Shown: positions 1 to 64,000 of the stretch, in pieces
Numbering within the stretch: position 1 is the first letter of the stretch
How the letters are laid out: every line of letters starts with the position of its first letter
NCBI GenBank assembly: GCA_913061515.1
Contig: CAJXSF010000002.1
Location: 62,001 to 126,000 of the forward strand
Direction of reading: 5' to 3'
Length of the DNA stretch: 64,000 bases
Source: an uncultured Gammaproteobacteria bacterium
Lineage (GTDB): Bacteria; Pseudomonadota; Gammaproteobacteria; Pseudomonadales; Pseudohongiellaceae
Translations under genes and position numbers: made by a program
Notes under the pieces: generated by a model
What the model was told of the DNA's origin: nothing
Seen by the model: only the letters and a program-made list of their open reading frames with translations
Database searches by the model: none

Positions 1-370
1 GCATTCAGCCGACCGGATTGAAGTACTGCGCAAAGACAAAATATCGGTAGCACTAGACGACTTTGGTACGGGGTATAGCAGCCTGTCCTATCTGCAAACA
101 CTGCAATTCGATTATTTGAAGATCGACAAAATATTTGTTGATGCAATCAACACCCAAGCAGCCACCAACCATGTAGTACTACACATCATCGAAATGGCTA
201 AAACGCTGGGTTTGGCTATACAGGCAGAAGGCGTTGAAACAGAGGAACAGGCGCGCTTTCTAGCAGAGCGCAATGTCGAGTACGCCCAAGGCTGGTTATT
301 TGGTAAACCCGTACAAGCTAGTGACTTCTCAGTCGTATTTGTGGGCGCTATTGCGAATTATAAAGAATAA
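1..370 (+). CDS. EAL-domain protein, C-terminal part (cut by window start)
   Basis: This is the 3' end of a gene entering from the left, read in the frame that begins at base 2, about 122 codons. The translation carries '[13 protein letters not shown]' and 'LKIDK', both typical of the catalytic half of EAL cyclic-di-GMP phosphodiesterases, followed by '[10 protein letters not shown]' and 'AQGWLFGKP', which normally close the domain. The ORF track starts only at an internal Met at 116. The two acidic residues of the DDFG motif are present, so the visible part looks catalytically intact, but the EAL signature itself and any N-terminal sensor or GGDEF domain lie outside the window. It probably belongs to a multidomain signalling protein. 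A second c-di-GMP protein is encoded at 39.6 kb. Confidence 0.88.
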
Positions 371-376
371 GCTCAA

Positions 377-396
377 CCGAGCTCTCTCGAACTCGG
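377..396. terminator. Weak hairpin between convergent genes
   Basis: CCGAG and CTCGG are separated by a 10-base loop and lie between the stop codons of the EAL gene and the converging SIMPL-domain gene. The stem is only 5 bp and there is no long T tract on either side, so a bidirectional terminator is possible but weakly supported. Confidence 0.3.
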
Positions 397-405
397 CTCT
401 AAGAT

Positions 406-1125
406 TTATTTGGCGACAGCTTGGATGCGAACAGTCAGCGATACTTCAGATTTTCCCGCCTCAGCAACTGGGTTCGCTTTCTCGGCGACCGAGTCCATCG
501 CCATGGAGCGCGCCATCATCAACGGCTGCGCATAGCCCATCGCTTCATCGATCGAGATAGTGGCGATATCAACATCGCTTTTACCCATGGCTTGCGCGGC
601 GCGCTCGGCGTTGGCTTGTGCTCGCACTATAGCGCTCTCCATCAAACCGTCACGAATCTCATCCGCGCGCTGGGTACTCAAGCTATAGCTAAGATTATTC
701 ATAACAAAGCCTAGTTCCTGAATCTCACCAGCCAACTCCAACACAGTTTGCGCATCGGTGGACTCCAAAGTAATCGATTGTGCACCTCGCCATTGACGAT
801 CGGTCCTGCCTCCTTGCGGTGCGTTATTGAACTGATAGACGGAATAATAACCGGTGGCAACCTCAACGGAAGCTACATCATCAGTGCGCTCCAACGCCTG
901 CGCCATCGCTGCATTAATCTCTCTTTGCAGAATTTGCGCGTCTTTATTCTCGCTTTCGATTCGGAGCACGGCCGTCAATGTATCTTGCTCCACGCTGATC
1001 TTTTCAGTGACGGATAAACTGATCAAGGTTTGCCCTTCTGGTAAAAGCTCGATGTTTTGGGCACTCGCTCCTAGCGACGCTAACCCTAAACAACTTGCCA
1101 TCACTACTTGCGCTATCAGCTTCAT
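406..1125 (-). CDS. SIMPL-domain (DUF541, YggE-like) periplasmic protein
   Basis: The protein has 239 residues and a clear signal peptide: a Lys, a hydrophobic stretch, and an ASAQ cleavage site near residue 23. The mature part matches the SIMPL/DUF541 layout: an early 'ISLSVTEKISVEQDTLTAVLRI' type strand, a central helix-rich part with conserved 'RAQANAERAAQAMG', and a final beta strand 'EVSLTVRIQAVAK'. Family members (YggE, BP26) are periplasmic or outer-membrane-associated oligomers linked to oxidative-stress tolerance, with no defined enzymatic reaction. The length is normal for the family. It faces the EAL gene and is divergent from pxpBC, so it is probably monocistronic. Family placement is confident; the role in this organism is unknown. 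Confidence 0.82.
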   Translation of the reverse strand: MKLIAQVVMASCLGLASLGASAQNIELLPEGQTLISLSVTEKISVEQDTLTAVLRIESENKDAQILQREINAAMAQALERTDDVASVEVATGYYSVYQFNNAPQGGRTDRQWRGAQSITLESTDAQTVLELAGEIQELGFVMNNLSYSLSTQRADEIRDGLMESAIVRAQANAERAAQAMGKSDVDIATISIDEAMGYAQPLMMARSMAMDSVAEKANPVAEAGKSEVSLTVRIQAVAK

Positions 1126-1266
1126 TTACTGCTCCTTTGTTTCAGTTTATCGGTAACTTCTTTGACGCGACCATTATAGAGATAGTTTGCATTAACCAAG
1201 CCTGAATAGAACCCACCTCCATTGCTGCATTGCCAATCCACGCTATAGTGCTATAGATTAGCCAGT

Positions 1267-1962
1267 ATGAGTATACCTCCCTCAGATCGACCAAAGGATA
1301 TTCGGGTTTCGCTAGTTGGCGAAGATGCCTTGCTATTTGCCTTCACAGCCACTACTGCTGCAGATGTGCCAATCGATGTTCAACAGCGCGTATGGCAACT
1401 CTATGGGTGGTTAGACCTGCAGCGTGAGCCACTAGGTCTGATAGAGATTGTGCCGGGTATGGGTAACATCCTGATACGGGCAAGCCAGAAAACTCTTCTC
1501 AACACCCTTCAAGACCTCGTTCTAACTCACTGGCCGCAATTAAAAGACATAGATGTCCAAGGTCGCACGATTGAGATTCCCGTGAGCTATGGCGGCGCAG
1601 ACGGGCCTGACATCGACTACGTTGCCGAGCATTGCGGAATAAGCATTGTGGAGCTAATCGAAACCCATTGCAGTCGCACCTATCGCGTCTACTGTCTTGG
1701 CTTTCAGCCGGGGTTTGCGTATCTGGGCGACTTAGATCCACGTTTAATCTTGCCACGCGCAAAGACGCCGCGTCTTGCTATAGCCCCTGGGTCGGTCGCC
1801 ATCGCTGGCAGCCAGACAGCCATCTACCCCAGTGAATCGCCCGGGGGTTGGCATATCATAGGCCACACCGAAGTGCCTTTATTTACGCCCACTAAATCCC
1901 CCATCACTTTGCTGCAGATCGGCGACTCGGTTCGTTTTGTGCCGGTTGGGGAACCACGATGA
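1267..1962 (+). CDS. pxpB: 5-oxoprolinase subunit B (KipI family)
   Basis: The protein has 231 residues and should form, with PxpA and PxpC, the ATP-dependent 5-oxoprolinase that opens pyroglutamate to glutamate. The hallmark stretch 'GFQPGFAYLGDLD' and the following 'LPRAKTPRLAIAPGSVAIAG' and 'YPSESPGGWHIIG' blocks are all present, as in KipI/PxpB proteins. The fold is the N-terminal half of the cyclophilin-like allophanate hydrolase unit. Its stop overlaps the pxpC start by four bases (ATGA), implying translational coupling. No good Shine-Dalgarno precedes the ATG at 1267, so the exact start is less certain than the identity. pxpA is nearby, but a reversed gene separates it from this pair. 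Confidence 0.93.
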   Translation: MSIPPSDRPKDIRVSLVGEDALLFAFTATTAADVPIDVQQRVWQLYGWLDLQREPLGLIEIVPGMGNILIRASQKTLLNTLQDLVLTHWPQLKDIDVQGRTIEIPVSYGGADGPDIDYVAEHCGISIVELIETHCSRTYRVYCLGFQPGFAYLGDLDPRLILPRAKTPRLAIAPGSVAIAGSQTAIYPSESPGGWHIIGHTEVPLFTPTKSPITLLQIGDSVRFVPVGEPR

Positions 1963-2924
1963 TAGAAGTACTTCGATCGGGCCCATTAACAACAGTGCAG
2001 GATCTCGGCCGCTTCGGTCTGCGCCACTTAGGAATCAGCCAAGCCGGGGTGCTCGACCCAATCGCCTTTAGACAAGGCAATCTTATGCTTGGCAATCCCG
2101 AAAACGCGGCCGTATTGGAGGTAAGCGTTGGGCCCCTATTTTTGCGCTTCACCGCTCCATGCCGCATAGTCCTGACGGGGGTAGACTTTGCGGGCTCCAT
2201 ATCCAATCCCAATGCACCCACAACGCAGCAAGTTCTACCAGGTCACCCTACTGCTATTGCCACAGGAAGCACATTGTCATTACTGCGCCCCGCGATAGCC
2301 GGTGCGAAAGGCTACCTTGCCGTTTCCGGAGGCATCGATGTTCCACTGTTATTAGGATCGCGCAGCACCGATTTAAACAACCGCTTTGGTGGGTTGAATG
2401 GTCGCGCGCTACAGGCCGGCGATTATCTCCCACTCTCTCGCCAAGCCCCTCCACAGCCAGGGCTGAATACCTTAGTTCGCTCCTTCGCCCCTAGCCATGT
2501 TCTGCGCGCATTACCGGGCCCAGATTACGATCTGTTCGACGATGACGCCCACCAGCAATTTTGGATGCAACCTTGGGGGATTAGCCATCAAAGCAATCGC
2601 ATGGGTATGCGCCTGAAGGGCAGGCGATTAGATCTTCTACAACCAGTGAATTTGCTCTCCGCGGGCGTGCTACCTGGAGATGTACAAGTGCCTAATGACG
2701 GGCTGCCAATCATCCTCGCCAATGACGCACAAACCATTGGTGGCTACCCTAGGATTGCGAGCGTCATCCAAGCCGACCTCTGGCAACTGGCACATATGTC
2801 ACCTAACACCTCTGTCTATTTTCAGCCCGTTAGCCACGCCATTGCGGTCGCGGCTAAGCTGCATCAAAGCCAATATTTCGAACGCCTAAGCGAGCAACTG
2901 CAGCAAGCGCGGCAAGCCGATTAG
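1959..2924 (+). CDS. pxpC: 5-oxoprolinase subunit C (KipA family)
   Basis: The protein has 321 residues and starts with the family signature 'GPLTTVQDLGRFGLRHLG' followed by 'GVLDPIAFRQGNLMLGN'. It also has the C-terminal 'QTIGGYPRIASVIQADLW' block seen in KipA/PxpC and in the biotin-dependent carboxylase allophanate hydrolase subunit 2 family. It works as the partner of PxpB in cytosolic ATP-dependent hydrolysis of 5-oxoproline. It is coupled to pxpB through an ATGA overlap. Its 3' end overlaps the end of the converging 754-residue gene by four bases, leaving no room for a terminator between them. The length is normal. Confidence 0.93.
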   Translation: MIEVLRSGPLTTVQDLGRFGLRHLGISQAGVLDPIAFRQGNLMLGNPENAAVLEVSVGPLFLRFTAPCRIVLTGVDFAGSISNPNAPTTQQVLPGHPTAIATGSTLSLLRPAIAGAKGYLAVSGGIDVPLLLGSRSTDLNNRFGGLNGRALQAGDYLPLSRQAPPQPGLNTLVRSFAPSHVLRALPGPDYDLFDDDAHQQFWMQPWGISHQSNRMGMRLKGRRLDLLQPVNLLSAGVLPGDVQVPNDGLPIILANDAQTIGGYPRIASVIQADLWQLAHMSPNTSVYFQPVSHAIAVAAKLHQSQYFERLSEQLQQARQAD

Positions 2925-5185
2925 CGTTGTGTGAAAGTCAAAAGTACTGTGTATTCACTCTCTCGGGTATTGCCGGTAACATTTGCGGTTCGGCTCGCCA
3001 CGGCGCTCAACACCAATGTCGAAGTAGACTCCGCAACCACTGAAACTGAAATAGAGTCGATAACCGGCAAAATATCAGACAGCGCACTACGAACAACGGC
3101 TTGCATCGCGCTCGTATCAGTACTATCTGGCCTTTCAACTGCATACTTTTTTATATCGACAGTGGGCCGCACAAGCGTGGAAGAATTAAAGATAATCTCA
3201 CCATTGCCCGTTACTCGTAGATCATAAATAGGGATAACCGGCTCTGGCGTCACCGGCGTGTTCTCCGCGACTATGAGCGTTGTAAGTTCTGCAACCTCAC
3301 CTACCCGCACATAGGCAGTCCCATAGGGGCCGCCTCGCACCGATACTGCTTGACCTTCCACTAATAAACCCATGCCCGTGGCCGGATAAAAACGGCTGAG
3401 AGTATTGCTGCCTAGTTGATTCGTGGATAAGACATTCTTAGGAAAAAATTGCGGAAAGTATTGTTCTGCTAGATCAAATAGGGCCGATGAATCCGCGACA
3501 TTGAGCACTTGATTGCTCGCGCCACAAGCCGTCTCTAAACTCGTTTGTGTCCCAGCGACAGTCGCATAGGACACGTCGGCAAAAGAGGACACTGATAGAC
3601 TAATAGTTCCTGCGGTCACGGCGCTCGTGTCCATCGTCAACTTTAACCCGAGGTCAGAACTTCCCCAAGTGGCCGTATTTGGTGAAGATTTTAGCGTTGT
3701 TGCAGAACCTAGTGAAAGCCCATCGAAACATAAGGCGCCAGCTGCATCCAAAACTACCGAGGCAGTAGCACCATTGCTAAAAGGCGACACATTCGTGGCA
3801 CCGGCAAAGGTGACTGAATAAGTTCCAGCACTCGAACTTGGTATATTCGGCGCTACCGGCACATTGGAGATTTGCGCAGTTAACGCAGCGATAGTCCCTA
3901 TTGCGACTGGGTTTTCGTTATTACCAAACTGGCCTCCGTTGACATAAACAACGCTGTCTTTGATACCTACAAATAATTGCGTATTAAAATAGTAACGATA
4001 AGTGAAGCCGTCTTGGGTTTGATTGAAAGTCTGTGGCCCACTAGGAAAGAGCTTAGGATACTCCGTCTCGATTAACGTGAAGAAAGCGTTATTGGTGCTC
4101 AACTGCGCATCAGCGCCCTGGGCACCACTACACTCTTTCGACAACGATGTTTGATCCCCCGTCAGCAACCCAAAAGGGTTACCCCCTGAGGATTGAAAGG
4201 CAAGCTCCCCCACGCCAAAATTGTCTGAATCAGCGGCGCGACTAAGATCAAGCACATAGCGAATATTAGACAAGGAGTCTGTCCATATGGCATTGGCTCC
4301 TGAGATGCTTGGGTAGGCTAACACTTTTTCTTCTACACACAACAAACCACCATCGCCTATAACCAAGTTCAACTGTGTGCCGTCAGCAATCGGCGATACA
4401 GCCAATGCTTCAGTCATTTCTAAGAGATAGGTGCCCGCAAAGAAAGACCATCGAGAATCGCTGGAGGGCACGCGTAAATTGCTTGGTGTACTCAATAGGT
4501 CATCGACGTAGCCGACAATCACATATTCAGAACCAAAATCACCTCCGCGCGCCAAGACAGTATTCCCTCTTACTGCCAAATACACGCCTGAGGATGGATA
4601 GTAGCGATAAAGATCAAAACCATCGCCTATTTGATTCACGCTCAAGGCGCTCTTAGGAAAATAACTCGGTGCAGTTTTCTCTGCTTCATTGATAACGACC
4701 AAAGCATCTCGGGTATCGAATGTAGAAGACCGGCAAGAACCCGTATCTAAGGCTACTCGCGTTCCCGTTAGGCGAGCATAGTCAGTCCCAGCAAGCGACT
4801 GCACTTCGATACCTGCAAAACTAGTTTGAGCAATGTCTATAGTGAAGCGCATTGCTAAGTCGGCGATGTCCCAACTTACTTTGCTAAAGAGTCCATACTG
4901 CAATTGCGGTTGACTCGATAGCACTTCGATATTGCCAGAACTAGGGTTCTTCAAACATATCTCCCCAATCGGGCTGAGATAAAAATGCAGGTCATCTGAG
5001 GTATCTTGTGTGTCAGTGTTCTGAAGTGGCGAAGAAGGTGTAGAATCAGTCACCTCCAAGGTGTAATACCCCTGCAATGCCTCTGGAATGCTAACAGTGG
5101 CAAGAGTCTGCGCTACCGTAGGCCCAGCCAATACACCCAATGCAGCGGCAGTCGCACTCACTAGCAATCTCGAAAAGACGTTCAC
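2921..5185 (-). CDS. Exported protein with three internal repeats, function unknown
   Basis: The protein has 754 residues with a signal peptide (MNVFSRLLV..., cleavage after TVAQ near residue 26). I do not recognise the family. Three units of about 190-200 residues can be seen, at roughly 35-235, 250-440 and 455-645. Each starts with a 'GYYTLEV/GTYLLEM/GTYSVTF' strand and an 'ICL/LLCV/ALCF' segment. Each ends with a motif like 'YFPKS..S.NQ.G.....RYY...G.YLAV..N.V.ARGG.FG' and then a 'VG.V..L' strand. A separate C-terminal domain (about 660-754) follows a Pro/Val linker. Each unit has a Cys at the equivalent position and a second Cys before the FPK motif, so disulphides are possible. The gene sits reversed inside the pxp cluster. 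A surface or binding protein is likely, but no function can be assigned. Confidence 0.75.
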   Translation of the reverse strand: MNVFSRLLVSATAAALGVLAGPTVAQTLATVSIPEALQGYYTLEVTDSTPSSPLQNTDTQDTSDDLHFYLSPIGEICLKNPSSGNIEVLSSQPQLQYGLFSKVSWDIADLAMRFTIDIAQTSFAGIEVQSLAGTDYARLTGTRVALDTGSCRSSTFDTRDALVVINEAEKTAPSYFPKSALSVNQIGDGFDLYRYYPSSGVYLAVRGNTVLARGGDFGSEYVIVGYVDDLLSTPSNLRVPSSDSRWSFFAGTYLLEMTEALAVSPIADGTQLNLVIGDGGLLCVEEKVLAYPSISGANAIWTDSLSNIRYVLDLSRAADSDNFGVGELAFQSSGGNPFGLLTGDQTSLSKECSGAQGADAQLSTNNAFFTLIETEYPKLFPSGPQTFNQTQDGFTYRYYFNTQLFVGIKDSVVYVNGGQFGNNENPVAIGTIAALTAQISNVPVAPNIPSSSAGTYSVTFAGATNVSPFSNGATASVVLDAAGALCFDGLSLGSATTLKSSPNTATWGSSDLGLKLTMDTSAVTAGTISLSVSSFADVSYATVAGTQTSLETACGASNQVLNVADSSALFDLAEQYFPQFFPKNVLSTNQLGSNTLSRFYPATGMGLLVEGQAVSVRGGPYGTAYVRVGEVAELTTLIVAENTPVTPEPVIPIYDLRVTGNGEIIFNSSTLVRPTVDIKKYAVERPDSTDTSAMQAVVRSALSDILPVIDSISVSVVAESTSTLVLSAVASRTANVTGNTRESEYTVLLTFTQR

Positions 5186-5363
5186 AGGTTCATTTCCTCA
5201 CAACAATGGCGTGGTAAAGCGGATTTGGCGCTATTAGACAATGTATCCCCTGCGCTGGCTAGCCCCCATCCCTTTGTTATTGGTGAATAAAGTCCCAAAT
5301 TTACCCATACGATCACGTACAATTGCAGTTGCTATGTCTTAACGATTGTCTTTGGAGAGCCCT

Positions 5364-6113
5364 ATGCAAATTGATTTAAATGCAGACCTTGGCGAAGGAG
5401 GTGCATTTGATCGCGAATTATTAGCCTTGGTAAGTTCCGCCAATATCAGTTGCGGGGCACATGCTGGTGATCACTCCACTATAGCGCTAGCGATTAGCAT
5501 TGCGCGCGAACAAGGCGTACGAATCGGCGCCCACCCTTCTTACCCTGACCGAGAAAATTTTGGTCGCTTAGCAATGCAACTGCCAATTGCTAGCCTTCGC
5601 CAACACATATTGGCGCAATTGCGCTATGTGCGGGACCTCGCTAGCGAACACGAGATAACACTAAGTCATATAAAACCCCATGGCGCACTTTATAATCAAT
5701 TAGGGCAAGACGAACAACTTGCTCAAGCCTTTATTCAGATAGTGCAAGAATTTGACCCTACCCTTCCTATCGTAGGTTTGGCCGGCGGGGTGCTATTGAA
5801 GTTAGCGCAAGAAAAAGGCCTTCAAACAATCAGTGAAGTGTTTGCCGACCGGCGCTATCAAAGCAATGGGGAATTACTACCGCGAAGTGCAGCCAAGGCC
5901 GTCATAGAAGATACCGATGAGGCTGTGGCACAATCACTAGAGGTCATCAAAACCGGGGCAATTCGAAGCATAGAGGGGCATCGTATAGCGGTACGTGCAG
6001 ACACATTGTGCATACACGGCGACTCCAAGATTGCATTAACGTTTGCACAAACACTACGAAAACGCTTAGAGCAAGAAGGAGTCATGATCAGGGCTTTGTC
6101 TACAGCGCGCTAG
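5364..6113 (+). CDS. pxpA: 5-oxoprolinase subunit A (LamB/YcsF family)
   Basis: The protein starts 'MQIDLNADLGEG', the classic N-terminus of the YcsF/PxpA family, and continues with 'ISCGAHAGD', 'RIGAHPSYPDRENFGR' and 'HIKPHGALYN'. It supplies the third subunit of cytosolic 5-oxoprolinase. The ORF track uses TTG at 5346. I prefer ATG at 5364 because GGAGAG at 5354-5359 sits just upstream and homologues begin at MQIDLN. That gives 249 residues, the usual length. It is separated from pxpBC by an opposite-strand gene, so it needs its own promoter. Its end overlaps the end of nuoN on the other strand by 14 bases. Confidence 0.93.
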   Translation: MQIDLNADLGEGGAFDRELLALVSSANISCGAHAGDHSTIALAISIAREQGVRIGAHPSYPDRENFGRLAMQLPIASLRQHILAQLRYVRDLASEHEITLSHIKPHGALYNQLGQDEQLAQAFIQIVQEFDPTLPIVGLAGGVLLKLAQEKGLQTISEVFADRRYQSNGELLPRSAAKAVIEDTDEAVAQSLEVIKTGAIRSIEGHRIAVRADTLCIHGDSKIALTFAQTLRKRLEQEGVMIRALSTAR

Positions 6114-7566
6114 CCATCTGCGCAAGCCATTGCATCAAGACACCAGGCACAATTCCAAGCAACAATAACAGTGCAAGTAGTAGGAACAGTAGGCAATGTG
6201 GCAGCAATTCTTTCAACCCTGCCACTGGCAACAATAAGTCCTCATCCAATGGCGTGAGCATGCCATAAACGATCCGTAAATAGTAAAACAGCCCCACCCC
6301 ACTACCAACAACCATCGTAAATAATAGGGCCCATTGAGCGCCTTGCACGCCTGCTGCAAAAATATAAAACTTGCCAAGAAATCCAATGGTTAAAGGAATT
6401 CCCGCTAGCGAAAACAACATCGCCGTCATTACGAGGGCTAACCATGGATTGCGCCAAAAAAGTCCTTGATAATGCCCGATATGATCGCGTTCTTGTTCAC
6501 TATCAGACACAAGCATCATGACTCCAAAGGCCCCAAGAGACATAAGCGCATAGGCCAATAGGTAAAAACTTACCGCCTCTACACCAAGGGAATCTGCAGA
6601 TCGATCGACTGTCATAAGCGCAATAACAAGGTATCCCATATGCGCAATTGAAGAGTAAGACAGCAGGCGCTTTAAGTTGCTCTGCAAAAGGGCTAACAGA
6701 TTGCCAAATAACATTGACGCCCCCGCTATCAAAGCAAGAACAAAGACAATCGCCTCATTAACCAACAGTGCACTATCGCTTATAAAGCGCATTAACAACG
6801 CTGCCATTGCGATTTTACCAACGGTGGCGAGAAATGCTGTGGCCGGAAGCGGGGCTCCTTCGTAAACATCTGGCGTCCACAAATGAAAGGGCACCAAAGA
6901 AAGTTTGAATGCGAAACCAGTGACAATCATCAAACAACACAGCACGAAATATACCGGCGGCACCGGCCCGATGCCATAGGTCAATGCTTGACCAAGGTCA
7001 GTAAATTGCAAGGTTCCAGTTTGCGCATAGAGTAAGGCGATTCCAAATAAGACAAACCCCGACGACAGCGCAGATAGTACAAGGTACTTAATGCTAGCCT
7101 CCATCGGGTATTGTGCCGCAGCACTTCGGTGTAACGGATATGCGACCATCCCGTACAAACAAACGCTGAGGGTTTCCATCCCTAAGAAGGTTGTAATGAA
7201 ATGGCTATTACTTACCATTACTAAGGCGCCTAAGACCGCGACAGAAAGTAAAATATAAAACTCGTCTTGATGGTCCTCCAAATTGACAAAATACGGATAG
7301 CTAAAACAAGCAATCATGATTGCGCTTAACAAGATCACAGCAGAAAAAAATACGGAAAAGCCATCAATTTTCATTAACGGCGTAAGCTCCTGCGTAGAGC
7401 TTGGCAATACGAAATAAAGGCTGACAAGCGCAAGACTAAGACCCAAAACGGTCACGATACAACTAACGCCATGCCTGCGTTTAATAGCAACCATTAACAT
7501 CGTTACCACAGCAGTGGCTGTGACTAAAATCAGCGGCAGAAGCATGAATAACATCGCACTGGTCAT
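6100..7566 (-). CDS. nuoN: NADH-quinone oxidoreductase subunit N
   Basis: A 488-residue polytopic membrane protein and one of three antiporter-like subunits of complex I, carrying a proton half-channel. The conserved TM5 acidic residue is in 'FLGMETLSVCLYG', and the TM7-8 block reads 'AFKLSLVPFHLWTPDVYEGAP'. About 14 hydrophobic segments are visible. It is the last gene of the nuo operon and its ATG abuts the nuoM stop at 7566. The stop codon lies inside the 3' end of the converging pxpA, with no hairpin terminator between them. Confidence 0.96.
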   Translation of the reverse strand: MTSAMLFMLLPLILVTATAVVTMLMVAIKRRHGVSCIVTVLGLSLALVSLYFVLPSSTQELTPLMKIDGFSVFFSAVILLSAIMIACFSYPYFVNLEDHQDEFYILLSVAVLGALVMVSNSHFITTFLGMETLSVCLYGMVAYPLHRSAAAQYPMEASIKYLVLSALSSGFVLFGIALLYAQTGTLQFTDLGQALTYGIGPVPPVYFVLCCLMIVTGFAFKLSLVPFHLWTPDVYEGAPLPATAFLATVGKIAMAALLMRFISDSALLVNEAIVFVLALIAGASMLFGNLLALLQSNLKRLLSYSSIAHMGYLVIALMTVDRSADSLGVEAVSFYLLAYALMSLGAFGVMMLVSDSEQERDHIGHYQGLFWRNPWLALVMTAMLFSLAGIPLTIGFLGKFYIFAAGVQGAQWALLFTMVVGSGVGLFYYLRIVYGMLTPLDEDLLLPVAGLKELLPHCLLFLLLALLLLLGIVPGVLMQWLAQMASAL

Positions 7567-9059
7567 TACTCGCCTCCTCCACCTAGAGATTGTAGATAGA
7601 GCAAACTCACCTCAGACACATCTAGGAAACTCTGTGGGTACATTCCCATCCACACAAGTCCAGCAGCCATCAAGGCATAACACAGCAACTCGATGAGGGT
7701 AAGATCGCCGGCGCTGGCGTATTGACTAGGCACTCGCAACTGGCCGTGGAACATTTTCTGTATCACCCAAAGGGAATACACTGCCGCTAGCACAAGACCT
7801 AGTGCCGCAAAAATTGTCGCAACTCGGTTGCTTTGGAAAGCACCTAATAAAGAAAGAAACTCACCAATAAAATTACCTAAGCCGGGCATGCCTACTGCAG
7901 CGACTGTGAAAAACAATGCCATCGCAGAGAGCATAGGCAGTTTGACCCAGAGCCCATTAAGCAACTCCATGTCACGTGTGTGGAACCTTGCCTGCAGCCC
8001 GCCGGCCAACATAAACAATGCCGCTGAGCTTAGACCATGGGCGAGCATCGTCATTACCGCACCCTGCAAGCCATACAAATTCCATGCATAGATTCCAAGC
8101 AGCACGAACCCCATATGACTAACACTGGTATAAGCGATCAAGCGTTTGATATCTTGTTGAGCGAAAGCCACTTTTGCGCAATACAGAATACCGATCGCGG
8201 CAATTGTCATCGCAATGGAAGAAAAGTCAGCCGAAGCCTCGGGAAATAGAGGCAGTGTAAAGCGAATCAAACCATAAGCGCCAGTCTTCAGTAACACCCC
8301 CGCTAACAAAACACTGCCCGCGGTAGGCGCTTGGCTATGGGCATCTGGCAACCATGAGTGCAGGCCAAATATCGGTAGCTTAGTGGCAAAGCCCACAAAA
8401 AACCCAAGCATGATCCATGTTTGCAAAGCGCCCGGTATCACGACATTTTGCAGATCGAAATAGTCAAAACTGAAACGCGAAAATTGCACAAAATGAAGAT
8501 AGCTCATGGTTAGAATCGCCAGTAGCAATAGCAAACCCGACACTTGTGTATAAAGGAAAAATTTCATTGCGGCATAGGCGCGGTTTTCATGCCCCCAAAT
8601 CGCGATAATCAGGTACATGGGAATCAACATGACTTCCCAGAAAAAGAAGAATAAAAACAGATCAAGTGCTGTGAAAACTCCAACCACCCCGGCAATTGTC
8701 CACAGCAAATTGAAGTAGAAAAACCCTACCCGTTCTTGGATTTCATTCCATGCGGCCCCTAAGGCAATAAGGCCAAGAAAAAGTGTTAATAGAAGCAATA
8801 GCAATGACAGGCCATCGACCCCCACTAAAAGGGAAATGCCGAATCGCGGAATCCAGGCCCAACTTTCAAGAACCCACCACTGCCCTCCTGCTAACATCAC
8901 ACCGGGGCTGGAACTAAAACAGAATATGAGCAACACAGCAGCGCTCGCTAGCAAGCTAAGTAACGCAACAGCACGTGGCATTCGCGCGTCCAAGGCTTCG
9001 CTTGCCCAAGCGATTGCACCGCCAAAGAAAAGAATCGCAACCAGCGCAAGGACGATCAT
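7566..9059 (-). CDS. nuoM: NADH-quinone oxidoreductase subunit M
   Basis: A 497-residue polytopic protein of the complex I membrane arm. The TM5 glutamate lies in 'FFFFWEVMLIPMYLI' and the TM7 lysine in 'FATKLPIFGLHSWLPDAH', both needed for proton translocation in this family. It follows nuoL with a four-base overlap (9056-9059) and touches nuoN at 7566, as expected for strongly coupled translation. Length and order match the standard gammaproteobacterial operon. Confidence 0.97.
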   Translation of the reverse strand: MIVLALVAILFFGGAIAWASEALDARMPRAVALLSLLASAAVLLIFCFSSSPGVMLAGGQWWVLESWAWIPRFGISLLVGVDGLSLLLLLLTLFLGLIALGAAWNEIQERVGFFYFNLLWTIAGVVGVFTALDLFLFFFFWEVMLIPMYLIIAIWGHENRAYAAMKFFLYTQVSGLLLLLAILTMSYLHFVQFSRFSFDYFDLQNVVIPGALQTWIMLGFFVGFATKLPIFGLHSWLPDAHSQAPTAGSVLLAGVLLKTGAYGLIRFTLPLFPEASADFSSIAMTIAAIGILYCAKVAFAQQDIKRLIAYTSVSHMGFVLLGIYAWNLYGLQGAVMTMLAHGLSSAALFMLAGGLQARFHTRDMELLNGLWVKLPMLSAMALFFTVAAVGMPGLGNFIGEFLSLLGAFQSNRVATIFAALGLVLAAVYSLWVIQKMFHGQLRVPSQYASAGDLTLIELLCYALMAAGLVWMGMYPQSFLDVSEVSLLYLQSLGGGGE

Positions 9060-10954
9060 CTGAACACCCCCAAACCGATGACGATGACTAATCCAGCCAC
9101 TAGGCTAATCGCATACCAGCGCATATTGCCGGTTTGTGTGAGTACCAATGCACTGTTGGCAAAGCGTGCTACGAAGGCGGTGCCATTAAAAGCAATATCA
9201 ATGACGTCTTTGCGATTGATGTGCGCCAGCATAAGAAAAGCTTGCACTAGGAGTGTCTGGTAGAGCTTGTCCATGCCCCAACCGCTGAACCAGAAACGAT
9301 TGAGCCAGCCGCCAAGGGGCGACTGAACAAGTCTCTGGCGCAAATGCGCACCTGCTTTTTCATAGGGAACACTGCCATAAAGCAGCCAGCTAATCATGAC
9401 CCCCAGTATGGGTATTAGAATCATCAGAGTGTGCAAAAACTGACTTACATGGGCTTCTTCGTGCACCCCTGACTGGGCGAAAACGGCATCCACAGGCACA
9501 CTGATCAAGCCACCGAACAACGACAGACCCGCAAGTATCAGCAGAGGAAAAAACATCGCGGGACTCGTGTTCTCGACCACCGCTGCATGATCGTCATGAG
9601 GGGCTGCCTCATGCGCTGCATAGTGACTACTGCCGAAAAACACGACAAACACCAAACGGAAGCTATACAGCGCCGTCATAAACGCCCCGAGCACGCCTCC
9701 TACCCAAAGCAACATTCCATAAGTGGGATGGGCAAGTGCGGCCAATAAAATGGCATCCTTGCTGTAAAAACCAGAGGTAAACGGCAGCGCTGTCAACGCG
9801 GCACTGCCAACAATAAAACACCAGAACGACACAGGTAAACGTCGCCGCATTGCTCCCATCTTAAAAATATCGTGCTCGTGATGCAGGCTTAATATCACCG
9901 TGCCGGCGGCAAGAAATAGTAGCGCTTTAAAAAAGGCATGAGTCATCAGGTGAAACACAGCAGCAGACCAAGCCCCAACCCCTAAGGCTAAGAACATATA
10001 GCCAATCTGACTAATCGTGGAGTAAGCGAGAATACGTTTAATATCTCGCTGCATCATCGCAGTAAAACCCGCCATCAGTAGAGTAGCCAGCCCCACAAAC
10101 GCTACTAGCAATTGTACTGACGGCGCCAATTCGAACAGTACGTGTGTGCGGGCGATTAGATACACGCCTGCGGTGACCATTGTCGCCGCATGAATCAACG
10201 CACTAATTGGTGTTGGGCCCGCCATCGCGTCAGGCAACCACGTTTGCAATGGCAATTGCGCCGACTTTCCCACTGCGCCCCCCAATAACAAGGCACTTGC
10301 CGCAACGGCCATACCGGAACCTGTGCTCCACTGCGACGGGGCTAGCACTAGAATCTCTTGAATATTGAGACTCCCGAGTTGACTAAATAATAGGAACAAA
10401 CCGATCGCCATCGAGGTATCGCCGACACGAGTTACAACAAAGGCCTTACGGGCAGCATAGCCATTGGCCGGATTTTGATACCAGAACCCAATCAGCAAAT
10501 AGCTGCAAAGCCCTACCCCCTCCCAACCCAAATAAAGCAGAATCAGATTATCGGCCAGTACTAACACCAACATGGATGCCACAAACAGGTTCATATAAGA
10601 GAAAAAACGGGCAAAGTCAGGGTCGTCTGCCATAAAACCTGTCGAATACAGGTGAATTAGAAACCCAACCCCGCTAATGATTAGAATCATCACCAAAGTA
10701 AGCCCATCTAAGTAGAAGCTAAACCCTGTATCGAGCTCACCAACTTGCATCCATACCCAAAGTGTCTTACTGAAGGATTGCGCACCAGAGTTAAGGAATT
10801 CAATGCTAATCAAGACAGCCAACACAAATGCAAGGCCAACACTCCCCGCACCAATGAAGCTAGCAGCGGTTTTGCTCATGCGCCCACGACTGAGCACTAG
10901 CAAAACAAAGCCTGCGAGCGGAAATGCTGGTAAGAGTCCAATCCAATTCTGCAT
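9056..10954 (-). CDS. nuoL: NADH-quinone oxidoreductase subunit L
   Basis: A 632-residue protein, the distal antiporter-like subunit with a long lateral helix at its C-terminus. Motifs include 'YLGWEGVGLCSYLLIGFWY' (TM5 glutamate) and 'AQLPLQTWLPDAMAGPTP' (TM7-8). The loop 'HDDHAAV' near residue 440 is histidine-rich, a common feature of NuoL. It lies four bases after nuoK and overlaps nuoM by four bases. Length is normal. Confidence 0.97.
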   Translation of the reverse strand: MQNWIGLLPAFPLAGFVLLVLSRGRMSKTAASFIGAGSVGLAFVLAVLISIEFLNSGAQSFSKTLWVWMQVGELDTGFSFYLDGLTLVMILIISGVGFLIHLYSTGFMADDPDFARFFSYMNLFVASMLVLVLADNLILLYLGWEGVGLCSYLLIGFWYQNPANGYAARKAFVVTRVGDTSMAIGLFLLFSQLGSLNIQEILVLAPSQWSTGSGMAVAASALLLGGAVGKSAQLPLQTWLPDAMAGPTPISALIHAATMVTAGVYLIARTHVLFELAPSVQLLVAFVGLATLLMAGFTAMMQRDIKRILAYSTISQIGYMFLALGVGAWSAAVFHLMTHAFFKALLFLAAGTVILSLHHEHDIFKMGAMRRRLPVSFWCFIVGSAALTALPFTSGFYSKDAILLAALAHPTYGMLLWVGGVLGAFMTALYSFRLVFVVFFGSSHYAAHEAAPHDDHAAVVENTSPAMFFPLLILAGLSLFGGLISVPVDAVFAQSGVHEEAHVSQFLHTLMILIPILGVMISWLLYGSVPYEKAGAHLRQRLVQSPLGGWLNRFWFSGWGMDKLYQTLLVQAFLMLAHINRKDVIDIAFNGTAFVARFANSALVLTQTGNMRWYAISLVAGLVIVIGLGVFR

Positions 10955-10958
10955 CGGT

Positions 10959-11267
10959 TTAACCCTTCATCTCGTTAAGAACACTGATATCAACAGTATG
11001 GAATCGCCTGTACATTTGAATAATTAACCCGAGCCCAACGGCCACCTCTGCCGCTGCGAGGGTGAGGATCATCAAAAACATGACCTGGCCCTCGGCGTGC
11101 TGCCAGCGTGAAGAGGCAACCACGAACGCCAAGCCACAAGCATTGAGCATGATCTCTAAAGACATCAAAACAAACACAATATTCCGGCGCGTTAAAACTC
11201 CCACTAGACCGCAGACGAATAAAATCGCGGCGAGAATCAGGCCATGTTCGTAGGGAATAAAATCCAT
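10959..11267 (-). CDS. nuoK: NADH-quinone oxidoreductase subunit K
   Basis: A 102-residue protein with three predicted membrane helices. The glutamate in 'MSLEIMLNA' (TM2) and the second in '[10 protein letters not shown]' (TM3) are the conserved proton-path residues of the NuoK/MrpC family. It is 19 bases downstream of nuoJ and 4 bases upstream of nuoL. Size and spacing are those of a normal complex I operon. Confidence 0.96.
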
Positions 11268-11286
11268 TGTGTCATCTCATCCAAGT

Positions 11287-11769
11287 TCACTTTTTTGCTA
11301 AATGATAGGCTGCCACTAGCCCTGCCAAGAGCAACATAGAAGCCAATTCAACAGCCAACAACCACGGACCGAACAACAGCACGCTGATCTCCAACACCCC
11401 GACCTCGATGGGGCGTAGATCAACATCTTGCGTTAACAGCACATTCGTCATTTGGACAAGCAGCAAAGCCACCAGCGTGACTGGGCCTATCCATAAGCGC
11501 GGTTGCATCCACTCTTTCTCCTCGTCTTGAGTTGTCTGGCCTAGATTGAGCATCATCATGACGAACAGGAATAACACCATGATGGCACCGGCATAGACGA
11601 TAGCCTCTAGCATTGCCGCAAACGGGGCACCAAGCGCGAAGAAAATAACCGCGACAGAAAGTAAAGAGATAATGAGATAGACCAATGCATGCACAACGTT
11701 GGTACTAATAATGACGGCAATGGTCGCGATCAGCGCGACAATGGCAGCGGTATAGAACAAAAAGATCAT
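11287..11769 (-). CDS. nuoJ: NADH-quinone oxidoreductase subunit J
   Basis: A 160-residue membrane protein with five predicted helices. '[21 protein letters not shown]' matches the conserved TM3 region of NuoJ, whose pi-bulge helix is thought to link quinone reduction to proton pumping. It overlaps nuoI by four bases (11766-11769). The C-terminus is short compared with Escherichia coli NuoJ, but within the family's range. Confidence 0.95.
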
Positions 11770-12305
11770 GGCAATAAACTCCTGAGGTTGACTGGCGCAT
11801 CTTCGTTACGTGCTTCGCCTTTGTCTTTTCCCGCAATTTTTTTGCCGGCAATTCGATAAAAATTATAATCGTGGTACTTGCCTGTGCCATTGATCAATAG
11901 ATCTTCTTTCTCCCACACCATATCCTGCCGAACATACTCTGCCATCTCAAAATCCGGCGTTAATTGAATGGCATTAGTCGGGCAGGCTTCCTCACAAAAA
12001 CCACACATAATGCAGCGCGAGAAATTGATGCGGAAAAATTCAGGATACCAACGCCCTTCTTCGTCTTCAGCTTTTTGCAGAGCGATGCAGTCCACAGGGC
12101 AGGCAACTGCGCAGAGATTGCAAGCCACGCAGCGCTCTTCACCATCGGGGTCTCGGCTAAGAATAATACGGCCACGCCAGCGAGCGGCCATTTGCGGTTG
12201 CACGTCGGGGTACTCTACCGTGTCTGTTTTAGCAAAGGCGTGCATGAACACACGCCATAAGGTGACACATTGACTCCCTAGAGTGTCTTTGATCAGCCTT
12301 AACAT
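11766..12305 (-). CDS. nuoI: NADH-quinone oxidoreductase subunit I
   Basis: This is the two-[4Fe-4S] ferredoxin-like subunit that carries electrons toward cluster N2. Both motifs are present: '[12 protein letters not shown]' and '[12 protein letters not shown]'. The ORF track starts at 12383, inside nuoH. The ATG at 12305 is preferred because it overlaps the nuoH stop as TAATG and has AGGAGGG six bases upstream. That gives 179 residues, the usual size, starting [10 protein letters not shown]. The operon position between H and J is standard. Confidence 0.96.
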
Positions 12306-13267
12306 TAGATACCCTCCTGCCACAGGATATAAGCCCCTGTGAGCACTAGGTTTAGCAGTGACAATGGTAATAAGAACAACCAACCGTAATTCATGAGTTG
12401 GTCATAGCGTGGACGCGGTATAGCCGCACGTAATAGAATGAAGAGCGCGATAAAGAAAGCTGTTTTCAATACAAACCACACTATCGGCGGAAAAAAGCCA
12501 GGCCCCAACCAGCCACCGAAGAACAACACAACTAATAGCGAAGAAACTAATACAACACCGAGGTATTCTCCAACAAAGAACATGCCAAACTTCATTCCTG
12601 AATATTCGGTATGATACCCCGCCACAATCTCTTGTTCTGCCTCGGGAATATCAAAAGGCAGGCGATGGCTCTCAGCAATTCCTGCAATAAGAAATATCAC
12701 AAACCCTACAAACTGAGGAATAATGAACCAACCATCGCTCTGGGCTAACACTATCTCTCTTAAGTTGAATGAGCCTGCCAATGCCACAACCCCTAACAAA
12801 GAGATCCCCATAAACACTTCATAGCTCACCATTTGTGCGGCAGCTCGCAGGCTCCCTAATAGGGCATATTTATTGTTCGATGATAAACCGCCGAGCATGA
12901 CGCTATAGGCACCAAGCGAGGCCATGGCCAACACAAATAGCACACCAATATCAGAATCGATCACGCCAACCCCAGGGGCGAAAGGAATGACTGAAAAACT
13001 TAGTAGGATGACCACCATGATGATGGGCGGCGCGAGAATAAAACTAAACTTATCTGCAAACGGGGGCACCCAATCCTCTTTGGTAAATATCTTGATCATA
13101 TCGGCCACGACTTGCAGCAGCCCGAAAGGCCCAACACGGTTTGGACCTAAACGTTCTTGCCACAGCCCTAGCAAACGTCGCTCTACCCAGATCAGCATCG
13201 CAGCTACTATGATCACCGTGAACAGAATTGCGCCTATACTGAGTGCAGAGCCCACTTCAAACCGCAT
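12305..13267 (-). CDS. nuoH: NADH-quinone oxidoreductase subunit H
   Basis: A 320-residue membrane subunit at the junction with the peripheral arm, lining the quinone site. Conserved blocks include 'RIGPNRVGP'-like '[18 protein letters not shown]', '[13 protein letters not shown]', and '[20 protein letters not shown]'. About eight membrane helices are visible. Its stop overlaps the nuoI start and its start lies two bases after the nuoG stop. Confidence 0.96.
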
Positions 13268-13269
13268 CT

Positions 13270-16062
13270 TTAGGCCTCCCCGCGCAGTGCATCTTTGATG
13301 AGCAACAGATCGAACATTGCCCGGCTACTGGCGATATGTGATTCATGTTCAGATACGGCTTGCAGTGCTACTTTGCCGTTGAGTAATGCATATTTATCAA
13401 CCTCATTCGCGCAATAGATTCCGATGCAGTTCTGGGCAATTTTGCTGCGAATAATGACAGGCAATTGCACGCGCACCGTTGCAGTCTCTAACTGCACTAA
13501 GCCGTGCTGTCGAATACCCAAGGCATTCGCTAAACTTTGGCCCATACAAACGTAAGGTCCTACGCAGCGCGCTTGGATAGCAGGTGCCTGTGCACTTATT
13601 TCATCGCTGCCAAATAGATGGGCAATCGCAAAACACGCCAGTTTCTGCTCACTGTCGATATCGAACCTCTCGTATGGCGACGCATTGCTTTGACGAGAAC
13701 ATAGCAAAACACCTTTGCTGCCTTGCTTGAGCTCACCATTGACCTCTTCTTGAAACTTGCTGATCGCCTGATTGGAGTTCCATGCAGGTGCCCATGGCGA
13801 CGCCATTAGACTGGCATCTTTTTGCAACATCACCCCCTCCATTGAGAAAGCAAGCGAGGAGGCTCTATCCTGTTCTTGTTGGGCCTCGTGCACATGCGCC
13901 TGCGCATACATTGCGGTGCGGCCGCTATAGCGATGTGACTGACGCGGACTTTTCATCGAAGCACTGATACCCGTCCGTGGTGGGCGCAAATCAGTCAGCG
14001 AATTAAAGCGACTATCGGAGCGTGCCAACTCCTGAATAATAAGCTCGCTCGACACAAGGCATTGCTGAACTGGGTCAGTGATGCTCAGGTACTCATAAGC
14101 GGGAAGAATGCCCTCACTTGGGCGAAAAACTTGATAGCTACTCTGTGCGCGCCCCTCATAGTTGACCCAAGTTCCATGCTGCTCAAACACGCTAGCGGTG
14201 GGTAGTAGAAGCTGTGCCTTGGCATTAAAAGAATTATGCTGCTGATCCAAGACAAGCAGAGGCGTTTGACCTGCCAGCGCCTCTTCTAGCGCGACCGCTG
14301 ACACGCGCAGACTTAGATCGTTCTCCATCACAATCGCTGCATCGACGTTCCCTTGAGCAAGACGCTGCAGCGCAGCCCCTAGACTTTTCCCGCCGCTTTC
14401 TAACAACAATGCCAACCCCATACTGTTGGCCTCCGGCATAGCGAAACACAGTCCAATAGGCCTTGGACTTTCTGCATTCTTACTATGATGTGCGCGCAGC
14501 GCCTTGCCAATATTAGTACAGGCTTTTACCAAGGCAGGCGACTCAGCGCTAATACCAGATACTAGGCAAGGCCTTTGCGCCCGGCATAATTGCTCAGCAA
14601 TATTGTTCGCTAGCGAACTATTGGCCTCACTATAGTCATCAAGATCATTAGCTTGCGGGTCAATGACGTGCGCAATTGCTTGTAGCAAGTGCAGTTGTTC
14701 TGTCAGCCTAAGCAAGTGCAGTTCGCTTGCCACATCGTCTAAGCGCGTCCCCTGAGGGCTGAGAATAATTAAGGGGCTACGAGTATTCTGAGCGAGTTCG
14801 CGCACAGCCGCATCTTGCCAAAGAGGGATTCGCGCCTCTTTTGCCAACTCAGTTGCAGCACTGCGGCTCGCTTGACGCACGGCCAACGCAAGCCGTGCTG
14901 AAGTGTTCGTAATATCTTCATCGACAAGCAAAATACAGTCGGACTGCTCTATGTCACGAATGCTTGGACAAACCAAGCCCGTCTCACGAAGACTCTTGGT
15001 CACTTCTTGCAAACAATTGAATTGCCCGTCACTAAATCCTGCATAGAAATTTTGCACTCCAACCCGATCGCGCAATGCTATATTGCTCTCCAGTGATGCT
15101 CTTGGTGAGCCGATCCCAATGACATCGCCGCCGATCATCGCATTGAGCTGGCGCTTAGCTTCAAGCGCAGACAATGTGTTGAATTGTGACTCTTGCCCGT
15201 GTCGAAAACGCGCCACTTCAATACGTTGATCACTGCTATTTGCGTCATAGCCAAAACGGCCTCGATCACAAATAAAATAGCCATTAATATCATGGTGATA
15301 ACGATTGACCACCCGGCGCACAGTACCGTAACGCTCACCTGGTGCCGTGTTGCACCCTACCCCGCAGCCAGCGCAGACCGAAGGGGCTGTTTGCAAATCC
15401 CATTTTCGAGTGTAGTGCGCACTGAATGTTTTATCGGTAAAAACACCTGTTGGGCAAACCTCGGCCAAATTGCCACTAAACTCATTTTCTAATGTCCCTT
15501 CCTCATGACGGCCAAAATACACGTGATGATGAGACCCTAAGGCCGCAAGGTCCTCACCCCCAGCATAGTCATTGTAGAAACGCACACAGCGATAACAGGC
15601 GATACAACGATTCATTTCATGGCCTATGAATGGCCCTAGGTTTTGATTGCGATGGGTAACCTTCTTGAAGTCGTACCGCCTGTAATTGTGGCCGGACATT
15701 TGCGTCATGTCTTGTAAGTGACACTCGCCCCCTTCTTCACAAACGGGACAATCATGGGGATGACTTATCATCAGACTTTCGATCACGTGGCTTCTAAAAT
15801 CTGTGGCCTGATGGTCTTTGATAGAAATGATGCTGCCATCACTAGCCGGTGTCATACAGGCCATCACAATAGTGCCGTTCTTATCTTCTGCATTGCGATA
15901 TTGTTTCACCGCGCATTGACGGCATGCTCCGACAGACCCCATACAAGGGTGCCAACAGAAGTACGGCAGATCGAGCCCTTGCGACAAACACTCCTGCAAG
16001 AGATTGTTATCGGGGTCAACTTCGTACTCTATTCCATCAACGCTTATTTTTGCCACGGACAA
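13270..16062 (-). CDS. nuoG: NADH-quinone oxidoreductase subunit G
   Basis: A 930-residue peripheral-arm subunit. The N-terminus holds the [2Fe-2S] ligands (Cys36, Cys47, Cys50, Cys69 by my count). Then come the His/Cys cluster around '[12 protein letters not shown]' and the ferredoxin-type '[10 protein letters not shown]' with 'EVCPTGVF'. The extra cluster N7 motif 'CAGCGVGC' at about residue 230 is present, as in E. coli and other gammaproteobacteria. The rest is a molybdopterin-oxidoreductase-like fold without a cofactor site. The 5' end overlaps the 3' end of nuoF by 19 bases. The C-terminal half appears much less conserved than the N-terminal half, as is usual for NuoG. Confidence 0.95.
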
Positions 16063-17324
16063 GCTCCCGTTCGAATATGGGCTTCGAAGTCCTCTCGAAA
16101 ATGCTTAAGCGCACTACCAAGCGGCGCCATTGCTCCTGGTGCTAAGGCGCAGAAAGTGCGCCCCGGCCCTAGATACTCAAGGTGTTCAGTGAGAATTTGC
16201 AGATCGGCGTCTTTGCCCTCCCCGCTCTCCAAGCGCCTAAAAATACTGTCGACCCATGGCAAGCCGTCACGACAAGGGGTGCACCATCCGCATGACTCAT
16301 GACTGAAAAAACGCATGAGATTACCGACCATACCGACGGGACAGGTCTGATCATCTAAGATGATCATCGTGCCTGTCGCTAGTCGACTTCCTGCCTTGCC
16401 GATCACGTCATAATCAAGAGTCAAATCAAGGTGTTCAGGCAATAGGAAATCAGTAGAGCCGCCACCAGGGAGAAAGGCGCGTAACTCGTAGCCACCGGAC
16501 ATTCCACCGGCTAAATCATCGACCAGCTCCCGTATTGGCGTGCCTAATGGCAGCTCCCAACACCCTGGTTTTTTTACTCGGCCACTGACGCCACATAACT
16601 TAGTGCCTGCATCGGCGCCTTTGCCTAAGTTTTTATACCACTGAACCCCATAACGAATAATGCCAGGCAGGTTACATAGCGTTTCAACATTGTTCACAAT
16701 CGTGGGTTTGCCCCACAGCCCGCTCACTTGTGGAAACGGAGGCTTGGCGCGAGGATTAGCGCGTTTTCCTTCTAAAGCATTGAGTAGTGCCGTCTCTTCT
16801 CCACAAATATATCGCCCAGCACTGGTATGTAAGATAATCTCTAGATCGAAACCCGAACCTTGAATATTCTTGCCAAGCAAGCCTTGTTCCTTCGCTTGCC
16901 CAATAGCCTTACGAAGAAGTGCTTCAGCGCGCAAATATTCACCACGCAAGAAGATGTAGGCCGTATTCGCTTGAATGGTATAAGCCGCAATAAGCATGCC
17001 TTCAATCAACAAATGCGGGTCACCTTCCATCAAGAGGCGGTCTTTGAAGGTACCCGGTTCCATTTCATCGGCGTTTACAACTAGATATTTTGTTTTCGGT
17101 GCATTGTCACCACTAGGGACGAAACTCCACTTAAGGCCTGTAGGAAAACCTGCCCCGCCGCGCCCCTTCAAGCCGGAATTTTTGACTGTCTCTAGCACAT
17201 CACTTGGAGACATCTCTTTGAACATGCGCAACACCCCATCATAGCCACCGGCATGGCGATACTGCCCTAGGTTAAAGGGCTCCCTGCTCATGTCTATGTT
17301 CTTGGTCAGTGGCCTGTCCGTCAT
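16044..17324 (-). CDS. nuoF: NADH-quinone oxidoreductase subunit F
   Basis: A 426-residue flavoprotein that binds NADH and FMN and starts electron flow. The FMN/NADH glycine loop 'GLKGRGGAGFPTGLKW' and the N3 [4Fe-4S] motif 'SCGWCTPCRDG' are both intact. The gene starts in an ATGA overlap with nuoE and its 3' end extends 19 bases into nuoG. Length is slightly below E. coli NuoF (445) but normal overall. Confidence 0.96.
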   Translation of the reverse strand: MTDRPLTKNIDMSREPFNLGQYRHAGGYDGVLRMFKEMSPSDVLETVKNSGLKGRGGAGFPTGLKWSFVPSGDNAPKTKYLVVNADEMEPGTFKDRLLMEGDPHLLIEGMLIAAYTIQANTAYIFLRGEYLRAEALLRKAIGQAKEQGLLGKNIQGSGFDLEIILHTSAGRYICGEETALLNALEGKRANPRAKPPFPQVSGLWGKPTIVNNVETLCNLPGIIRYGVQWYKNLGKGADAGTKLCGVSGRVKKPGCWELPLGTPIRELVDDLAGGMSGGYELRAFLPGGGSTDFLLPEHLDLTLDYDVIGKAGSRLATGTMIILDDQTCPVGMVGNLMRFFSHESCGWCTPCRDGLPWVDSIFRRLESGEGKDADLQILTEHLEYLGPGRTFCALAPGAMAPLGSALKHFREDFEAHIRTGACPWQK

Positions 17325-17869
17325 TGCCGTATTCCTGAACCTGAGTTGTTCTCGATTGCTCTTTTCGCTAACAATTCATCAATTTTTTCTATACTTAGAT
17401 TTCGTTGTTGCTCTCCATCCATCAACATAACGGGGGCACGATCACAATCCCCAAGACAAGGAACCGGTATCAAGGTGTATTCGCCATCGGCTGTTGTTTC
17501 ACCATAATCTATACCAAGCTGTTCACTAATACGGGCCTTGATTTTCTCGCACCCCATGATGTAACAACTGACGCTATTACAGAACAACATCACCTTGCGC
17601 CCAACCGGCTGTCGGAAAATCAGATTAAAAAAAGTCGCCACACCGTCAAGTTCATGTGCGGACATTTCTAAATAGTTGGCCACAGCCAGGAGGCTTTCAT
17701 CGGACACCCAGCCCTGATGCTTTTGCACGATTTTGAGCGCCTCCAAACCGACTGCGCGCTTGTCCGGATATAAAGTGAGCTCGTGTTCGATCTCGCGCAA
17801 TTCTTCTTCCGTAAGCGCTCGCGCCTGTGCCTTTAACGCGCTGCTGGCAATGAGTTGAGTATCAGTCAT
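17321..17869 (-). CDS. nuoE: NADH-quinone oxidoreductase subunit E
   Basis: A thioredoxin-fold [2Fe-2S] subunit (N1a). The ligands fall in 'LFCNSVSCYIMG' and 'VPCLGDCDRAPVMLMDG'. The ORF track begins with a TTG at 17881, but that extension encodes the Shine-Dalgarno itself (GGAGGGTGCA before ATG). I therefore place the start at 17869, giving 182 residues. The stop overlaps nuoF by ATGA. It forms the NADH dehydrogenase module with NuoF and NuoG. Confidence 0.95.
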   Translation of the reverse strand: MTDTQLIASSALKAQARALTEEELREIEHELTLYPDKRAVGLEALKIVQKHQGWVSDESLLAVANYLEMSAHELDGVATFFNLIFRQPVGRKVMLFCNSVSCYIMGCEKIKARISEQLGIDYGETTADGEYTLIPVPCLGDCDRAPVMLMDGEQQRNLSIEKIDELLAKRAIENNSGSGIRQ

Positions 17870-17905
17870 TGCACCCTCCAATTTTCTCTCGCAAGCTCCA
17901 TAGTT

Positions 17906-19684
17906 TCATCGGTCAACATCCGCCATAACAAAATCGATACTGGCAATGATGGCGATGAGATCGGCCACCATAAACCCGCGAGAGATTTCAGGAATCATTT
18001 GTAAATGTGCAAACGACGGTGTTCTTATGCGTGTACGGTATGAGCCGGTATTGCCATCGTTCACAAGGTAGTAGCTATTCAAACCTTTTGTCGCCTCGAC
18101 GGTCATCGTGACTTCGTTTGCAGCTATTACTGGCCCCCAACTCACACTCAAAAAGTGATTGATTAAGGTTTCGATATCGAGTTTGCTTTTCTCTTTGAGA
18201 GGCGGGGTGGTTGCGGCATGAGACGCCTTGTAAGGGCCTTCTGGCATGTTATCGACACATTGACGGATGATATGCAGGCTTTGTCTAATTTCCTCTACAC
18301 GCACTGCACAGCGGTCATAGGTGTCGCCGTTAGCTGCTATAGGCACCTCAAATTCAAAATTATCGTAACCGCTATAGGGGCGTGCCTTACGTAAATCATA
18401 CTCAAAACCAGTTGCGCGCAATCCAGCGCCAGTAACGCCCCAATCAAACGCATCCTTGGTCGTATAGGCACCAACGCCTTGCGTCCGGCGCTTGAGAATG
18501 CCGTTGTTCATCACCATGCTGTCGTAATCGCGCAGACGCGCTGGCATAAAATCGAGTAGCTCACGAATGGCCTTATCCCACCCCTTTGGCAGATCTTGAG
18601 CCACCCCACCAATTCGAAACCACCCCGGATGCATGCGCGCACCGCAAATCGACTCGATAATATTGAACACGCGTTCACGGTCGACGAACATATAAAACAC
18701 TGGGGACAACTGGCCGACATCTTGTGCAAAGGTCCCATAGAACAGTAAATGACTCGCAATACGAAACATTTCACAAAGCATGACACGGATCACTTGCACG
18801 CGCTCAGGCACCTTAATGCCAGCCATTTTCTCTACCGCCATGACATAGGGAAGATTGTTCATCACCCCACCTAAGTAGTCGATGCGGTCGGTGTAAGGGA
18901 TATAGGTATGCCATGTCTGACGTTCGGCCATTTTCTCGGCGCCGCGATGGTGGTAGCCAATATCGGGTACGGCGTCTACCAGCACCTCTCCATCTAGCTG
19001 TAGCGCTATACGAAAAACTCCATGCACACTAGGATGGTTAGGCCCAAGGTTTAGAAACATAAACTCAGAGTTCTTTGACTCTTTCGTCATCCCCCACTCT
19101 TCTGGTTTGAAACGCAGCGCCTCCTGTTCAACGACCTGCCGCTCCTGCGATAGGGAATAGGGTTCCATCTCAGTTGCACGCGCCGGATGGTCTTTACGCA
19201 GAGGGTGCCCCTGCCAGGTTGGGGGGAGCATGATCCGTGTGAGATTGGGGTGTCCACTGAACGCAATGCCAAACATGTCCCAACATTCGCGTTCATACCA
19301 ATTCGCATTGGGCCATATGTCAGTAATACTTGGGATGTTTAGATCATTGAGGTGTAAGGCTACCTTCAAGCGCATATCACAATGACTACTGAAGGACATC
19401 AAGTGATAAGTCACCGTGAAATCACTCGCAGGCTGCCCCTGGCGATTGACCCGAGCGCGTTCATCGATTGCCGTGATATCGAACAACATTTGAAAGTGCA
19501 CCGATGCGCTGCTACGCAAATAGTGCAGAACAGTTTTTAGCCCATCACGCTGCAGCCAAAGCACTGGAATGCCGTCACAGTAAGCTTGGATGCCTACTAT
19601 TTCTTCGTCAAAACGCAGATTCAACTCATCCACCAAATTAGCAGATATTGGATCGACGTCTAAAACTGTATCGGCGACTTCCAT
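17906..19684 (-). CDS. nuoC: NADH-quinone oxidoreductase fused subunit C/D
   Basis: A 592-residue fusion of the 30 kDa (NuoC) and 49 kDa (NuoD) subunits. The N-terminal ~190 residues include '[20 protein letters not shown]' and 'HPLRKDHP'. From about 205 the NuoD part runs, with '[16 protein letters not shown]' and '[16 protein letters not shown]', ending 'DFVMADVDR'. The fused arrangement is usual in gammaproteobacteria such as Escherichia and Pseudomonas and is a useful lineage marker. It sits between nuoB (85-base gap) and nuoE (36-base gap). The protein contacts the quinone head group through the NuoD half. Confidence 0.96.
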
Positions 19685-19769
19685 TGGAACGATTCACCTT
19701 TCCTAGTGGCAATTCAATTAAACGCCACTTGTCTTTTTATTATTAGAATTTCCCTGCTAACAGTTATCT

Positions 19770-20411
19770 TTACAACTCATCGGGCGAGCGTAATTGCGTC
19801 GCCGCGATTCGTTCATCGTGCCTTCTTTCGCGCTGCACTGGGTCCACTTCTTTGCGATACACTTTCTGGTCATTAATGACCCAGCTTAGTGGTCGCTGCT
19901 CACGCCCAATCGAGTCTTGCAGTAAATTTAGCCCTTGCAGCAGCGCCTCTGGCCTAGGCGGACAACCGGAGACATACACATCAACAGGCAGAAATTTGTC
20001 CACACCTTGCACTACGGAGTAAATGTCATACATCCCACCTGAATTAGCGCAAGAGCCCATAGAGATCACCCACTTGGGCTCTAGCAGTTGTTCGTACAGC
20101 AGCTCGACAACTGGCGCCATTTTGCGAAACACCGTCCCCGCAATAACAATCAGGTCCGCTTGTCTCGGAGTGCCCCTAATTACCTCCGAACCAAATCTTG
20201 CCAGGTCATGCCGGCTAGTAAATGCAGTGGCCATCTCGACATAGCAACACGAAAGACCGAAATTAAACGGCCACAGAGAATTTTTCCGCCCCCAGGATGC
20301 CATGTCCTCAAGACGCCCCATCATCACATTGCGGCGAATATACTCGTCAAACGAGCTTTCACCTCGCCCTGGTTGTTTGGCCTGGTCTGCGCGTTCGAGT
20401 TCCCAACTCAT
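19770..20411 (-). CDS. nuoB: NADH-quinone oxidoreductase subunit B
   Basis: This subunit carries the terminal [4Fe-4S] cluster N2. The ligands are visible as the adjacent pair in 'LSCCYVEM' (Cys55, Cys56), Cys121 in '[12 protein letters not shown]' and Cys150 in 'VSGCPPRPE'. The ORF track extends to 20585, inside nuoA. ATG at 20411 is preferred: it forms a TGATG overlap with the nuoA stop and has AAGGAGGG upstream. That gives 213 residues, close to E. coli NuoB (220). Confidence 0.96.
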
Positions 20412-20866
20412 CAGAGCCCTCCTTGTGGTTTTTTGATATTGGTCACACCACCAGGGCCGTGTACTCCACGAAGCTGACGTTTTTGCGTTTGCGTGCGCCA
20501 ATCCAAGGCGCCAATGCGCCATAAATAGAAAAGCGCGACGCTCAAAATGCTGATAAACACGAGTATTTCGATGAACCCTGCCCAACCGTTCTCACGCACA
20601 GCAACAGCCCACGCGAACAAGAAGACGACTTCTAAGTCGAAGATAATGAAGAGAATGGCAGTGATATAGAAATGCACTGAAATACGAAAATGCGCACTGC
20701 CAACAGAGACAATACCGGATTCATAAGGAGTGTTTTTTGAGGGACGTGAGGCACGCTGCCCCAAAAAATAGGAAATACCGAGCATGGCAATGACAACAAG
20801 CATTACCAATGCAAAATATATGAGAAAGGGACGCAGTGCGTCCAGCATTTGCGTAGCGCTATCCAA
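20411..20866 (-). CDS. nuoA: NADH-quinone oxidoreductase subunit A
   Basis: A 151-residue membrane subunit with three helices. The conserved loop '[26 protein letters not shown]' and the acidic TM2 '[20 protein letters not shown]' identify it. The start in the track is a TTG preceded by GGGAG seven bases upstream. An internal ATG six codons later (20848) lacks a good Shine-Dalgarno, so TTG is kept with moderate confidence. It is the first gene of the nuo operon. Confidence 0.93.
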
Positions 20867-21286
20867 TCCTATGCTCCCAAACTTTCTGGAAGTGCTGGAT
20901 CTATTGGCTTCGACGGTAAAAAACGAAAACAGCCTTACTCGAAGTCAAGCCATTCTAATACAAGTGTACTAACTTATTTCGCACCTAATGCAGAACTAAT
21001 CAACACTCCATTACTTTTCTATGTTTGTCGTTAGTTTCAGAAAAAACACCCTAATACGCACCGTAGTAATTGCTATCCTAGATGCAAGAAAAAGTACTAC
21101 CTACTCAAACCAAAGGCATGCGACTGCAGAAAAATAGAACAAAGGGAGGAGAGGCTGCTAGAGCGAAAATAACGGCCTATTCGTTCTTGTTCTTATTAAG
21201 ACTGTCGGCCCAGAGAGTGCTTTGAATCTACACGCATCCCAAATTGATGGCAAGCGCTTTTCAAAACCACCCGAATGTAGCGTTAT
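20867..21286. other. 420 bp non-coding stretch upstream of nuoA
   Basis: No convincing gene lies here; the two small plus-strand ORFs have no Shine-Dalgarno and no recognisable product. Because nuoA is the first gene of the operon, its promoter should lie here on the minus strand, but I could not find a -35/-10 pair good enough to report. A 6-bp inverted repeat (GTAGTA/TACTAC) occurs at 21063-21100. No tRNA, riboswitch or FNR-like palindrome was recognised. Confidence 0.5.
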
Positions 21287-21763
21287 CTAACGCAACGCTC
21301 CATCGTGTTGTACTTTCCAATTTTCGTAATATTCGAGACTGACCATCTCGTTGAGGTCTTTATATTCTTCGGCCCGTTGCTGAAGGTTTGCACGCATCAC
21401 ATCGCCGACTGAGAGTATGCCGATATACTCACCATTCTCTTCAATGAGAAGATGCCGAATTCGACGTCCGAGAAATTTATCATAGAGCTGGAAGGCTTGA
21501 TCGTTCACATCAGCAGAGATGAGGGTCTTTGTCATGCTGCTACTGACGAGTTCAGTTTTTGGATTAAAGTCTTCGGCTAGCACGCGGTACATTAAATCGC
21601 GTTCTGTCCAAATTCCAACAATCTTACCCTCATCGACAATCACGATAGAACCGACTCGGTTCTGCGTCATGATCTTTACAGCTTGGTAGACAGTTGCTTC
21701 CAAGCTGACTGTCACCATATGCCCACCCTTCTCTTGCAGGATATCTCTAGCAGTTCTTATCAT
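21287..21763 (-). CDS. CBS-domain pair protein
   Basis: The protein has 158 residues from the preferred ATG at 21763 (AAGGAG seven bases upstream); the track's 21790 start would add nine residues. It consists almost only of two CBS domains: about 15-65 ('ATVYQAVKIMTQNRVGSIVIVDEGKIVGIWTERDL', quoted in part) and about 80-130 ('IRHLLIEENGEYIGILSVGDV'). A charged tail with 'EYYENWKVQ' follows. Stand-alone CBS pairs bind adenine nucleotides and usually act as energy or redox sensors on partner proteins. No effector is encoded next to it; upstream lies modF and downstream the nuo operon. The function is regulatory, partner unknown. Confidence 0.85.
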   Translation of the reverse strand: MIRTARDILQEKGGHMVTVSLEATVYQAVKIMTQNRVGSIVIVDEGKIVGIWTERDLMYRVLAEDFNPKTELVSSSMTKTLISADVNDQAFQLYDKFLGRRIRHLLIEENGEYIGILSVGDVMRANLQQRAEEYKDLNEMVSLEYYENWKVQHDGALR

Positions 21764-21873
21764 TATTGTGCTCCTTCGAGTAGAAAACACCTGACTGAGA
21801 GTTCAAATTACCGCGAATACAGCTTCTTGGCAAGCGCCACTGGAGCTGCGCTAGGGCTGCACAATTCTGGCAA

Positions 21874-23343
21874 TTAGATTGAACTGACTACAACGCCTGA
21901 AGGGGTAAAACTGATTTTTTGGTTAATACAGCTAGGAACTTCGCCATCTGTGTGACTCACAAACACAATGTGTGTGCGACCTATTGCGGCGATTATGTCC
22001 GTTAGCTTTAATATCAAATCTCTATAAGCGTCATCCAAGCCTACGCACGCTTCATCTAGAATAAGAATGCTCGGTTGTTTTACCATCGCGCGCGCCAACA
22101 GGACCAAGCGCTGCTGACCGAATGAGAGGGAATGGTAGTAATCTTTACATAGGGACTCTATTCCGACCGCCCCTAACCATGCTTTGGCCGTTTGCTGTTG
22201 GCTCGCCCCGCTATCATCGTACAAGCCTATGGAGTCAAAGAAGCCGGACACTACAACATCGATGACCCGCCAACCTTTAATATAGCGATTGTGGATCTCA
22301 TTGGAGACCACACCAAAACGCCGTTTCACATCCCACACAGTCTCACCTGTGCCGCGCTTGCGCCCGAAGAGGTACACCTCTTGACCATAGGCCATGTGGT
22401 TCTCGCCATTAATTAGGCTTAGTAGTGTCGATTTACCGCATCCGTTGGGGCCTTCAATGAGTGTGTGCTGTCCCTTATTCATCGTCCATGAGAAACCATC
22501 TAACACCAACTTACCGTGATACCCCGCCTGGACCTCATGCAGGGCTATCAGTGGCACCTTTGGTGTCAGGGCATGAGATTCATCCACATCCGCCCCTACT
22601 GGAAGGAATTGCGGAACAGCATAGCGGCGCTCTTTGATCTGCGTAAATGCTTCGAGATTTTGTATTTGCGTTTTGGGCCCGTGCTGAATTAGCTGCAAGT
22701 CCTGCATCAACGCCAGATGACTAATGCCCGGTAGAATATCCCGTGCTCTCCTACACAATAGAACAGTGCAGGTATCTACTGACATCCATTGCTCTAGCGC
22801 CTGCCTAAGCAAACCTTGAGTCGCTTTATCAACACTCTCTAAAGGCTCGTCTAGTATCAATAGCTTCGGTCGTTGGAAAAGGGCTCGTGCCAGCATCGCT
22901 TTTCGACACTGTCCCGATGAAAGATAGCGAATCCCTTGCTCTGCAATTCGTTCCAAAGCGAGTAAGCGCATGATTTCATCATATCGTGCGTCTGCTTGAT
23001 TAGCTCCCAACACTAGCTGGCGGACACTTGTTCCTTGGTCTTGCGCAGCATCACTAAACTCACTGATATCGTGACGGGTATCTATAGCCCAAAGTTTTTG
23101 TTGCTCCTCAAAAGACACCTCAAGAATATCATGCTGAGGAGAAAAGCCTGTTTGATACTGCACAGCGGCCGCCCCCTGAATGAGACGAGCTTGCAGCAAA
23201 GAACTCAACAAAGACTTACCGGCCCCATTACCGCCGAAGACGCAATAATGTTGCCCCGTGCTAAGCGAAAACTCCGGTATATCCAGTATTTTTTGGCTTG
23301 CGATGCGGCAACGCGCATTGTTTACACGAATGAGTGGCAGCAC
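21874..23343 (-). CDS. modF: Dual-ATPase ABC protein ModF
   Basis: A 489-residue protein with two complete ABC ATPase domains in one chain and no membrane segment. Domain 1 has Walker A 'GGNGAGKS', signature 'LSSGQCRK' and 'LLILDEP'. Domain 2 has 'EGPNGCGKST', 'LSFGQQR' and 'ILILDEA'. From memory, 'YLFGRKRGTGETVWDVK' and 'VVSGFFDSIGLY' match the second half of E. coli ModF (490 residues) closely. ModF is linked to the molybdate locus in E. coli, but its role is unclear. Here no modABC is visible, so it is an orphan. It starts with GTG one base after the esterase stop, implying translational coupling. Domain 1 has a Cys in the signature, a small deviation. Confidence 0.85.
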   Translation of the reverse strand: MLPLIRVNNARCRIASQKILDIPEFSLSTGQHYCVFGGNGAGKSLLSSLLQARLIQGAAAVQYQTGFSPQHDILEVSFEEQQKLWAIDTRHDISEFSDAAQDQGTSVRQLVLGANQADARYDEIMRLLALERIAEQGIRYLSSGQCRKAMLARALFQRPKLLILDEPLESVDKATQGLLRQALEQWMSVDTCTVLLCRRARDILPGISHLALMQDLQLIQHGPKTQIQNLEAFTQIKERRYAVPQFLPVGADVDESHALTPKVPLIALHEVQAGYHGKLVLDGFSWTMNKGQHTLIEGPNGCGKSTLLSLINGENHMAYGQEVYLFGRKRGTGETVWDVKRRFGVVSNEIHNRYIKGWRVIDVVVSGFFDSIGLYDDSGASQQQTAKAWLGAVGIESLCKDYYHSLSFGQQRLVLLARAMVKQPSILILDEACVGLDDAYRDLILKLTDIIAAIGRTHIVFVSHTDGEVPSCINQKISFTPSGVVVSSI

Positions 23344-23344
23344 C

Positions 23345-24352
23345 TCAGGGCCTATTGCCTAGCTCTCGTTGCATGACCTCATACTGCACAGTCATCATAT
23401 GGCCAATTGAGCGCCGCCAATATTCCGAATTGTGTTTTCCATGGGACTGCATGAAATCAAATGGAACGTCATTCATTAACAATAAGCCCATGAACTCCCG
23501 CGCAACATTGACCAGACCATCTTCTGTTCCCGCATCGATGTAGAAGTGTGGAAGGCGGCTTTTCGTCACATTGAAAATTATCTGAAACGGGTCATACGCT
23601 AGGGCTTGTTCTTGCGTCTCGAACTCTATGCCGTTTGGCGTTCTTTCATCTTGTTTACTAAAACCGGGAACATCGATAATGGCCGAGATGAATTCATCCG
23701 CGCGATCGATGGCGCGCTGCTGTTCTGCCGAGCGCTGCCTTGGCGCAAGCACTTGCCCTGCCGCAATCGCCTCCGCTCTGTCGCGTGCAAAACTTAATGA
23801 TCCACTAGTGCTGCCTAAAGAAATAAACATCTCTGGATGACGAAGGCCGAGAGCGAATGCGCCAAAGCCCCCCATAGACAAGCCCGCAATGGCCCGTCCT
23901 TCACGACGCGCGATCGTGCGAAAATTAGCGTCAACATGACCAATGACATCTTCAATCAAATAATCTTCCCACTGGTCTTTTCCCGACTCACTGCTGGCAT
24001 AGTTCACAAACCATGTATTCCCCGCGTCTGGCAGCACTAAAATTAGGTTTTCCAATGACCTAGCATAGAATGCAGCGCCAAGATTACGCCCCCAAACGGT
24101 GTAATTTTGCATATAGCCGTGCAAGAGATATAGAACTGGGTATTCATGCTCCCCTTGCTCATACCCAGGTGGCAACACAATGTCATATTTCATTGTCTTA
24201 TCCACTGCGGGGCTATAAAACTCAACGGTTTGCAAACCCTCCGGTAAAGGGGGCAGCGAAGGAGTTGGACCTTGGGCGACAGTCTCACTGGCCACACTTG
24301 CCATGCACAAAGCAACGAAGCATAGGTAAGCTTTAGCGATAAAACGAATCAT
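23345..24352 (-). CDS. Secreted esterase (alpha/beta hydrolase, PF00756-type)
   Basis: A 335-residue protein with a signal peptide (hydrophobic 8-22, cleavage near 'TVAQ'). The catalytic nucleophile is Ser159 in 'AGLSMGGFGA'. An oxyanion-type 'YLLHGYMQNYTVW' precedes it, a candidate acid is in 'YIDAGTEDGLV', and the His is in 'HGKHNSEYW' near the C-terminus. The pattern fits the esterase D / antigen 85 / feruloyl esterase group, which cleaves ester bonds of varied acyl substrates. The substrate cannot be predicted. It lies immediately upstream of modF in the same direction, and its own 5' region diverges from the exported FAH hydrolase. It should act in the periplasm or outside the cell. Confidence 0.82.
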   Translation of the reverse strand: MIRFIAKAYLCFVALCMASVASETVAQGPTPSLPPLPEGLQTVEFYSPAVDKTMKYDIVLPPGYEQGEHEYPVLYLLHGYMQNYTVWGRNLGAAFYARSLENLILVLPDAGNTWFVNYASSESGKDQWEDYLIEDVIGHVDANFRTIARREGRAIAGLSMGGFGAFALGLRHPEMFISLGSTSGSLSFARDRAEAIAAGQVLAPRQRSAEQQRAIDRADEFISAIIDVPGFSKQDERTPNGIEFETQEQALAYDPFQIIFNVTKSRLPHFYIDAGTEDGLVNVAREFMGLLLMNDVPFDFMQSHGKHNSEYWRRSIGHMMTVQYEVMQRELGNRP

Positions 24353-24607
24353 ATCTAACCCTTCTTAAAGAGAATTCAACGTCTAGGGGGGCATCATAAA
24401 TGCAAAACTCTAGGATTGAAATTCCTGCCAAACAACTTCCCCCATCGCAAACGCTTGCGTAACACTCGTTATAGGTTCAGGATACCTTGCGCTGCTTTGA
24501 GCCTCTCAGGGGACTCAATCCGCAATTGGCTAAACAATTATAAGGGCAAACCTTTCTCTTTTTGGTCACAAGCCCAAATAGGAATGGTGAAGCTACAACT
24601 CATCCAG

Positions 24608-24617
24608 AGGAGGTGAT
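24608..24617 (+). promoter_or_regulatory. Near-perfect Shine-Dalgarno of the exported FAH gene
   Basis: AGGAGGTGAT matches the full anti-Shine-Dalgarno complement over ten bases and stands at ideal spacing before a GTG start at 24621. It decides the start and suggests efficient translation in spite of the GTG. Confidence 0.8.
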
Positions 24618-24620
24618 TGC

Positions 24621-25445
24621 GTGAAAGTTTCATTGAATAAGATATTTGCAAGTTTATTGGTGTCTGGTGCTGTGATGGCCTCAGCGCAAGCCGCTGAGTT
24701 TGTGCGATACGAACAAAACGGCAGCATTTCGTGGGGTGAGCTGGTCGGGTCCACTATCCACCAACTGACCGACGCGCCCTATTTGGGTGGCACACATACA
24801 GGCCAAAGCGTTGCTCAGTCAGCGGTAAAACTAAAAGCCCCTGTCGATCCTGAGCTTGTGGTAATGACGGCGCTGAACTTCCGTAGCCACCTCACGGGTG
24901 AACCCGCAGAGTACCCTGGTCTTTTTGTTGTACCTGCTAACTCTATCATCGGCCCAGACGAGCCTATGATTATCCCTGCCGATAGCAGTAACTTTCACTA
25001 TGAAGCCGAAGCGATTGTCGTCATCGGCAAGCACGCGGAAAACGTCTCGATAGAAGATGCTCGTGATTACATCTTTGGTGTAACGGCAGGCAACGATGGT
25101 AGCGCTCGTGATTGGCAAGGCGCTGACTTACAGTGGACGCGAGCCAAGGGCAGCAAAACTTTCAATGCGGTGGGGCCGAAGATCGTGACGGACCTAAACC
25201 CGAACGAACTGCAGATTGAAGGCCGACTCAATGGCGAACGTCGCCAAGGCGAAAATACATCGGATATGCTCTACAACTTTGACTACATGGTGAGTTATAT
25301 CTCTCGTTATTTTACTTTAGAACCTGGTGATTTAGTCTGGTCTGGCACTATGGGCCGCACACAGCAAATGGTTGGAGGCGACGTCTACGAGGTCGAAGTT
25401 GAGGGTGTTGGCATTCTGCGCAACCCTATCGAACAAGCAAAGTAA
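24621..25445 (+). CDS. Exported fumarylacetoacetate hydrolase-family protein
   Basis: The protein has 274 residues, starting at GTG after a near-perfect Shine-Dalgarno. Residues 1-25 form a signal peptide (Lys, hydrophobic core, 'ASAQAA' cleavage). The rest is a FAH-family C-terminal domain: Glu128 and Glu130 in 'HYEAEAIVVIG' and Asp159 in 'GNDGSARDWQ' match the Mg/Mn-binding EXE...D set. Lys176 in 'RAKGSKTF' and 'LEPGDLVWSGT' complete the pattern. Family members hydrolyse C-C bonds of beta-diketo acids or decarboxylate oxaloacetate-like acids, nearly always in the cytosol. An export signal is unusual. The typical 'GTPxGV' end is replaced by 'GTMGRT', so specificity may differ. A strong terminator follows. 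The substrate is unknown. Confidence 0.85.
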   Translation: MKVSLNKIFASLLVSGAVMASAQAAEFVRYEQNGSISWGELVGSTIHQLTDAPYLGGTHTGQSVAQSAVKLKAPVDPELVVMTALNFRSHLTGEPAEYPGLFVVPANSIIGPDEPMIIPADSSNFHYEAEAIVVIGKHAENVSIEDARDYIFGVTAGNDGSARDWQGADLQWTRAKGSKTFNAVGPKIVTDLNPNELQIEGRLNGERRQGENTSDMLYNFDYMVSYISRYFTLEPGDLVWSGTMGRTQQMVGGDVYEVEVEGVGILRNPIEQAK

Positions 25446-25462
25446 GCTCTTCTTAGAATGAC

Positions 25463-25500
25463 AAAAGGGGAAAAAAGCTCCCAGCTTCCTTCCCCTTTTT
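25463..25500. terminator. Bidirectional intrinsic terminator
   Basis: AAAAGGGGAA (25463-25472) pairs with TTCCCCTTTT (25490-25499). An inner stem AAGCT/AGCTT closes a CCC loop after a two-by-two mismatch. The A-rich left arm and T-rich right arm give a U tract in both directions, which suits the convergent FAH and redoxin/cytochrome genes on either side. Confidence 0.85.
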
Positions 25501-25535
25501 AGGATTCCGTCCCCCCCTATCTCCTTACTTTTCGC

Positions 25536-27293
25536 TCATTGCGCACTCGCACTTGCGAACACACTCTGATCTACATACTTCCAATAGACTTGTCCGAAGA
25601 ACATTTCATCCCAGCTTTGATCGCCCCAAGGCACCGTTCTTGCTGGGTCGGGGTTTGACTTGTTCTGAGTTGAATTATCATAAGCGCCTGTGGCCACTAC
25701 CTTGGTACCGGCGGGCACAAATACTGGCTCTTCTAGCTTGTACTCGATCTGCCAGTTGTAGTTATAGTTAGCGATATTGATCAGCTCTTGTATCGTGCCA
25801 TCAGGGTGATGGGCAGCGAAACTCATGCTTTTACCGCGGAAATGCATATGCGGAATGAAGCTAGTTAGATAGGCGTCTGCATCGATAGTAATCGCTTGCT
25901 GCTGCACAAAATCAGGGTCATATGCTGGGATGTCGGTCCATGTTTGCGGGAAAATACAGGCGCATTCACTCGAACGACGCTCCTGGGGAATCTCGTCATC
26001 TGGGTAGAACCAGATACCGATCTCACTCGCATCCACGGTCTCTTTACCCATCGTCGTGTAATGCAGCTGCAGAGCGAGCTTCGAGCCAGCTTTGAGCAAC
26101 CCTCCAGTGTTCGGGGGCTCTACGTGTGGCTCAGCACCCGGAATATAAGGGGTGATGTAGGCAAGATTAGGATCCACTTCACCTAAGAAACCGCGCGGAC
26201 GCGTTTCACCGGGCTGCATCACCGCATTGAGGGTGTGATGCAGGACTGTGCGATCCCCCGCCAAATACTGACTGGCTCGCACCCACCGATCGCGCTCTAA
26301 GCCTTCGAATGGCACTACCACGGTGATGTAGTCGAGTACACCAGTAGCCGGAATCGTTTGCGGCGGCACTTTTACGATTAAGTCTGGCTCGCCAAACTCC
26401 CATTTGGACTCAGGCCATGTCAGTTGCGCCAGCGGGTCAACAGTTCCATCGATAGGCGAACCTGCCTCTATCCAATGCACAAGTTTTTGCTGATCTTCTA
26501 CCGCCACATTGTAATCGTTAGAGAAGGCCCCCACATGAGGGTCCAACTGACCTGGCGGCATACGCTTGGTCATCAATACTTCGCGGATCATCGGCGACCA
26601 CCCTTGCAACATGGCATGGCTATCCATCGCAAAAGGCGCGATTCCACCATCTCGGTGACAGCTGGCACAATTCTCGGCAATGATTGGTGCAATGTCTTTG
26701 CTGTAGGAGATCCCCTGGGACATATGCTGGGCAGTATTCGGGTAGGTTACATCAGAGCCACTCATCGCAACTACCGGAGTGCTAATCGATTGCCCGGCGT
26801 CTATTTCACTAACGGCCTGCTCTAGGCCTGCAACAGTGCCTCGATAGATCACCTCGAAACTACGCGGATCAAACAAAAAGGCTTCACCGCTTTTGTCGAC
26901 TCCCATGGCCTCAGAGACAATTTGGCTATCGTCAATTAAGACCGGCAGGGTAACACCTAAACGCTGCGCTTCTTGCTGAACGGTATCGCGTGCTTGGCCA
27001 AGAGGATTGAGAAACATGAACTCAAAGCCTTGCGTATCATATTGCGCTTGCAGACGCTGAAAGTCAGTGACCGCCGCACGAGTTTGGGCGCTACCATTGA
27101 CCTGGACTAAGAAAGCAATGGCCTTGTGGTCATCGTACCAAGCCATGTGATGAAACTTGCCATTGTGGTCAAGTAGTGAGAAATCCCCTACACGTTCGGC
27201 CGCATAAAGTGCTCCCGTGGCGAGCGCACAAACGGTTGCAACAGCAGCTATAACAAGCCGTTGTCTTGTTCTATTTATTTTAGCTTTAAGCAT
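25536..27293 (-). CDS. Exported redoxin - cytochrome c - copper-monooxygenase-like protein (paralogue A)
   Basis: The protein has 585 residues from ATG 27293 (GGAGGTG just upstream; the track's TTG at 27305 would read through that site). Residue numbers here are track numbers minus 4. Order: signal peptide to about 32; thioredoxin-like domain about 36-165 without any cysteine at the redox site ('FLVQVNGSAQT'); heme c motif CASCH (209-213) with distal Met in 'KRMPPGQ'; then a domain resembling the PHM/dopamine-beta-hydroxylase copper type II fold, about 300-575. Candidate copper ligands are His352-His353 ('VLHHTLN'), His411 ('LQLHYTT'), His482/His484 ('PHMHFRG') and Met564 ('WDEMFFG'). It probably performs periplasmic oxidation fed by its own heme; the substrate is unknown. 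A TetR gene lies upstream on the same strand. A diverged copy is at 32.2 kb. Confidence 0.82.
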   Translation of the reverse strand: MLKAKINRTRQRLVIAAVATVCALATGALYAAERVGDFSLLDHNGKFHHMAWYDDHKAIAFLVQVNGSAQTRAAVTDFQRLQAQYDTQGFEFMFLNPLGQARDTVQQEAQRLGVTLPVLIDDSQIVSEAMGVDKSGEAFLFDPRSFEVIYRGTVAGLEQAVSEIDAGQSISTPVVAMSGSDVTYPNTAQHMSQGISYSKDIAPIIAENCASCHRDGGIAPFAMDSHAMLQGWSPMIREVLMTKRMPPGQLDPHVGAFSNDYNVAVEDQQKLVHWIEAGSPIDGTVDPLAQLTWPESKWEFGEPDLIVKVPPQTIPATGVLDYITVVVPFEGLERDRWVRASQYLAGDRTVLHHTLNAVMQPGETRPRGFLGEVDPNLAYITPYIPGAEPHVEPPNTGGLLKAGSKLALQLHYTTMGKETVDASEIGIWFYPDDEIPQERRSSECACIFPQTWTDIPAYDPDFVQQQAITIDADAYLTSFIPHMHFRGKSMSFAAHHPDGTIQELINIANYNYNWQIEYKLEEPVFVPAGTKVVATGAYDNSTQNKSNPDPARTVPWGDQSWDEMFFGQVYWKYVDQSVFASASAQ

Positions 27294-27423
27294 GCCCACC
27301 TCCAATCAAACGACTATTCGGTCAATTATCCTAGCACCCGCAATTGGCAAAGCAAACGACATCGGGTCAGTGAAGGCATTTATTCATTCTCACTTTCTCG
27401 AATTCAGGAATCAGCAAGGCATT

Positions 27424-28095
27424 TCAAGAGTTATTTTGCGCAAAAGAGTCGGAAAGCAACATATCTAGGGCATGACGCAGATTTTTCTGAAACTCTACTT
27501 CACTAAAGAAGTCACACAAAAAACCTTGCAGAAGATGATAAAACAGGCCAAAGATACTGGTGACCGCGGTCCCAATATAGAGATTAGGCGATACTTTCCC
27601 TTGCTTAATACCGCGTTTTAACAATTGCGCTAATTTGTCATAAGCCGCATTGAAGATTATCTCGATATCATGGCGACGTTGCGGGTTTACTGGGAACGAC
27701 AGCTCCTTCAATACAGTCCTAGACAACACCCGATCTTCTTTGTGGTAGTCGATATGCACTTGGAAAAAGCACATCAACTGATCGGTAACAGCGGTCTCCG
27801 GATTAGTGTCATCGAAGGCCGCTTCTGTCATCTGTAATAAAGTCTCACGAAACACTAACACTAAAAGATCTTCTTTGCCTTTAGCGTATAGATAGAGCGT
27901 ACCTAAGCCGATCCCCGCCTCTTCTGCGATATCTTGGATCGTCGTATTTTGAAAGCCTTTGCTGATAAACAGCTGGCGAGAAACACTGATTATGCGCTGA
28001 AGCCGAAGACGCTTTTTACGCTCTCGCAGCCCCGGTTTCGCCAACATTGTCTCTTCCGTTGGGGATTGCGCCTCTGTAACGCCTTGTTGATCCAT
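27424..28095 (-). CDS. TetR/AcrR-family transcriptional regulator
   Basis: A 223-residue protein. After a variable N-terminus, the DNA-binding helix-turn-helix runs from about 30 to 80, with 'LFISKGFQNTTIQDIAEEAG' and 'GTLYLYAKGKEDLL', the standard TetR signature. The remaining alpha-helical half (about 85-223) is the ligand-binding and dimerisation domain, with no recognisable ligand class. It lies 130 bases upstream of the redoxin/cytochrome/copper gene on the same strand and is divergent from the glutaredoxin gene. Either could be its target; I saw no clear palindromic operator. Confidence 0.88.
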   Translation of the reverse strand: MDQQGVTEAQSPTEETMLAKPGLRERKKRLRLQRIISVSRQLFISKGFQNTTIQDIAEEAGIGLGTLYLYAKGKEDLLVLVFRETLLQMTEAAFDDTNPETAVTDQLMCFFQVHIDYHKEDRVLSRTVLKELSFPVNPQRRHDIEIIFNAAYDKLAQLLKRGIKQGKVSPNLYIGTAVTSIFGLFYHLLQGFLCDFFSEVEFQKNLRHALDMLLSDSFAQNNS

Positions 28096-28251
28096 GGTTT
28101 CACTCTTTCTCTTTACTTCTAAATTTCATTTCCGTGAGTCGTAGATTGGGACTAGTTCGTTTAAACTCTAACACAGAGTTTAGACACAATTGTTTACACG
28201 TTGTAGGAAAATAGCGTTTTGCTATGCCACAATACAGCGTTTTATCCCTAA

Positions 28252-28653
28252 ATGGACGCTAACATGAGCGAAAACGAAACAGGCAGCCATCCCTCTCCTC
28301 TTAGCGGACGAGAAATCATTGATCAGCACATCGCAAACCCGGAGAGAGGCATCGTCCTGTTCTCCCTTAGCTGGTGTTCTTTTTGTCGTGCGGCAAAACA
28401 ACTGCTAACGCAATTGGACCTCACCTACAAAGTGATAGAGTTAGACCAAGGCGAATTTCTTGAACCAACAATGCAGCGGGAAGTGCGAACACGCTTACTT
28501 GAGCTAACAAAAGCCAACACATTGCCCCAGTTATTTGTCGCAGGGCAGGTCATTGGCGGCTACACCGACCTTGCAGCAGCTTATAAAAATGGGAGCTTAG
28601 CAGCCCTTCTCGAACGCCACGGTATCGCCTCGAAACTTACTCCCTCGTTATGA
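28252..28653 (+). CDS. Glutaredoxin-family protein
   Basis: A 133-residue protein. After an N-terminal extension of about 30 residues, the glutaredoxin fold begins with the dithiol site 'WCSFCRAAK' (Cys42, Cys45). It continues to the cis-Pro and glutathione-binding part 'NTLPQLFVAGQVIGGYTDL'. CSFC is not the common CPYC, but dithiol glutaredoxins vary here. An internal ATG at 28264 could be the real start, since neither has a strong Shine-Dalgarno. It is followed 16 bases later by the DUF2214 gene and diverges from the TetR gene. The likely role is glutathione-dependent disulphide reduction in the cytosol. Confidence 0.86.
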   Translation: MDANMSENETGSHPSPLSGREIIDQHIANPERGIVLFSLSWCSFCRAAKQLLTQLDLTYKVIELDQGEFLEPTMQREVRTRLLELTKANTLPQLFVAGQVIGGYTDLAAAYKNGSLAALLERHGIASKLTPSL

Positions 28654-28669
28654 GGGCTGGAAAACCTCA

Positions 28670-29098
28670 ATGGATATTTTGATCCGCTATCTACATCTCT
28701 TTGCGGTACTCGTTTTGGCAGGCACCCTCATCATTGAGAACATCGCGATCGCCAAAACAGTGGGAAAAGAAGATATTCGGCAGTTACTGAAAGTCGATGC
28801 GGTGTATGGTTTAAGCGCTATTATCGTTTTGCTTTGCGGCCTTGCATTATGGCTGTGGGTTGGGAAACCGAGCGCGTTCTACAATAGCAATCCTATCTTT
28901 CATGCAAAACTAAGCCTTTTCGTGCTTGTGGGGCTGCTATCGATTTACCCAACAGTATTCTTCATGAAACAGCGCAAAACTGACAGTGACACGATTGCGG
29001 TGCCGGCAGGCGTAGTACGGGTGCTTCGAATTGAATTGGCATTATTGGCTGTCATCCCATTGCTCGCTTTTCTTATGGCACGGGGTATTGGTGCATAA
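28670..29098 (+). CDS. DUF2214-type four-helix membrane protein
   Basis: A 142-residue protein with four hydrophobic helices, at about 5-28, 45-65, 82-100 and 118-140. 'IRYLHLFAVLVLAGTLIIEN' and 'YGLSAIIVLLCGLALWLWVGK' fit the DUF2214 family of inner-membrane proteins, related in layout to small heme/membrane proteins with conserved His in helices 1 and 3 ('YLHLF', 'FHAKLS'). The function is unknown. It lies 16 bases after the glutaredoxin gene and is probably co-transcribed, converging on the carboxylesterase gene. Confidence 0.72.
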   Translation: MDILIRYLHLFAVLVLAGTLIIENIAIAKTVGKEDIRQLLKVDAVYGLSAIIVLLCGLALWLWVGKPSAFYNSNPIFHAKLSLFVLVGLLSIYPTVFFMKQRKTDSDTIAVPAGVVRVLRIELALLAVIPLLAFLMARGIGA

Positions 29099-29105
29099 GC
29101 GAAGT

Positions 29106-29789
29106 CTAAGAGCAAAGGCGTTCTTGTATCCAAGCCGAGATGTCTTGAATCTCCTCCAAACAAACCGAATGCTCCATAGGGTAATGTTTGTACTGCGTGG
29201 CATAGCCTAGCGCACGCAAGTCTTCTTCTGCTTTACGGCCCAAGGACTCATTGACAACTGGGTCGCGAGTGCCATGACACACCAATATTGGCAGCCCTTT
29301 GTTGATAGGGCTAGGCTCGACAGTCGCAACCGTTGGGAAGTAGCTAGATAAGGATAGAGCTCCGGCTAAGGGCTTGCTATAACTCAAGGCCGCTTGCAAT
29401 ATCACAGCGCCCCCCTGAGAGAAGCCCGCCAAGAGTATCCGATCGCTTGGCGTGCCGCGTTGGATTTCTCTTTCGATCAAGGCATGCACAGCTTCGGCCG
29501 AACGAGTTAACTGCACTGTATCTACTTTACGCCCTACATCCATTTCTAGGATATCGTACCAAGCGGGCATGACATAGCCACCATTGACCGTTACCGGTAT
29601 GGAGGGCGCATGAGGGAATATAAAGCGCAACTTCAAAGTGGAAGGTAGGCGCAACTCAGGCACGATACCCGCAAAGTCATGACCATCGGACCCTAGGCCA
29701 TGTAACCATATGATTGCTGCGTCTGGCTCCGCGCCTTCGGGGATAACACTCTCAACTGCAGGGAGATAATTCATGTGCGCCATTTCCAT
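29106..29789 (-). CDS. Carboxylesterase / lysophospholipase (alpha/beta hydrolase_2)
   Basis: A 227-residue cytosolic alpha/beta hydrolase. The start of the domain, 'IIWLHGLGSDGHDF', and the nucleophile Ser124 in 'LLAGFSQGGAVIL' are typical of the carboxylesterase/acyl-protein thioesterase family (EstB of Pseudomonas, PF02230). The Asp is in 'CHGTRDPVV' and the His in 'PMEHSV'. All three catalytic residues are intact and the length is normal. The track's ATG at 29789 and two internal ATGs (29783, 29774) are possible starts; homologues do not decide it. Substrates of the family are short-chain esters and lysophospholipids. Confidence 0.88.
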   Translation of the reverse strand: MEMAHMNYLPAVESVIPEGAEPDAAIIWLHGLGSDGHDFAGIVPELRLPSTLKLRFIFPHAPSIPVTVNGGYVMPAWYDILEMDVGRKVDTVQLTRSAEAVHALIEREIQRGTPSDRILLAGFSQGGAVILQAALSYSKPLAGALSLSSYFPTVATVEPSPINKGLPILVCHGTRDPVVNESLGRKAEEDLRALGYATQYKHYPMEHSVCLEEIQDISAWIQERLCS

Positions 29790-29968
29790 CGTTGCAAAAT
29801 GGGCATTGTCTCAAATCCAGCCCATCATGCCAGTGAAAATCTTTCGGTTTAGGAGAATGAGACTGCTTCGGGCAATACAGTGGTAGAATAAGCACCGCAG
29901 ATAGAAGCGTTAATTATTACCATGCCAACTCTTTGAGAGGCTGGCACATTGGGAGTAGACAAGTAAAA

Positions 29969-30367
29969 ATGGAAGACGTAATCGACTTATTACGCGAAGC
30001 CAATGAACCGGTTCCCGTCCCGCTGGAGCTCCCGGACGAGGACCTCTTAATCGAAATAGAGGAAGCGCTTTATGTCGCCCTCCCCGATGACTTACGCCTT
30101 TATTTAGCCACCGTTAGCGATGTTGTCTATGGCCATTTGGAGCCGGTGACCGTGACAGATCCAAACTCTCATACCTATTTGCCCGAACTGGCAGCGGTCG
30201 CTTGGAGTATGGGTTTACCAAGACGACACTTGCCCATATGCGAAGCTAATGGCGGCTATTACTTTATCAAACACGATGGAAGCGTTGGTTTTTGGGACCA
30301 GTCCGATAGCGATGAAGAATGGGACACTATTTGGCACTGGATAACCGATGTTTGGCTAGTAGACTGA
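29969..30367 (+). CDS. SMI1/KNR4 (SUKH)-family protein
   Basis: The protein has 132 residues if the ATG at 29969 is used; the track's TTG at 29933 would add 12. It is acidic with alternating short helices and strands: 'LPDEDLLIEIEEALYVALPDDLRLYL' near the start, then 'WSMGLPRRHLPICEANGGYYFI' and 'GSVGFWDQSD', as in SMI1/KNR4 domain proteins. Many SUKH proteins are immunity proteins for polymorphic toxins, but others are housekeeping and no toxin gene is next to it. It lies 11 bases upstream of trxC, so the two are likely co-transcribed. The function is not assignable beyond the family. Confidence 0.7.
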   Translation: MEDVIDLLREANEPVPVPLELPDEDLLIEIEEALYVALPDDLRLYLATVSDVVYGHLEPVTVTDPNSHTYLPELAAVAWSMGLPRRHLPICEANGGYYFIKHDGSVGFWDQSDSDEEWDTIWHWITDVWLVD

Positions 30368-30378
30368 GGAAACACTCA

Positions 30379-30810
30379 ATGTCGCAAGAAATTTTTGTTA
30401 CCTGCCCGCACTGTCATCGCAAAAATCGCATGCCTGCGGAAAAACTTTCGGCGCAAGGACAATGTGGCGCATGTAAAAAGCCCTTGTTTGCGGGCAAACC
30501 CGTCACACTCAAGCAAGCAAATTTCAATTTACACTTAGGGAGCGACATCCCTATTGTGGTCGATTTCTGGGCGCCATGGTGTGGCCCTTGTCGGCAGTTC
30601 GCCCCTACTTTTGCGGCCTCTAGTGCAACACTTGAGCCGAGCGTTCGACTTGCAAAGGTAAACACTGAGGAAGAGACGGCAATAGCACAGCGGTATGGAA
30701 TTCGCAGCATTCCCACATTAATGATGTTCAAAAACGGCAAAGAAGTCGCAAGAGTGTCCGGTGCAATGCCAGCTGCCCAGTTTGAGCGTTGGGTACGCGA
30801 GCAATTGTAA
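30379..30810 (+). CDS. trxC: Thioredoxin 2
   Basis: A 143-residue protein from ATG 30379 (GAGGA eight bases upstream); the track's upstream start at 30319 lies inside the SUKH gene. The N-terminal zinc-binding module has two CxxC pairs (Cys9/Cys12 'CPHC', Cys29/Cys32 'CGAC'), which sets TrxC apart from TrxA. The thioredoxin domain then carries 'WAPWCGPCRQF' (Cys68, Cys71) and cis-Pro 'IRSIPTLMMF'. It reduces cytosolic disulphides and in other bacteria is induced under oxidative stress. All key residues are intact. Confidence 0.95.
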   Translation: MSQEIFVTCPHCHRKNRMPAEKLSAQGQCGACKKPLFAGKPVTLKQANFNLHLGSDIPIVVDFWAPWCGPCRQFAPTFAASSATLEPSVRLAKVNTEEETAIAQRYGIRSIPTLMMFKNGKEVARVSGAMPAAQFERWVREQL

Positions 30811-30932
30811 AGTGGTGGGCGCGGCTAGCGTCTGCTTAGCTGAGCCATACCGATACTTTCTCAGTCGTAGTACACTGATACTTGTTCGCCTGCGATAATG
30901 CTGCGGGTATTTAATAACAAGAGGTTTAACTC

Positions 30933-31625
30933 ATGACATTGGCCAAAATACTGGCGCTATTTAGCGCTTGTGGATTCCTTGCTGCCTGTGGCTCTAACGA
31001 TTATCTTGCGCAACCGCGCGCCGAAATGTTCCCAGGGACGCAGCAACAAAGCCTGCAATCCGCTAGCCATTGGCAACTGCTTGCAGAAAATGAGTCCAAT
31101 GCCATCGCCCGTAGCTTAGGGGATGGTGGAGGTGTCATTACTCCCTCAATTTATTTAGGCAATGCCGCAAGCACAGCGGGTGACTTTCAGAGCGCTTATC
31201 ACAATATGCTACTGAGCCAGCTCATCGCTCAGAATATCGATGTCATGCTAAGCCGAGAAAATGCATTGTTTACGCTGGAGTATGATGTGCAAGTCGTTGA
31301 GCATGCTAGCCGTAACTTATTGCCGCCACGCCCAGGCACATTCTCTAGTTTTCTCTTAGCAGGGGCAGCCATTCATGATGCTCAATACTGGGGTGACAGT
31401 AGTCTGATTCTAGTCCCTATCGCAGTGGCTGGTGATCTTTGGAGCAAGTTCAATAGCGATACCGCCGCAAGCACCACAGAGGTCATCATTACAACCCGCG
31501 TGCTCGACAGCCAACAAATCGTGCACTCTAGCAATCACGTTTACTATTTTGACAGAGACGATATCGCGCAATACAAAGGCGAGGGCAGAGTATTCGATGT
31601 CGTGAACACAAGGGGTGGTCAATAA
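30933..31625 (+). CDS. Lipoprotein, function unknown
   Basis: A 230-residue protein with a lipobox: 'FLAAC' at about residues 16-20 after a hydrophobic signal, so probably lipid-anchored. The region 'AIARSLGDGGGVITPSIYLGNAA' and a hydrophobic 'FSSFLLAGAAIHDAQYW' segment are visible, as is 'TEVIITTRVLDSQQIVHSS' near the end. I do not recognise the family. Its stop overlaps the start of the FlgO-like gene as TAATG, so the two are translated together and probably form a complex or share a pathway at the outer membrane. Confidence 0.75.
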   Translation: MTLAKILALFSACGFLAACGSNDYLAQPRAEMFPGTQQQSLQSASHWQLLAENESNAIARSLGDGGGVITPSIYLGNAASTAGDFQSAYHNMLLSQLIAQNIDVMLSRENALFTLEYDVQVVEHASRNLLPPRPGTFSSFLLAGAAIHDAQYWGDSSLILVPIAVAGDLWSKFNSDTAASTTEVIITTRVLDSQQIVHSSNHVYYFDRDDIAQYKGEGRVFDVVNTRGGQ

Positions 31626-32158
31626 TGCGCAAGACATTTCACTGGCTGGCTATTACGATCATCGCCGCAACACTGGCAGCCTGCATGAGCGACCCCTATG
31701 AAACGGGCATCGATCTCATTACAAGCACCAATCGAGCAGCAGCTAATAACCTAATCCGCATGGCAGGCCCAGAGATAAACCCAAGCAATAATATTATTGC
31801 GGCCAGTTTCGCTTCGATCGATGATTTAACGGAATCGTCAACTTTTGGTCGCGTAGCATCCCAACAACTTACCTCACAGTTTACAGCTGCCGGGTATTCG
31901 GTTGTCGAAATGCTGCTTCGCAATAGCGTTTATATTAGCGAGAGACAAGGAGAGTTTTTGCTGTCTAGGGCCATCAATGAAATCAGTGCTGAGCACAATG
32001 CCCATCTAGTGCTAGTTGGCACCTATGCCGTAGGTGAAAGCAATGTGTTTGTGACGGCGAAACTTATTCGCACCGCCGACAGTGTCATTATTGCTTCCCA
32101 TGATTATGTTCTGCCATATACACGCGATATGCGCACGCTATTACGGCAGTGGCAGTAA
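31625..32158 (+). CDS. FlgO-like lipoprotein
   Basis: A 177-residue protein with a lipobox ('LAACMSDPY', lipid-modified Cys near residue 20). The mature part has 'AASFASIDDLTESSTFGRVASQQL', 'GYSVVEMLLR' and 'NAHLVLVGTYAVGESNVFVTAKLI', the pattern of the FlgO domain of outer-membrane proteins that in Vibrio stabilise the flagellar outer ring. No flagellar gene is visible in the window, so the role may be non-flagellar. It is translationally coupled to the lipoprotein upstream and converges on paralogue B with a single-base gap. Confidence 0.72.
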   Translation: MRKTFHWLAITIIAATLAACMSDPYETGIDLITSTNRAAANNLIRMAGPEINPSNNIIAASFASIDDLTESSTFGRVASQQLTSQFTAAGYSVVEMLLRNSVYISERQGEFLLSRAINEISAEHNAHLVLVGTYAVGESNVFVTAKLIRTADSVIIASHDYVLPYTRDMRTLLRQWQ

Positions 32159-32159
32159 A

Positions 32160-33911
32160 CTACTGCTGCACAGGTTTCAAAACACGAATGTAATGGCTAA
32201 ATATTTCGTCGTAGGTTGTAATCCCTACCTTAACGTCGGCCTCTGGGTCGACGTTCTGCGGATTCGAAGCAGAGTTGTCATACACAGTTTCCGAAATCAG
32301 TCGTGACCCCGCAGGCAGGAGCAATCTTTCACGCATTTTGTAGTTCATCTGCCAATTAAAATTGTAGTTCGCGACATTGATCAGCCGCTGCACAGTTCCG
32401 TCAGGAAATTGCGCAGAGATAGTCATACTCTTGCCCCGAGTGTGCGTTTGCGGCGCAAAACTCTCAACCCACACATCGTTCTCAAACACTGGCGTCTGTG
32501 CATGCTCAACCTGATTCACCACGCCCGCAGGAATTGAGAACTGCGAGTTCAGCGCAATCACATTGTGCACTTCATACTCTGGAGCGGTGTCGCGGAAATA
32601 CAGCCCTATTCGGGTAGCATCGATAGTGTCTCTACCGCCCGTGACATAGCGTATTTTGAACGATAGATCGCGGTCCTGGCGCAGCAAAAATGCAGAGTCA
32701 TCTGCGAACTTTTCTTCCGTGCTAGGAGGCACATAAAGACTAATGAACTCAGTGTTCTCGGGACTTACCAAACCGGCTTCATCTTTCTCGACAATATTAG
32801 GATCAACCGCAAACACTAACAAACTGTGCAATACGGATCGGTCGCCCACATTATACGCAACAGCCTGCACCCATTGATCTTGCGTCAGGTTCAAGTCCGC
32901 GCGCCGAATTTTAAAGTCGACCATACCAGTGGCTGGCACCTCTATCGCTGGCACATCAACAATCAGGTCTGGTTCGCCTAGCGCCCACTGCTCACTGAGC
33001 TCTTCCTGTTCTCTAAGTGGATCCCCTTCCCCGGCATTGCGTGCACCACTATCGATCCAATGAACCAGTGTAATCAATTCCTCATCGGTGATGTGGTGAA
33101 TATCCTCCCACGCCCCTTCCTGCTCATCGATTTGCCCTGGAGGCATTCGGTGAGTAATCAATACTTCACGAATCATGGGGCTCCAGCCTTGAATCATTCG
33201 GTGGCTGACCATCGCCCAAGGGGCCAAACCATCCTCGATGTGACATGTCGTGCAGCGACGTTTGAGGATCGGTGCAATTTCATCTTCATAGGAAATTTGT
33301 CGATCCCCAAAGCGTTCCTGATAAAGGTAGGCAATAGGGGCCCCCTCGACGGCTGGTAACTCTTCTTCGGGCAAATCGTCACCTTCAAGTAATGCGATCA
33401 GAGCTTGTTCAAGATAAGGAGTCTCGGGGGGCGTTGCAGGCACCGCAATGCCACTAGCCAAAGGGCCTCGATAAAGAACATCGTGAGACTCAGGGTCTAG
33501 AATGAAGGCTTCATCGGTAGTAGTAACTTGCAAAGATCGTGCGACCAATTGAGCGCTATCTTGCAATACGGGCAAATCGACACCGATTCTGGCCAATTCA
33601 TCGATTATTTGCTGGCGGCTCTGTCCAGGGATAGGGTTTAGCATTAAGACCTCCACACCCTGTTCACTGTAGCGGGTGTGGAGATCCTGTAGGAGGGGGA
33701 TGGCTTGTTGCGATGCAGGCTCGCCATTGGCTTGCACAAACAACACAACGAACTCAGATTCACCATAGCGACTTAACTGATGAAAGGTGCCGTGTTGATC
33801 CAACAATGCGAAATCGGTACTTCTCTGCGCCATTGCTGACACAGAGACTAATGTGGCAAAAAACAAGCCTAAATACTTTAGGCAATTGATCATATTTATT
33901 CGAATTCTCAT
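32160..33911 (-). CDS. Exported redoxin - cytochrome c - copper-monooxygenase-like protein (paralogue B, copper ligands lost)
   Basis: Same layout as paralogue A at 25.5 kb: signal peptide ending 'SAMAQ', cysteine-free thioredoxin-like domain ('VLFVQANGEPAS'), heme c motif CTTCH with distal Met 'HRMPPGQ', then a copper type II monooxygenase-like domain. Aligned by eye, most copper ligands are missing. HH of A is 'LHSLL' (His-Ser), LHY is 'KIRY' (His to Arg), HMH is 'QTH' (first His to Gln), and the Met in 'WDEMFF' is Ile in 'YDEIFS'. The heme is kept, so it may be an electron-transfer or binding partner, not a monooxygenase. The start is uncertain: ATG 33911 fits a signal peptide; 33956 (track) and 33893 remain possible, and none has a strong Shine-Dalgarno. 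Confidence 0.8.
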   Translation of the reverse strand: MRIRINMINCLKYLGLFFATLVSVSAMAQRSTDFALLDQHGTFHQLSRYGESEFVVLFVQANGEPASQQAIPLLQDLHTRYSEQGVEVLMLNPIPGQSRQQIIDELARIGVDLPVLQDSAQLVARSLQVTTTDEAFILDPESHDVLYRGPLASGIAVPATPPETPYLEQALIALLEGDDLPEEELPAVEGAPIAYLYQERFGDRQISYEDEIAPILKRRCTTCHIEDGLAPWAMVSHRMIQGWSPMIREVLITHRMPPGQIDEQEGAWEDIHHITDEELITLVHWIDSGARNAGEGDPLREQEELSEQWALGEPDLIVDVPAIEVPATGMVDFKIRRADLNLTQDQWVQAVAYNVGDRSVLHSLLVFAVDPNIVEKDEAGLVSPENTEFISLYVPPSTEEKFADDSAFLLRQDRDLSFKIRYVTGGRDTIDATRIGLYFRDTAPEYEVHNVIALNSQFSIPAGVVNQVEHAQTPVFENDVWVESFAPQTHTRGKSMTISAQFPDGTVQRLINVANYNFNWQMNYKMRERLLLPAGSRLISETVYDNSASNPQNVDPEADVKVGITTYDEIFSHYIRVLKPVQQ

Positions 33912-34040
33912 AGACTGCACTTGCTCATTTACGACATTGATCTCGCATTTAAACATAGTGCTGCCTACTCGGCTCCCTCGATTCTCACTAATTGCTGACG
34001 AATTTTGAAAGCAGTATGCGAAATCTAAAAAACCTCGTAA

Positions 34041-36590
34041 TCACACGATAAAATTGACCAATTTGCCAGGGACAAAGATCACTTTTTTAATCGCCACCCC
34101 TTCTAGCTTGTCTGCGACGCCTTCGGCTTGTTTGGCAGCCTCTTCGATTTGTGCGCGCTCCAAACCTCTATCAACGCTAAGCTCTGCGCGGCGTTTGCCA
34201 TTGATATGGACGGTCATTGTCATCGTATCGGCGACCAACCAGTCCTCATCCGCTTTTGGCCAAGGGTAATAGGCTAAGGTCTCTGTATGGCCTAGGCGTT
34301 GCCAAAGCTCCTCCGCTACGTGCGGGGCAAAGGGGGCAAGGACCAGTACGAATTTTTCCGCGATCTCTTTAGGAATACGCTTCTGCTTCTTGGCAAGATT
34401 TACAAACTCCATCATCTTGGCAATAGAAGTGTTAAAGCGCATGTTTTCAATATCGCTGGTCACCTTATGCACAGTGATATTAATTTCGCGGCGCAAGTCA
34501 TCATTCGCACTGGCTTCAGGCTCGTCAGTGATCACGCTAGAGAGTTCATCGGTTTCGATATCAATGAGCAAAGACCAGGCGCGATCAAGAAAGCCAAACA
34601 CGCCTTTCACGCCATTAGTCTGCCAAGGCTTAACCGCCTCCAATGGCCCCATGAACATTTCATATAGACGCAAAGAGTCGGCACCGTATTCAGCGACAAC
34701 ATCATCCGGGTTGACGACATTCAGACGCGACTTAGACATCTTCTCTTCGCGCGCACTCAGCAAAGTATCACTGTCTTTCGCGTAAGGCTTGCCATCTCGG
34801 TATTCCACCTCAGTCGGCGCATAGAAACGACCGGCCTCATCGCGGTGACTAATCCCAAGAATCATGCCTTGGTTAAAGAGCTTCTTGAATGGTTCGCGTG
34901 TATGCACAAGACCGCAGTCAAATAGCACTTTATGCCAAAAGCGCGAGTACAATAGGTGCAAAACGGCGTGCTCCACACCACCGACATATAGATCGACTGG
35001 GCCCCAATATTTTTCCGCTTCGGGGTCAAAAGGCATTTGATCGTTATGCGGATCCATATAGCGCAGGTGGTACCAACATGAGCCAGCCCATTGCGGCATA
35101 GTATTGGTTTCACGCAGCAACTGCTCACCATTCAATTCGACACGCATCCAGTCTTGCGCTCGCGCTAGCGGCGGCTGCCCATCAGATGTTGGTTTGTATT
35201 CATCCAGTTCTGGCAGTGTAATCGGCAAGTCACCCTCTGGCACAGCAGTGATCGCACCGGTTTTGGGGTTATGCATGATTGGGAATGGTTCGCCCCAATA
35301 GCGCTGCCGAGAGAACAGCCAATCGCGTAATTTATAGGTCGTCTCCCCTTTACCTAAACCTTGCTCTTCTAGCCAGGAGATCATCTTCGCTTTTGCTTCG
35401 ACCGTGTTAAGCCCATCTAAGAATTGCGAATTAACTGCCGCGCCTTCTGCGACATGAGCAGCCTCTTCAATATTTCCGCCAGCAACCACTTCGATAATCG
35501 GCAAGCCGAACACTTTGGCAAATTCGTAGTCACGCTCATCGTGCGCAGGCACCGCCATAATGGCACCCGAGCCATAGTCCGCCTTCACATAGTCTGCAAT
35601 CCAAATAGGCACAGGCAAACCGCTGGCAGGGTTAATTGCATAGGCACCGGTGAAAACTCCAGTCTTCTCTTTCGCTGCCGCCGTTTCACGGTCTAGATCA
35701 CTGATATTTTTAACTTTTTCAACATAGGCTTGTACAGCTTCCGACTGCTCACCCGTGCTAATTTTTGCCACGAGAGGGTGCTCTGGTGCCAACACACAGA
35801 AGGTTGACCCAAATAATGTGTCAGGACGCGTGGTAAAGACTTCGAAACTAGCGTCATGATCCTTCACCGCAAAGCGCACCTGCGCCCCAACCGACTTACC
35901 AATCCATTGCCGCTGCATTTCGATAATGCCCGATGGCCAATCTAGCTCATCCAAATCACTTAATAGGCGCTCGGCATAAGCGGTGATTTTCAGCATCCAT
36001 TGGCGCATCATGCGACGCTCGACCAAATCCCCGGTCTCAACATAGCGCCCATCTTGTACTTCTTCGTTGGCCAACACAGTGCCCTGAGCAGGGCACCAGT
36101 TCACTGGCACCTCGGCTAAGTAGGCCAAATCTTTCTCGTACAGCTTCAAGAATATCCACTGTGTCCAACGGTAGTAATCCACCTTGCTGGTATCGATCTC
36201 GCGCTTCCAATCATAGGACAGACCTAGACGTTTGATTTGCCCGCGAAAATTGCTGATATTCTCTTGCGTGATTAATGCTGGATGACGCCCTTCACGAATA
36301 GCAGCGCGCTCGGCTGGAAGCCCAAAAGCATCCCAGCCCATTGGGTGCAATACATTAAACCCATTCATGCGCTTATAACGCGCAATGATATCGGTGGCGG
36401 TATACCCTTCTGGATGCCCTACGTGCAGCCCTGACCCAGAAGGGTAGGGAAACATGTCTAGTACATAATATTTAGGCTTGCTGAAATCATCATTGCCAAC
36501 ACTGAAGGTGCTGTTCTCGTCCCAGAACTGCTGCCATTTCGGTTCGATTTCCGAGGGGCTGTATTTCTTACTCATGCTATTTGCCGTCAT
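34041..36590 (-). CDS. leuS: Leucyl-tRNA synthetase
   Basis: An 849-residue class I synthetase that charges tRNA-Leu. The HIGH-type motif is '[14 protein letters not shown]' near residue 40 and KMSKS is '[10 protein letters not shown]' near 620. The editing (CP1) domain with '[10 protein letters not shown]' and '[12 protein letters not shown]' is complete. The C-terminus ends in '[13 protein letters not shown]', as usual. Length is close to E. coli LeuRS (860). An internal ATG at 36575 (MSKKYSPSE) could be the true start. It lies apart from lptE/holA, its frequent neighbours, which are not visible here. Confidence 0.97.
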
Positions 36591-36632
36591 TCGCGAGGTT
36601 GCGATTTGAGGGGATTAATCCCTTGAAAGTGA

Positions 36633-36670
36633 TAAAAATTTGGGAGAAAGAGGATAAACCACCTCCTCCC
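36633..36670 (-). terminator. Probable terminator of the small exported protein gene
   Basis: On the minus strand a GGGAGGAGG arm pairs with CCTC and CTCCC (a TTT bulge between them) and is followed by AAATTTTTA. It lies ten bases past the stop of the 36.7 kb gene. The bulge weakens the stem, but the T tract is clear. Confidence 0.5.
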
Positions 36671-36680
36671 GCATTACAAT

Positions 36681-37112
36681 TTACCTATTAACCATAGAAA
36701 GGTAGTGTGCGCAGATTGTAGGCAGCTTTGCGACGCGGTCGAACTCTCGACGCTCGATCCCCGATGCTGAAACATTAGGACCGCTTAGAAACATCACCCG
36801 CGTTCGCAGTTCAATTTCTCCCTCACCCCAGTCTTGTCCAGAAGGTGAGACCTCTTCGCCATATAAGCTAAAAAAGCGCACCGGGTTCCAACTAACCTGC
36901 CCACCATCGGTAATGGCTCCGGTTGCTAAGAAGACATTGAGATCGGGCAGGATTCGACATTGGAAAATGTTGGCACTGGCATCCACATTAACATAGGTAA
37001 AATTACGTAAATATTTCCAATTGCCTACCAAACCATCTTCAATCTCTTGAGCCATTGAAGTTGAACTCAAGGCACCAAGCAGCATCCCTATTATTGCCAA
37101 TCTACTTTTCAT
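36681..37112 (-). CDS. Small exported protein, unknown function
   Basis: The protein has 143 residues from ATG 37112 (GGAG eight bases upstream); the track start at 37130 adds six. The signal peptide 'MKSRLAIIGMLLGALSS' is cleaved near 'SMAQ'. The mature protein is about 120 residues with two cysteines, in 'FQCRILP' and 'PTICAHY', that could form a disulphide. It contains 'GLVGNWKYLRNFTYV', reminiscent of small lipocalin-like or META-type exported proteins, but I cannot assign a family. It diverges from the caspase-like gene by about 150 bases. Confidence 0.68.
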   Translation of the reverse strand: MKSRLAIIGMLLGALSSTSMAQEIEDGLVGNWKYLRNFTYVNVDASANIFQCRILPDLNVFLATGAITDGGQVSWNPVRFFSLYGEEVSPSGQDWGEGEIELRTRVMFLSGPNVSASGIERREFDRVAKLPTICAHYLSMVNR

Positions 37113-37261
37113 GCATTTATCTCCGCTCACTTTTTTGCCGAACCTAGGGCTTTTTGTCGTTAGACTTGCCTGTCGACATCGGCTAATCTTTTGCTGGTTT
37201 GCTATTGGCCCGATCGTCTGGCAAATATCTTCATTTATGACAACGCCACAGGGCTCGTTCT

Positions 37262-39649
37262 ATGACGTCTATAAATTCCATTCATTCGCTGCACTCTAAA
37301 CTGTCAATTTCCAGATATCGTCACCTACCGCGATATTGTAGCGCATTATTACTGTCCACTTTTTTCTATATTCCCTGTTCGATTGCGCAAGATGTCTTCT
37401 CTGAGCCACTTTTTGGAGAGCAAAGCCTTAACGGTGGCTTCGCCCCCGACCCTGCTCGCATCGATATCGTTGCGGGAGGCTCGACTGATGCCGCCAGCAC
37501 TGAGTCAAGTTGTACAGGCTATATTGCGGTCGAGCAGCCCGACTATAGGATACATTACACGCCTGATACCTATGCGCTAGGAATCCTCGTAGCCAGCGAT
37601 GTCGATACAACACTTATCGTCAATACGCCCGATGGGAGCTGGGAGTGCAATGATGACTTCTCGGGGCTTGAGAACAACAATTCTGGAGTCTTATTCAACA
37701 CGCCACTGACAGGGCAGTATGATATTTGGGTGGGGACCTATAGTGCCGCAGATGCAGGTGCACAAGCACAACTGATCATTACCGAGCTGCCTCAGAGCGA
37801 ATGGCTCAGCCTCTCAAATGAATATCACGATAGCAATGACAGCGTTGCTGTGGCCAGTTCAATCCTTATAGAGGGCAGTGAACAACAGGGCAGCCTGGAC
37901 CCAATGGACAGCACACTCAGTAATTATGGGTATTCAGACACTTACACCTTTACTGGCCAAACAGGTCAAAACGCGATTATCGATTTAAGTTCTGATGAAT
38001 TTGATACTTATCTAGTATTGCGCACTCCCAGCGGTGAAGAGCTTAGCAATGATGACTTCGAAGGCAGCACGGCACGCTCCCTACTCTCTGTGCCATTAAC
38101 TGAGTCTGGGGAATTTGAAATCGTCGTGTCGAGCTTCATGAGTGGCGAGACAGGCCCGTACACGCTTTCTTTAGCGCTTGATGAAAATAATAGCATTGCG
38201 GCGGCAAGGGTCGAATCGGGCGAGTTGTCGTCGTCGGATGAGCAATTAGCAAGCGGTGAGTATATCGATCTCTATTCATTCGATGGACGCCCCGGTCAGC
38301 GCCTCCAGGCTGACTTGCGCTCAGAAGACTTTGATACTTATTTAATCCTCATCGCTCCCTCTGGAGAGCAATTTGAAAACGATGATATGGATTCGATCAA
38401 CCGTAGCTTTCTTGATATGACTTTATCTGAATCTGGCAGTTACCAATTGATAGTGACATCGTTTAGTGAAGGCTCTACCGGTGAGTACTCGCTACAAATT
38501 GATCATGGCGCAGCGAACGACAATCCAAGTCGAGAGTCTAATATCCGCAGTCTCGCCATCGGTCAATCCATAGAAGGACTGCTTAGCGAAGAAACGAGCT
38601 CACGAGTAGACAACAAATTAGAAGATACTTATTGGTTTGCTGGACAAGCCGATGAGACTGTACGCATAGATCTCAATTCAGATGACTTCGACACCTTTCT
38701 ACGATTAGTGACCCCTAGCGGTGAACTTATAGAAAACGATGACTTCGAAGGCAGCCTACATACTTCTTCTATTTCTTTAACATTGCGCGAGGCGGGTCGC
38801 TATCGAGTGGTAGTCACCAGTTACGACGCCGGAGACACAGGGCAATATGAAATAGACCTGCAATCACAAGCTATGCCAATCGTCTCTGCAAGCAACAGCG
38901 GTGGGCAAGTCTATGGAATATTTGCCGGTATTAGTGATTACCCAGGCAGTGCGCAAGATCTAAGTTACACAGATCAAGATGCCATAAGAGCGAGAGACGC
39001 GCTCATCAATGGCGCCGGAATGCAAGAAAACAACGGCATACTTTTGCTCAATAGCGACGCCACACTGGACAATTTTCGTGCAGCGATTGAACAAGTCGCT
39101 GCACGAGCTACAGAACAGGACACGGTCGTGCTGTTCTACTCGGGGCATGGCAACCGCGTCGAACGAGCAGGAGGCCCAAATAGCGCAGACCCTGATGGTT
39201 TAGATGAAACAATTGAGCTCTACGATGGCGCGATGCTCGATGATGAGCTAGCTTTTTTGTTCGACACTGTGCAGGCCGGTACCACATTGCTTGTACTGGA
39301 CTCTTGCTTTAGTGGCGGGTTTGCGAAAGATTTAGTGTCGCGCCCCGGCAGAATGGGGCTTTTCTCCTCTGAAGAAGACGTGACCTCACAAGTTGCTGCG
39401 AAATTTCGAGCTGGAGGCTACCTCTCTGTTTTCTTTGAAGAAGCACTTGGAGGGTATGCAGATTTTGATGACAATGGCGAGCTCACAGCCATAGAATTAA
39501 GCGAATACTTGCACGATCGATTTCGCAATGACGTAAAATCAAGTAGCGTGGATCAGTTTGTTCGTACCAGCGGCCCTCAATCTGGCTATCAACACCTTGT
39601 TGTTGATCGAGGAGGAGTTGGTCCCTACAGCATTTTGTTTAACCATTAA
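37262..39649 (+). CDS. Exported caspase-like (C14) protease with PPC repeats and an EF-hand loop
   Basis: A 795-residue protein. An N-terminal signal (about 22-42, ending 'SIAQ') exports it. Residues about 95-535 hold four PPC-type beta-sandwich repeats with a recurring 'DFDTYLVL..PSGE...NDDFEGS' motif. The caspase domain spans about 548-720. Its catalytic dyad is His629 in 'FYSGHGN' and Cys682 in 'VLDSCFSGGF'. A canonical EF-hand loop 'DFDDNGELTAIE' (734-745) follows, suggesting calcium dependence as in metacaspases. Such orthocaspases cleave after Arg or Lys, and their natural substrates are largely unknown. Its stop overlaps the next gene (PAS-GAF-GGDEF) as TAATG. The start is ATG without a strong Shine-Dalgarno. 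Confidence 0.88.
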   Translation: MTSINSIHSLHSKLSISRYRHLPRYCSALLLSTFFYIPCSIAQDVFSEPLFGEQSLNGGFAPDPARIDIVAGGSTDAASTESSCTGYIAVEQPDYRIHYTPDTYALGILVASDVDTTLIVNTPDGSWECNDDFSGLENNNSGVLFNTPLTGQYDIWVGTYSAADAGAQAQLIITELPQSEWLSLSNEYHDSNDSVAVASSILIEGSEQQGSLDPMDSTLSNYGYSDTYTFTGQTGQNAIIDLSSDEFDTYLVLRTPSGEELSNDDFEGSTARSLLSVPLTESGEFEIVVSSFMSGETGPYTLSLALDENNSIAAARVESGELSSSDEQLASGEYIDLYSFDGRPGQRLQADLRSEDFDTYLILIAPSGEQFENDDMDSINRSFLDMTLSESGSYQLIVTSFSEGSTGEYSLQIDHGAANDNPSRESNIRSLAIGQSIEGLLSEETSSRVDNKLEDTYWFAGQADETVRIDLNSDDFDTFLRLVTPSGELIENDDFEGSLHTSSISLTLREAGRYRVVVTSYDAGDTGQYEIDLQSQAMPIVSASNSGGQVYGIFAGISDYPGSAQDLSYTDQDAIRARDALINGAGMQENNGILLLNSDATLDNFRAAIEQVAARATEQDTVVLFYSGHGNRVERAGGPNSADPDGLDETIELYDGAMLDDELAFLFDTVQAGTTLLVLDSCFSGGFAKDLVSRPGRMGLFSSEEDVTSQVAAKFRAGGYLSVFFEEALGGYADFDDNGELTAIELSEYLHDRFRNDVKSSSVDQFVRTSGPQSGYQHLVVDRGGVGPYSILFNH

Positions 39650-40986
39650 TGGGTAATATGAGCGCGTCTTATAATCATTTTGTCGAGTTTGTGGACTTGC
39701 TTCTCGATGCAATTATTGTTGTCAATCCGCAAGGTAAATTGCTGTTTACTAGTGCAGCGTGTGAGAGAATTTTTGGTTACACCCCACAAGAAATGTTAGG
39801 AATGGCTGTTATAGATCTAGTCCATCCTGAAGACAAAGATCGGACAGCAGCTATGGCTGATACCGTTAATCGCGGCGGTCAAAGCCACGCCTTCGAAAAC
39901 CGACTGGTTCACAAAGATGGTCATATCGTTCATATTCGCTGGTCTGCACGCTGGTCGGAAAAAGACAAAGTCCGTATCGCAGTAGCCCACGACATTAGCG
40001 AAAGAGTCCATGCGGAAACAGTACAGCAGGCGTTATACGCCATATCTCAAACGGTTCATAACGTGGAAGATCTGTCGAGTTTATTCCCTCGCATTCACAC
40101 GATCATAGGGGACTTATTGCCCGCAAAGAATTTTTTCGTAGCGATGTACGACTCACAAAAAGACGAATTACGTTTCCCTTATTTTGTCGATGCGTTTGAT
40201 GAACACCCTGAGCCACGCCCATTGGACAGCGGCACACTGAGCGCCGAGGTCATTCGCACAGGCAAGCCTCTGCTCATTACTCCCGAATCAGAACGCGAAT
40301 TGACTGAGCGATTCGCCCAAGTCATAGGGACCGCATCCCACGACTGGCTGGGAGTTCCACTGATTGACGGGAAAGTCAGTATTGGGGCCTTAGTTGTGCA
40401 GAGTTATTCTGGCGACATTCGCTATACTGAAGAAGACAAAGAGTTGTTGCAGTTCGTTTCGAGTCAGGTCGCCTCCGCTATCTCGCGCACTCAGATGCAT
40501 GAACGACTCATCCATGCAGCAGGGCATGACCCGCTAACAGGCCTGGCCAATCGCGGCTTGTTTGAAGACCGATTACTGCGAACCCTATCCCGAGTACGGC
40601 GCAACCCCGCGCGTTTTGCCTTACTCTACATAGATTTAGATAAATTTAAAGAAATCAATGATTTATACGGCCACTTTTTCGGAGATGTGGTGTTAAAAGA
40701 GGTGGCCGCGCGCTTAATAGCTTGTGTTAGAGACTCAGACACTGTGGCTAGAATCGGCGGTGATGAATTTGTGCTATTGCTCAATAGAATTATTAAACCT
40801 GCCGATGCACAAAATGTTGCAGGTAAAATTCGCGCAGCGCTCGATGCGCCTATCAAACATCAAGATAAAAACCTTTATATTACTCCGAGCATCGGAATCG
40901 CGATTTATCCCGATCATGGCGATAGCATTGAAACACTGCTGCATTATGCTGACGATGCGATGTATTCTAGCAAAAATAGCAGCTAA
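39649..40986 (+). CDS. PAS-GAF-GGDEF diguanylate cyclase
   Basis: A 445-residue cytosolic sensor enzyme. A PAS domain (about 10-118, 'CERIFGYTPQEMLG', ending 'VAHDISERV') is followed by a GAF domain (about 130-285, 'DWLGVPLIDGKVSIGALVV') and a GGDEF domain (290-440). The active site 'IGGDEFVLLL' (370-374) is intact, as is 'DPLTGLANR'. The RxxD inhibitory site is present five residues upstream (Arg361-Asp364), so product inhibition is likely. It makes cyclic di-GMP from two GTP. It has no membrane segment, so it senses cytosolic signals. The start shares a TAATG overlap with the caspase gene, which makes co-translation likely. Its end abuts the end of glpD. Confidence 0.93.
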   Translation: MGNMSASYNHFVEFVDLLLDAIIVVNPQGKLLFTSAACERIFGYTPQEMLGMAVIDLVHPEDKDRTAAMADTVNRGGQSHAFENRLVHKDGHIVHIRWSARWSEKDKVRIAVAHDISERVHAETVQQALYAISQTVHNVEDLSSLFPRIHTIIGDLLPAKNFFVAMYDSQKDELRFPYFVDAFDEHPEPRPLDSGTLSAEVIRTGKPLLITPESERELTERFAQVIGTASHDWLGVPLIDGKVSIGALVVQSYSGDIRYTEEDKELLQFVSSQVASAISRTQMHERLIHAAGHDPLTGLANRGLFEDRLLRTLSRVRRNPARFALLYIDLDKFKEINDLYGHFFGDVVLKEVAARLIACVRDSDTVARIGGDEFVLLLNRIIKPADAQNVAGKIRAALDAPIKHQDKNLYITPSIGIAIYPDHGDSIETLLHYADDAMYSSKNSS

Positions 40987-42477
40987 TTAAGAGCTTGTTC
41001 GCATAGTTAAGTAGTGCTCAAGCGCCTCGCGCTGCGCGGCAGAAAAACGCAGGCCAAGTTTAGTTCTTCGCCACAGGATATCCTCACTCGTGTGCGCCCA
41101 TTCTTGCTCTATTAGATAATCGACCTCGCGTTGATACAGTCCTGCACCAAACTCATTTCCCAGCCCGGCAAGCGAATCAACGCCAACGAGGATCTGCTCA
41201 ACCAACGTCCCGTAACTAGATACCCAACGCGATAGCAAGGCATCGGGCAACCATGAATACTGTAATTTGAGCGTCGTCAGCAATGACTCTTGGGTAGAAA
41301 AATCTCCGCCTGGCAATGCAGCGGCTTCACTCCAAGGCTTGCCCATATTGGGAAACACATCACGCAGTTTTTCCAACGCACTTTCAGCGAGCCGACGATA
41401 AGTCGTAATTTTCCCACCATAGATTGATAGCAATGGCGCACCACTGGTATCAAGCGCTAAGGTGTAATCTCTAGAGGCTTCCGAAGCACTCTCGTCTTCG
41501 CCTGAGAGCAGCGGACGAACTCCAGCGAAGACATGCACAACATCCTCTTTTCTAATTTGTGCTTTGAAGTAGGAATTGCTGATATCAAGCAAATAGTCTA
41601 TTTCCCAATCGGCAATCGCGGCCGTTGCAGGATCGCCATGCAAGTCTTCCTCGGTGGTGCCAATCAAGGTGAAATCATCTTCATAGGGAATAGCGAACAC
41701 AACTCGATTATCACTATTTTGCAATAGGAAGGCCTGGTCCCCCACATATAAACGTGGCACGACAATATGACAGCCTTTTACAAGCCTGATAGGCTCATGG
41801 GGCTTAGAGGGCAATACTGTGCTTGCGACAATGTCAACCCAGGGGCCAGCGGCATTTACGACTGCACGCGCTTGTACGCTCTGCGTTTCGCCACTTAAGC
41901 TATCTTGCAATGTAACATGCCACAAACCATCACGCTCTTGCGCCTTGATACATTTTTTTTGCACATAAATCTGTGCGCCATGTGCTCGCGCCTGCATCGC
42001 TACCAACACTACAAGGCGCGCATCATCAACCCAGGCATCGTAATATTGAAAACCGTGACTTAAAGAGTTCTTTAAGGGGCTGTCGGCGCTGAATTTCAAA
42101 CTTTTTGATGCGGGCAAGGTGACCCTTTTACTCAAAAAGTCATACAAATACAGACCAAGCCTAATCATCCAACGCGGACGAAGATGGGGCATATGAGGAA
42201 GCTGAAAGCGCATCGGCGTAATGATATGCGGAGCATTACGCAGCAACACTTCGCGCTCAGCGAGGGCTTTTCGTACTAAACTAAACTCGTAATTTTCTAG
42301 ATATCTCAAGCCTCCATGAATTAGCTTTGTACTTGCCGATGAAGTTGCAGATGCAAGATCGTTGGTCTCACAAAGGACAACATCTAGACCACGTCCGGCG
42401 GCATCGGCCGCAATGCCCACTCCATTAATCCCGCCACCGATAATTAGCAGATCATGTACTGTAGAATTTTGAGTCAT
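40987..42477 (-). CDS. glpD: Aerobic glycerol-3-phosphate dehydrogenase
   Basis: A 496-residue FAD enzyme that oxidises sn-glycerol-3-phosphate to dihydroxyacetone phosphate and passes electrons to quinone at the inner membrane. The Rossmann FAD motif is 'IIGGGINGVGIAADAAGRG', and 'STKLIHGGLRYLENYEF' and 'YGGKITTYRRLAE' are the usual landmarks. The track's start at 42528 is a TTG. ATG 42477 gives an N-terminus like E. coli GlpD and a 121-base divergent region to glpK, but no strong Shine-Dalgarno. The pair implies growth on glycerol or lipid head groups. Confidence 0.95.
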   Translation of the reverse strand: MTQNSTVHDLLIIGGGINGVGIAADAAGRGLDVVLCETNDLASATSSASTKLIHGGLRYLENYEFSLVRKALAEREVLLRNAPHIITPMRFQLPHMPHLRPRWMIRLGLYLYDFLSKRVTLPASKSLKFSADSPLKNSLSHGFQYYDAWVDDARLVVLVAMQARAHGAQIYVQKKCIKAQERDGLWHVTLQDSLSGETQSVQARAVVNAAGPWVDIVASTVLPSKPHEPIRLVKGCHIVVPRLYVGDQAFLLQNSDNRVVFAIPYEDDFTLIGTTEEDLHGDPATAAIADWEIDYLLDISNSYFKAQIRKEDVVHVFAGVRPLLSGEDESASEASRDYTLALDTSGAPLLSIYGGKITTYRRLAESALEKLRDVFPNMGKPWSEAAALPGGDFSTQESLLTTLKLQYSWLPDALLSRWVSSYGTLVEQILVGVDSLAGLGNEFGAGLYQREVDYLIEQEWAHTSEDILWRRTKLGLRFSAAQREALEHYLTMRTSS

Positions 42478-42598
42478 AGAGGTTACTATAGGGTCATTAA
42501 ATTGATCGAACATGCTAGCAGGATGCAAGCCATACAGAAACTATAGGCACTATACGAATAAAACAACGAGATCGTTCACAAGTTTTTGGAAAACTGCA

Positions 42599-44095
42599 AT
42601 GACTGACTATATTTTGGCATTTGACCAAGGCACTACGAGCAGCCGTGCAATCGTGTTCAACCAAAAGGGGGAGCGCCTTGGCATTGGGCAGGAAGAGTTT
42701 AACCAACACTTTCCCGAGGATGGTTGGGTTGAGCATGACCCAGAGGAGCTTTGGGACAGCTCTGTGCGCAGCGCAAAGCGCGCATTGGAGGACGCAAAGA
42801 TCACCGCTGATGCCGTTCGCGCAATTGGCATTACCAATCAACGCGAAACGACGCTGATATGGAATCGTATTACCGGCGTCCCACTCTATCGAGCCATTGT
42901 ATGGCAGGACCGTCGCACGAGCGACTACTGCAAAGCACTTAGTGACACACTGGAAAAAAGTGGGCGTAGCGAGCTGATCACCGAAAAGACTGGTTTATTG
43001 CTCGACCCTTACTTTTCCGCTAGTAAGATCCGCTGGATTCTCGACAAACATGACGGGGCTCAGGAGGCCGCAGAGCGCGGCGAACTGGCATTTGGAACGG
43101 TAGATACTTTCTTACTCTGGCGTCTTACCGGTGGTAAAAGTCACTACACCGATGCCACCAATGCCTCTCGCACTCTGCTCTTTAATATTCATGAACAATG
43201 CTGGGACGAAGAACTGCTATCGCTGTTCAACATCCCCGCCAGACTTTTGCCGGAAGTAAAGGACAGTGCTGCCGACTTTGGGATGATCGATGCCGATATC
43301 CTAGGGGCGCAGATACCGGTGCTTGGCATAGCAGGAGATCAACAAGCCGCCGCCTTCGGCCAATGTTGTTTCGAACCTGGCATGGCTAAAAGCACCTATG
43401 GCACGGGTTGTTTTCTACTGCTCAATACCGGGGATAAGGCACTCAGGTCAGAAAACCGCCTACTAACCACTGTCGCTTATCGCCTAAATGGCAAAGCAAC
43501 TTACGCATTAGAAGGCAGTATTTTCATGGCCGGAGCGACAATGCAGTGGCTACGTGATGGTTTAAAGTTGTTTAAGGACGCCTCTGAAACCGAGAGCATG
43601 GCAGAACAGACTGATAAGAATATGCATGTCTTGTTTGTGCCAGCATTTACAGGATTAGGGGCTCCCTATTGGGATGCCGACGCCCGTGGCGCCATTTTTG
43701 GGCTGACTCGAGACACCGGCATCAAAGAGTTAGTCACAGCAGCGTTATTATCAGTATGCTATCAAACCCGCGATTTGCAGAAAGCCATGGAAGCCGATGG
43801 CGAAAGACCGGACACGCTGCGGGTCGATGGTGGGATGTCACGCAACGATTTTGTACTACAGAACCTTGCAGACCTGCTTGGTTCGAGAGTCGACAGGCCA
43901 CAAGTGACAGAGACCACAGCACTGGGTGTCGCATGGCTGGCAGGTTTGCAATGCGGTCTCTATGACTCACTTACACACATTGCATCGCATTGGCAGCTGG
44001 AGCGATCCTTTTTGCCGCAAAAAGACAAACCCTGGAGAGACGCACGATACGCTCTTTGGCAAGATGCCGTACGGCGCACGCGCAGTAAACTATAA
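42599..44095 (+). CDS. glpK: Glycerol kinase
   Basis: A 498-residue ATP-dependent kinase that makes glycerol-3-phosphate, the GlpD substrate. The N-terminus '[18 protein letters not shown]' has the phosphate-binding loop. 'WQDRRT' and '[18 protein letters not shown]' near the C-terminus are FGGY-kinase landmarks. The track start at 42512 overlaps glpD; ATG 42599 with GGA upstream is preferred and gives the normal length. It diverges from glpD. The regulator GlpR and the facilitator GlpF are not visible. A phosphatase follows after 30 bases. Confidence 0.96.
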
Positions 44096-44125
44096 GCAAA
44101 CATTGGCCACTACTGTAGGAGCTTC

Positions 44126-44728
44126 ATGAGAATTCATTTGATCCGCCACGGACAAACCAATTGGAACAAAGAAAAACGAGTGCAGGGGCATAGTGAGTCC
44201 ACACTTACAGAACAAGGCCAGCAGCAAGCGCGAGACTTGGCGATCACCTTACAGCAATACCCCATTAGCAACGTGTTTTGCAGTAGCAGCATTCGCACGC
44301 GCCAAACTAGCGAGTTACTATTTGAGCAGCGCCCAGTGCAAACCCATTACCATGATGAACTACGTGAAATATTTCTAGGCCCATGGGAGGGAAAGCTACA
44401 GTCTGAAATTCGCAATCTGTTTCCTGAGCAGTTTGAAAACTTTTGGAATGCACCGCATCGATTTGCACAAGACGACGCCGAATCCTTCGAAGATGTACAA
44501 CAACGTGGCCTTACTATCTTGAAGCAGATATTATCCAACCCGTATGAAGAGGTGGCAATCGTCAGTCATGGTGTCATCATCAAGGCTATTCTATGTCATT
44601 TAGACAATCGCCCGATCGCGCAATTATGGGAACCACCAATCATGCACAATTGCGCACATAGCATCATTGTTAAGGACTCTCACGAAGTAGCACCGCGCAT
44701 TACGCAATTTGCTGGCATAGCGCAATAA
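44126..44728 (+). CDS. Histidine phosphatase-family protein
   Basis: A 200-residue branch-1 histidine phosphatase. The catalytic 'LIRHGQTNWN' puts the phospho-accepting His at residue 8; the second His is in 'VSHGVIIKAIL', with Glu in 'LREIFLGPWEG'. All catalytic residues are intact. AGGAG is well placed upstream. Relatives include GpmB and CobC phosphatases; with no cobalamin genes nearby, a general sugar-phosphate or phosphoglycerate-type phosphatase is more likely. It lies 30 bases after glpK and may be co-transcribed. Confidence 0.85.
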   Translation: MRIHLIRHGQTNWNKEKRVQGHSESTLTEQGQQQARDLAITLQQYPISNVFCSSSIRTRQTSELLFEQRPVQTHYHDELREIFLGPWEGKLQSEIRNLFPEQFENFWNAPHRFAQDDAESFEDVQQRGLTILKQILSNPYEEVAIVSHGVIIKAILCHLDNRPIAQLWEPPIMHNCAHSIIVKDSHEVAPRITQFAGIAQ

Positions 44729-44786
44729 TGCAAAGCCGCAACAGGTCTAAAGTCTAATTACTGAAAAACCATAAAAGGAAAAAAAA

Positions 44787-45590
44787 ATGACCACCTCCAC
44801 AGATACTGGAACCGCCTCCAACCCTCTTGCACGTAAAATCGTCACTGTTATCGCGATACTCTCGCTAATAGGCGGCATCGCTCTTGGCGCCTATGCCTTA
44901 TTTGCGGCACTTGGAGTCTGGTTTGGCATGTGGGATTTCCGCACAGGATTCAATATGTTGCGCACCGTCAATGAAAGTGCCGATTGGACTGCATGGATTA
45001 GTTTAGCCGTGACCATTGGGGTCTTCGTCGCTGCGAGTAAGCTCGGCCTTGCCAACGCTAAAAAACTCACCGCTTTTGCGGCTGTAGGGACGATCACCGC
45101 GACACTAGCCTATATTGTGCCAGAGACTTATCGGCCAGCTGAAGGCACGCCTCCTATTCATGACATCACAACCGATACGAACAACCCGCCCGAGTTTATC
45201 GCCATTGCTCCACTGCGTGCAGACGCACCTAACAATATGATTTACGGCGACCAGCCAAACTGGGACAAAGCACGCATGGCTGCTGCACAAAATGAAGCCT
45301 ATCCCGATATCGTGCCTCAAGAGTTTAGCGAATCTAAAGAGGTGATATTCGAGCGCGCTTTAAACGCTGCGCAAGCATTGGGTTGGGAGATCGTCGATCA
45401 AAACGCGACAACCGGGCGCATTGAAGCGACAGACACAACGTTCTGGTTCCGATTTAAAGATGACGTTGTGATCGTTGTGAGCGAAACAGCACAAGGCTCT
45501 GTGCTGAATGCTCGCTCGCTATCTCGCGTTGGGACAAGTGATGTTGGCAAAAATGCAGCTCGTCTACGTGAGTTCTTCACGCGACTATAA
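44787..45590 (+). CDS. DUF1499-domain membrane protein
   Basis: A 267-residue protein. The N-terminal third has three hydrophobic helices (about 18-42, 68-85, 92-108). The C-terminal soluble part (about 125-267) is a DUF1499 domain, with 'IHDITTDTNNPPEFIAI' at its start and 'GRIEATDTTFWFRFKDDVVIVV' in the core. DUF1499 proteins are widespread and uncharacterised. The gene stands alone, with an A-rich Shine-Dalgarno region (AAAGGAAAAAAA). It converges on the small membrane protein gene with a ten-base gap. Confidence 0.8.
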   Translation: MTTSTDTGTASNPLARKIVTVIAILSLIGGIALGAYALFAALGVWFGMWDFRTGFNMLRTVNESADWTAWISLAVTIGVFVAASKLGLANAKKLTAFAAVGTITATLAYIVPETYRPAEGTPPIHDITTDTNNPPEFIAIAPLRADAPNNMIYGDQPNWDKARMAAAQNEAYPDIVPQEFSESKEVIFERALNAAQALGWEIVDQNATTGRIEATDTTFWFRFKDDVVIVVSETAQGSVLNARSLSRVGTSDVGKNAARLREFFTRL

Positions 45591-45600
45591 AGTCTAGCGC

Positions 45601-45876
45601 TTATTGCGAATTATTCCGCCTACTTGCGTTCAAACGTTTTATAAGCCAATGACGCAAAGGCGGAATATCCGTTGCCAGTAATGCCAAACCAAGGGGAATC
45701 ATCCAGAACCCTAAAACAGGCAAAAACCCCAAAATCCCTCCCAAAATTAATAGCACGCCCATTAAGCCACGTATTAATGGAGGCAGAAAGCGCTCGCCTT
45801 TTCGTAAGAAACGATAAGACATGACGACAAGCCGGCGCTTGTTTTGTGAGTTCTGACGATTGCTCTGTTTTGTCAT
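45601..45876 (-). CDS. Small membrane protein (PGPGW-like)
   Basis: The protein has 91 residues from ATG 45876, preceded by an AGGCGGTG Shine-Dalgarno; the track start at 45975 would overlap the next gene. After a basic N-terminus, two hydrophobic helices follow with 'GGILGFLPVLGFWMIPLGLALLATD' and then 'PLRHWLIKRL'. This pattern resembles the PGPGW family of small transmembrane proteins, though the exact PGPGW motif is replaced by 'FLPVLGFW'. The function is unknown. It diverges from the LspA-like gene. Confidence 0.65.
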   Translation of the reverse strand: MTKQSNRQNSQNKRRLVVMSYRFLRKGERFLPPLIRGLMGVLLILGGILGFLPVLGFWMIPLGLALLATDIPPLRHWLIKRLNASRRNNSQ

Positions 45877-45962
45877 GATTGCACCGCCTCTTAGTCGGTG
45901 CTTGGTCTTGCTACGGTGTGCTATGCTTGCCCTGATTTCGTCAAGTTGATGTAGGGTATTTC

Positions 45963-46442
45963 GTGCAACGAACACAAAGAATGTTTCTATTTAGCGCCAT
46001 CGCGCTAGTCGTGTTGTCCGTTTCTCAATTGGGCAGTTATTGGGTTAATACCACTATTCCGATAGGCAGCACAGTTGAATGGAGTCCCTTAGTACATCTT
46101 ACCCATATCCGTAATATGGGTGGTGTGTTCGGGATGTTTCAAGGGCGTGGTTGGGTATTTGCGCTTTTTAGCTTGGTCTTAGTCACAGGCTTAATAGTCT
46201 ATTTACTGCGCAGCCAACAAGTGCGTTTGTACGAATATATCTGCTTCGGCTTTATTGCCGGCGGTGGGGCGAGCAATATTCTCGACCGCCTCATCTATGG
46301 CAGCGTCATCGATTTTATCAATGTGCAAGGGATCCCTTACTGGCATTATATTTTTAACACCGCCGATGTCATGGTGCATGTCGGGCTCTGGCCAATGCTC
46401 TTTTGGAGCATCTTCTCCCCAGAGCAAAGTAGCAACGCCTAG
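45963..46442 (+). CDS. Signal peptidase II (LspA)-like protein, divergent
   Basis: A 159-residue protein with four membrane helices, read from GTG 45963 (AGGG upstream; ATG 45981 is an alternative). The family landmarks are 'HIRNMGGVFGMF', 'GGGASNILDRLIYGSVIDFI' and 'YIFNTADVMVHVG', which contain both catalytic aspartates (Asp117 and Asp135). The usual N-terminal 'DQ.(T/S)K' is replaced by 'SQLGSYW' (Ser21, Gln22), losing the conserved Asp and Lys. It is not beside ileS, the usual partner of lspA. It may be a second, specialised lipoprotein signal peptidase. It converges on the aminotransferase gene with a three-base gap. Confidence 0.75.
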   Translation: MQRTQRMFLFSAIALVVLSVSQLGSYWVNTTIPIGSTVEWSPLVHLTHIRNMGGVFGMFQGRGWVFALFSLVLVTGLIVYLLRSQQVRLYEYICFGFIAGGGASNILDRLIYGSVIDFINVQGIPYWHYIFNTADVMVHVGLWPMLFWSIFSPEQSSNA

Positions 46443-46445
46443 CGC

Positions 46446-47621
46446 CTAAGAATAAACCTTAAGCGCTGCATTGATTGCACGGCCTGTACTTATTGGCAGG
46501 TTTTGAGCAACTAGTGCTGACTCGAATGCCGACAAACAATGCAAAACGTTCTTCTGCGAACTGGCAAACCCCATCAAACCTACACGCCAAATCTTCCCTG
46601 CTAGCGCCCCTAGGCCCGCACCGATCTCTAAATCATACTGATTGAGTAGAGTGCGTCTAAGCAGCGCTTCATCGACGCCATCGGGAACGCGAACAGCATT
46701 AAGCTGTGGCAAACGCGATGCCTGATCGACAAGTATAGAGAGCCCCATGGCCTCTAAGCCGCTTACAAACGCTCTGTGATGTAAGTTATGTCTCTCCCAT
46801 GCACTAACTAGCCCCTCCTCCTGCAAACACAGCAAGGCTTCATGAAGCGCGTATAGTGGGTTAATAGGAGCCGTGTGGTGGTAACTTCGCTTCGTGCTCT
46901 GCCCCCAATACCCCATGACTAGATTCATATCAAGAAACCAACTCTGCACTTTAGTTTTGCGAGATTTGATTACCTCAACGGCCTTGGGGCTAAAGCTGAC
47001 GGGTGATAAACCTGGGATACAAGAAAGGCATTTTTGCGAACCGGAGTAAATCGCATCAATACCCCATGCATCAACCTCGAGCGGAATCCCCCCTAAGGAG
47101 GTGACTGCGTCTACAACCACGAGGCAATCGTACTGTTGCCCGAGCGCTGCAAGGGCTTTAGCATCGTTACCTACACCGGTAGACGTCTCTGCATGAACGA
47201 AAGCTAGCAGCTTGGCATCAGTATGTTGCTTCAATGCTGTTTCTACTTTCTCTAGATTAACCGCTTGTCCCCATTCATCATTTACCATGACGGCGGTGCA
47301 TCCAGCACGCTCGACATTTTCCTGCATTCGACCACCAAACGCGCCGTTACTGCAGATAATGGCTTTGTCACCACGCTCGAGCAGGTTCACAAATACTGCT
47401 TCCATCCCAGCCGACCCTGGTGCTGAAATTGGAAGCGTTAACTCGTTCTTGGTTTTGAATGCATATTGCAAAAGAGCTTTAATCTCGTCCATCAAACGAA
47501 TAAATTCTGGATCAAGATGTCCTATAGTAGGCCGCGACAAAGCTTCTAGAATACGAGGATTTACATCGGAAGGGCCTGGCCCCATCAATGTTCTAACCGG
47601 TGGATGAAAAGAATTGCTCAT
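46446..47621 (-). CDS. Alanine-glyoxylate / serine-pyruvate-type aminotransferase
   Basis: A 391-residue class V PLP aminotransferase starting at ATG 47621 (GGGAG six bases upstream; the track's 47654 start lies in the terminator hairpin). The PLP lysine is in 'YSGSQKCLS'. 'LMGPGPSDVNPRILEALSRPTIGHLDPEF' (quoted in part as 'LMGPGPSDVNPRIL'), 'SAPGSAGMEAVF' and 'VVDAVTSLGG' are typical of alanine-glyoxylate transaminases. It likely converts glyoxylate to glycine with alanine or serine as donor. It follows rplQ on the same strand, directly behind the rplQ terminator, so it may depend on read-through or its own promoter. Confidence 0.9.
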   Translation of the reverse strand: MSNSFHPPVRTLMGPGPSDVNPRILEALSRPTIGHLDPEFIRLMDEIKALLQYAFKTKNELTLPISAPGSAGMEAVFVNLLERGDKAIICSNGAFGGRMQENVERAGCTAVMVNDEWGQAVNLEKVETALKQHTDAKLLAFVHAETSTGVGNDAKALAALGQQYDCLVVVDAVTSLGGIPLEVDAWGIDAIYSGSQKCLSCIPGLSPVSFSPKAVEVIKSRKTKVQSWFLDMNLVMGYWGQSTKRSYHHTAPINPLYALHEALLCLQEEGLVSAWERHNLHHRAFVSGLEAMGLSILVDQASRLPQLNAVRVPDGVDEALLRRTLLNQYDLEIGAGLGALAGKIWRVGLMGFASSQKNVLHCLSAFESALVAQNLPISTGRAINAALKVYS

Positions 47622-47635
47622 GTCTAACTCCCAGA

Positions 47636-47667
47636 AACAAAAAAGCCGAGTCAAACTCGGCTTTTTT
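47636..47667 (-). terminator. Intrinsic terminator of the alpha operon
   Basis: AAAAGCCGAG (47641-47650) and CTCGGCTTTT (47656-47665) form a 10-bp stem with a five-base loop, and the minus-strand RNA ends in a U tract. It lies just after rplQ. The T tract ends only six bases before the Shine-Dalgarno of the aminotransferase gene. Confidence 0.9.
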
Positions 47668-47687
47668 TCGATATTTCAAACGCTGAG

Positions 47688-48071
47688 TTACTCTGCGTCT
47701 TCTAGTCCTGAATTTGGACGATCGACAAACTCTACATACGCCATTGGCGCATTGTCGCCTGGACGCATACCGCACTTAAGAATGCGAATATAGCCACCTG
47801 GACGCTCGTTGTAGCGTGGACCAAGATCCGTAAAAAGCTTACCAACAGCAGCCTTATCACGCAAACGGTTGAAGGCAAGACGACGATTAGCAACGCTATC
47901 GTTTTTTGCTAAGGTAACCATAGGCTCAGCAACCATACGCAGCTCTTTTGCCTTGATTAGGGTAGTCTTGATAATTTCGTGCTCAACCAAAGCAACTGTC
48001 AAACTGCGCAGCAATGCCTTGCGGTGTGAGCTATTTCGGCTGAGTTGACGTCCACTTTTACGATGACGCAT
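47688..48071 (-). CDS. rplQ: 50S ribosomal protein L17
   Basis: A 127-residue protein with the bL17 N-terminus '[20 protein letters not shown]', which lines the exit-tunnel region. It is the last gene of the alpha operon, 114 bases after rpoA, and is closed by a strong hairpin terminator. Sequence and length match gammaproteobacterial L17. Confidence 0.97.
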
Positions 48072-48185
48072 ATCTTCTAATTCCTATACTTACCTAGCAC
48101 CTGATGGCACGTGGTCACTCTATGTTAATAATCTTCTGGGCTGACATTAAGTCGAACCACAAACCAGTCACTAAATCGGGCTTAC

Positions 48186-49181
48186 TTACGCACGCTCATC
48201 TGTGCGAAGGCTAGATGGTGGCCAGTTTTCTAAACGAAGTCCTAAAGACAAGCCGCGAGTTGCGAGTACGTCTTTGATTTCTGTTAGAGATTTCTTACCC
48301 AAGTTTGGAGTCTTGAGTAGCTCAACCTCTGTACGCTGAATCAGGTCGCCAATATAGTAGATATCTTCAGCTTTCAAACAGTTCGCAGAACGTACTGTTA
48401 GCTCTAGATCGTCTACTGGACGCAATAGGATTGGATCTATTTCGTCTTCTGGCTCTTCTGGCTCGCTAGCCACTTGGCTCTGCAAGTCAACGAACACCGC
48501 TAGTTGATGTTGAAGAATTGTCGCAGCGCGACGAATAGCTTCTTCAGGATCAATCGTACCGTTAGTTCGAAGATCAATAATCAATTTATCAAGGTCAGTA
48601 CGCTGCTCAACACGCGTGCTCTCAACTGAGTACGACACAGTCGTTACAGGAGTATAAGAAGCGTCTAGGAACAGTCTGCCAACCGCACGAGTTTCGTCGT
48701 CGTTTGCAGCACGTGTATCAGCCGGAGAATAACCGCGGCCTTTACGCACTGTCAGACGCATATTCAACTCACCAGAATCGTTCAAGCTTGCAATCACGTG
48801 CTCTGGGTTAACGATTTCAACATCGTGCCCAACAGTGATATCTGCGGCTGTTACAACGCCTTTGCCTTTTGCGTTTAGCGTCAGAACTGCTTCGTCTTGA
48901 CCGTTCAGTAAGATCGCAACTCCTTTTAGATTAAGAAGGATCTCGATTACGTCTTCCTGCACGCCTTCGATAGTGCTGTATTCATGCACAACGCCGTCGA
49001 TCTCAACTTCTTCGATCGCTGCGCCTGGCATGGAGGAAAGTAATATTCTTCTTAGCGCATTTCCTAAAGTATGACCGAAGCCTCTTTCAAGCGGCTCAAG
49101 AACCACTTTTGAATGGCACTTGTCATACTCTTCAACCTTAATCAGTTGCGGTGTCAAAAAATCCGACAATGAAATCTGCAT
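48186..49181 (-). CDS. rpoA: RNA polymerase alpha subunit
   Basis: A 331-residue protein from ATG 49181 ('[12 protein letters not shown]'); the track's GTG at 49196 reads into the Shine-Dalgarno region. The N-terminal domain has '[25 protein letters not shown]' (quoted in part: '[20 protein letters not shown]') for assembly. The C-terminal domain holds the DNA- and activator-binding '[17 protein letters not shown]'. A linker rich in Glu lies at about 235-250. It sits between rpsD and rplQ as in all gammaproteobacterial alpha operons. Confidence 0.97.
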
Positions 49182-49210
49182 GGAATCACCCTTCACACTT
49201 AGCCAGTTTA

Positions 49211-49831
49211 CTACTTAGAGTAAAGCTCAACTATCAAGTTTTCGTTAATGTCAGGAGACAAGTCAGCACGATCAGGCTTACGACTGAAGGAGCCTTCCAA
49301 TTTCTCACTGTTTACGCTGATCCACTCTACAGGGCTACGCTGTGCCGCTAGCTCAAGAGCTGACTTAATGCGTAGTTGCTCTTTCGCTTTCGAGCGTACA
49401 GAGATGACATCACCGGGTGATACCTGGTAAGAAGGGACGTTAACAACGTCTCCGTTCACAAGAATAGACTTGTGAGTTACGAGCTGACGGGATTCTGCAC
49501 GTGTAGAGCCGAAGCCTATACGGTAAACCACGTTATCGAGACGAGACTCAAGCAATTGCAATAGGTTTTCACCAGTTGCGCCTTTAAGGCGAGCAGCTTC
49601 TTTGTAGTAGCCACTGAATTGCTTCTCCAGTACACCATACATTCTGCGCACTTTTTGCTTTTCGCGCAGCTGTACGCCGTAGTCGGACAAACGACCGCGT
49701 CGCAGACCATGCTGTCCTGGCGCGTTCTCAGTCTTACACTTGCTGTCTAAAGGACGAACGCCGCTCTTCAGGAACAGATCCGTCCCTTCGCGTCGTGCCA
49801 GTTTACATTTCGGGCCTAAATAACGGGCCAT
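49211..49831 (-). CDS. rpsD: 30S ribosomal protein S4
   Basis: A 206-residue primary 16S-binding protein, starting '[19 protein letters not shown]'. It has the S4 RNA-binding domain around '[20 protein letters not shown]'. In E. coli S4 also represses the alpha operon by binding the rpsM leader. It is 29 bases upstream of rpoA. Length is normal. Confidence 0.97.
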
Positions 49832-49914
49832 ATACTGTCTCCTATGTTCTTATCTATTGGAGATAAGCCACTAAATTTCATGAGTCCTAACAAAGTGATT
49901 CGAAACGGCAGTGC

Positions 49915-50313
49915 TTATACACGACGCTTCTTGGGTGGACGACAGCCGTTATGGGGCATAGGCGTTACGTCAGTAATATTGCTAACTTTTAGACCACAAC
50001 CGTTCAAGGCTCTGACTGCAGACTCGCGGCCTGGCCCTGGACCATTGACTTTAACGTCCAAATTCTTAAGGCCGTACAACTCGATAGCCGCCTTACCAGC
50101 ACGCTCTGCCGCAACTTGCGCCGCGAAAGGTGTACTTTTACGTGAACCACGGAAACCAGAGCCACCGGAAGTCGCCCAACTGAGCGCGTTGCCCTGACGA
50201 TCCGTAATCGTAATGATTGTGTTATTAAACGAAGCATGAATGAACGCAATGCCGTCCACGACCGCTTTACGGGCCTTCTTCTTCGTTGTTTTCGCTGCTG
50301 CTGGCTTTGCCAT
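49915..50313 (-). CDS. rpsK: 30S ribosomal protein S11
   Basis: A 132-residue platform protein with '[22 protein letters not shown]' (quoted in part as '[17 protein letters not shown]') and '[18 protein letters not shown]' at the C-terminus. The N-terminus is Ala/Lys rich. It is separated from rpsM and rpsD by 101 and 83 bases, longer than in E. coli. Confidence 0.97.
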
Positions 50314-50414
50314 AAATTATTCCTGATTCAATTTGACTGCGTCTTAAGCATTACACTAAAACTGACCACCTAATAATTGGGGTCCAAAAGGCCTAGGCCT
50401 CATTTATTCAAACA
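50314..50414 (-). other. 101-base gap between rpsM and rpsK
   Basis: No gene is seen. A perfect 12-base palindrome AGGCCTAGGCCT lies at 50389-50400, directly after rpsM, followed on the minus strand by CTTTTGG. It cannot form a stable hairpin by itself because the loop would be too small. Confidence 0.4.
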
Positions 50415-50771
50415 TTACTTGCGAATAGGCTTGCGAGGACCTTTACGCGTACGCGCATTAGTCTTAGTACGTTGGCCACGCACAGGTAGCGAACGACGGT
50501 GACGAATCCCGCGGAAGCAACCCAAATCCATCAAGCGCTTAATTGCCATAGACAATTCACGACGAAGATCACCTTCTACTGTGAACTTGGCAACTTCAGC
50601 ACGAATGGTGTCTAGTTCTTCGTTGCTCAGAGCACTAGTCTTGGTATGCGGAGCAATACCAGAATTCGCGCATATCGCCTTCGCCCTAGTTGCACCGATT
50701 CCGAAGACGTAGCCAAGGGAAATCACAATATGCTTATTATCCGGTATGTTGACACCTGCAATACGTGCCAT
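50415..50771 (-). CDS. rpsM: 30S ribosomal protein S13
   Basis: A 118-residue head protein with '[25 protein letters not shown]' at the start (quoted in part: '[17 protein letters not shown]') and the basic tail '[18 protein letters not shown]'. It opens the alpha operon proper, with a 105-base leader after rpmJ. The hairpin in that leader is a candidate for S4 feedback by position. Confidence 0.97.
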
Positions 50772-50800
50772 ATTTTTACTCCACTTTAAATATTACGTAC

Positions 50801-50822
50801 GGACCCAGAAAAAACCTGAGCC
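50801..50822 (-). promoter_or_regulatory. Hairpin in the rpsM leader
   Basis: On the minus strand, GGCTCAG and CTGGGTCC pair with a one-base bulge, one G-U pair and a U-rich seven-base loop. It lies about 30 bases before the rpsM start, where the E. coli alpha-operon S4 target sits. I did not find the E. coli pseudoknot itself. Confidence 0.35.
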
Positions 50823-50876
50823 AAAATTACGGGGGGCAAAGGATATACTCTGACCTCTAAAAAATCAACCAAGTGC

Positions 50877-50993
50877 TTAACCTTGGCGTTGCTTATGTCG
50901 TGGCTCAGCCGAACAAATCACTCTGACGACGCCATTGCGCTTGATCACTTTGCACTTACGACAGACTTTCTTTACTGATGCTCTAACTTTCAC
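50877..50993 (-). CDS. rpmJ: 50S ribosomal protein L36
   Basis: A 38-residue protein missing from the ORF track because it is short and begins with GTG (50993). Translation is M-K-V-R-A-S-V-K-K, then '[19 protein letters not shown]', ending 'EPRHKQRQG'. The C-x2-C...C...H zinc set is intact, so it is the zinc-binding (C+) form. GGGAG lies seven bases upstream of the GTG. It sits between secY and rpsM as usual. Confidence 0.95.
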
Positions 50994-51061
50994 TTTCTCT
51001 CTCCCAACATTCGCAAGGTCTAGATTCTCCCAGGGACACTTCCCCCGTGGGCAGTTCTAAA

Positions 51062-52387
51062 TTACTGGCCGCCTCGGCCGAAACTACCCAGGTTTGACTT
51101 CTTCATCAGCGAGTCATACTGATGAGACATCAAATGAGATTGCACCTGAGACATAAAATCCATGCTTACCACTACAACGATCAAAAGCGCTGTTCCGCCT
51201 AGATTAAACGGCACGTTAGCCATCATCTGGAAGAAGTTAGGGAGTAGGCATACCAAAGTGATGTACACCGCTCCAAACATCGTCAATCGCGTCAACACGA
51301 GATCTATATACTTAGCAGTCTGCTCACCAGGACGAATCCCTGGAATAAAAGCACCAGAACGTTTGAGGTTCTCTGCTACATCTTTCGGGTTAAACACCAA
51401 GGCCGTGTAGAAGAAACAGAAAAACACGATCATGGCACTAAATATAATAATATATAACGGTTGACCTGGACCGATCATCAAGGCGAGGTCTTGTAACCAC
51501 TCAGCCCCGTCAGATTGACCAAACCACTGCCCTAAAGAGGCAGGGAACAGCAAAATACTACTGGCAAAGATCGCAGGAATTACACCAGCCATGTTTACCT
51601 TCAAAGGTAAGTGACTAGATTGCGCTGCATACATCTTGCGCCCTTGCTGACGTTTCGCGTAATTCACTGTAATGCGTCGTTGCCCACGCTCAATAAACAC
51701 GATGGCTGCGATCACGGCTACTGCGATAATCGCGACTACAAACAACAACAAACCACTGATTTGCCCCTCATACGCTTGCGTAAGAGAGTTGCCAATCGCG
51801 CCAGGCAAGCCCGCAACGATACCAGCGAAAATCAACATCGAAATACCGTTACCAACACCGCGTTCAGTGATCTGCTCACCGAGCCACATCATGAACATCG
51901 CACCAGTGACTAACGAGATCACCGCTGTCGTCGTGAACGCCACACCTGGGTTGTAAGCCATGGGCGCTAAAAGGCCCACTGTCATCCCTGTACCTTGTAC
52001 AGTCGCCAATACTAAAGCACCGTAGCGCGTGTATTGGGTAATCTTACGTCGACCAGATTCGCCTTCTTTCTTAAGCTGTTCCAACTGCGGGCTTACCGCT
52101 GAAAGCAACTGCATGATAATCGATGACGAAATATAAGGCATGATGCCTAGGGCTACGATACTCATACGCTCTAAGGCACCGCCCGAGAACATATTAAATA
52201 AGCCTAAGAACGTTCCTTCATTTTGCTGGAACAAATTCGTTAACTGATTAGGATCGATGCCTGGAACCGGAATATGCGTCCCTATGCGATAAACGATAAG
52301 TGCCACCAATAAAAACAACAGGCGAGCCTTGAGCTCGCCCAGACCGGCACCGATCTTCTCGGGATTAATATTTGGTTTAGTCGCCAT
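51062..52387 (-). CDS. secY: Preprotein translocase subunit SecY
   Basis: A 441-residue, ten-helix channel protein of the Sec translocon. '[13 protein letters not shown]', '[14 protein letters not shown]' and '[15 protein letters not shown]' mark the plug and TM2 region, and '[21 protein letters not shown]' the TM6-7 region. It is the last large gene of the spc operon, 10 bases after rplO. With SecE and SecG it exports the many signal-peptide proteins coded in this window. Confidence 0.97.
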
Positions 52388-52397
52388 CGCGGTCTAA

Positions 52398-52898
52398 TTA
52401 GTCCTTTTTAGCAGCTTGCTTAGGGAGTTTCTTGCCATTCTTACCAACATTGTGAACGACATCATCCTCAATCACTTTGCCACCAGCTGCCTCAATCGCG
52501 GCGCGAGCACCGCTGCTCACTCGTAGACCTTTAACAGTCAAAGGCTTAGTCACTTCACCTGAAAGCATGACTTTTACACGGCGAATAACGCTAGTGACGA
52601 GACCCGCTTCACGAAGTGCCGCTAGATCAATCACCTCGGCCGTCACTGATGCGAGCTCGCTAGTACGAACCTCAGCAGTCACACGACCAATACGTGAAGA
52701 GAAACCATACTTTGGCAAACGACGCTGCAAAGGCATTTGACCGCCTTCGAAACCTGGGCGAACAGTACCGCCACTACGTGATTTCTGACCTTTATGACCA
52801 GTACCACAAGTTTTACCTAAACCACTACCAATACCACGGCCTACACGACGACGCGGCTTAGTGCTGCCTGGCGCTGGGCTCAATGTATTCAAATGCAT
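52398..52898 (-). CDS. rplO: 50S ribosomal protein L15
   Basis: A 166-residue protein. The N-terminus '[21 protein letters not shown]' and glycine-rich '[22 protein letters not shown]' are typical. It is about 20 residues longer than E. coli L15 (144) because of a basic C-terminal tail ending '[14 protein letters not shown]'. It is three bases after rpmD. Confidence 0.96.
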
Positions 52899-52901
52899 GA
52901 C

Positions 52902-53090
52902 TTACTCCTCGCCTTCAACAGACAACATATAGCGTATCTTAGTGATCAGACCACGGTTAGCCGGGGTATCCAATACTTCAACGCTCTGATGCATACGACG
53001 TAGACCGAGCCCTTTCAGGCACTGACGATGTCTTTCCATCGTTCCAATCGGGCTGCGAACCAGAGTGATCTTTACTTGTTTTGTAGCCAT
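52902..53090 (-). CDS. rpmD: 50S ribosomal protein L30
   Basis: A 62-residue protein with '[29 protein letters not shown]', the compact L30 signature (quoted in part: '[20 protein letters not shown]'). It is five bases after rpsE and three before rplO. Confidence 0.96.
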
Positions 53091-53095
53091 ATCTG

Positions 53096-53605
53096 CTAAC
53101 CCAATATATCTTCGAGAGTTTTACCGCGCTTCGCAGCAACGCTTTCCGGCGCGCGCATATTTTTCAGTCCTTTAAACGTCGCGTTAACAACGTTTACTGG
53201 ATTTGTAGAGCCGTAGCACTTTGCCAGTACGTTTTGTACCCCAGCAAGTTCCATAATGGCGCGCATCGCACCACCGGCAATAACACCAGTACCTTCAGAG
53301 GCTGGTTGCATATAGATCTTAGAAGCGCCGTGGCGCGCCTTGATTGGATACTCGAGAGTATGGCCATCGAGAGACACTGAGATCATATTGCGACGCGCAG
53401 CTTCCATAGCCTTTTGAATAGCCAAAGGCACTTCACGAGCTTTACCACGACCAAACCCAACACGGCCATTGCCATCGCCTACAGCAGTCAATGCTGTGAA
53501 ACTGAAGATACGGCCGCCTTTTACTACTTTGGCAACACGGTTTACCTGGATCAACTTCTCCTGCAAACCTTCTTCATTCTTTCGAGTGTCTTCTTTAAAT
53601 GCCAT
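53096..53605 (-). CDS. rpsE: 30S ribosomal protein S5
   Basis: A 169-residue protein of the decoding region. It has the double-stranded RNA-binding-like start '[21 protein letters not shown]' (quoted in part) and the conserved '[16 protein letters not shown]' loop, where ram and spectinomycin mutations fall in other bacteria. Length and position are normal. Confidence 0.97.
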
Positions 53606-53619
53606 ATCTCATTCAACCC

Positions 53620-53970
53620 TTAAAATTCCAGACCGCCTTCTCGTGCGGCTTCGGCCAGAGCCTTAACTCGGCCATGGTAGTTATATCCAGCGCGATCGAA
53701 AGCGACAGAGCTGATGCCAGCTGCTTTCGCACGTTCCGCGATCATGGCACCAATTTTAGTAGCCGCTGCAACATTACCTGTAGCTGTCCCGCGTAGGGAT
53801 TTGTCCAGGGTAGAAGCGCTAGCCAAAATCTCGGCACCACTTGGAGAAATAATTTGCGCATAAATGTGACGCGGAGTGCGGTATACGCACAAACGATTCA
53901 CTTTCAGCTGACTGATCTTTGCTCTAGTTCTTCGCGCGCGACGAAGGCGCGCTTGTTTCTTAACGTTCAT
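53620..53970 (-). CDS. rplR: 50S ribosomal protein L18
   Basis: A 116-residue 5S rRNA-binding protein with basic N-terminus '[20 protein letters not shown]' and '[21 protein letters not shown]' near the end. It is 11 bases after rplF and 14 before rpsE. Confidence 0.96.
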
Positions 53971-53981
53971 AGTCTCAAGCC

Positions 53982-54515
53982 TTATTTCTTCTTAGCTTCT
54001 TTCCTGTAAACATGCTCATCGAGATAACGAATGCCTTTGCCTTTGTAGGGCTCAGGTGGTCGGAACTCGCGTATTTTTGCTGCAACTTCGCCTACTAACT
54101 GCTTATCTGCACCAGAAAGCACGATCTCAGTAGGAGATGGAGTTTCTGCAGTAACACCTTTAGGCACTACAAAATCGATTGGGTGTGAATACCCAACCAA
54201 TATATTCAGTATATTGCCCTGTGCCTTGGCGCGATAACCAACGCCCTGGAGTTGCAACTTTTTCTGAAAACCTTCGCTGACACCTGTCACCATATTATTG
54301 ATGAGCGCGCGGAATGTTCCTGACAGCGCAACGGCTTGTCTAGAACCATTCTTGGCGGAAACGCGCAAGGTATCACCCTCTTTGCTCACTTCAACGGCTT
54401 CATGCAATGCCATCTCTAGATTGCCTTTGCTGCCTTTTACGGAGATCTGAGTTGCCGAAAAATTGGCCTCTACTCCTTTCGGCAATTGAACCGGGTTGTT
54501 TGCTACTCTGGACAT
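53982..54515 (-). CDS. rplF: 50S ribosomal protein L6
   Basis: A 177-residue protein of two similar domains, starting '[19 protein letters not shown]' and ending with '[20 protein letters not shown]' and the basic tail 'RKEAKKK'. It sits near the GTPase centre. Length is normal. Confidence 0.97.
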
Positions 54516-54548
54516 ATTCGTGCTCTATTAACTGAATGACAGACTATT

Positions 54549-54944
54549 TTAGAATACCGTACACAAAATCTCGCCACCCAAACCAGCAGCACGTGCCTGC
54601 TTGTCGGTCATTAGGCCTTTGTGTGTCGATACAATCGCAATTCCTAAACCACCGCGGTTAGTCGGTAGCTCATCCTTGCCTCGATAAATTCGAAGGCTTG
54701 GTTTGCTCTCGCGCTTAATCTCTTCGATTACAGCACGACCTTCAAAATACTTAAGGTCGATCGTTAGCGAAGGCTTTTTATCACCTTCAGTAACTGAAAA
54801 ACCATTGATATAACCTTCGTCTTTAAGCACTTGGCAAATAGCCACTTTGCTTTTTGAAGACGGTAGCTCTACAGACGGCAGTTTAGCCATTTGTGCATTT
54901 CTGACACGAGTCAGTAGATCTGCTATTGGGTCGGACATACTCAT
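54549..54944 (-). CDS. rpsH: 30S ribosomal protein S8
   Basis: A 131-residue protein starting '[19 protein letters not shown]' from an ATG with GGAG eight bases upstream. The C-terminus '[18 protein letters not shown]' and 'GGEILCTVF' are typical. In E. coli S8 represses the spc operon at the rplE start. It is 15 bases after rpsN. Confidence 0.97.
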
Positions 54945-54959
54945 AATTTTTACTCCAGC

Positions 54960-55265
54960 TTACCAGCTTGCCTTTGTCAGTCCTGGCACGTCACCGCGCA
55001 TCGCCGCTTCACGCAGCTTGTGTCGGCACATACCAAACTTGCGGTATACACCATGAGGACGTCCAGTGATCTGGCAACGATTCTGTTGGCGAACAGGGCT
55101 GGCATCGCGCGGCATCTTTTGCAGCTTGACCTGTGCATCCCACTTTTCATCGTCAGACGCGTTCACGTCGTTCAATATCGCTTTAATGGCCGCACGCTTA
55201 GCCGCGAACTTCGCTACTGTATCTGCGCGTTTCTTTTCACGAGCTATCATTGATCGCTTCGCCAT
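54960..55265 (-). CDS. rpsN: 30S ribosomal protein S14
   Basis: A 101-residue protein from ATG 55265 with AAGGAG upstream; the track start at 55295 lies inside rplE. It is the long, zinc-free (C-) form: '[20 protein letters not shown]' at the start, '[20 protein letters not shown]' near the end, without a CxxC...CxxC set. It is one base after the rplE stop. Confidence 0.96.
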
Positions 55266-55266
55266 C

Positions 55267-55836
55267 TTAAGACTCCTTAGTCTCTGCTTTAGCAACAGTA
55301 CCTTTGAAAGGGAAGCGTAACGCTGTTAGAAGCGCGCGACCTTCATCGTCTGTCTGAGCAGTAGTCGTAATTGTGATATCCATCCCGCGGAGACTGTCGA
55401 TTTTGTCGTAGTCGATCTCTGGGAAAATAATCTGTTCAGTAACGCCCATCGCGTAGTTGCCACGACCGTCAAATGCCTTCGGGCTCAATCCTCGGAAGTC
55501 ACGGATACGCGGAATAGCGACACCGATAAGACGTTCTAGGAATTCGTACATGCGCTCACCGCGCAAAGTGACCTTGCAACCGATCGGCCAACCAGCACGA
55601 ATCTTAAAGCCGGCGATTGAACGACGCGCCTTAGTGATCACGACTTTTTGACCAGAGATCATTTCCAATTCGTTAGCGGCGTTCTCAAGAATCTTCTTAT
55701 CGTTAACCGCTTCACCTACGCCCATGTTCAAAACCACTTTCGTGATTTTTGGGACGCGCATTGGATTGTCATACCCGAACTCTTTAGTCAGGGCTGGTAT
55801 CACTTCTTTCTTGTAAAACTCTCTCAACTGAGCCAT
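55267..55836 (-). CDS. rplE: 50S ribosomal protein L5
   Basis: A 189-residue 5S rRNA-binding protein with '[20 protein letters not shown]' and '[20 protein letters not shown]'. It is 20 bases after rplX and one before rpsN. The start region is where S8 binds in E. coli; I did not verify the target here. Confidence 0.97.
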
Positions 55837-55856
55837 TTGGGCAACCTGAATATACG

Positions 55857-56168
55857 TTAATCTATTGCTTTATTTGTGGACTTGAAAATCCGCGTCTTCT
55901 TTCCGTCTTCTACCTGAATTCCTACTCTGTCAGCTTTGTTGCTTTCAGGGTTGAAAATGGCGATGTTCGAAATATCAATCGCTGCTTCTTTCTCAACAAT
56001 ACCGCCTGCCTGGCCCGCGTTTGGGTTTGGCTTAGTGTGACGCTTAACAATATTGACGCCACCTATTACTACTTTGTCCTTTCCGACTAGACGAGAAACA
56101 GTACCGCGTTTTCCCTTGTCTTTTCCGGCGATAACAATCACTTCGTCATTGCATTTAATCTTACGCAT
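55857..56168 (-). CDS. rplX: 50S ribosomal protein L24
   Basis: A 103-residue protein from ATG 56168 ('[20 protein letters not shown]') with GAGG upstream. The track's 56183 start is a TTG that covers the Shine-Dalgarno. The KOW motif region at residues 8-30 is typical. An internal '[12 protein letters not shown]' is conserved. Confidence 0.96.
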
Positions 56169-56191
56169 AATCCGCGGCCTCAAACTTTGTC

Positions 56192-56560
56192 TTATAGCAC
56201 TTCGGGTGCCAGTGAAATGATACGCATAAACTTCTCTGAACGCAGTTCACGCGTGACTGGTCCAAACACACGAGTGCCGATTGGAGCGGACTGATTGTTC
56301 AGAAGAATAGCAGCGTTATCATCGAACTTGATGAGTGAACCATCGCCTCGACGAACCCCTTTCTTAGTACGAACAACAAGCGCTGTTAATACCTGGCCTT
56401 TTTTGACCTTGCCTCGTGGAATCGCTTCCTTTACTGTCACTTTGATGACATCACCAATGCGAGCGTAACGACGGTGCGATCCGCCCAAAACCTTGATGCA
56501 CATTACTCGCTTTGCACCACTGTTATCTGCCACGTCAAGGTATGACTGTACTTGAATCAT
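56192..56560 (-). CDS. rplN: 50S ribosomal protein L14
   Basis: A 122-residue protein, first of the spc-type set, with '[20 protein letters not shown]' and '[20 protein letters not shown]'. It is separated from rpsQ by 83 bases, the longest gap between rplC and secY. This suggests a separate promoter or leader, although I could not name one. Confidence 0.97.
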
Positions 56561-56643
56561 CGATTCTCTCCGAACCCTTATCTGGTTATCGCATCAGCGA
56601 TTATGGACCCAAGGGCCCAACAAACTCTGTATTTAAATACTAA

Positions 56644-56922
56644 TTAAACTTCGATAGCTCTTTCGTCTACTGACACAAGAGCCCAAGTTTTAGTCTTGGA
56701 AATGGGACGCACTTCCTTGATCGTAACCGTATCGCCTTCTTTACACTCATTGCTCGCATCGTGTGCGTGCACTTTTGAAGAACGAGTAATGTACTTGCCG
56801 TACACTGGATGCTTCACGCGGCGCTCTATCAGCACAACGATAGACTTGTCCATCTTGTTACTGACGACTCTGCCGGACACTATGCGTCCACTCTTTTCTA
56901 CTGCAGTTTCACTAAGCGACAT
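56644..56922 (-). CDS. rpsQ: 30S ribosomal protein S17
   Basis: A 92-residue primary 16S-binding protein with an OB fold: '[20 protein letters not shown]' and '[20 protein letters not shown]'. It closes the S10 operon, two bases after rpmC. Confidence 0.96.
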
Positions 56923-56924
56923 AT

Positions 56925-57122
56925 TTATGACCCAACTTTCTGTTTTTCCGTAATAATGGTCTTAACCCGGGCGATATCTCTTTTGATGTTGCCTGTTAGA
57001 TGTGTCTGGGCTAGTTGTCCGGTACTCTTTTGCATCCTGATATTGAACTGATCACGATACAGCGTATTCAGTTGCTCATTCAGCTCTGCAACGCTTTTTT
57101 CACGCAATTCACTGGCTTTCAT
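56925..57122 (-). CDS. rpmC: 50S ribosomal protein L29
   Basis: A 65-residue helical-hairpin protein near the tunnel exit: '[20 protein letters not shown]'. Its ATG shares one base with the rplP stop (TAATG). Confidence 0.96.
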
Positions 57123-57535
57123 TACATCACCGTCCGTTTAACGAATGTGGTATCGAACGGCAGCTTTGCTGATGCTAGAGCAAATGCTTCTCTAGCTAGC
57201 GATTCGTCAACACCTTCAATTTCAAACATGATTCGACCTGGCTGGATCTGGGCTACCCAGTATTCCACGCTACCCTTACCTTTACCCTGACGCACTTCAA
57301 GAGGCTTCTGAGTAATTGGCTTGTCAGGAAACACACGAATCCAAATTTTACCGCCACGTTTTACGTGACGAGTCATTGCACGTCGAGCAGATTCGATCTG
57401 GCGCGCAGTCAGGCGGCCACGAGAGACAGCCTTAAGACCGAAATCACCAAAATCCACGTTGCTGCCGCGATGTGATAGTCCGCGATTGCGGCCCTTCATC
57501 ATCTTGCGAAATTTTGTACGCTTAGGTTGTAACAT
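57122..57535 (-). CDS. rplP: 50S ribosomal protein L16
   Basis: A 137-residue protein with '[20 protein letters not shown]' and '[20 protein letters not shown]'. It sits in the A-site region of the large subunit. It is 11 bases after rpsC. Confidence 0.97.
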
Positions 57536-57546
57536 CGAGCCTACCT

Positions 57547-58215
57547 CTACTTAGTCGCTTTCTGTGGCGCCGGAACAGCTTCGTGAAGATTCAATACTTC
57601 ACCTTTGAAAATCCACACTTTGACGCCAATCAAGCCATAAGTGGTGCTTGCTTCGGCAGTGGCGTAATCGATATCCGCACGCAGTGTGTGCAAAGGTACT
57701 CGACCCTCACGGTACCATTCGGAACGTGCAATCTCAGCACCACCCAAACGACCACCAACCTGCACTTTGATACCCTCTGCGCCTTGACGCATCGCGTTCT
57801 GCACTACCCGCTTCATGGCACGACGGAACATCACACGACGCTCTAGCTGTTGTGCCACACTGTCAGCCACTAACTGGGCATCAAGATCAGGTTTACGAAT
57901 TTCTTCGATGTTGATGTGCACAGGCACACCCATCTTCTTGCTAAGAATTGCGCGCAATGCTTCCACATCTTCGCCTTTCTTTCCGATAACGATACCAGGA
58001 CGCGCGGTATGAATCGTAATCCTTGCCGTTTGCGCTGGACGCTCGATATCGATGCGAGAAACTGAAGCTGCAGATAGACGCTTTCTTAAGAATGCGCGTA
58101 CTTGCAAATCTACTAATAGATTCTCAGCGTAACTTTTACCTTCAGCGAACCACGTTGAAGTATGTTTTTTGACGATACCAAGCCGAATTCCGGTTGGATG
58201 TACTTTCTGACCCAT
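57547..58215 (-). CDS. rpsC: 30S ribosomal protein S3
   Basis: A 222-residue protein with '[20 protein letters not shown]' and the KH-domain loop '[17 protein letters not shown]'. It lines the mRNA entry site. It is nine bases after rplV. Confidence 0.97.
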
Positions 58216-58224
58216 CCTAATCTC

Positions 58225-58557
58225 CTACTTATCGGCTACTTTGACGGTGATGTGGCACGAACGTTTGAAGATGCGATCCGCTCTTCCTTTCGCTCGTGGA
58301 CTAATCCGCTTCATTGTTAACCCTTCGTCGACGTAGATTGTTGAAACTTTCAACTCATCAACATCGGCACCTTCGTTGTGCTCAGCATTCGCAATTGCTG
58401 AATCGAGCACTTTCTTTATGATCTCTGCGCCTTTCTTAGGGCTGTAAGTCAGAATCAGAAGAGCTTCTTCAACGCCCTTGCCGCGAATCTGATCAGCTAC
58501 TAGTCTCGCCTTTTGTGCGGAGAGCCGAGCGCCTTTTAGTTTAGCTACCACTTCCAT
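58225..58557 (-). CDS. rplV: 50S ribosomal protein L22
   Basis: A 110-residue protein whose beta hairpin reaches the exit tunnel: '[20 protein letters not shown]' and '[20 protein letters not shown]'. It is 17 bases after rpsS. Confidence 0.97.
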
Positions 58558-58574
58558 CTCTTTATCCCCGTTAA

Positions 58575-58850
58575 TTAGCGCTTGGCTTTCTTATCAGCCA
58601 CGTGACCGCGATAGGTACGAGTCAGCGAAAATTCACCTAGCTTGTGGCCGACCATATCTTCGGAAACAAAAACAGGTACATGCTGATGACCGTTATGAAC
58701 CGCAATGGTCAAACCAATCATGTCTGGAGAAACCATTGAGCGACGCGACCAAGTCTTAATAGGACGCTTATCATTGTTCTCCAATGCTGTCTGCACTTTC
58801 TTCATCAAATGAAGGTCTATGAAGGGACCTTTTTTCAGTGAACGTGGCAC
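58575..58850 (-). CDS. rpsS: 30S ribosomal protein S19
   Basis: A 91-residue head protein: '[20 protein letters not shown]' and '[20 protein letters not shown]'. It is 24 bases after rplB. Confidence 0.97.
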
Positions 58851-58874
58851 TTTTATTTCCTCTAGTATGAGCCG

Positions 58875-59705
58875 TTATCGGCTAGCATTTCTGCGGCGTA
58901 CGATCATCTTGCTGGTACGCTTGTTAGTTCTAGTTTTGTAGCCCTTAGTTGGTTGACCCCATGGTGAAACTGGGTGACGACCACCTGATGAACGACCTTC
59001 ACCACCACCGTGTGGGTGATCGACCGGGTTCATTGCTACACCGCGAACGGTTGGTCTAATACCGCGCCAGCGCACTGCACCAGCTTTACCAAGTGAGCGC
59101 AAGCTGTGCTCGGAGTTAGAAACCTCTCCTAGCGTTGCACGACACTCAGCCAAAATCTTTCTCATCTCGCCAGAACGTAAACGCAATGTGGCGTAAGTTC
59201 CTTCACGAGCTACTAACTGAGCGGAGCAACCAGCACTACGCGCAATCTGTGCACCCTTACCAGGCTTCATCTCGATGCAATGCACCGTGCTACCTAGCGG
59301 GATGTTACGTAATGGCAAGCAGTTACCTGGCTTGATTGGCGCAGTTTCGCCAGAAACAAGCTCATCGCCTGCTGCAACTTTTGCCGGAGCGATGATGTAG
59401 CGACGCTCACCATCCGCATACAACATTAGTGCAATGTTAGCAGTACGGTTTGGATCGTATTCAAGACGCTCTACTTTCGCAGGAATACCATCTTTGTTAC
59501 GCAGAAAATCGATTACACGGTACTTCTGCTTGTGACCACCACCCATGTGACGAGTAGTAATACGACCTAAATTGTTACGACCACCTGACTTTGACTTGCT
59601 CGCCAGAAGGGGAGCATACGGCTCGCCTTTGTGCAGATCAGGGTTAACTACTTTAACAACGAATCTGCGACCTGGAGAGGTTGGTTTACACTTTACAACT
59701 GCCAT
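58875..59705 (-). CDS. rplB: 50S ribosomal protein L2
   Basis: A 276-residue protein needed for peptidyl-transferase centre assembly. '[20 protein letters not shown]' opens it, and the conserved '[20 protein letters not shown]' near the end contains the functional His. It is 16 bases after rplW. Confidence 0.97.
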
Positions 59706-59721
59706 GACCCTTAACCCCTTC

Positions 59722-60021
59722 TTAGCTCAGTTCTGCAAAGTCGATTTCTTGACCCTGCTCGAGTTGAACGTAAGCTTTTTTCCAGTTTGATTTTTGACGG
59801 ATGCCGCCACGCGCAGTGCGCTTGGTCTTACCCTTCACGTTTAATACCTGCAGACCTGTCACGCTCACCTTGAAAATAGTCTCAATGGCTTCTTTGATCT
59901 CGGCTTTGCTCGCGTCATTCAATACTTTGAACGCTACTTGATTATGGGCTTCAGCCATAATTGTCGCTTTCTCAGAAATGTGCGGACCCAAAATTACGGA
60001 ATATAGTCTGGCTTGATTCAC
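59722..60021 (-). CDS. rplW: 50S ribosomal protein L23
   Basis: A 99-residue tunnel-exit protein that docks trigger factor and SRP: '[20 protein letters not shown]' and '[20 protein letters not shown]'. Its start overlaps the rplD stop by four bases. Confidence 0.96.
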
Positions 60022-60638
60022 GACAGCATCTCCTCAACTTTTTTCAGCGCAGGCACTGTCATTAACACTTTGTCGAAACCGATCAAACTGACAGGATCCA
60101 AACCAGCCGCATCTAGAACGTCAACTTTGTGCAGGTTGCGCGCTGCTAAAAACAGCTCTTCCGCAATGTCTTCTGCAACAATAAGAACGTTATCTAATGA
60201 GTACTCGCTGAGCTTGCTCACCAAGTCTTTAGTCTTGTGCGAGCTCACTACGAACTCATCAACAACCAATAGACGCTCTTGGCGAATCAATTCAGACAAA
60301 ATGCACGCCATCGCACCGCGATACATCTTTTTGTTCAATTTTTTGCTGTGGTCTTGAGGACGCGCAGCAAATGTCACGCCACCAGTACGCCAGATAGGGC
60401 TACGAATAGTACCCGCACGAGCGCGGCCCGTACCTTTTTGACGCCAAGGCTTACGACCACCACCGCTTACTTCAGAGCGAGTTTTCTGCTGAACAGAACC
60501 CTGACGCGCTCCTGCAAGGAAGGTCGTAACTGACTGATGCACCAACGTTTCGTTGAATTCGCGTGCGAACGCTGCATCTGAAATAGAAACTTTTTCTTTG
60601 CCCGCCTTGTTGCCGGGCTTTGCAATAACTAATTCCAT
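60018..60638 (-). CDS. rplD: 50S ribosomal protein L4
   Basis: A 206-residue protein with the tunnel loop '[20 protein letters not shown]'. In E. coli L4 also represses the S10 operon by attenuation in its leader. It is three bases after rplC and overlaps rplW by four. Confidence 0.97.
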
Positions 60639-60641
60639 TGC

Positions 60642-61295
60642 TTACCCCTTAGACGTTTTAGTTTTAACAGTGGGACGAATGATGACGTTTGAGCCAGTAG
60701 CTCCAGGCAATGCGCCTTTAACGAGAATCAAGTTGTTCTCAACATCAATTTGAACGACTTCAAGGCTTTGAGTAGTAACGCGTGCGTCACCCATGTGCCC
60801 TGACATCTTTTTGCCTTTCCATACGCGACCCGGAGTCTGACACTGGCCGATAGAACCAGGTGCTCGGTGCGATAGCGAGTTACCGTGAGTGGCATCTTGC
60901 ATGCTGAAATTATGGCGTTTGATAGTGCCTTGGAAACCTTTACCTTTAGAGGTGCCAGTAACATCGACTTTTTGACCTGGAGTGAAGCGCTCTACAGTAA
61001 GCTCGTTACCTGCAGCCAATTCACCAAGCTCTTCTGCGTCAGCACGGAATTCCCATAGACCAGTACCCGCCTCGGTACCTGCCTTTGCGAAGTGACCCGC
61101 CATAGACTTAGAAACGCGTGATGCTTTGCGCGCGCCAGTGGTTACTTGCACAGCACTGTAACCATCAACTTCTGCGGTTTTGATCTGGGTTACCCTGTTA
61201 GGGCTAACCTCTACGACCGTTACCGGAATAGACAAACCTGCCTCAGTGAAAACGCGGGTCATACCGCTTTTTCGACCGACTAAACCAATCGACAT
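60642..61295 (-). CDS. rplC: 50S ribosomal protein L3
   Basis: A 217-residue protein starting '[20 protein letters not shown]', with '[17 protein letters not shown]' and '[20 protein letters not shown]' (the Gln is a methylation site in E. coli). GAGG lies eight bases upstream. It follows a 174-base gap after rpsJ, unusually long for this junction. Confidence 0.97.
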
Positions 61296-61469
61296 TTTAT
61301 AAACCTCATCGTGTACGGGGCTAAAACCCGCTATGGCTGCTTACGCATTACACCATGTTCGCTACAGGGCAATTCAACGTGCCCTTGAGCATGTTAAGAA
61401 TCGGGAGACCCGATCTGCTCGCTGCACTGCTGCAAACTAGGCTCAACTCTGACCTAATACCTTATGGTA
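61296..61469 (-). promoter_or_regulatory. Structured 174-base gap between rpsJ and rplC
   Basis: No gene is seen. Two hairpins stand out on the minus-strand RNA: ATCGGG-TCT-CCCGAT (61400-61414) and AGGGCA/TGCCCT with an eight-base loop (61366-61385). A U tract is missing after both, so they are not terminators. In E. coli this junction is only about 30 bases. An RNA control element for rplC onward is plausible. Confidence 0.5.
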
Positions 61470-61781
61470 TTAACCCAGGCTGATCTGCACCTCTACACCA
61501 GCCGCTAGATCCAACTTCATTAAAGCATCTACTGTCTTTTCAGTGGGCTCTACAATATCCAACAAACGCTTGTGCGTACGGATTTCGTATTGATCACGAG
61601 CATCTTTGTTCACGTGTGGTGAAATCAAGATGGTATAACGCTCAGTATTCGTCGGCAGCGGAATAGGCCCTCGCACTTGCGCACCAGTTCGCTTCGCCGT
61701 ATCGACTATCTCTTGCGTAGACTGATCAATCAGCCGATGATCAAAGGCTTTTAGCCGAATTCTGATACGCTGATTTTGCAT
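61470..61781 (-). CDS. rpsJ: 30S ribosomal protein S10
   Basis: A 103-residue protein: '[20 protein letters not shown]' and '[20 protein letters not shown]'. S10 is also the NusE antitermination factor. It is the first gene of the S10 operon and has a well-formed promoter about 83 bases upstream. GGAG lies ten bases before the ATG. Confidence 0.97.
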
Positions 61782-61870
61782 CTACTCAAATCTCCAAAAA
61801 ACTTTTTAAATGAAACAGTTACTGATCGTTGTTATTTGTTCGGCTTCAATACCGAAAAAATGGAAGCGAG

Positions 61871-61899
61871 ATTCTAAGTTCACGCCACCCACATGTCAA
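61871..61899 (-). promoter_or_regulatory. Sigma-70-type promoter for the S10 operon
   Basis: On the minus strand, TTGACA (61899-61894) and TAGAAT (61876-61871) are separated by exactly 17 bases. Transcription should begin near 61864, leaving an untranslated leader of about 83 bases before rpsJ. The leader contains a TTCGG/CCGAA hairpin. The box match and spacing are close to consensus. Confidence 0.8.
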
Positions 61900-61953
61900 G
61901 CGAAACTACATGGATCTTTTCGCTCTTTACACTTGCTTTTCTTACAGGCAATG

Positions 61954-61984
61954 AAAAGGGCGGTGCCCAGAGGCACCACCCTTT
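61954..61984 (-). terminator. Terminator after tuf
   Basis: A 13-bp stem (AAAGGGTGGTGCC with GGCACCGCCCTTT, one G-U pair in the minus-strand RNA, four-base loop) lies just after the tuf stop. A short tail TTTTCATT follows. The stem is strong; the U tract is weak. Confidence 0.75.
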
Positions 61985-61991
61985 CATTTAA

Positions 61992-63182
61992 TTACTCAAA
62001 AATCTTCGCTACAACACCGGCACCAACAGTTCGGCCACCCTCACGGATTGCAAAACGTAGGCCGTCATCCATCGCGATTGGGTTGATCAGCGTTACTACC
62101 ATCTTGACGTTATCGCCAGGCATAACCATCTCAACGCCTTCTGGTAGCTCACAAGCACCAGTCACGTCTGTTGTACGGAAGTAGAACTGTGGACGATAGC
62201 CTTTAAAGAATGGCGTGTGACGACCACCTTCGTCTTTGCTAAGGATGTACACTTCTGCTTCAAACTTCGTGTGCGGAGTGATTGAACCAGGCTTAGCCAG
62301 TACTTGACCACGCTCTACGTCTTCGCGCTTAGTACCACGCAATAGAACACCAACGTTCTCGCCTGCACGACCTTCGTCTAGCAGCTTACGGAACATCTCA
62401 ACACCCGTACAAGTTGTCTTAGTCGTTGCCTTAAGACCAACAATCTCGATCTCGTCACCAACGTTTACAATTCCGCGCTCAACTCGGCCTGTTACCACAG
62501 TACCGCGACCTGAGATTGAGAATACGTCCTCGATTGGCAATAGGAACGCCTGATCGATATCACGTACTGGATCTGGAATATAAGAATCTAGAGTCTCAAC
62601 CAGTTTCGCAACTGAAGGCATACCAACGTCTGACGTATCACCTTCCAACGCTTTTAGCGCTGAACCGATGATGATCGGCGTGTCGTCGCCTGGGAAGTCA
62701 TACGCATCCAACAACTCACGCACTTCCATCTCTACCAATTCGAGAAGCTCTGCATCGTCTACCATGTCCGCTTTGTTCATGAACACGACGATGTAAGGAA
62801 CGCCAACCTGACGAGAAAGCAGGATGTGCTCACGCGTTTGTGGCATTGGGCCGTCCGCTGCGGATACAACTAGGATCGCGCCGTCCATCTGTGCCGCACC
62901 CGTGATCATGTTTTTCACGTAGTCGGCGTGACCTGGACAGTCAACGTGCGCGTAGTGGCGCTTGTCTGAATCATACTCAACGTGTGAAGTGTTGATCGTA
63001 ATACCGCGCTCTCTTTCTTCTGGAGCGTTGTCGATCTGCGCGAAGTCGCGCGCTTCACCACCAAAAACCTCTGCACATACACGTGTCAGCGCTGCTGTGA
63101 GCGTTGTCTTACCGTGGTCAACGTGGCCAATCGTCCCTACGTTAACGTGCGTCTTATTTCTTTCGAACTTACTCTTCGCCAC
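61992..63182 (-). CDS. tuf: Elongation factor Tu
   Basis: A 396-residue GTPase that brings aminoacyl-tRNA to the ribosome. The start is GTG (63182) with GAGGTGAT upstream. G1 '[10 protein letters not shown]', G3 '[10 protein letters not shown]' and G4 'NKADM' are intact. The C-terminus ends '[18 protein letters not shown]'. It follows fusA after 66 bases that contain a GC-rich hairpin. Many gammaproteobacteria have a second tuf copy elsewhere. Confidence 0.98.
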
Positions 63183-63224
63183 AATATCACCTCATTAAAG
63201 CGTCAATTAAAAGGAGTTAAAACA

Positions 63225-63242
63225 CGGGCGCCGAGGCGCCCG
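63225..63242 (-). promoter_or_regulatory. GC-rich hairpin between fusA and tuf
   Basis: CGGGCGC and GCGCCCG form a 7-bp stem with a four-base loop, six bases after the fusA stop. On the minus strand it is followed by GTGTTTTAA, so it may act as a partial terminator or as an RNA-processing or stability element that lets tuf be expressed separately. Confidence 0.6.
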
Positions 63243-63248
63243 CTAGCA

Positions 63249-64000
63249 TTATTGCCCGTTGGCTATAATGCTCTCTTTTATGTTGTTAGGGACTTCTGCA
63301 TATTTCAAAAATTCCATGGTGTATGTTGCACGACCCTGCGTCGCTGAACGCAAGTCGGTTGCATAACCAAACATTTCTGACAGAGGTACCTCGGCATTAA
63401 TGACGCGACCACTTGGGCTGTCTTCCATGCCTTGCACAGTGCCACGTCGACGGTTCAAATCGCCCATCACGTCGCCCATGTTCTCTTCAGGTGTTACCAC
63501 CTCAACCTTCATGATCGGTTCGAGCAGAGCCGCATCCGCCATCAAGGCACCTTTCTTCATTGCTATAGAGCCAGCAATTTTGAACGCCATTTCGCTAGAG
63601 TCGACATCATGATATGAACCGTCGTATAGCGTGACCTTCATCGCCAACAATGGGTAGCCCGCGAGCACACCATTCTTCATCTGCTCTTGAACACCTTTGT
63701 CTACCGCGCCGATGAATTCTCTTGGTACCGCGCCGCCAACGATTTCGTTAACGAATTGATACTCTTCATCAGCAGGAAGCGGCTCAAGACGCAACCAAAC
63801 GTGACCGAACTGACCACGACCACCAGACTGCTTAACGTGCTTACCTTCCACTTCCACAGTTTTCTTGATCGTTTCACGATAGGCCACTTGTGGCTTACCG
63901 ATGTTCGCTTCCACGTTAAATTCACGACGCATACGGTCAACAAGAACGTCCAAGTGCAATTCACCCATACCAGCGATGATTGTTTGGCCAGACTCTTCGT
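63249..64000 (-). CDS. fusA: Elongation factor G, C-terminal part (cut by window end)
   Basis: This is the last 250 residues of EF-G, the translocation GTPase. The open frame reaches the window edge with '[20 protein letters not shown]', so the track's Met at 63968 is internal. Domains III-V are visible, with '[13 protein letters not shown]' and '[20 protein letters not shown]', ending '[13 protein letters not shown]'. The GTPase domain lies outside. It is followed by tuf, as in the str operon; rpsL and rpsG should lie beyond the edge. Confidence 0.96.

Follow-up and report, generated by a model that had tools for sequence, protein, structure and literature searches.

An expanded family of exported redoxin-heme c-PHM-type copper proteins in the Pseudohongiellaceae, probable heme-fed monooxygenases

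In the window, as we term the whole 64,000-nucleotide stretch of DNA analyzed here (from a contig of an uncultured member of the Pseudohongiellaceae), a minus-strand gene codes for an exported protein that unites a redoxin domain, a heme c domain and a C-terminal copper region of about 285 residues. A paralogous gene of the same three-domain organization lies about 5 kb away. The features of the locus are as follows:

25536-27305, minus strand: open reading frame of the redoxin / heme c / PHM-type gene, 589 codons from a TTG, the basis of the residue numbering
25536..27293, minus strand: the exported protein, with redoxin, heme c and PHM-type copper domains; 585 aa when started at an ATG
27201..27293, minus strand: Sec-type signal peptide (MLKAK...ALYA), read by eye from the sequence
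26751..27197, minus strand: redoxin (thioredoxin-fold) domain without an active-site cysteine, from PF00578, a profile match to 3u5r and a structural match
27093..27107, minus strand: VQVNG, in place of the NCPxV-type motif of related redoxins, from alignments
26655..26669, minus strand: CASCH covalent heme c site (C213, C216, H217), from the sequence and its conservation
26559..26561, minus strand: Met249 of RMPP, presumed distal heme ligand, from conservation
25539..26393, minus strand: PHM/DBH-type copper monooxygenase region with both subdomains, from PF03712, Foldseek and a bridge protein (L160)
26235..26240, minus strand: His356-His357, CuH-type (rat PHM H107, H108), from alignments
26061..26063, minus strand: His415, CuH-type (rat H172), from alignments
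25842..25850, minus strand: His486-Met-His488, CuM-type (rat H242, H244), from alignments
25602..25604, minus strand: Met568, CuM-type (rat M314), from alignments
27424..28095, minus strand: TetR-family regulator upstream of the copper-domain gene, from PF00440 (E=8.5e-14) and synteny
32160-33956, minus strand: paralogue with the three domains of the above gene, retaining the heme but neither copper site (H-S / R / Q-x-H / I), from the open reading frame and alignment

The ATG at 27293, with a Shine-Dalgarno GGAGG just 5′ of it, is the likeliest start of the copper-domain gene and coincides with the end coordinate given by an earlier reading made from the letters alone (hereafter the sequence-only reading); the signal peptide which that reading had noticed is, by eye, MLKAKINRTRQRLVIAAVATVCALATGALYA. 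Downstream, at 25446-25535, an inverted repeat with runs of A and T separates the converging FAA-hydrolase and copper-oxygenase genes and, judged by eye, is probably a two-way terminator. The TetR regulator precedes the gene in the same orientation at a distance of about 120 bp, an arrangement of the window that recurs at 8 syntenic orthologous loci. We considered it as a sign of substrate control and set it aside: synteny extends over the whole block, which leaves the pair hardly more conserved than its neighbors. The genes near the window copy offer no clue to the substrate, an NCBIfam scan of the protein gave no family above the cut-off, a plasmid search gave no match, and comparison with a viral fold library gave no meaningful one.

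The copper domain is a true homolog of PHM and dopamine beta-hydroxylase (DBH), copper enzymes of the kind by which animals produce peptide hormones and noradrenaline, and it carries both trios of copper ligands. A profile search with Pfam matched PF03712 (Cu2_monoox_C) directly, at E=6e-4 and slightly below the gathering cut-off; a profile search with the copper type II monooxygenase domains was among the checks that the sequence-only reading had proposed. When the window protein was compared directly with the PDB, by phmmer and by profile, the searches returned redoxins, a few marginal others and no PHM, and the homology was established by structure and a bridge sequence rather than by direct PDB sequence search. 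The AlphaFold2 model, built from an input of 66 family members, has a mean pLDDT of 93.5 and a pTM of 0.90. A Foldseek search with it across 350,542 PDB chains ranked rat PHM at the top (E=7e-11, prob 1.00), with human DBH (PDB 4zel; E=4e-10) also among the best, the top matches spanning about 300 columns and both copper subdomains; the structure prediction called for by the sequence-only reading thus gave PHM and DBH as the best solved matches. The TM-score normalized to PHM is 0.5-0.6, at an rmsd of 5-10 angstroms, so that the relative placement of the two copper subdomains may differ from that of PHM.

The bridge, encoded on the minus strand at L160:1483-2745 in the genome of a different proteobacterium (G416), is a heme c-PHM protein that scores above threshold with both copper-domain models of Pfam (PF01082/PF03712). 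The window core matches it by BLASTP at E=1e-21 over 383 aa covering both the heme and the copper parts; its own match to rat PHM, at E=3e-7, brings all six ligands into register, and the ligands match up at both steps. Like the window protein it combines heme c, a PHM domain and all ligands, whereas it lacks the redoxin, was found as a single copy in its genome and scores much better against Pfam. In the single comparison of the family profile with rat PHM (22% identity, 236 columns, E=0.016), H415, H486, H488 and M568 fall exactly on H172, H242, H244 and M314, with the His-His pair off by one residue; the identities of the rat ligands are backed by the titles of mutant structures among the PDB matches. 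The PHM domain of PAM (1opm, 3mll) shares with the window protein the fold, the order of the six ligands, their near-equal spacing (58, 71 and 80 residues for H357-H415, H415-H486 and H488-M568, against 64, 70 and 70 in rat PHM) and the Gln of the LQxH motif before H415, the equivalent of rat Q170. It differs from the window protein in that the latter has a fused heme c and redoxin, few cysteines, a bacterial periplasmic setting and a lineage-specific expansion. DBH, for its part, bears an N-terminal DOMON domain and has its ascorbate supplied through cytochrome b561; the window protein shares its copper core and carries a fused heme c instead.

The order His-His, His, His-x-His and Met, which the sequence-only reading had picked out as that of the PHM/DBH copper sites, is borne by the window protein as a CuH trio (H356, H357, H415) and a CuM trio (H486, H488, M568), and all six ligands recur in 95 of the 98 true relatives of the first survey (99 rows, one false member excluded), for which the ligands were no selection criterion. 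Two further searches, aimed at ligand-deviant copies, uncovered two conserved sister lineages with copper-ligand losses and the heme kept throughout. In the lineage of the second window copy (the paralogue at 32160-33956), the CuH trio is H-S-R, once H-S-K, in every member across several genera. CuM is intact in the outer genera and is also decayed (Q-x-H; I, V or T) only in the window's own genus; accordingly, orthologs of the paralogue from that genus share its double loss and those from other genera lack CuH alone. In the other lineage, typified by the copy L004, the CuM His-x-His was altered first, to Arg/Lys-x-Asn/Ser, and some members later lost Met568 or the CuH histidines too. A tree of 156 sequences, calculated without the ligand columns by a quick search under a simple model and with SH-aLRT support only, places at least two losses of the CuH trio and at least two of the CuM trio, in opposite order in the two lineages. 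Separate losses in opposite orders are as expected of two separate functional sites; by this evolutionary test the comparison of sequences suggests that the six ligands form two such sites.

The redoxin domain matches PF00578 (AhpC-TSA) at E=2.4e-5, slightly under the gathering score, and profile matches tie it to the AhpC/TSA-type redoxin SMc02350 (PDB 3u5r, E=7e-13), which with 2ywi is its nearest solved relative, and also to ResA. It shares the thioredoxin fold of SMc02350 and ResA, but it is fused to other domains and has neither the active-site Cys nor the CxxC of thiol-disulfide redoxins: VQVNG indeed occupies the peroxidatic/CxxC segment, as the sequence-only reading had it. Its further claim that the domain had lost its redox function holds across the family, in that disulfide-exchange chemistry is gone: CxxC occurs in 0 of 150 redoxin domains, 50 of which have one Cys and 100 none; the ancestral domain, though, may have carried a single cysteine and no CxxC. 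The single heme site with a distal Met, also noticed there, is constant: CASCH (213-217) and Met249, the CxxCH and axial Met of a monoheme cytochrome c, are kept in 156 of 156 aligned relatives, a count for which CxxCH was required at collection and Met249 for part of the sequences (not the later sets). PF13442 matches this domain weakly (E=0.07), and the genome carries cytochrome c assembly genes.

Heme c is fused to the copper domain throughout a large, lineage-expanded family. The genome of the window holds 12 family loci, plus one lone redoxin, which make up 11 gene units: six fused redoxin-heme-PHM genes, four heme-PHM genes without the redoxin and one split unit (L007/L008; G000:C17:10478-12338), in which a PHM gene is followed by a redoxin-heme gene, each with its own signal peptide, and which nests within the clade of fused proteins. 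One copy (L006) has an EF-hand-like tail, and the genome G577 also has the fused form with EF-hands. In the Pseudohongiellaceae, full-length copies are present in 38 of 59 genomes, commonly 4-10 in each, with whole genera lacking any; related loci number roughly 10-20 per genome in this little-studied lineage. Outside it the family is rare: within the class, 4 of 274 genomes gave full-length matches; within the phylum, PF03712 exceeded its cut-off in 2 of 249 genomes, compared with 0 of 14 control genomes; and heme-PHM proteins were found in 3 of 349 genomes. Our literature searches found no study of a redoxin-heme c-PHM fusion; presumably such fusions already sit in domain databases as unannotated proteins.

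The analysis establishes the domains, the PHM homology, the ligand set, the modular conservation of the copper sites, the constancy of the heme, the export signal and the conserved neighbors; copper occupancy, electron transfer from heme to copper, oxygenase activity and the type of substrate are inferred. We propose that the window protein is probably a PHM/DBH-superfamily copper monooxygenase that is secreted and that draws its electrons from heme c instead of ascorbate. The His/Met heme c domain, fused ahead of the copper domain, would take electrons from a periplasmic donor and hand them singly to the CuH site, the direction of flow being assumed; CuH would pass them on to CuM, where O2 would be activated and a C-H bond, probably one beside a heteroatom, hydroxylated. 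The redoxin domain would serve as a redox-dead docking or structural module. Given the fused heme c, which suggests a reductant other than ascorbate, free ascorbate would not be needed; nevertheless, the "self-contained" oxygenase of the sequence-only reading is overstated, because some periplasmic donor has to re-reduce the heme. There are good grounds for supposing that the heme feeds the copper: the long-standing fusion, the presence of heme in every copy and the precedent of a bacterial copper monooxygenase (LPMO) that receives electrons from a c-type cytochrome domain, which can replace ascorbate and lowers H2O2 leakage compared with it (PMC8981238). There, as in the proposed scheme, a c-type cytochrome domain (CjX183 of Cellvibrio Cbp2D) delivers electrons to a copper monooxygenase, but the LPMO is a mono-copper enzyme of an unrelated fold, and cytochrome and oxygenase are separate proteins, unlike the window fusion (PMC8981238).

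The sister lineages show that the family is not purely catalytic: since there are conserved paralogues that lack one copper site or both, the heme and PHM fold also serve a role without oxygenase chemistry. One might therefore ask if the window protein too is non-catalytic, with the PHM fold reused in the periplasm to carry electrons, hold copper or sense redox state. Besides the retention of heme c and fold in the two lineages devoid of CuH, CuM or both, this would fit the L004-like CuM-less copies, which keep CuH and in several genomes adjoin a full-site heme-PHM gene and its partner. We nonetheless consider it unlikely for the window gene, which, like most relatives, strictly keeps the six ligands in the two-site PHM pattern, and for which the His-x-His and Met of CuM would be superfluous in a carrier. 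It is still less probable that the electrons run the other way, with the copper domain oxidizing a periplasmic substrate as a dehydrogenase whose heme passes electrons to the respiratory chain, or that H2O2 is the oxidant of a peroxygenase in which the heme only primes the copper. His/Met heme c domains are often the electron acceptors of periplasmic dehydrogenases, and the direction of flow is not readable from sequence; yet the two sites are laid out as in an O2-reducing hydroxylase, and we know of no member of the PHM/DBH superfamily that is a dehydrogenase.

A genuine peptide-amidating enzyme, acting on glycine-extended peptides, has to be weighed on account of the neighbors of the paralogues. 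PAL is the second enzyme, or second half, of PAM, and the tandem full-site copies L002/L003 are adjoined by a PAL-like NHL propeller (L124:5797-6978), as well as by a HupE/UreJ_2 membrane protein (L124:7179-8600), a cluster repeated in L092 and L093. The propeller aligns with rat PAL (sequence confirmed against 3fvz) at E=8.8e-9, with other NHL propellers scoring equally well or better. It keeps residues at the Arg, His, Tyr, Arg and His positions of the PAL active site, with a sixth (His) one residue off. Such a propeller lies within 4 kb of full-site paralogues in 8 of the 8 family-bearing genomes compared, from three genera, and in this reading it would perform the second step of a bacterial two-gene PAM. 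However, I484, F570 and Q572 stand at the positions of rat R240, N316 and Y318, which hold the peptide carboxylate in PHM; with these equivalents absent, peptidylglycine is an unlikely substrate. Moreover, the window copy has no PAL-like neighbor, the association with propellers (like that with the exported partners below) belonging to the paralogues and not to the window gene itself, and genomes devoid of the full-length copper proteins also have propellers of this type, though more distant ones. Peptide amidation is thus, in our estimate, highly improbable, and the heme-fed monooxygenase on some other substrate remains the preferred reading.

Two families of exported proteins recur beside other copies. 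The members of the first, of about 310-340 aa, adjoin each of the four redoxin-less heme-PHM genes of the genome:

L125:12282-13217
L126:6527-7441
L128:7571-8584
L129:7775-8767

Members of this family adjoin a heme-PHM gene at 29 of its 30 best loci in the Pseudohongiellaceae and occur in the same genera as the copper proteins. They are modeled as Ig-like beta domains, for which the model gave no informative structural match. The second family, of about 375-440 aa, recurs near heme-PHM genes and had no Pfam match above the cut-off in the members scanned:

L125:7757-8884
L126:3796-4953
L126:7455-8786
L068:3553-4710

As a tentative extension, which we hold to be possible rather than probable, these bacteria might possess an entire set of PHM-type oxygenases wired to heme and served by dedicated accessory proteins: lyase-like propellers for a PAM-style two-step dealkylation, Ig-like exported partners and copper-less sister proteins as electron relays. 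Such a set would amount to a periplasmic counterpart of the P450 systems, with copper taking the place of heme for O2 and heme c that of ascorbate for electrons. In the sister group HTCC2089 many oxygenases have been reported, but these are P450s and not heme-PHM proteins (PMC8371827). If active, the heme-PHM proteins would point to an unrecognized oxidative capacity of a little-studied bacterial lineage.

The copper domain itself belongs to a known superfamily; the points of interest are the heme-wired form, its expansion and the natural single-site and no-site sisters. Among uncoupled two-copper hydroxylases, PHM and DBH are the textbook cases, and the route of electrons to CuH and across to CuM is an old question, usually approached with ascorbate that diffuses freely. 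In a natural enzyme whose copper domain is tethered to heme c, the heme would serve both as an optical probe and as a defined one-electron donor, and its CuH-less and CuM-less sister proteins would be ready-made single-site controls. As a separate observation, the window also codes, at 37262-39649 on the plus strand, for an exported protein that combines a PPC domain with a caspase (Peptidase_C14) domain at its C terminus.
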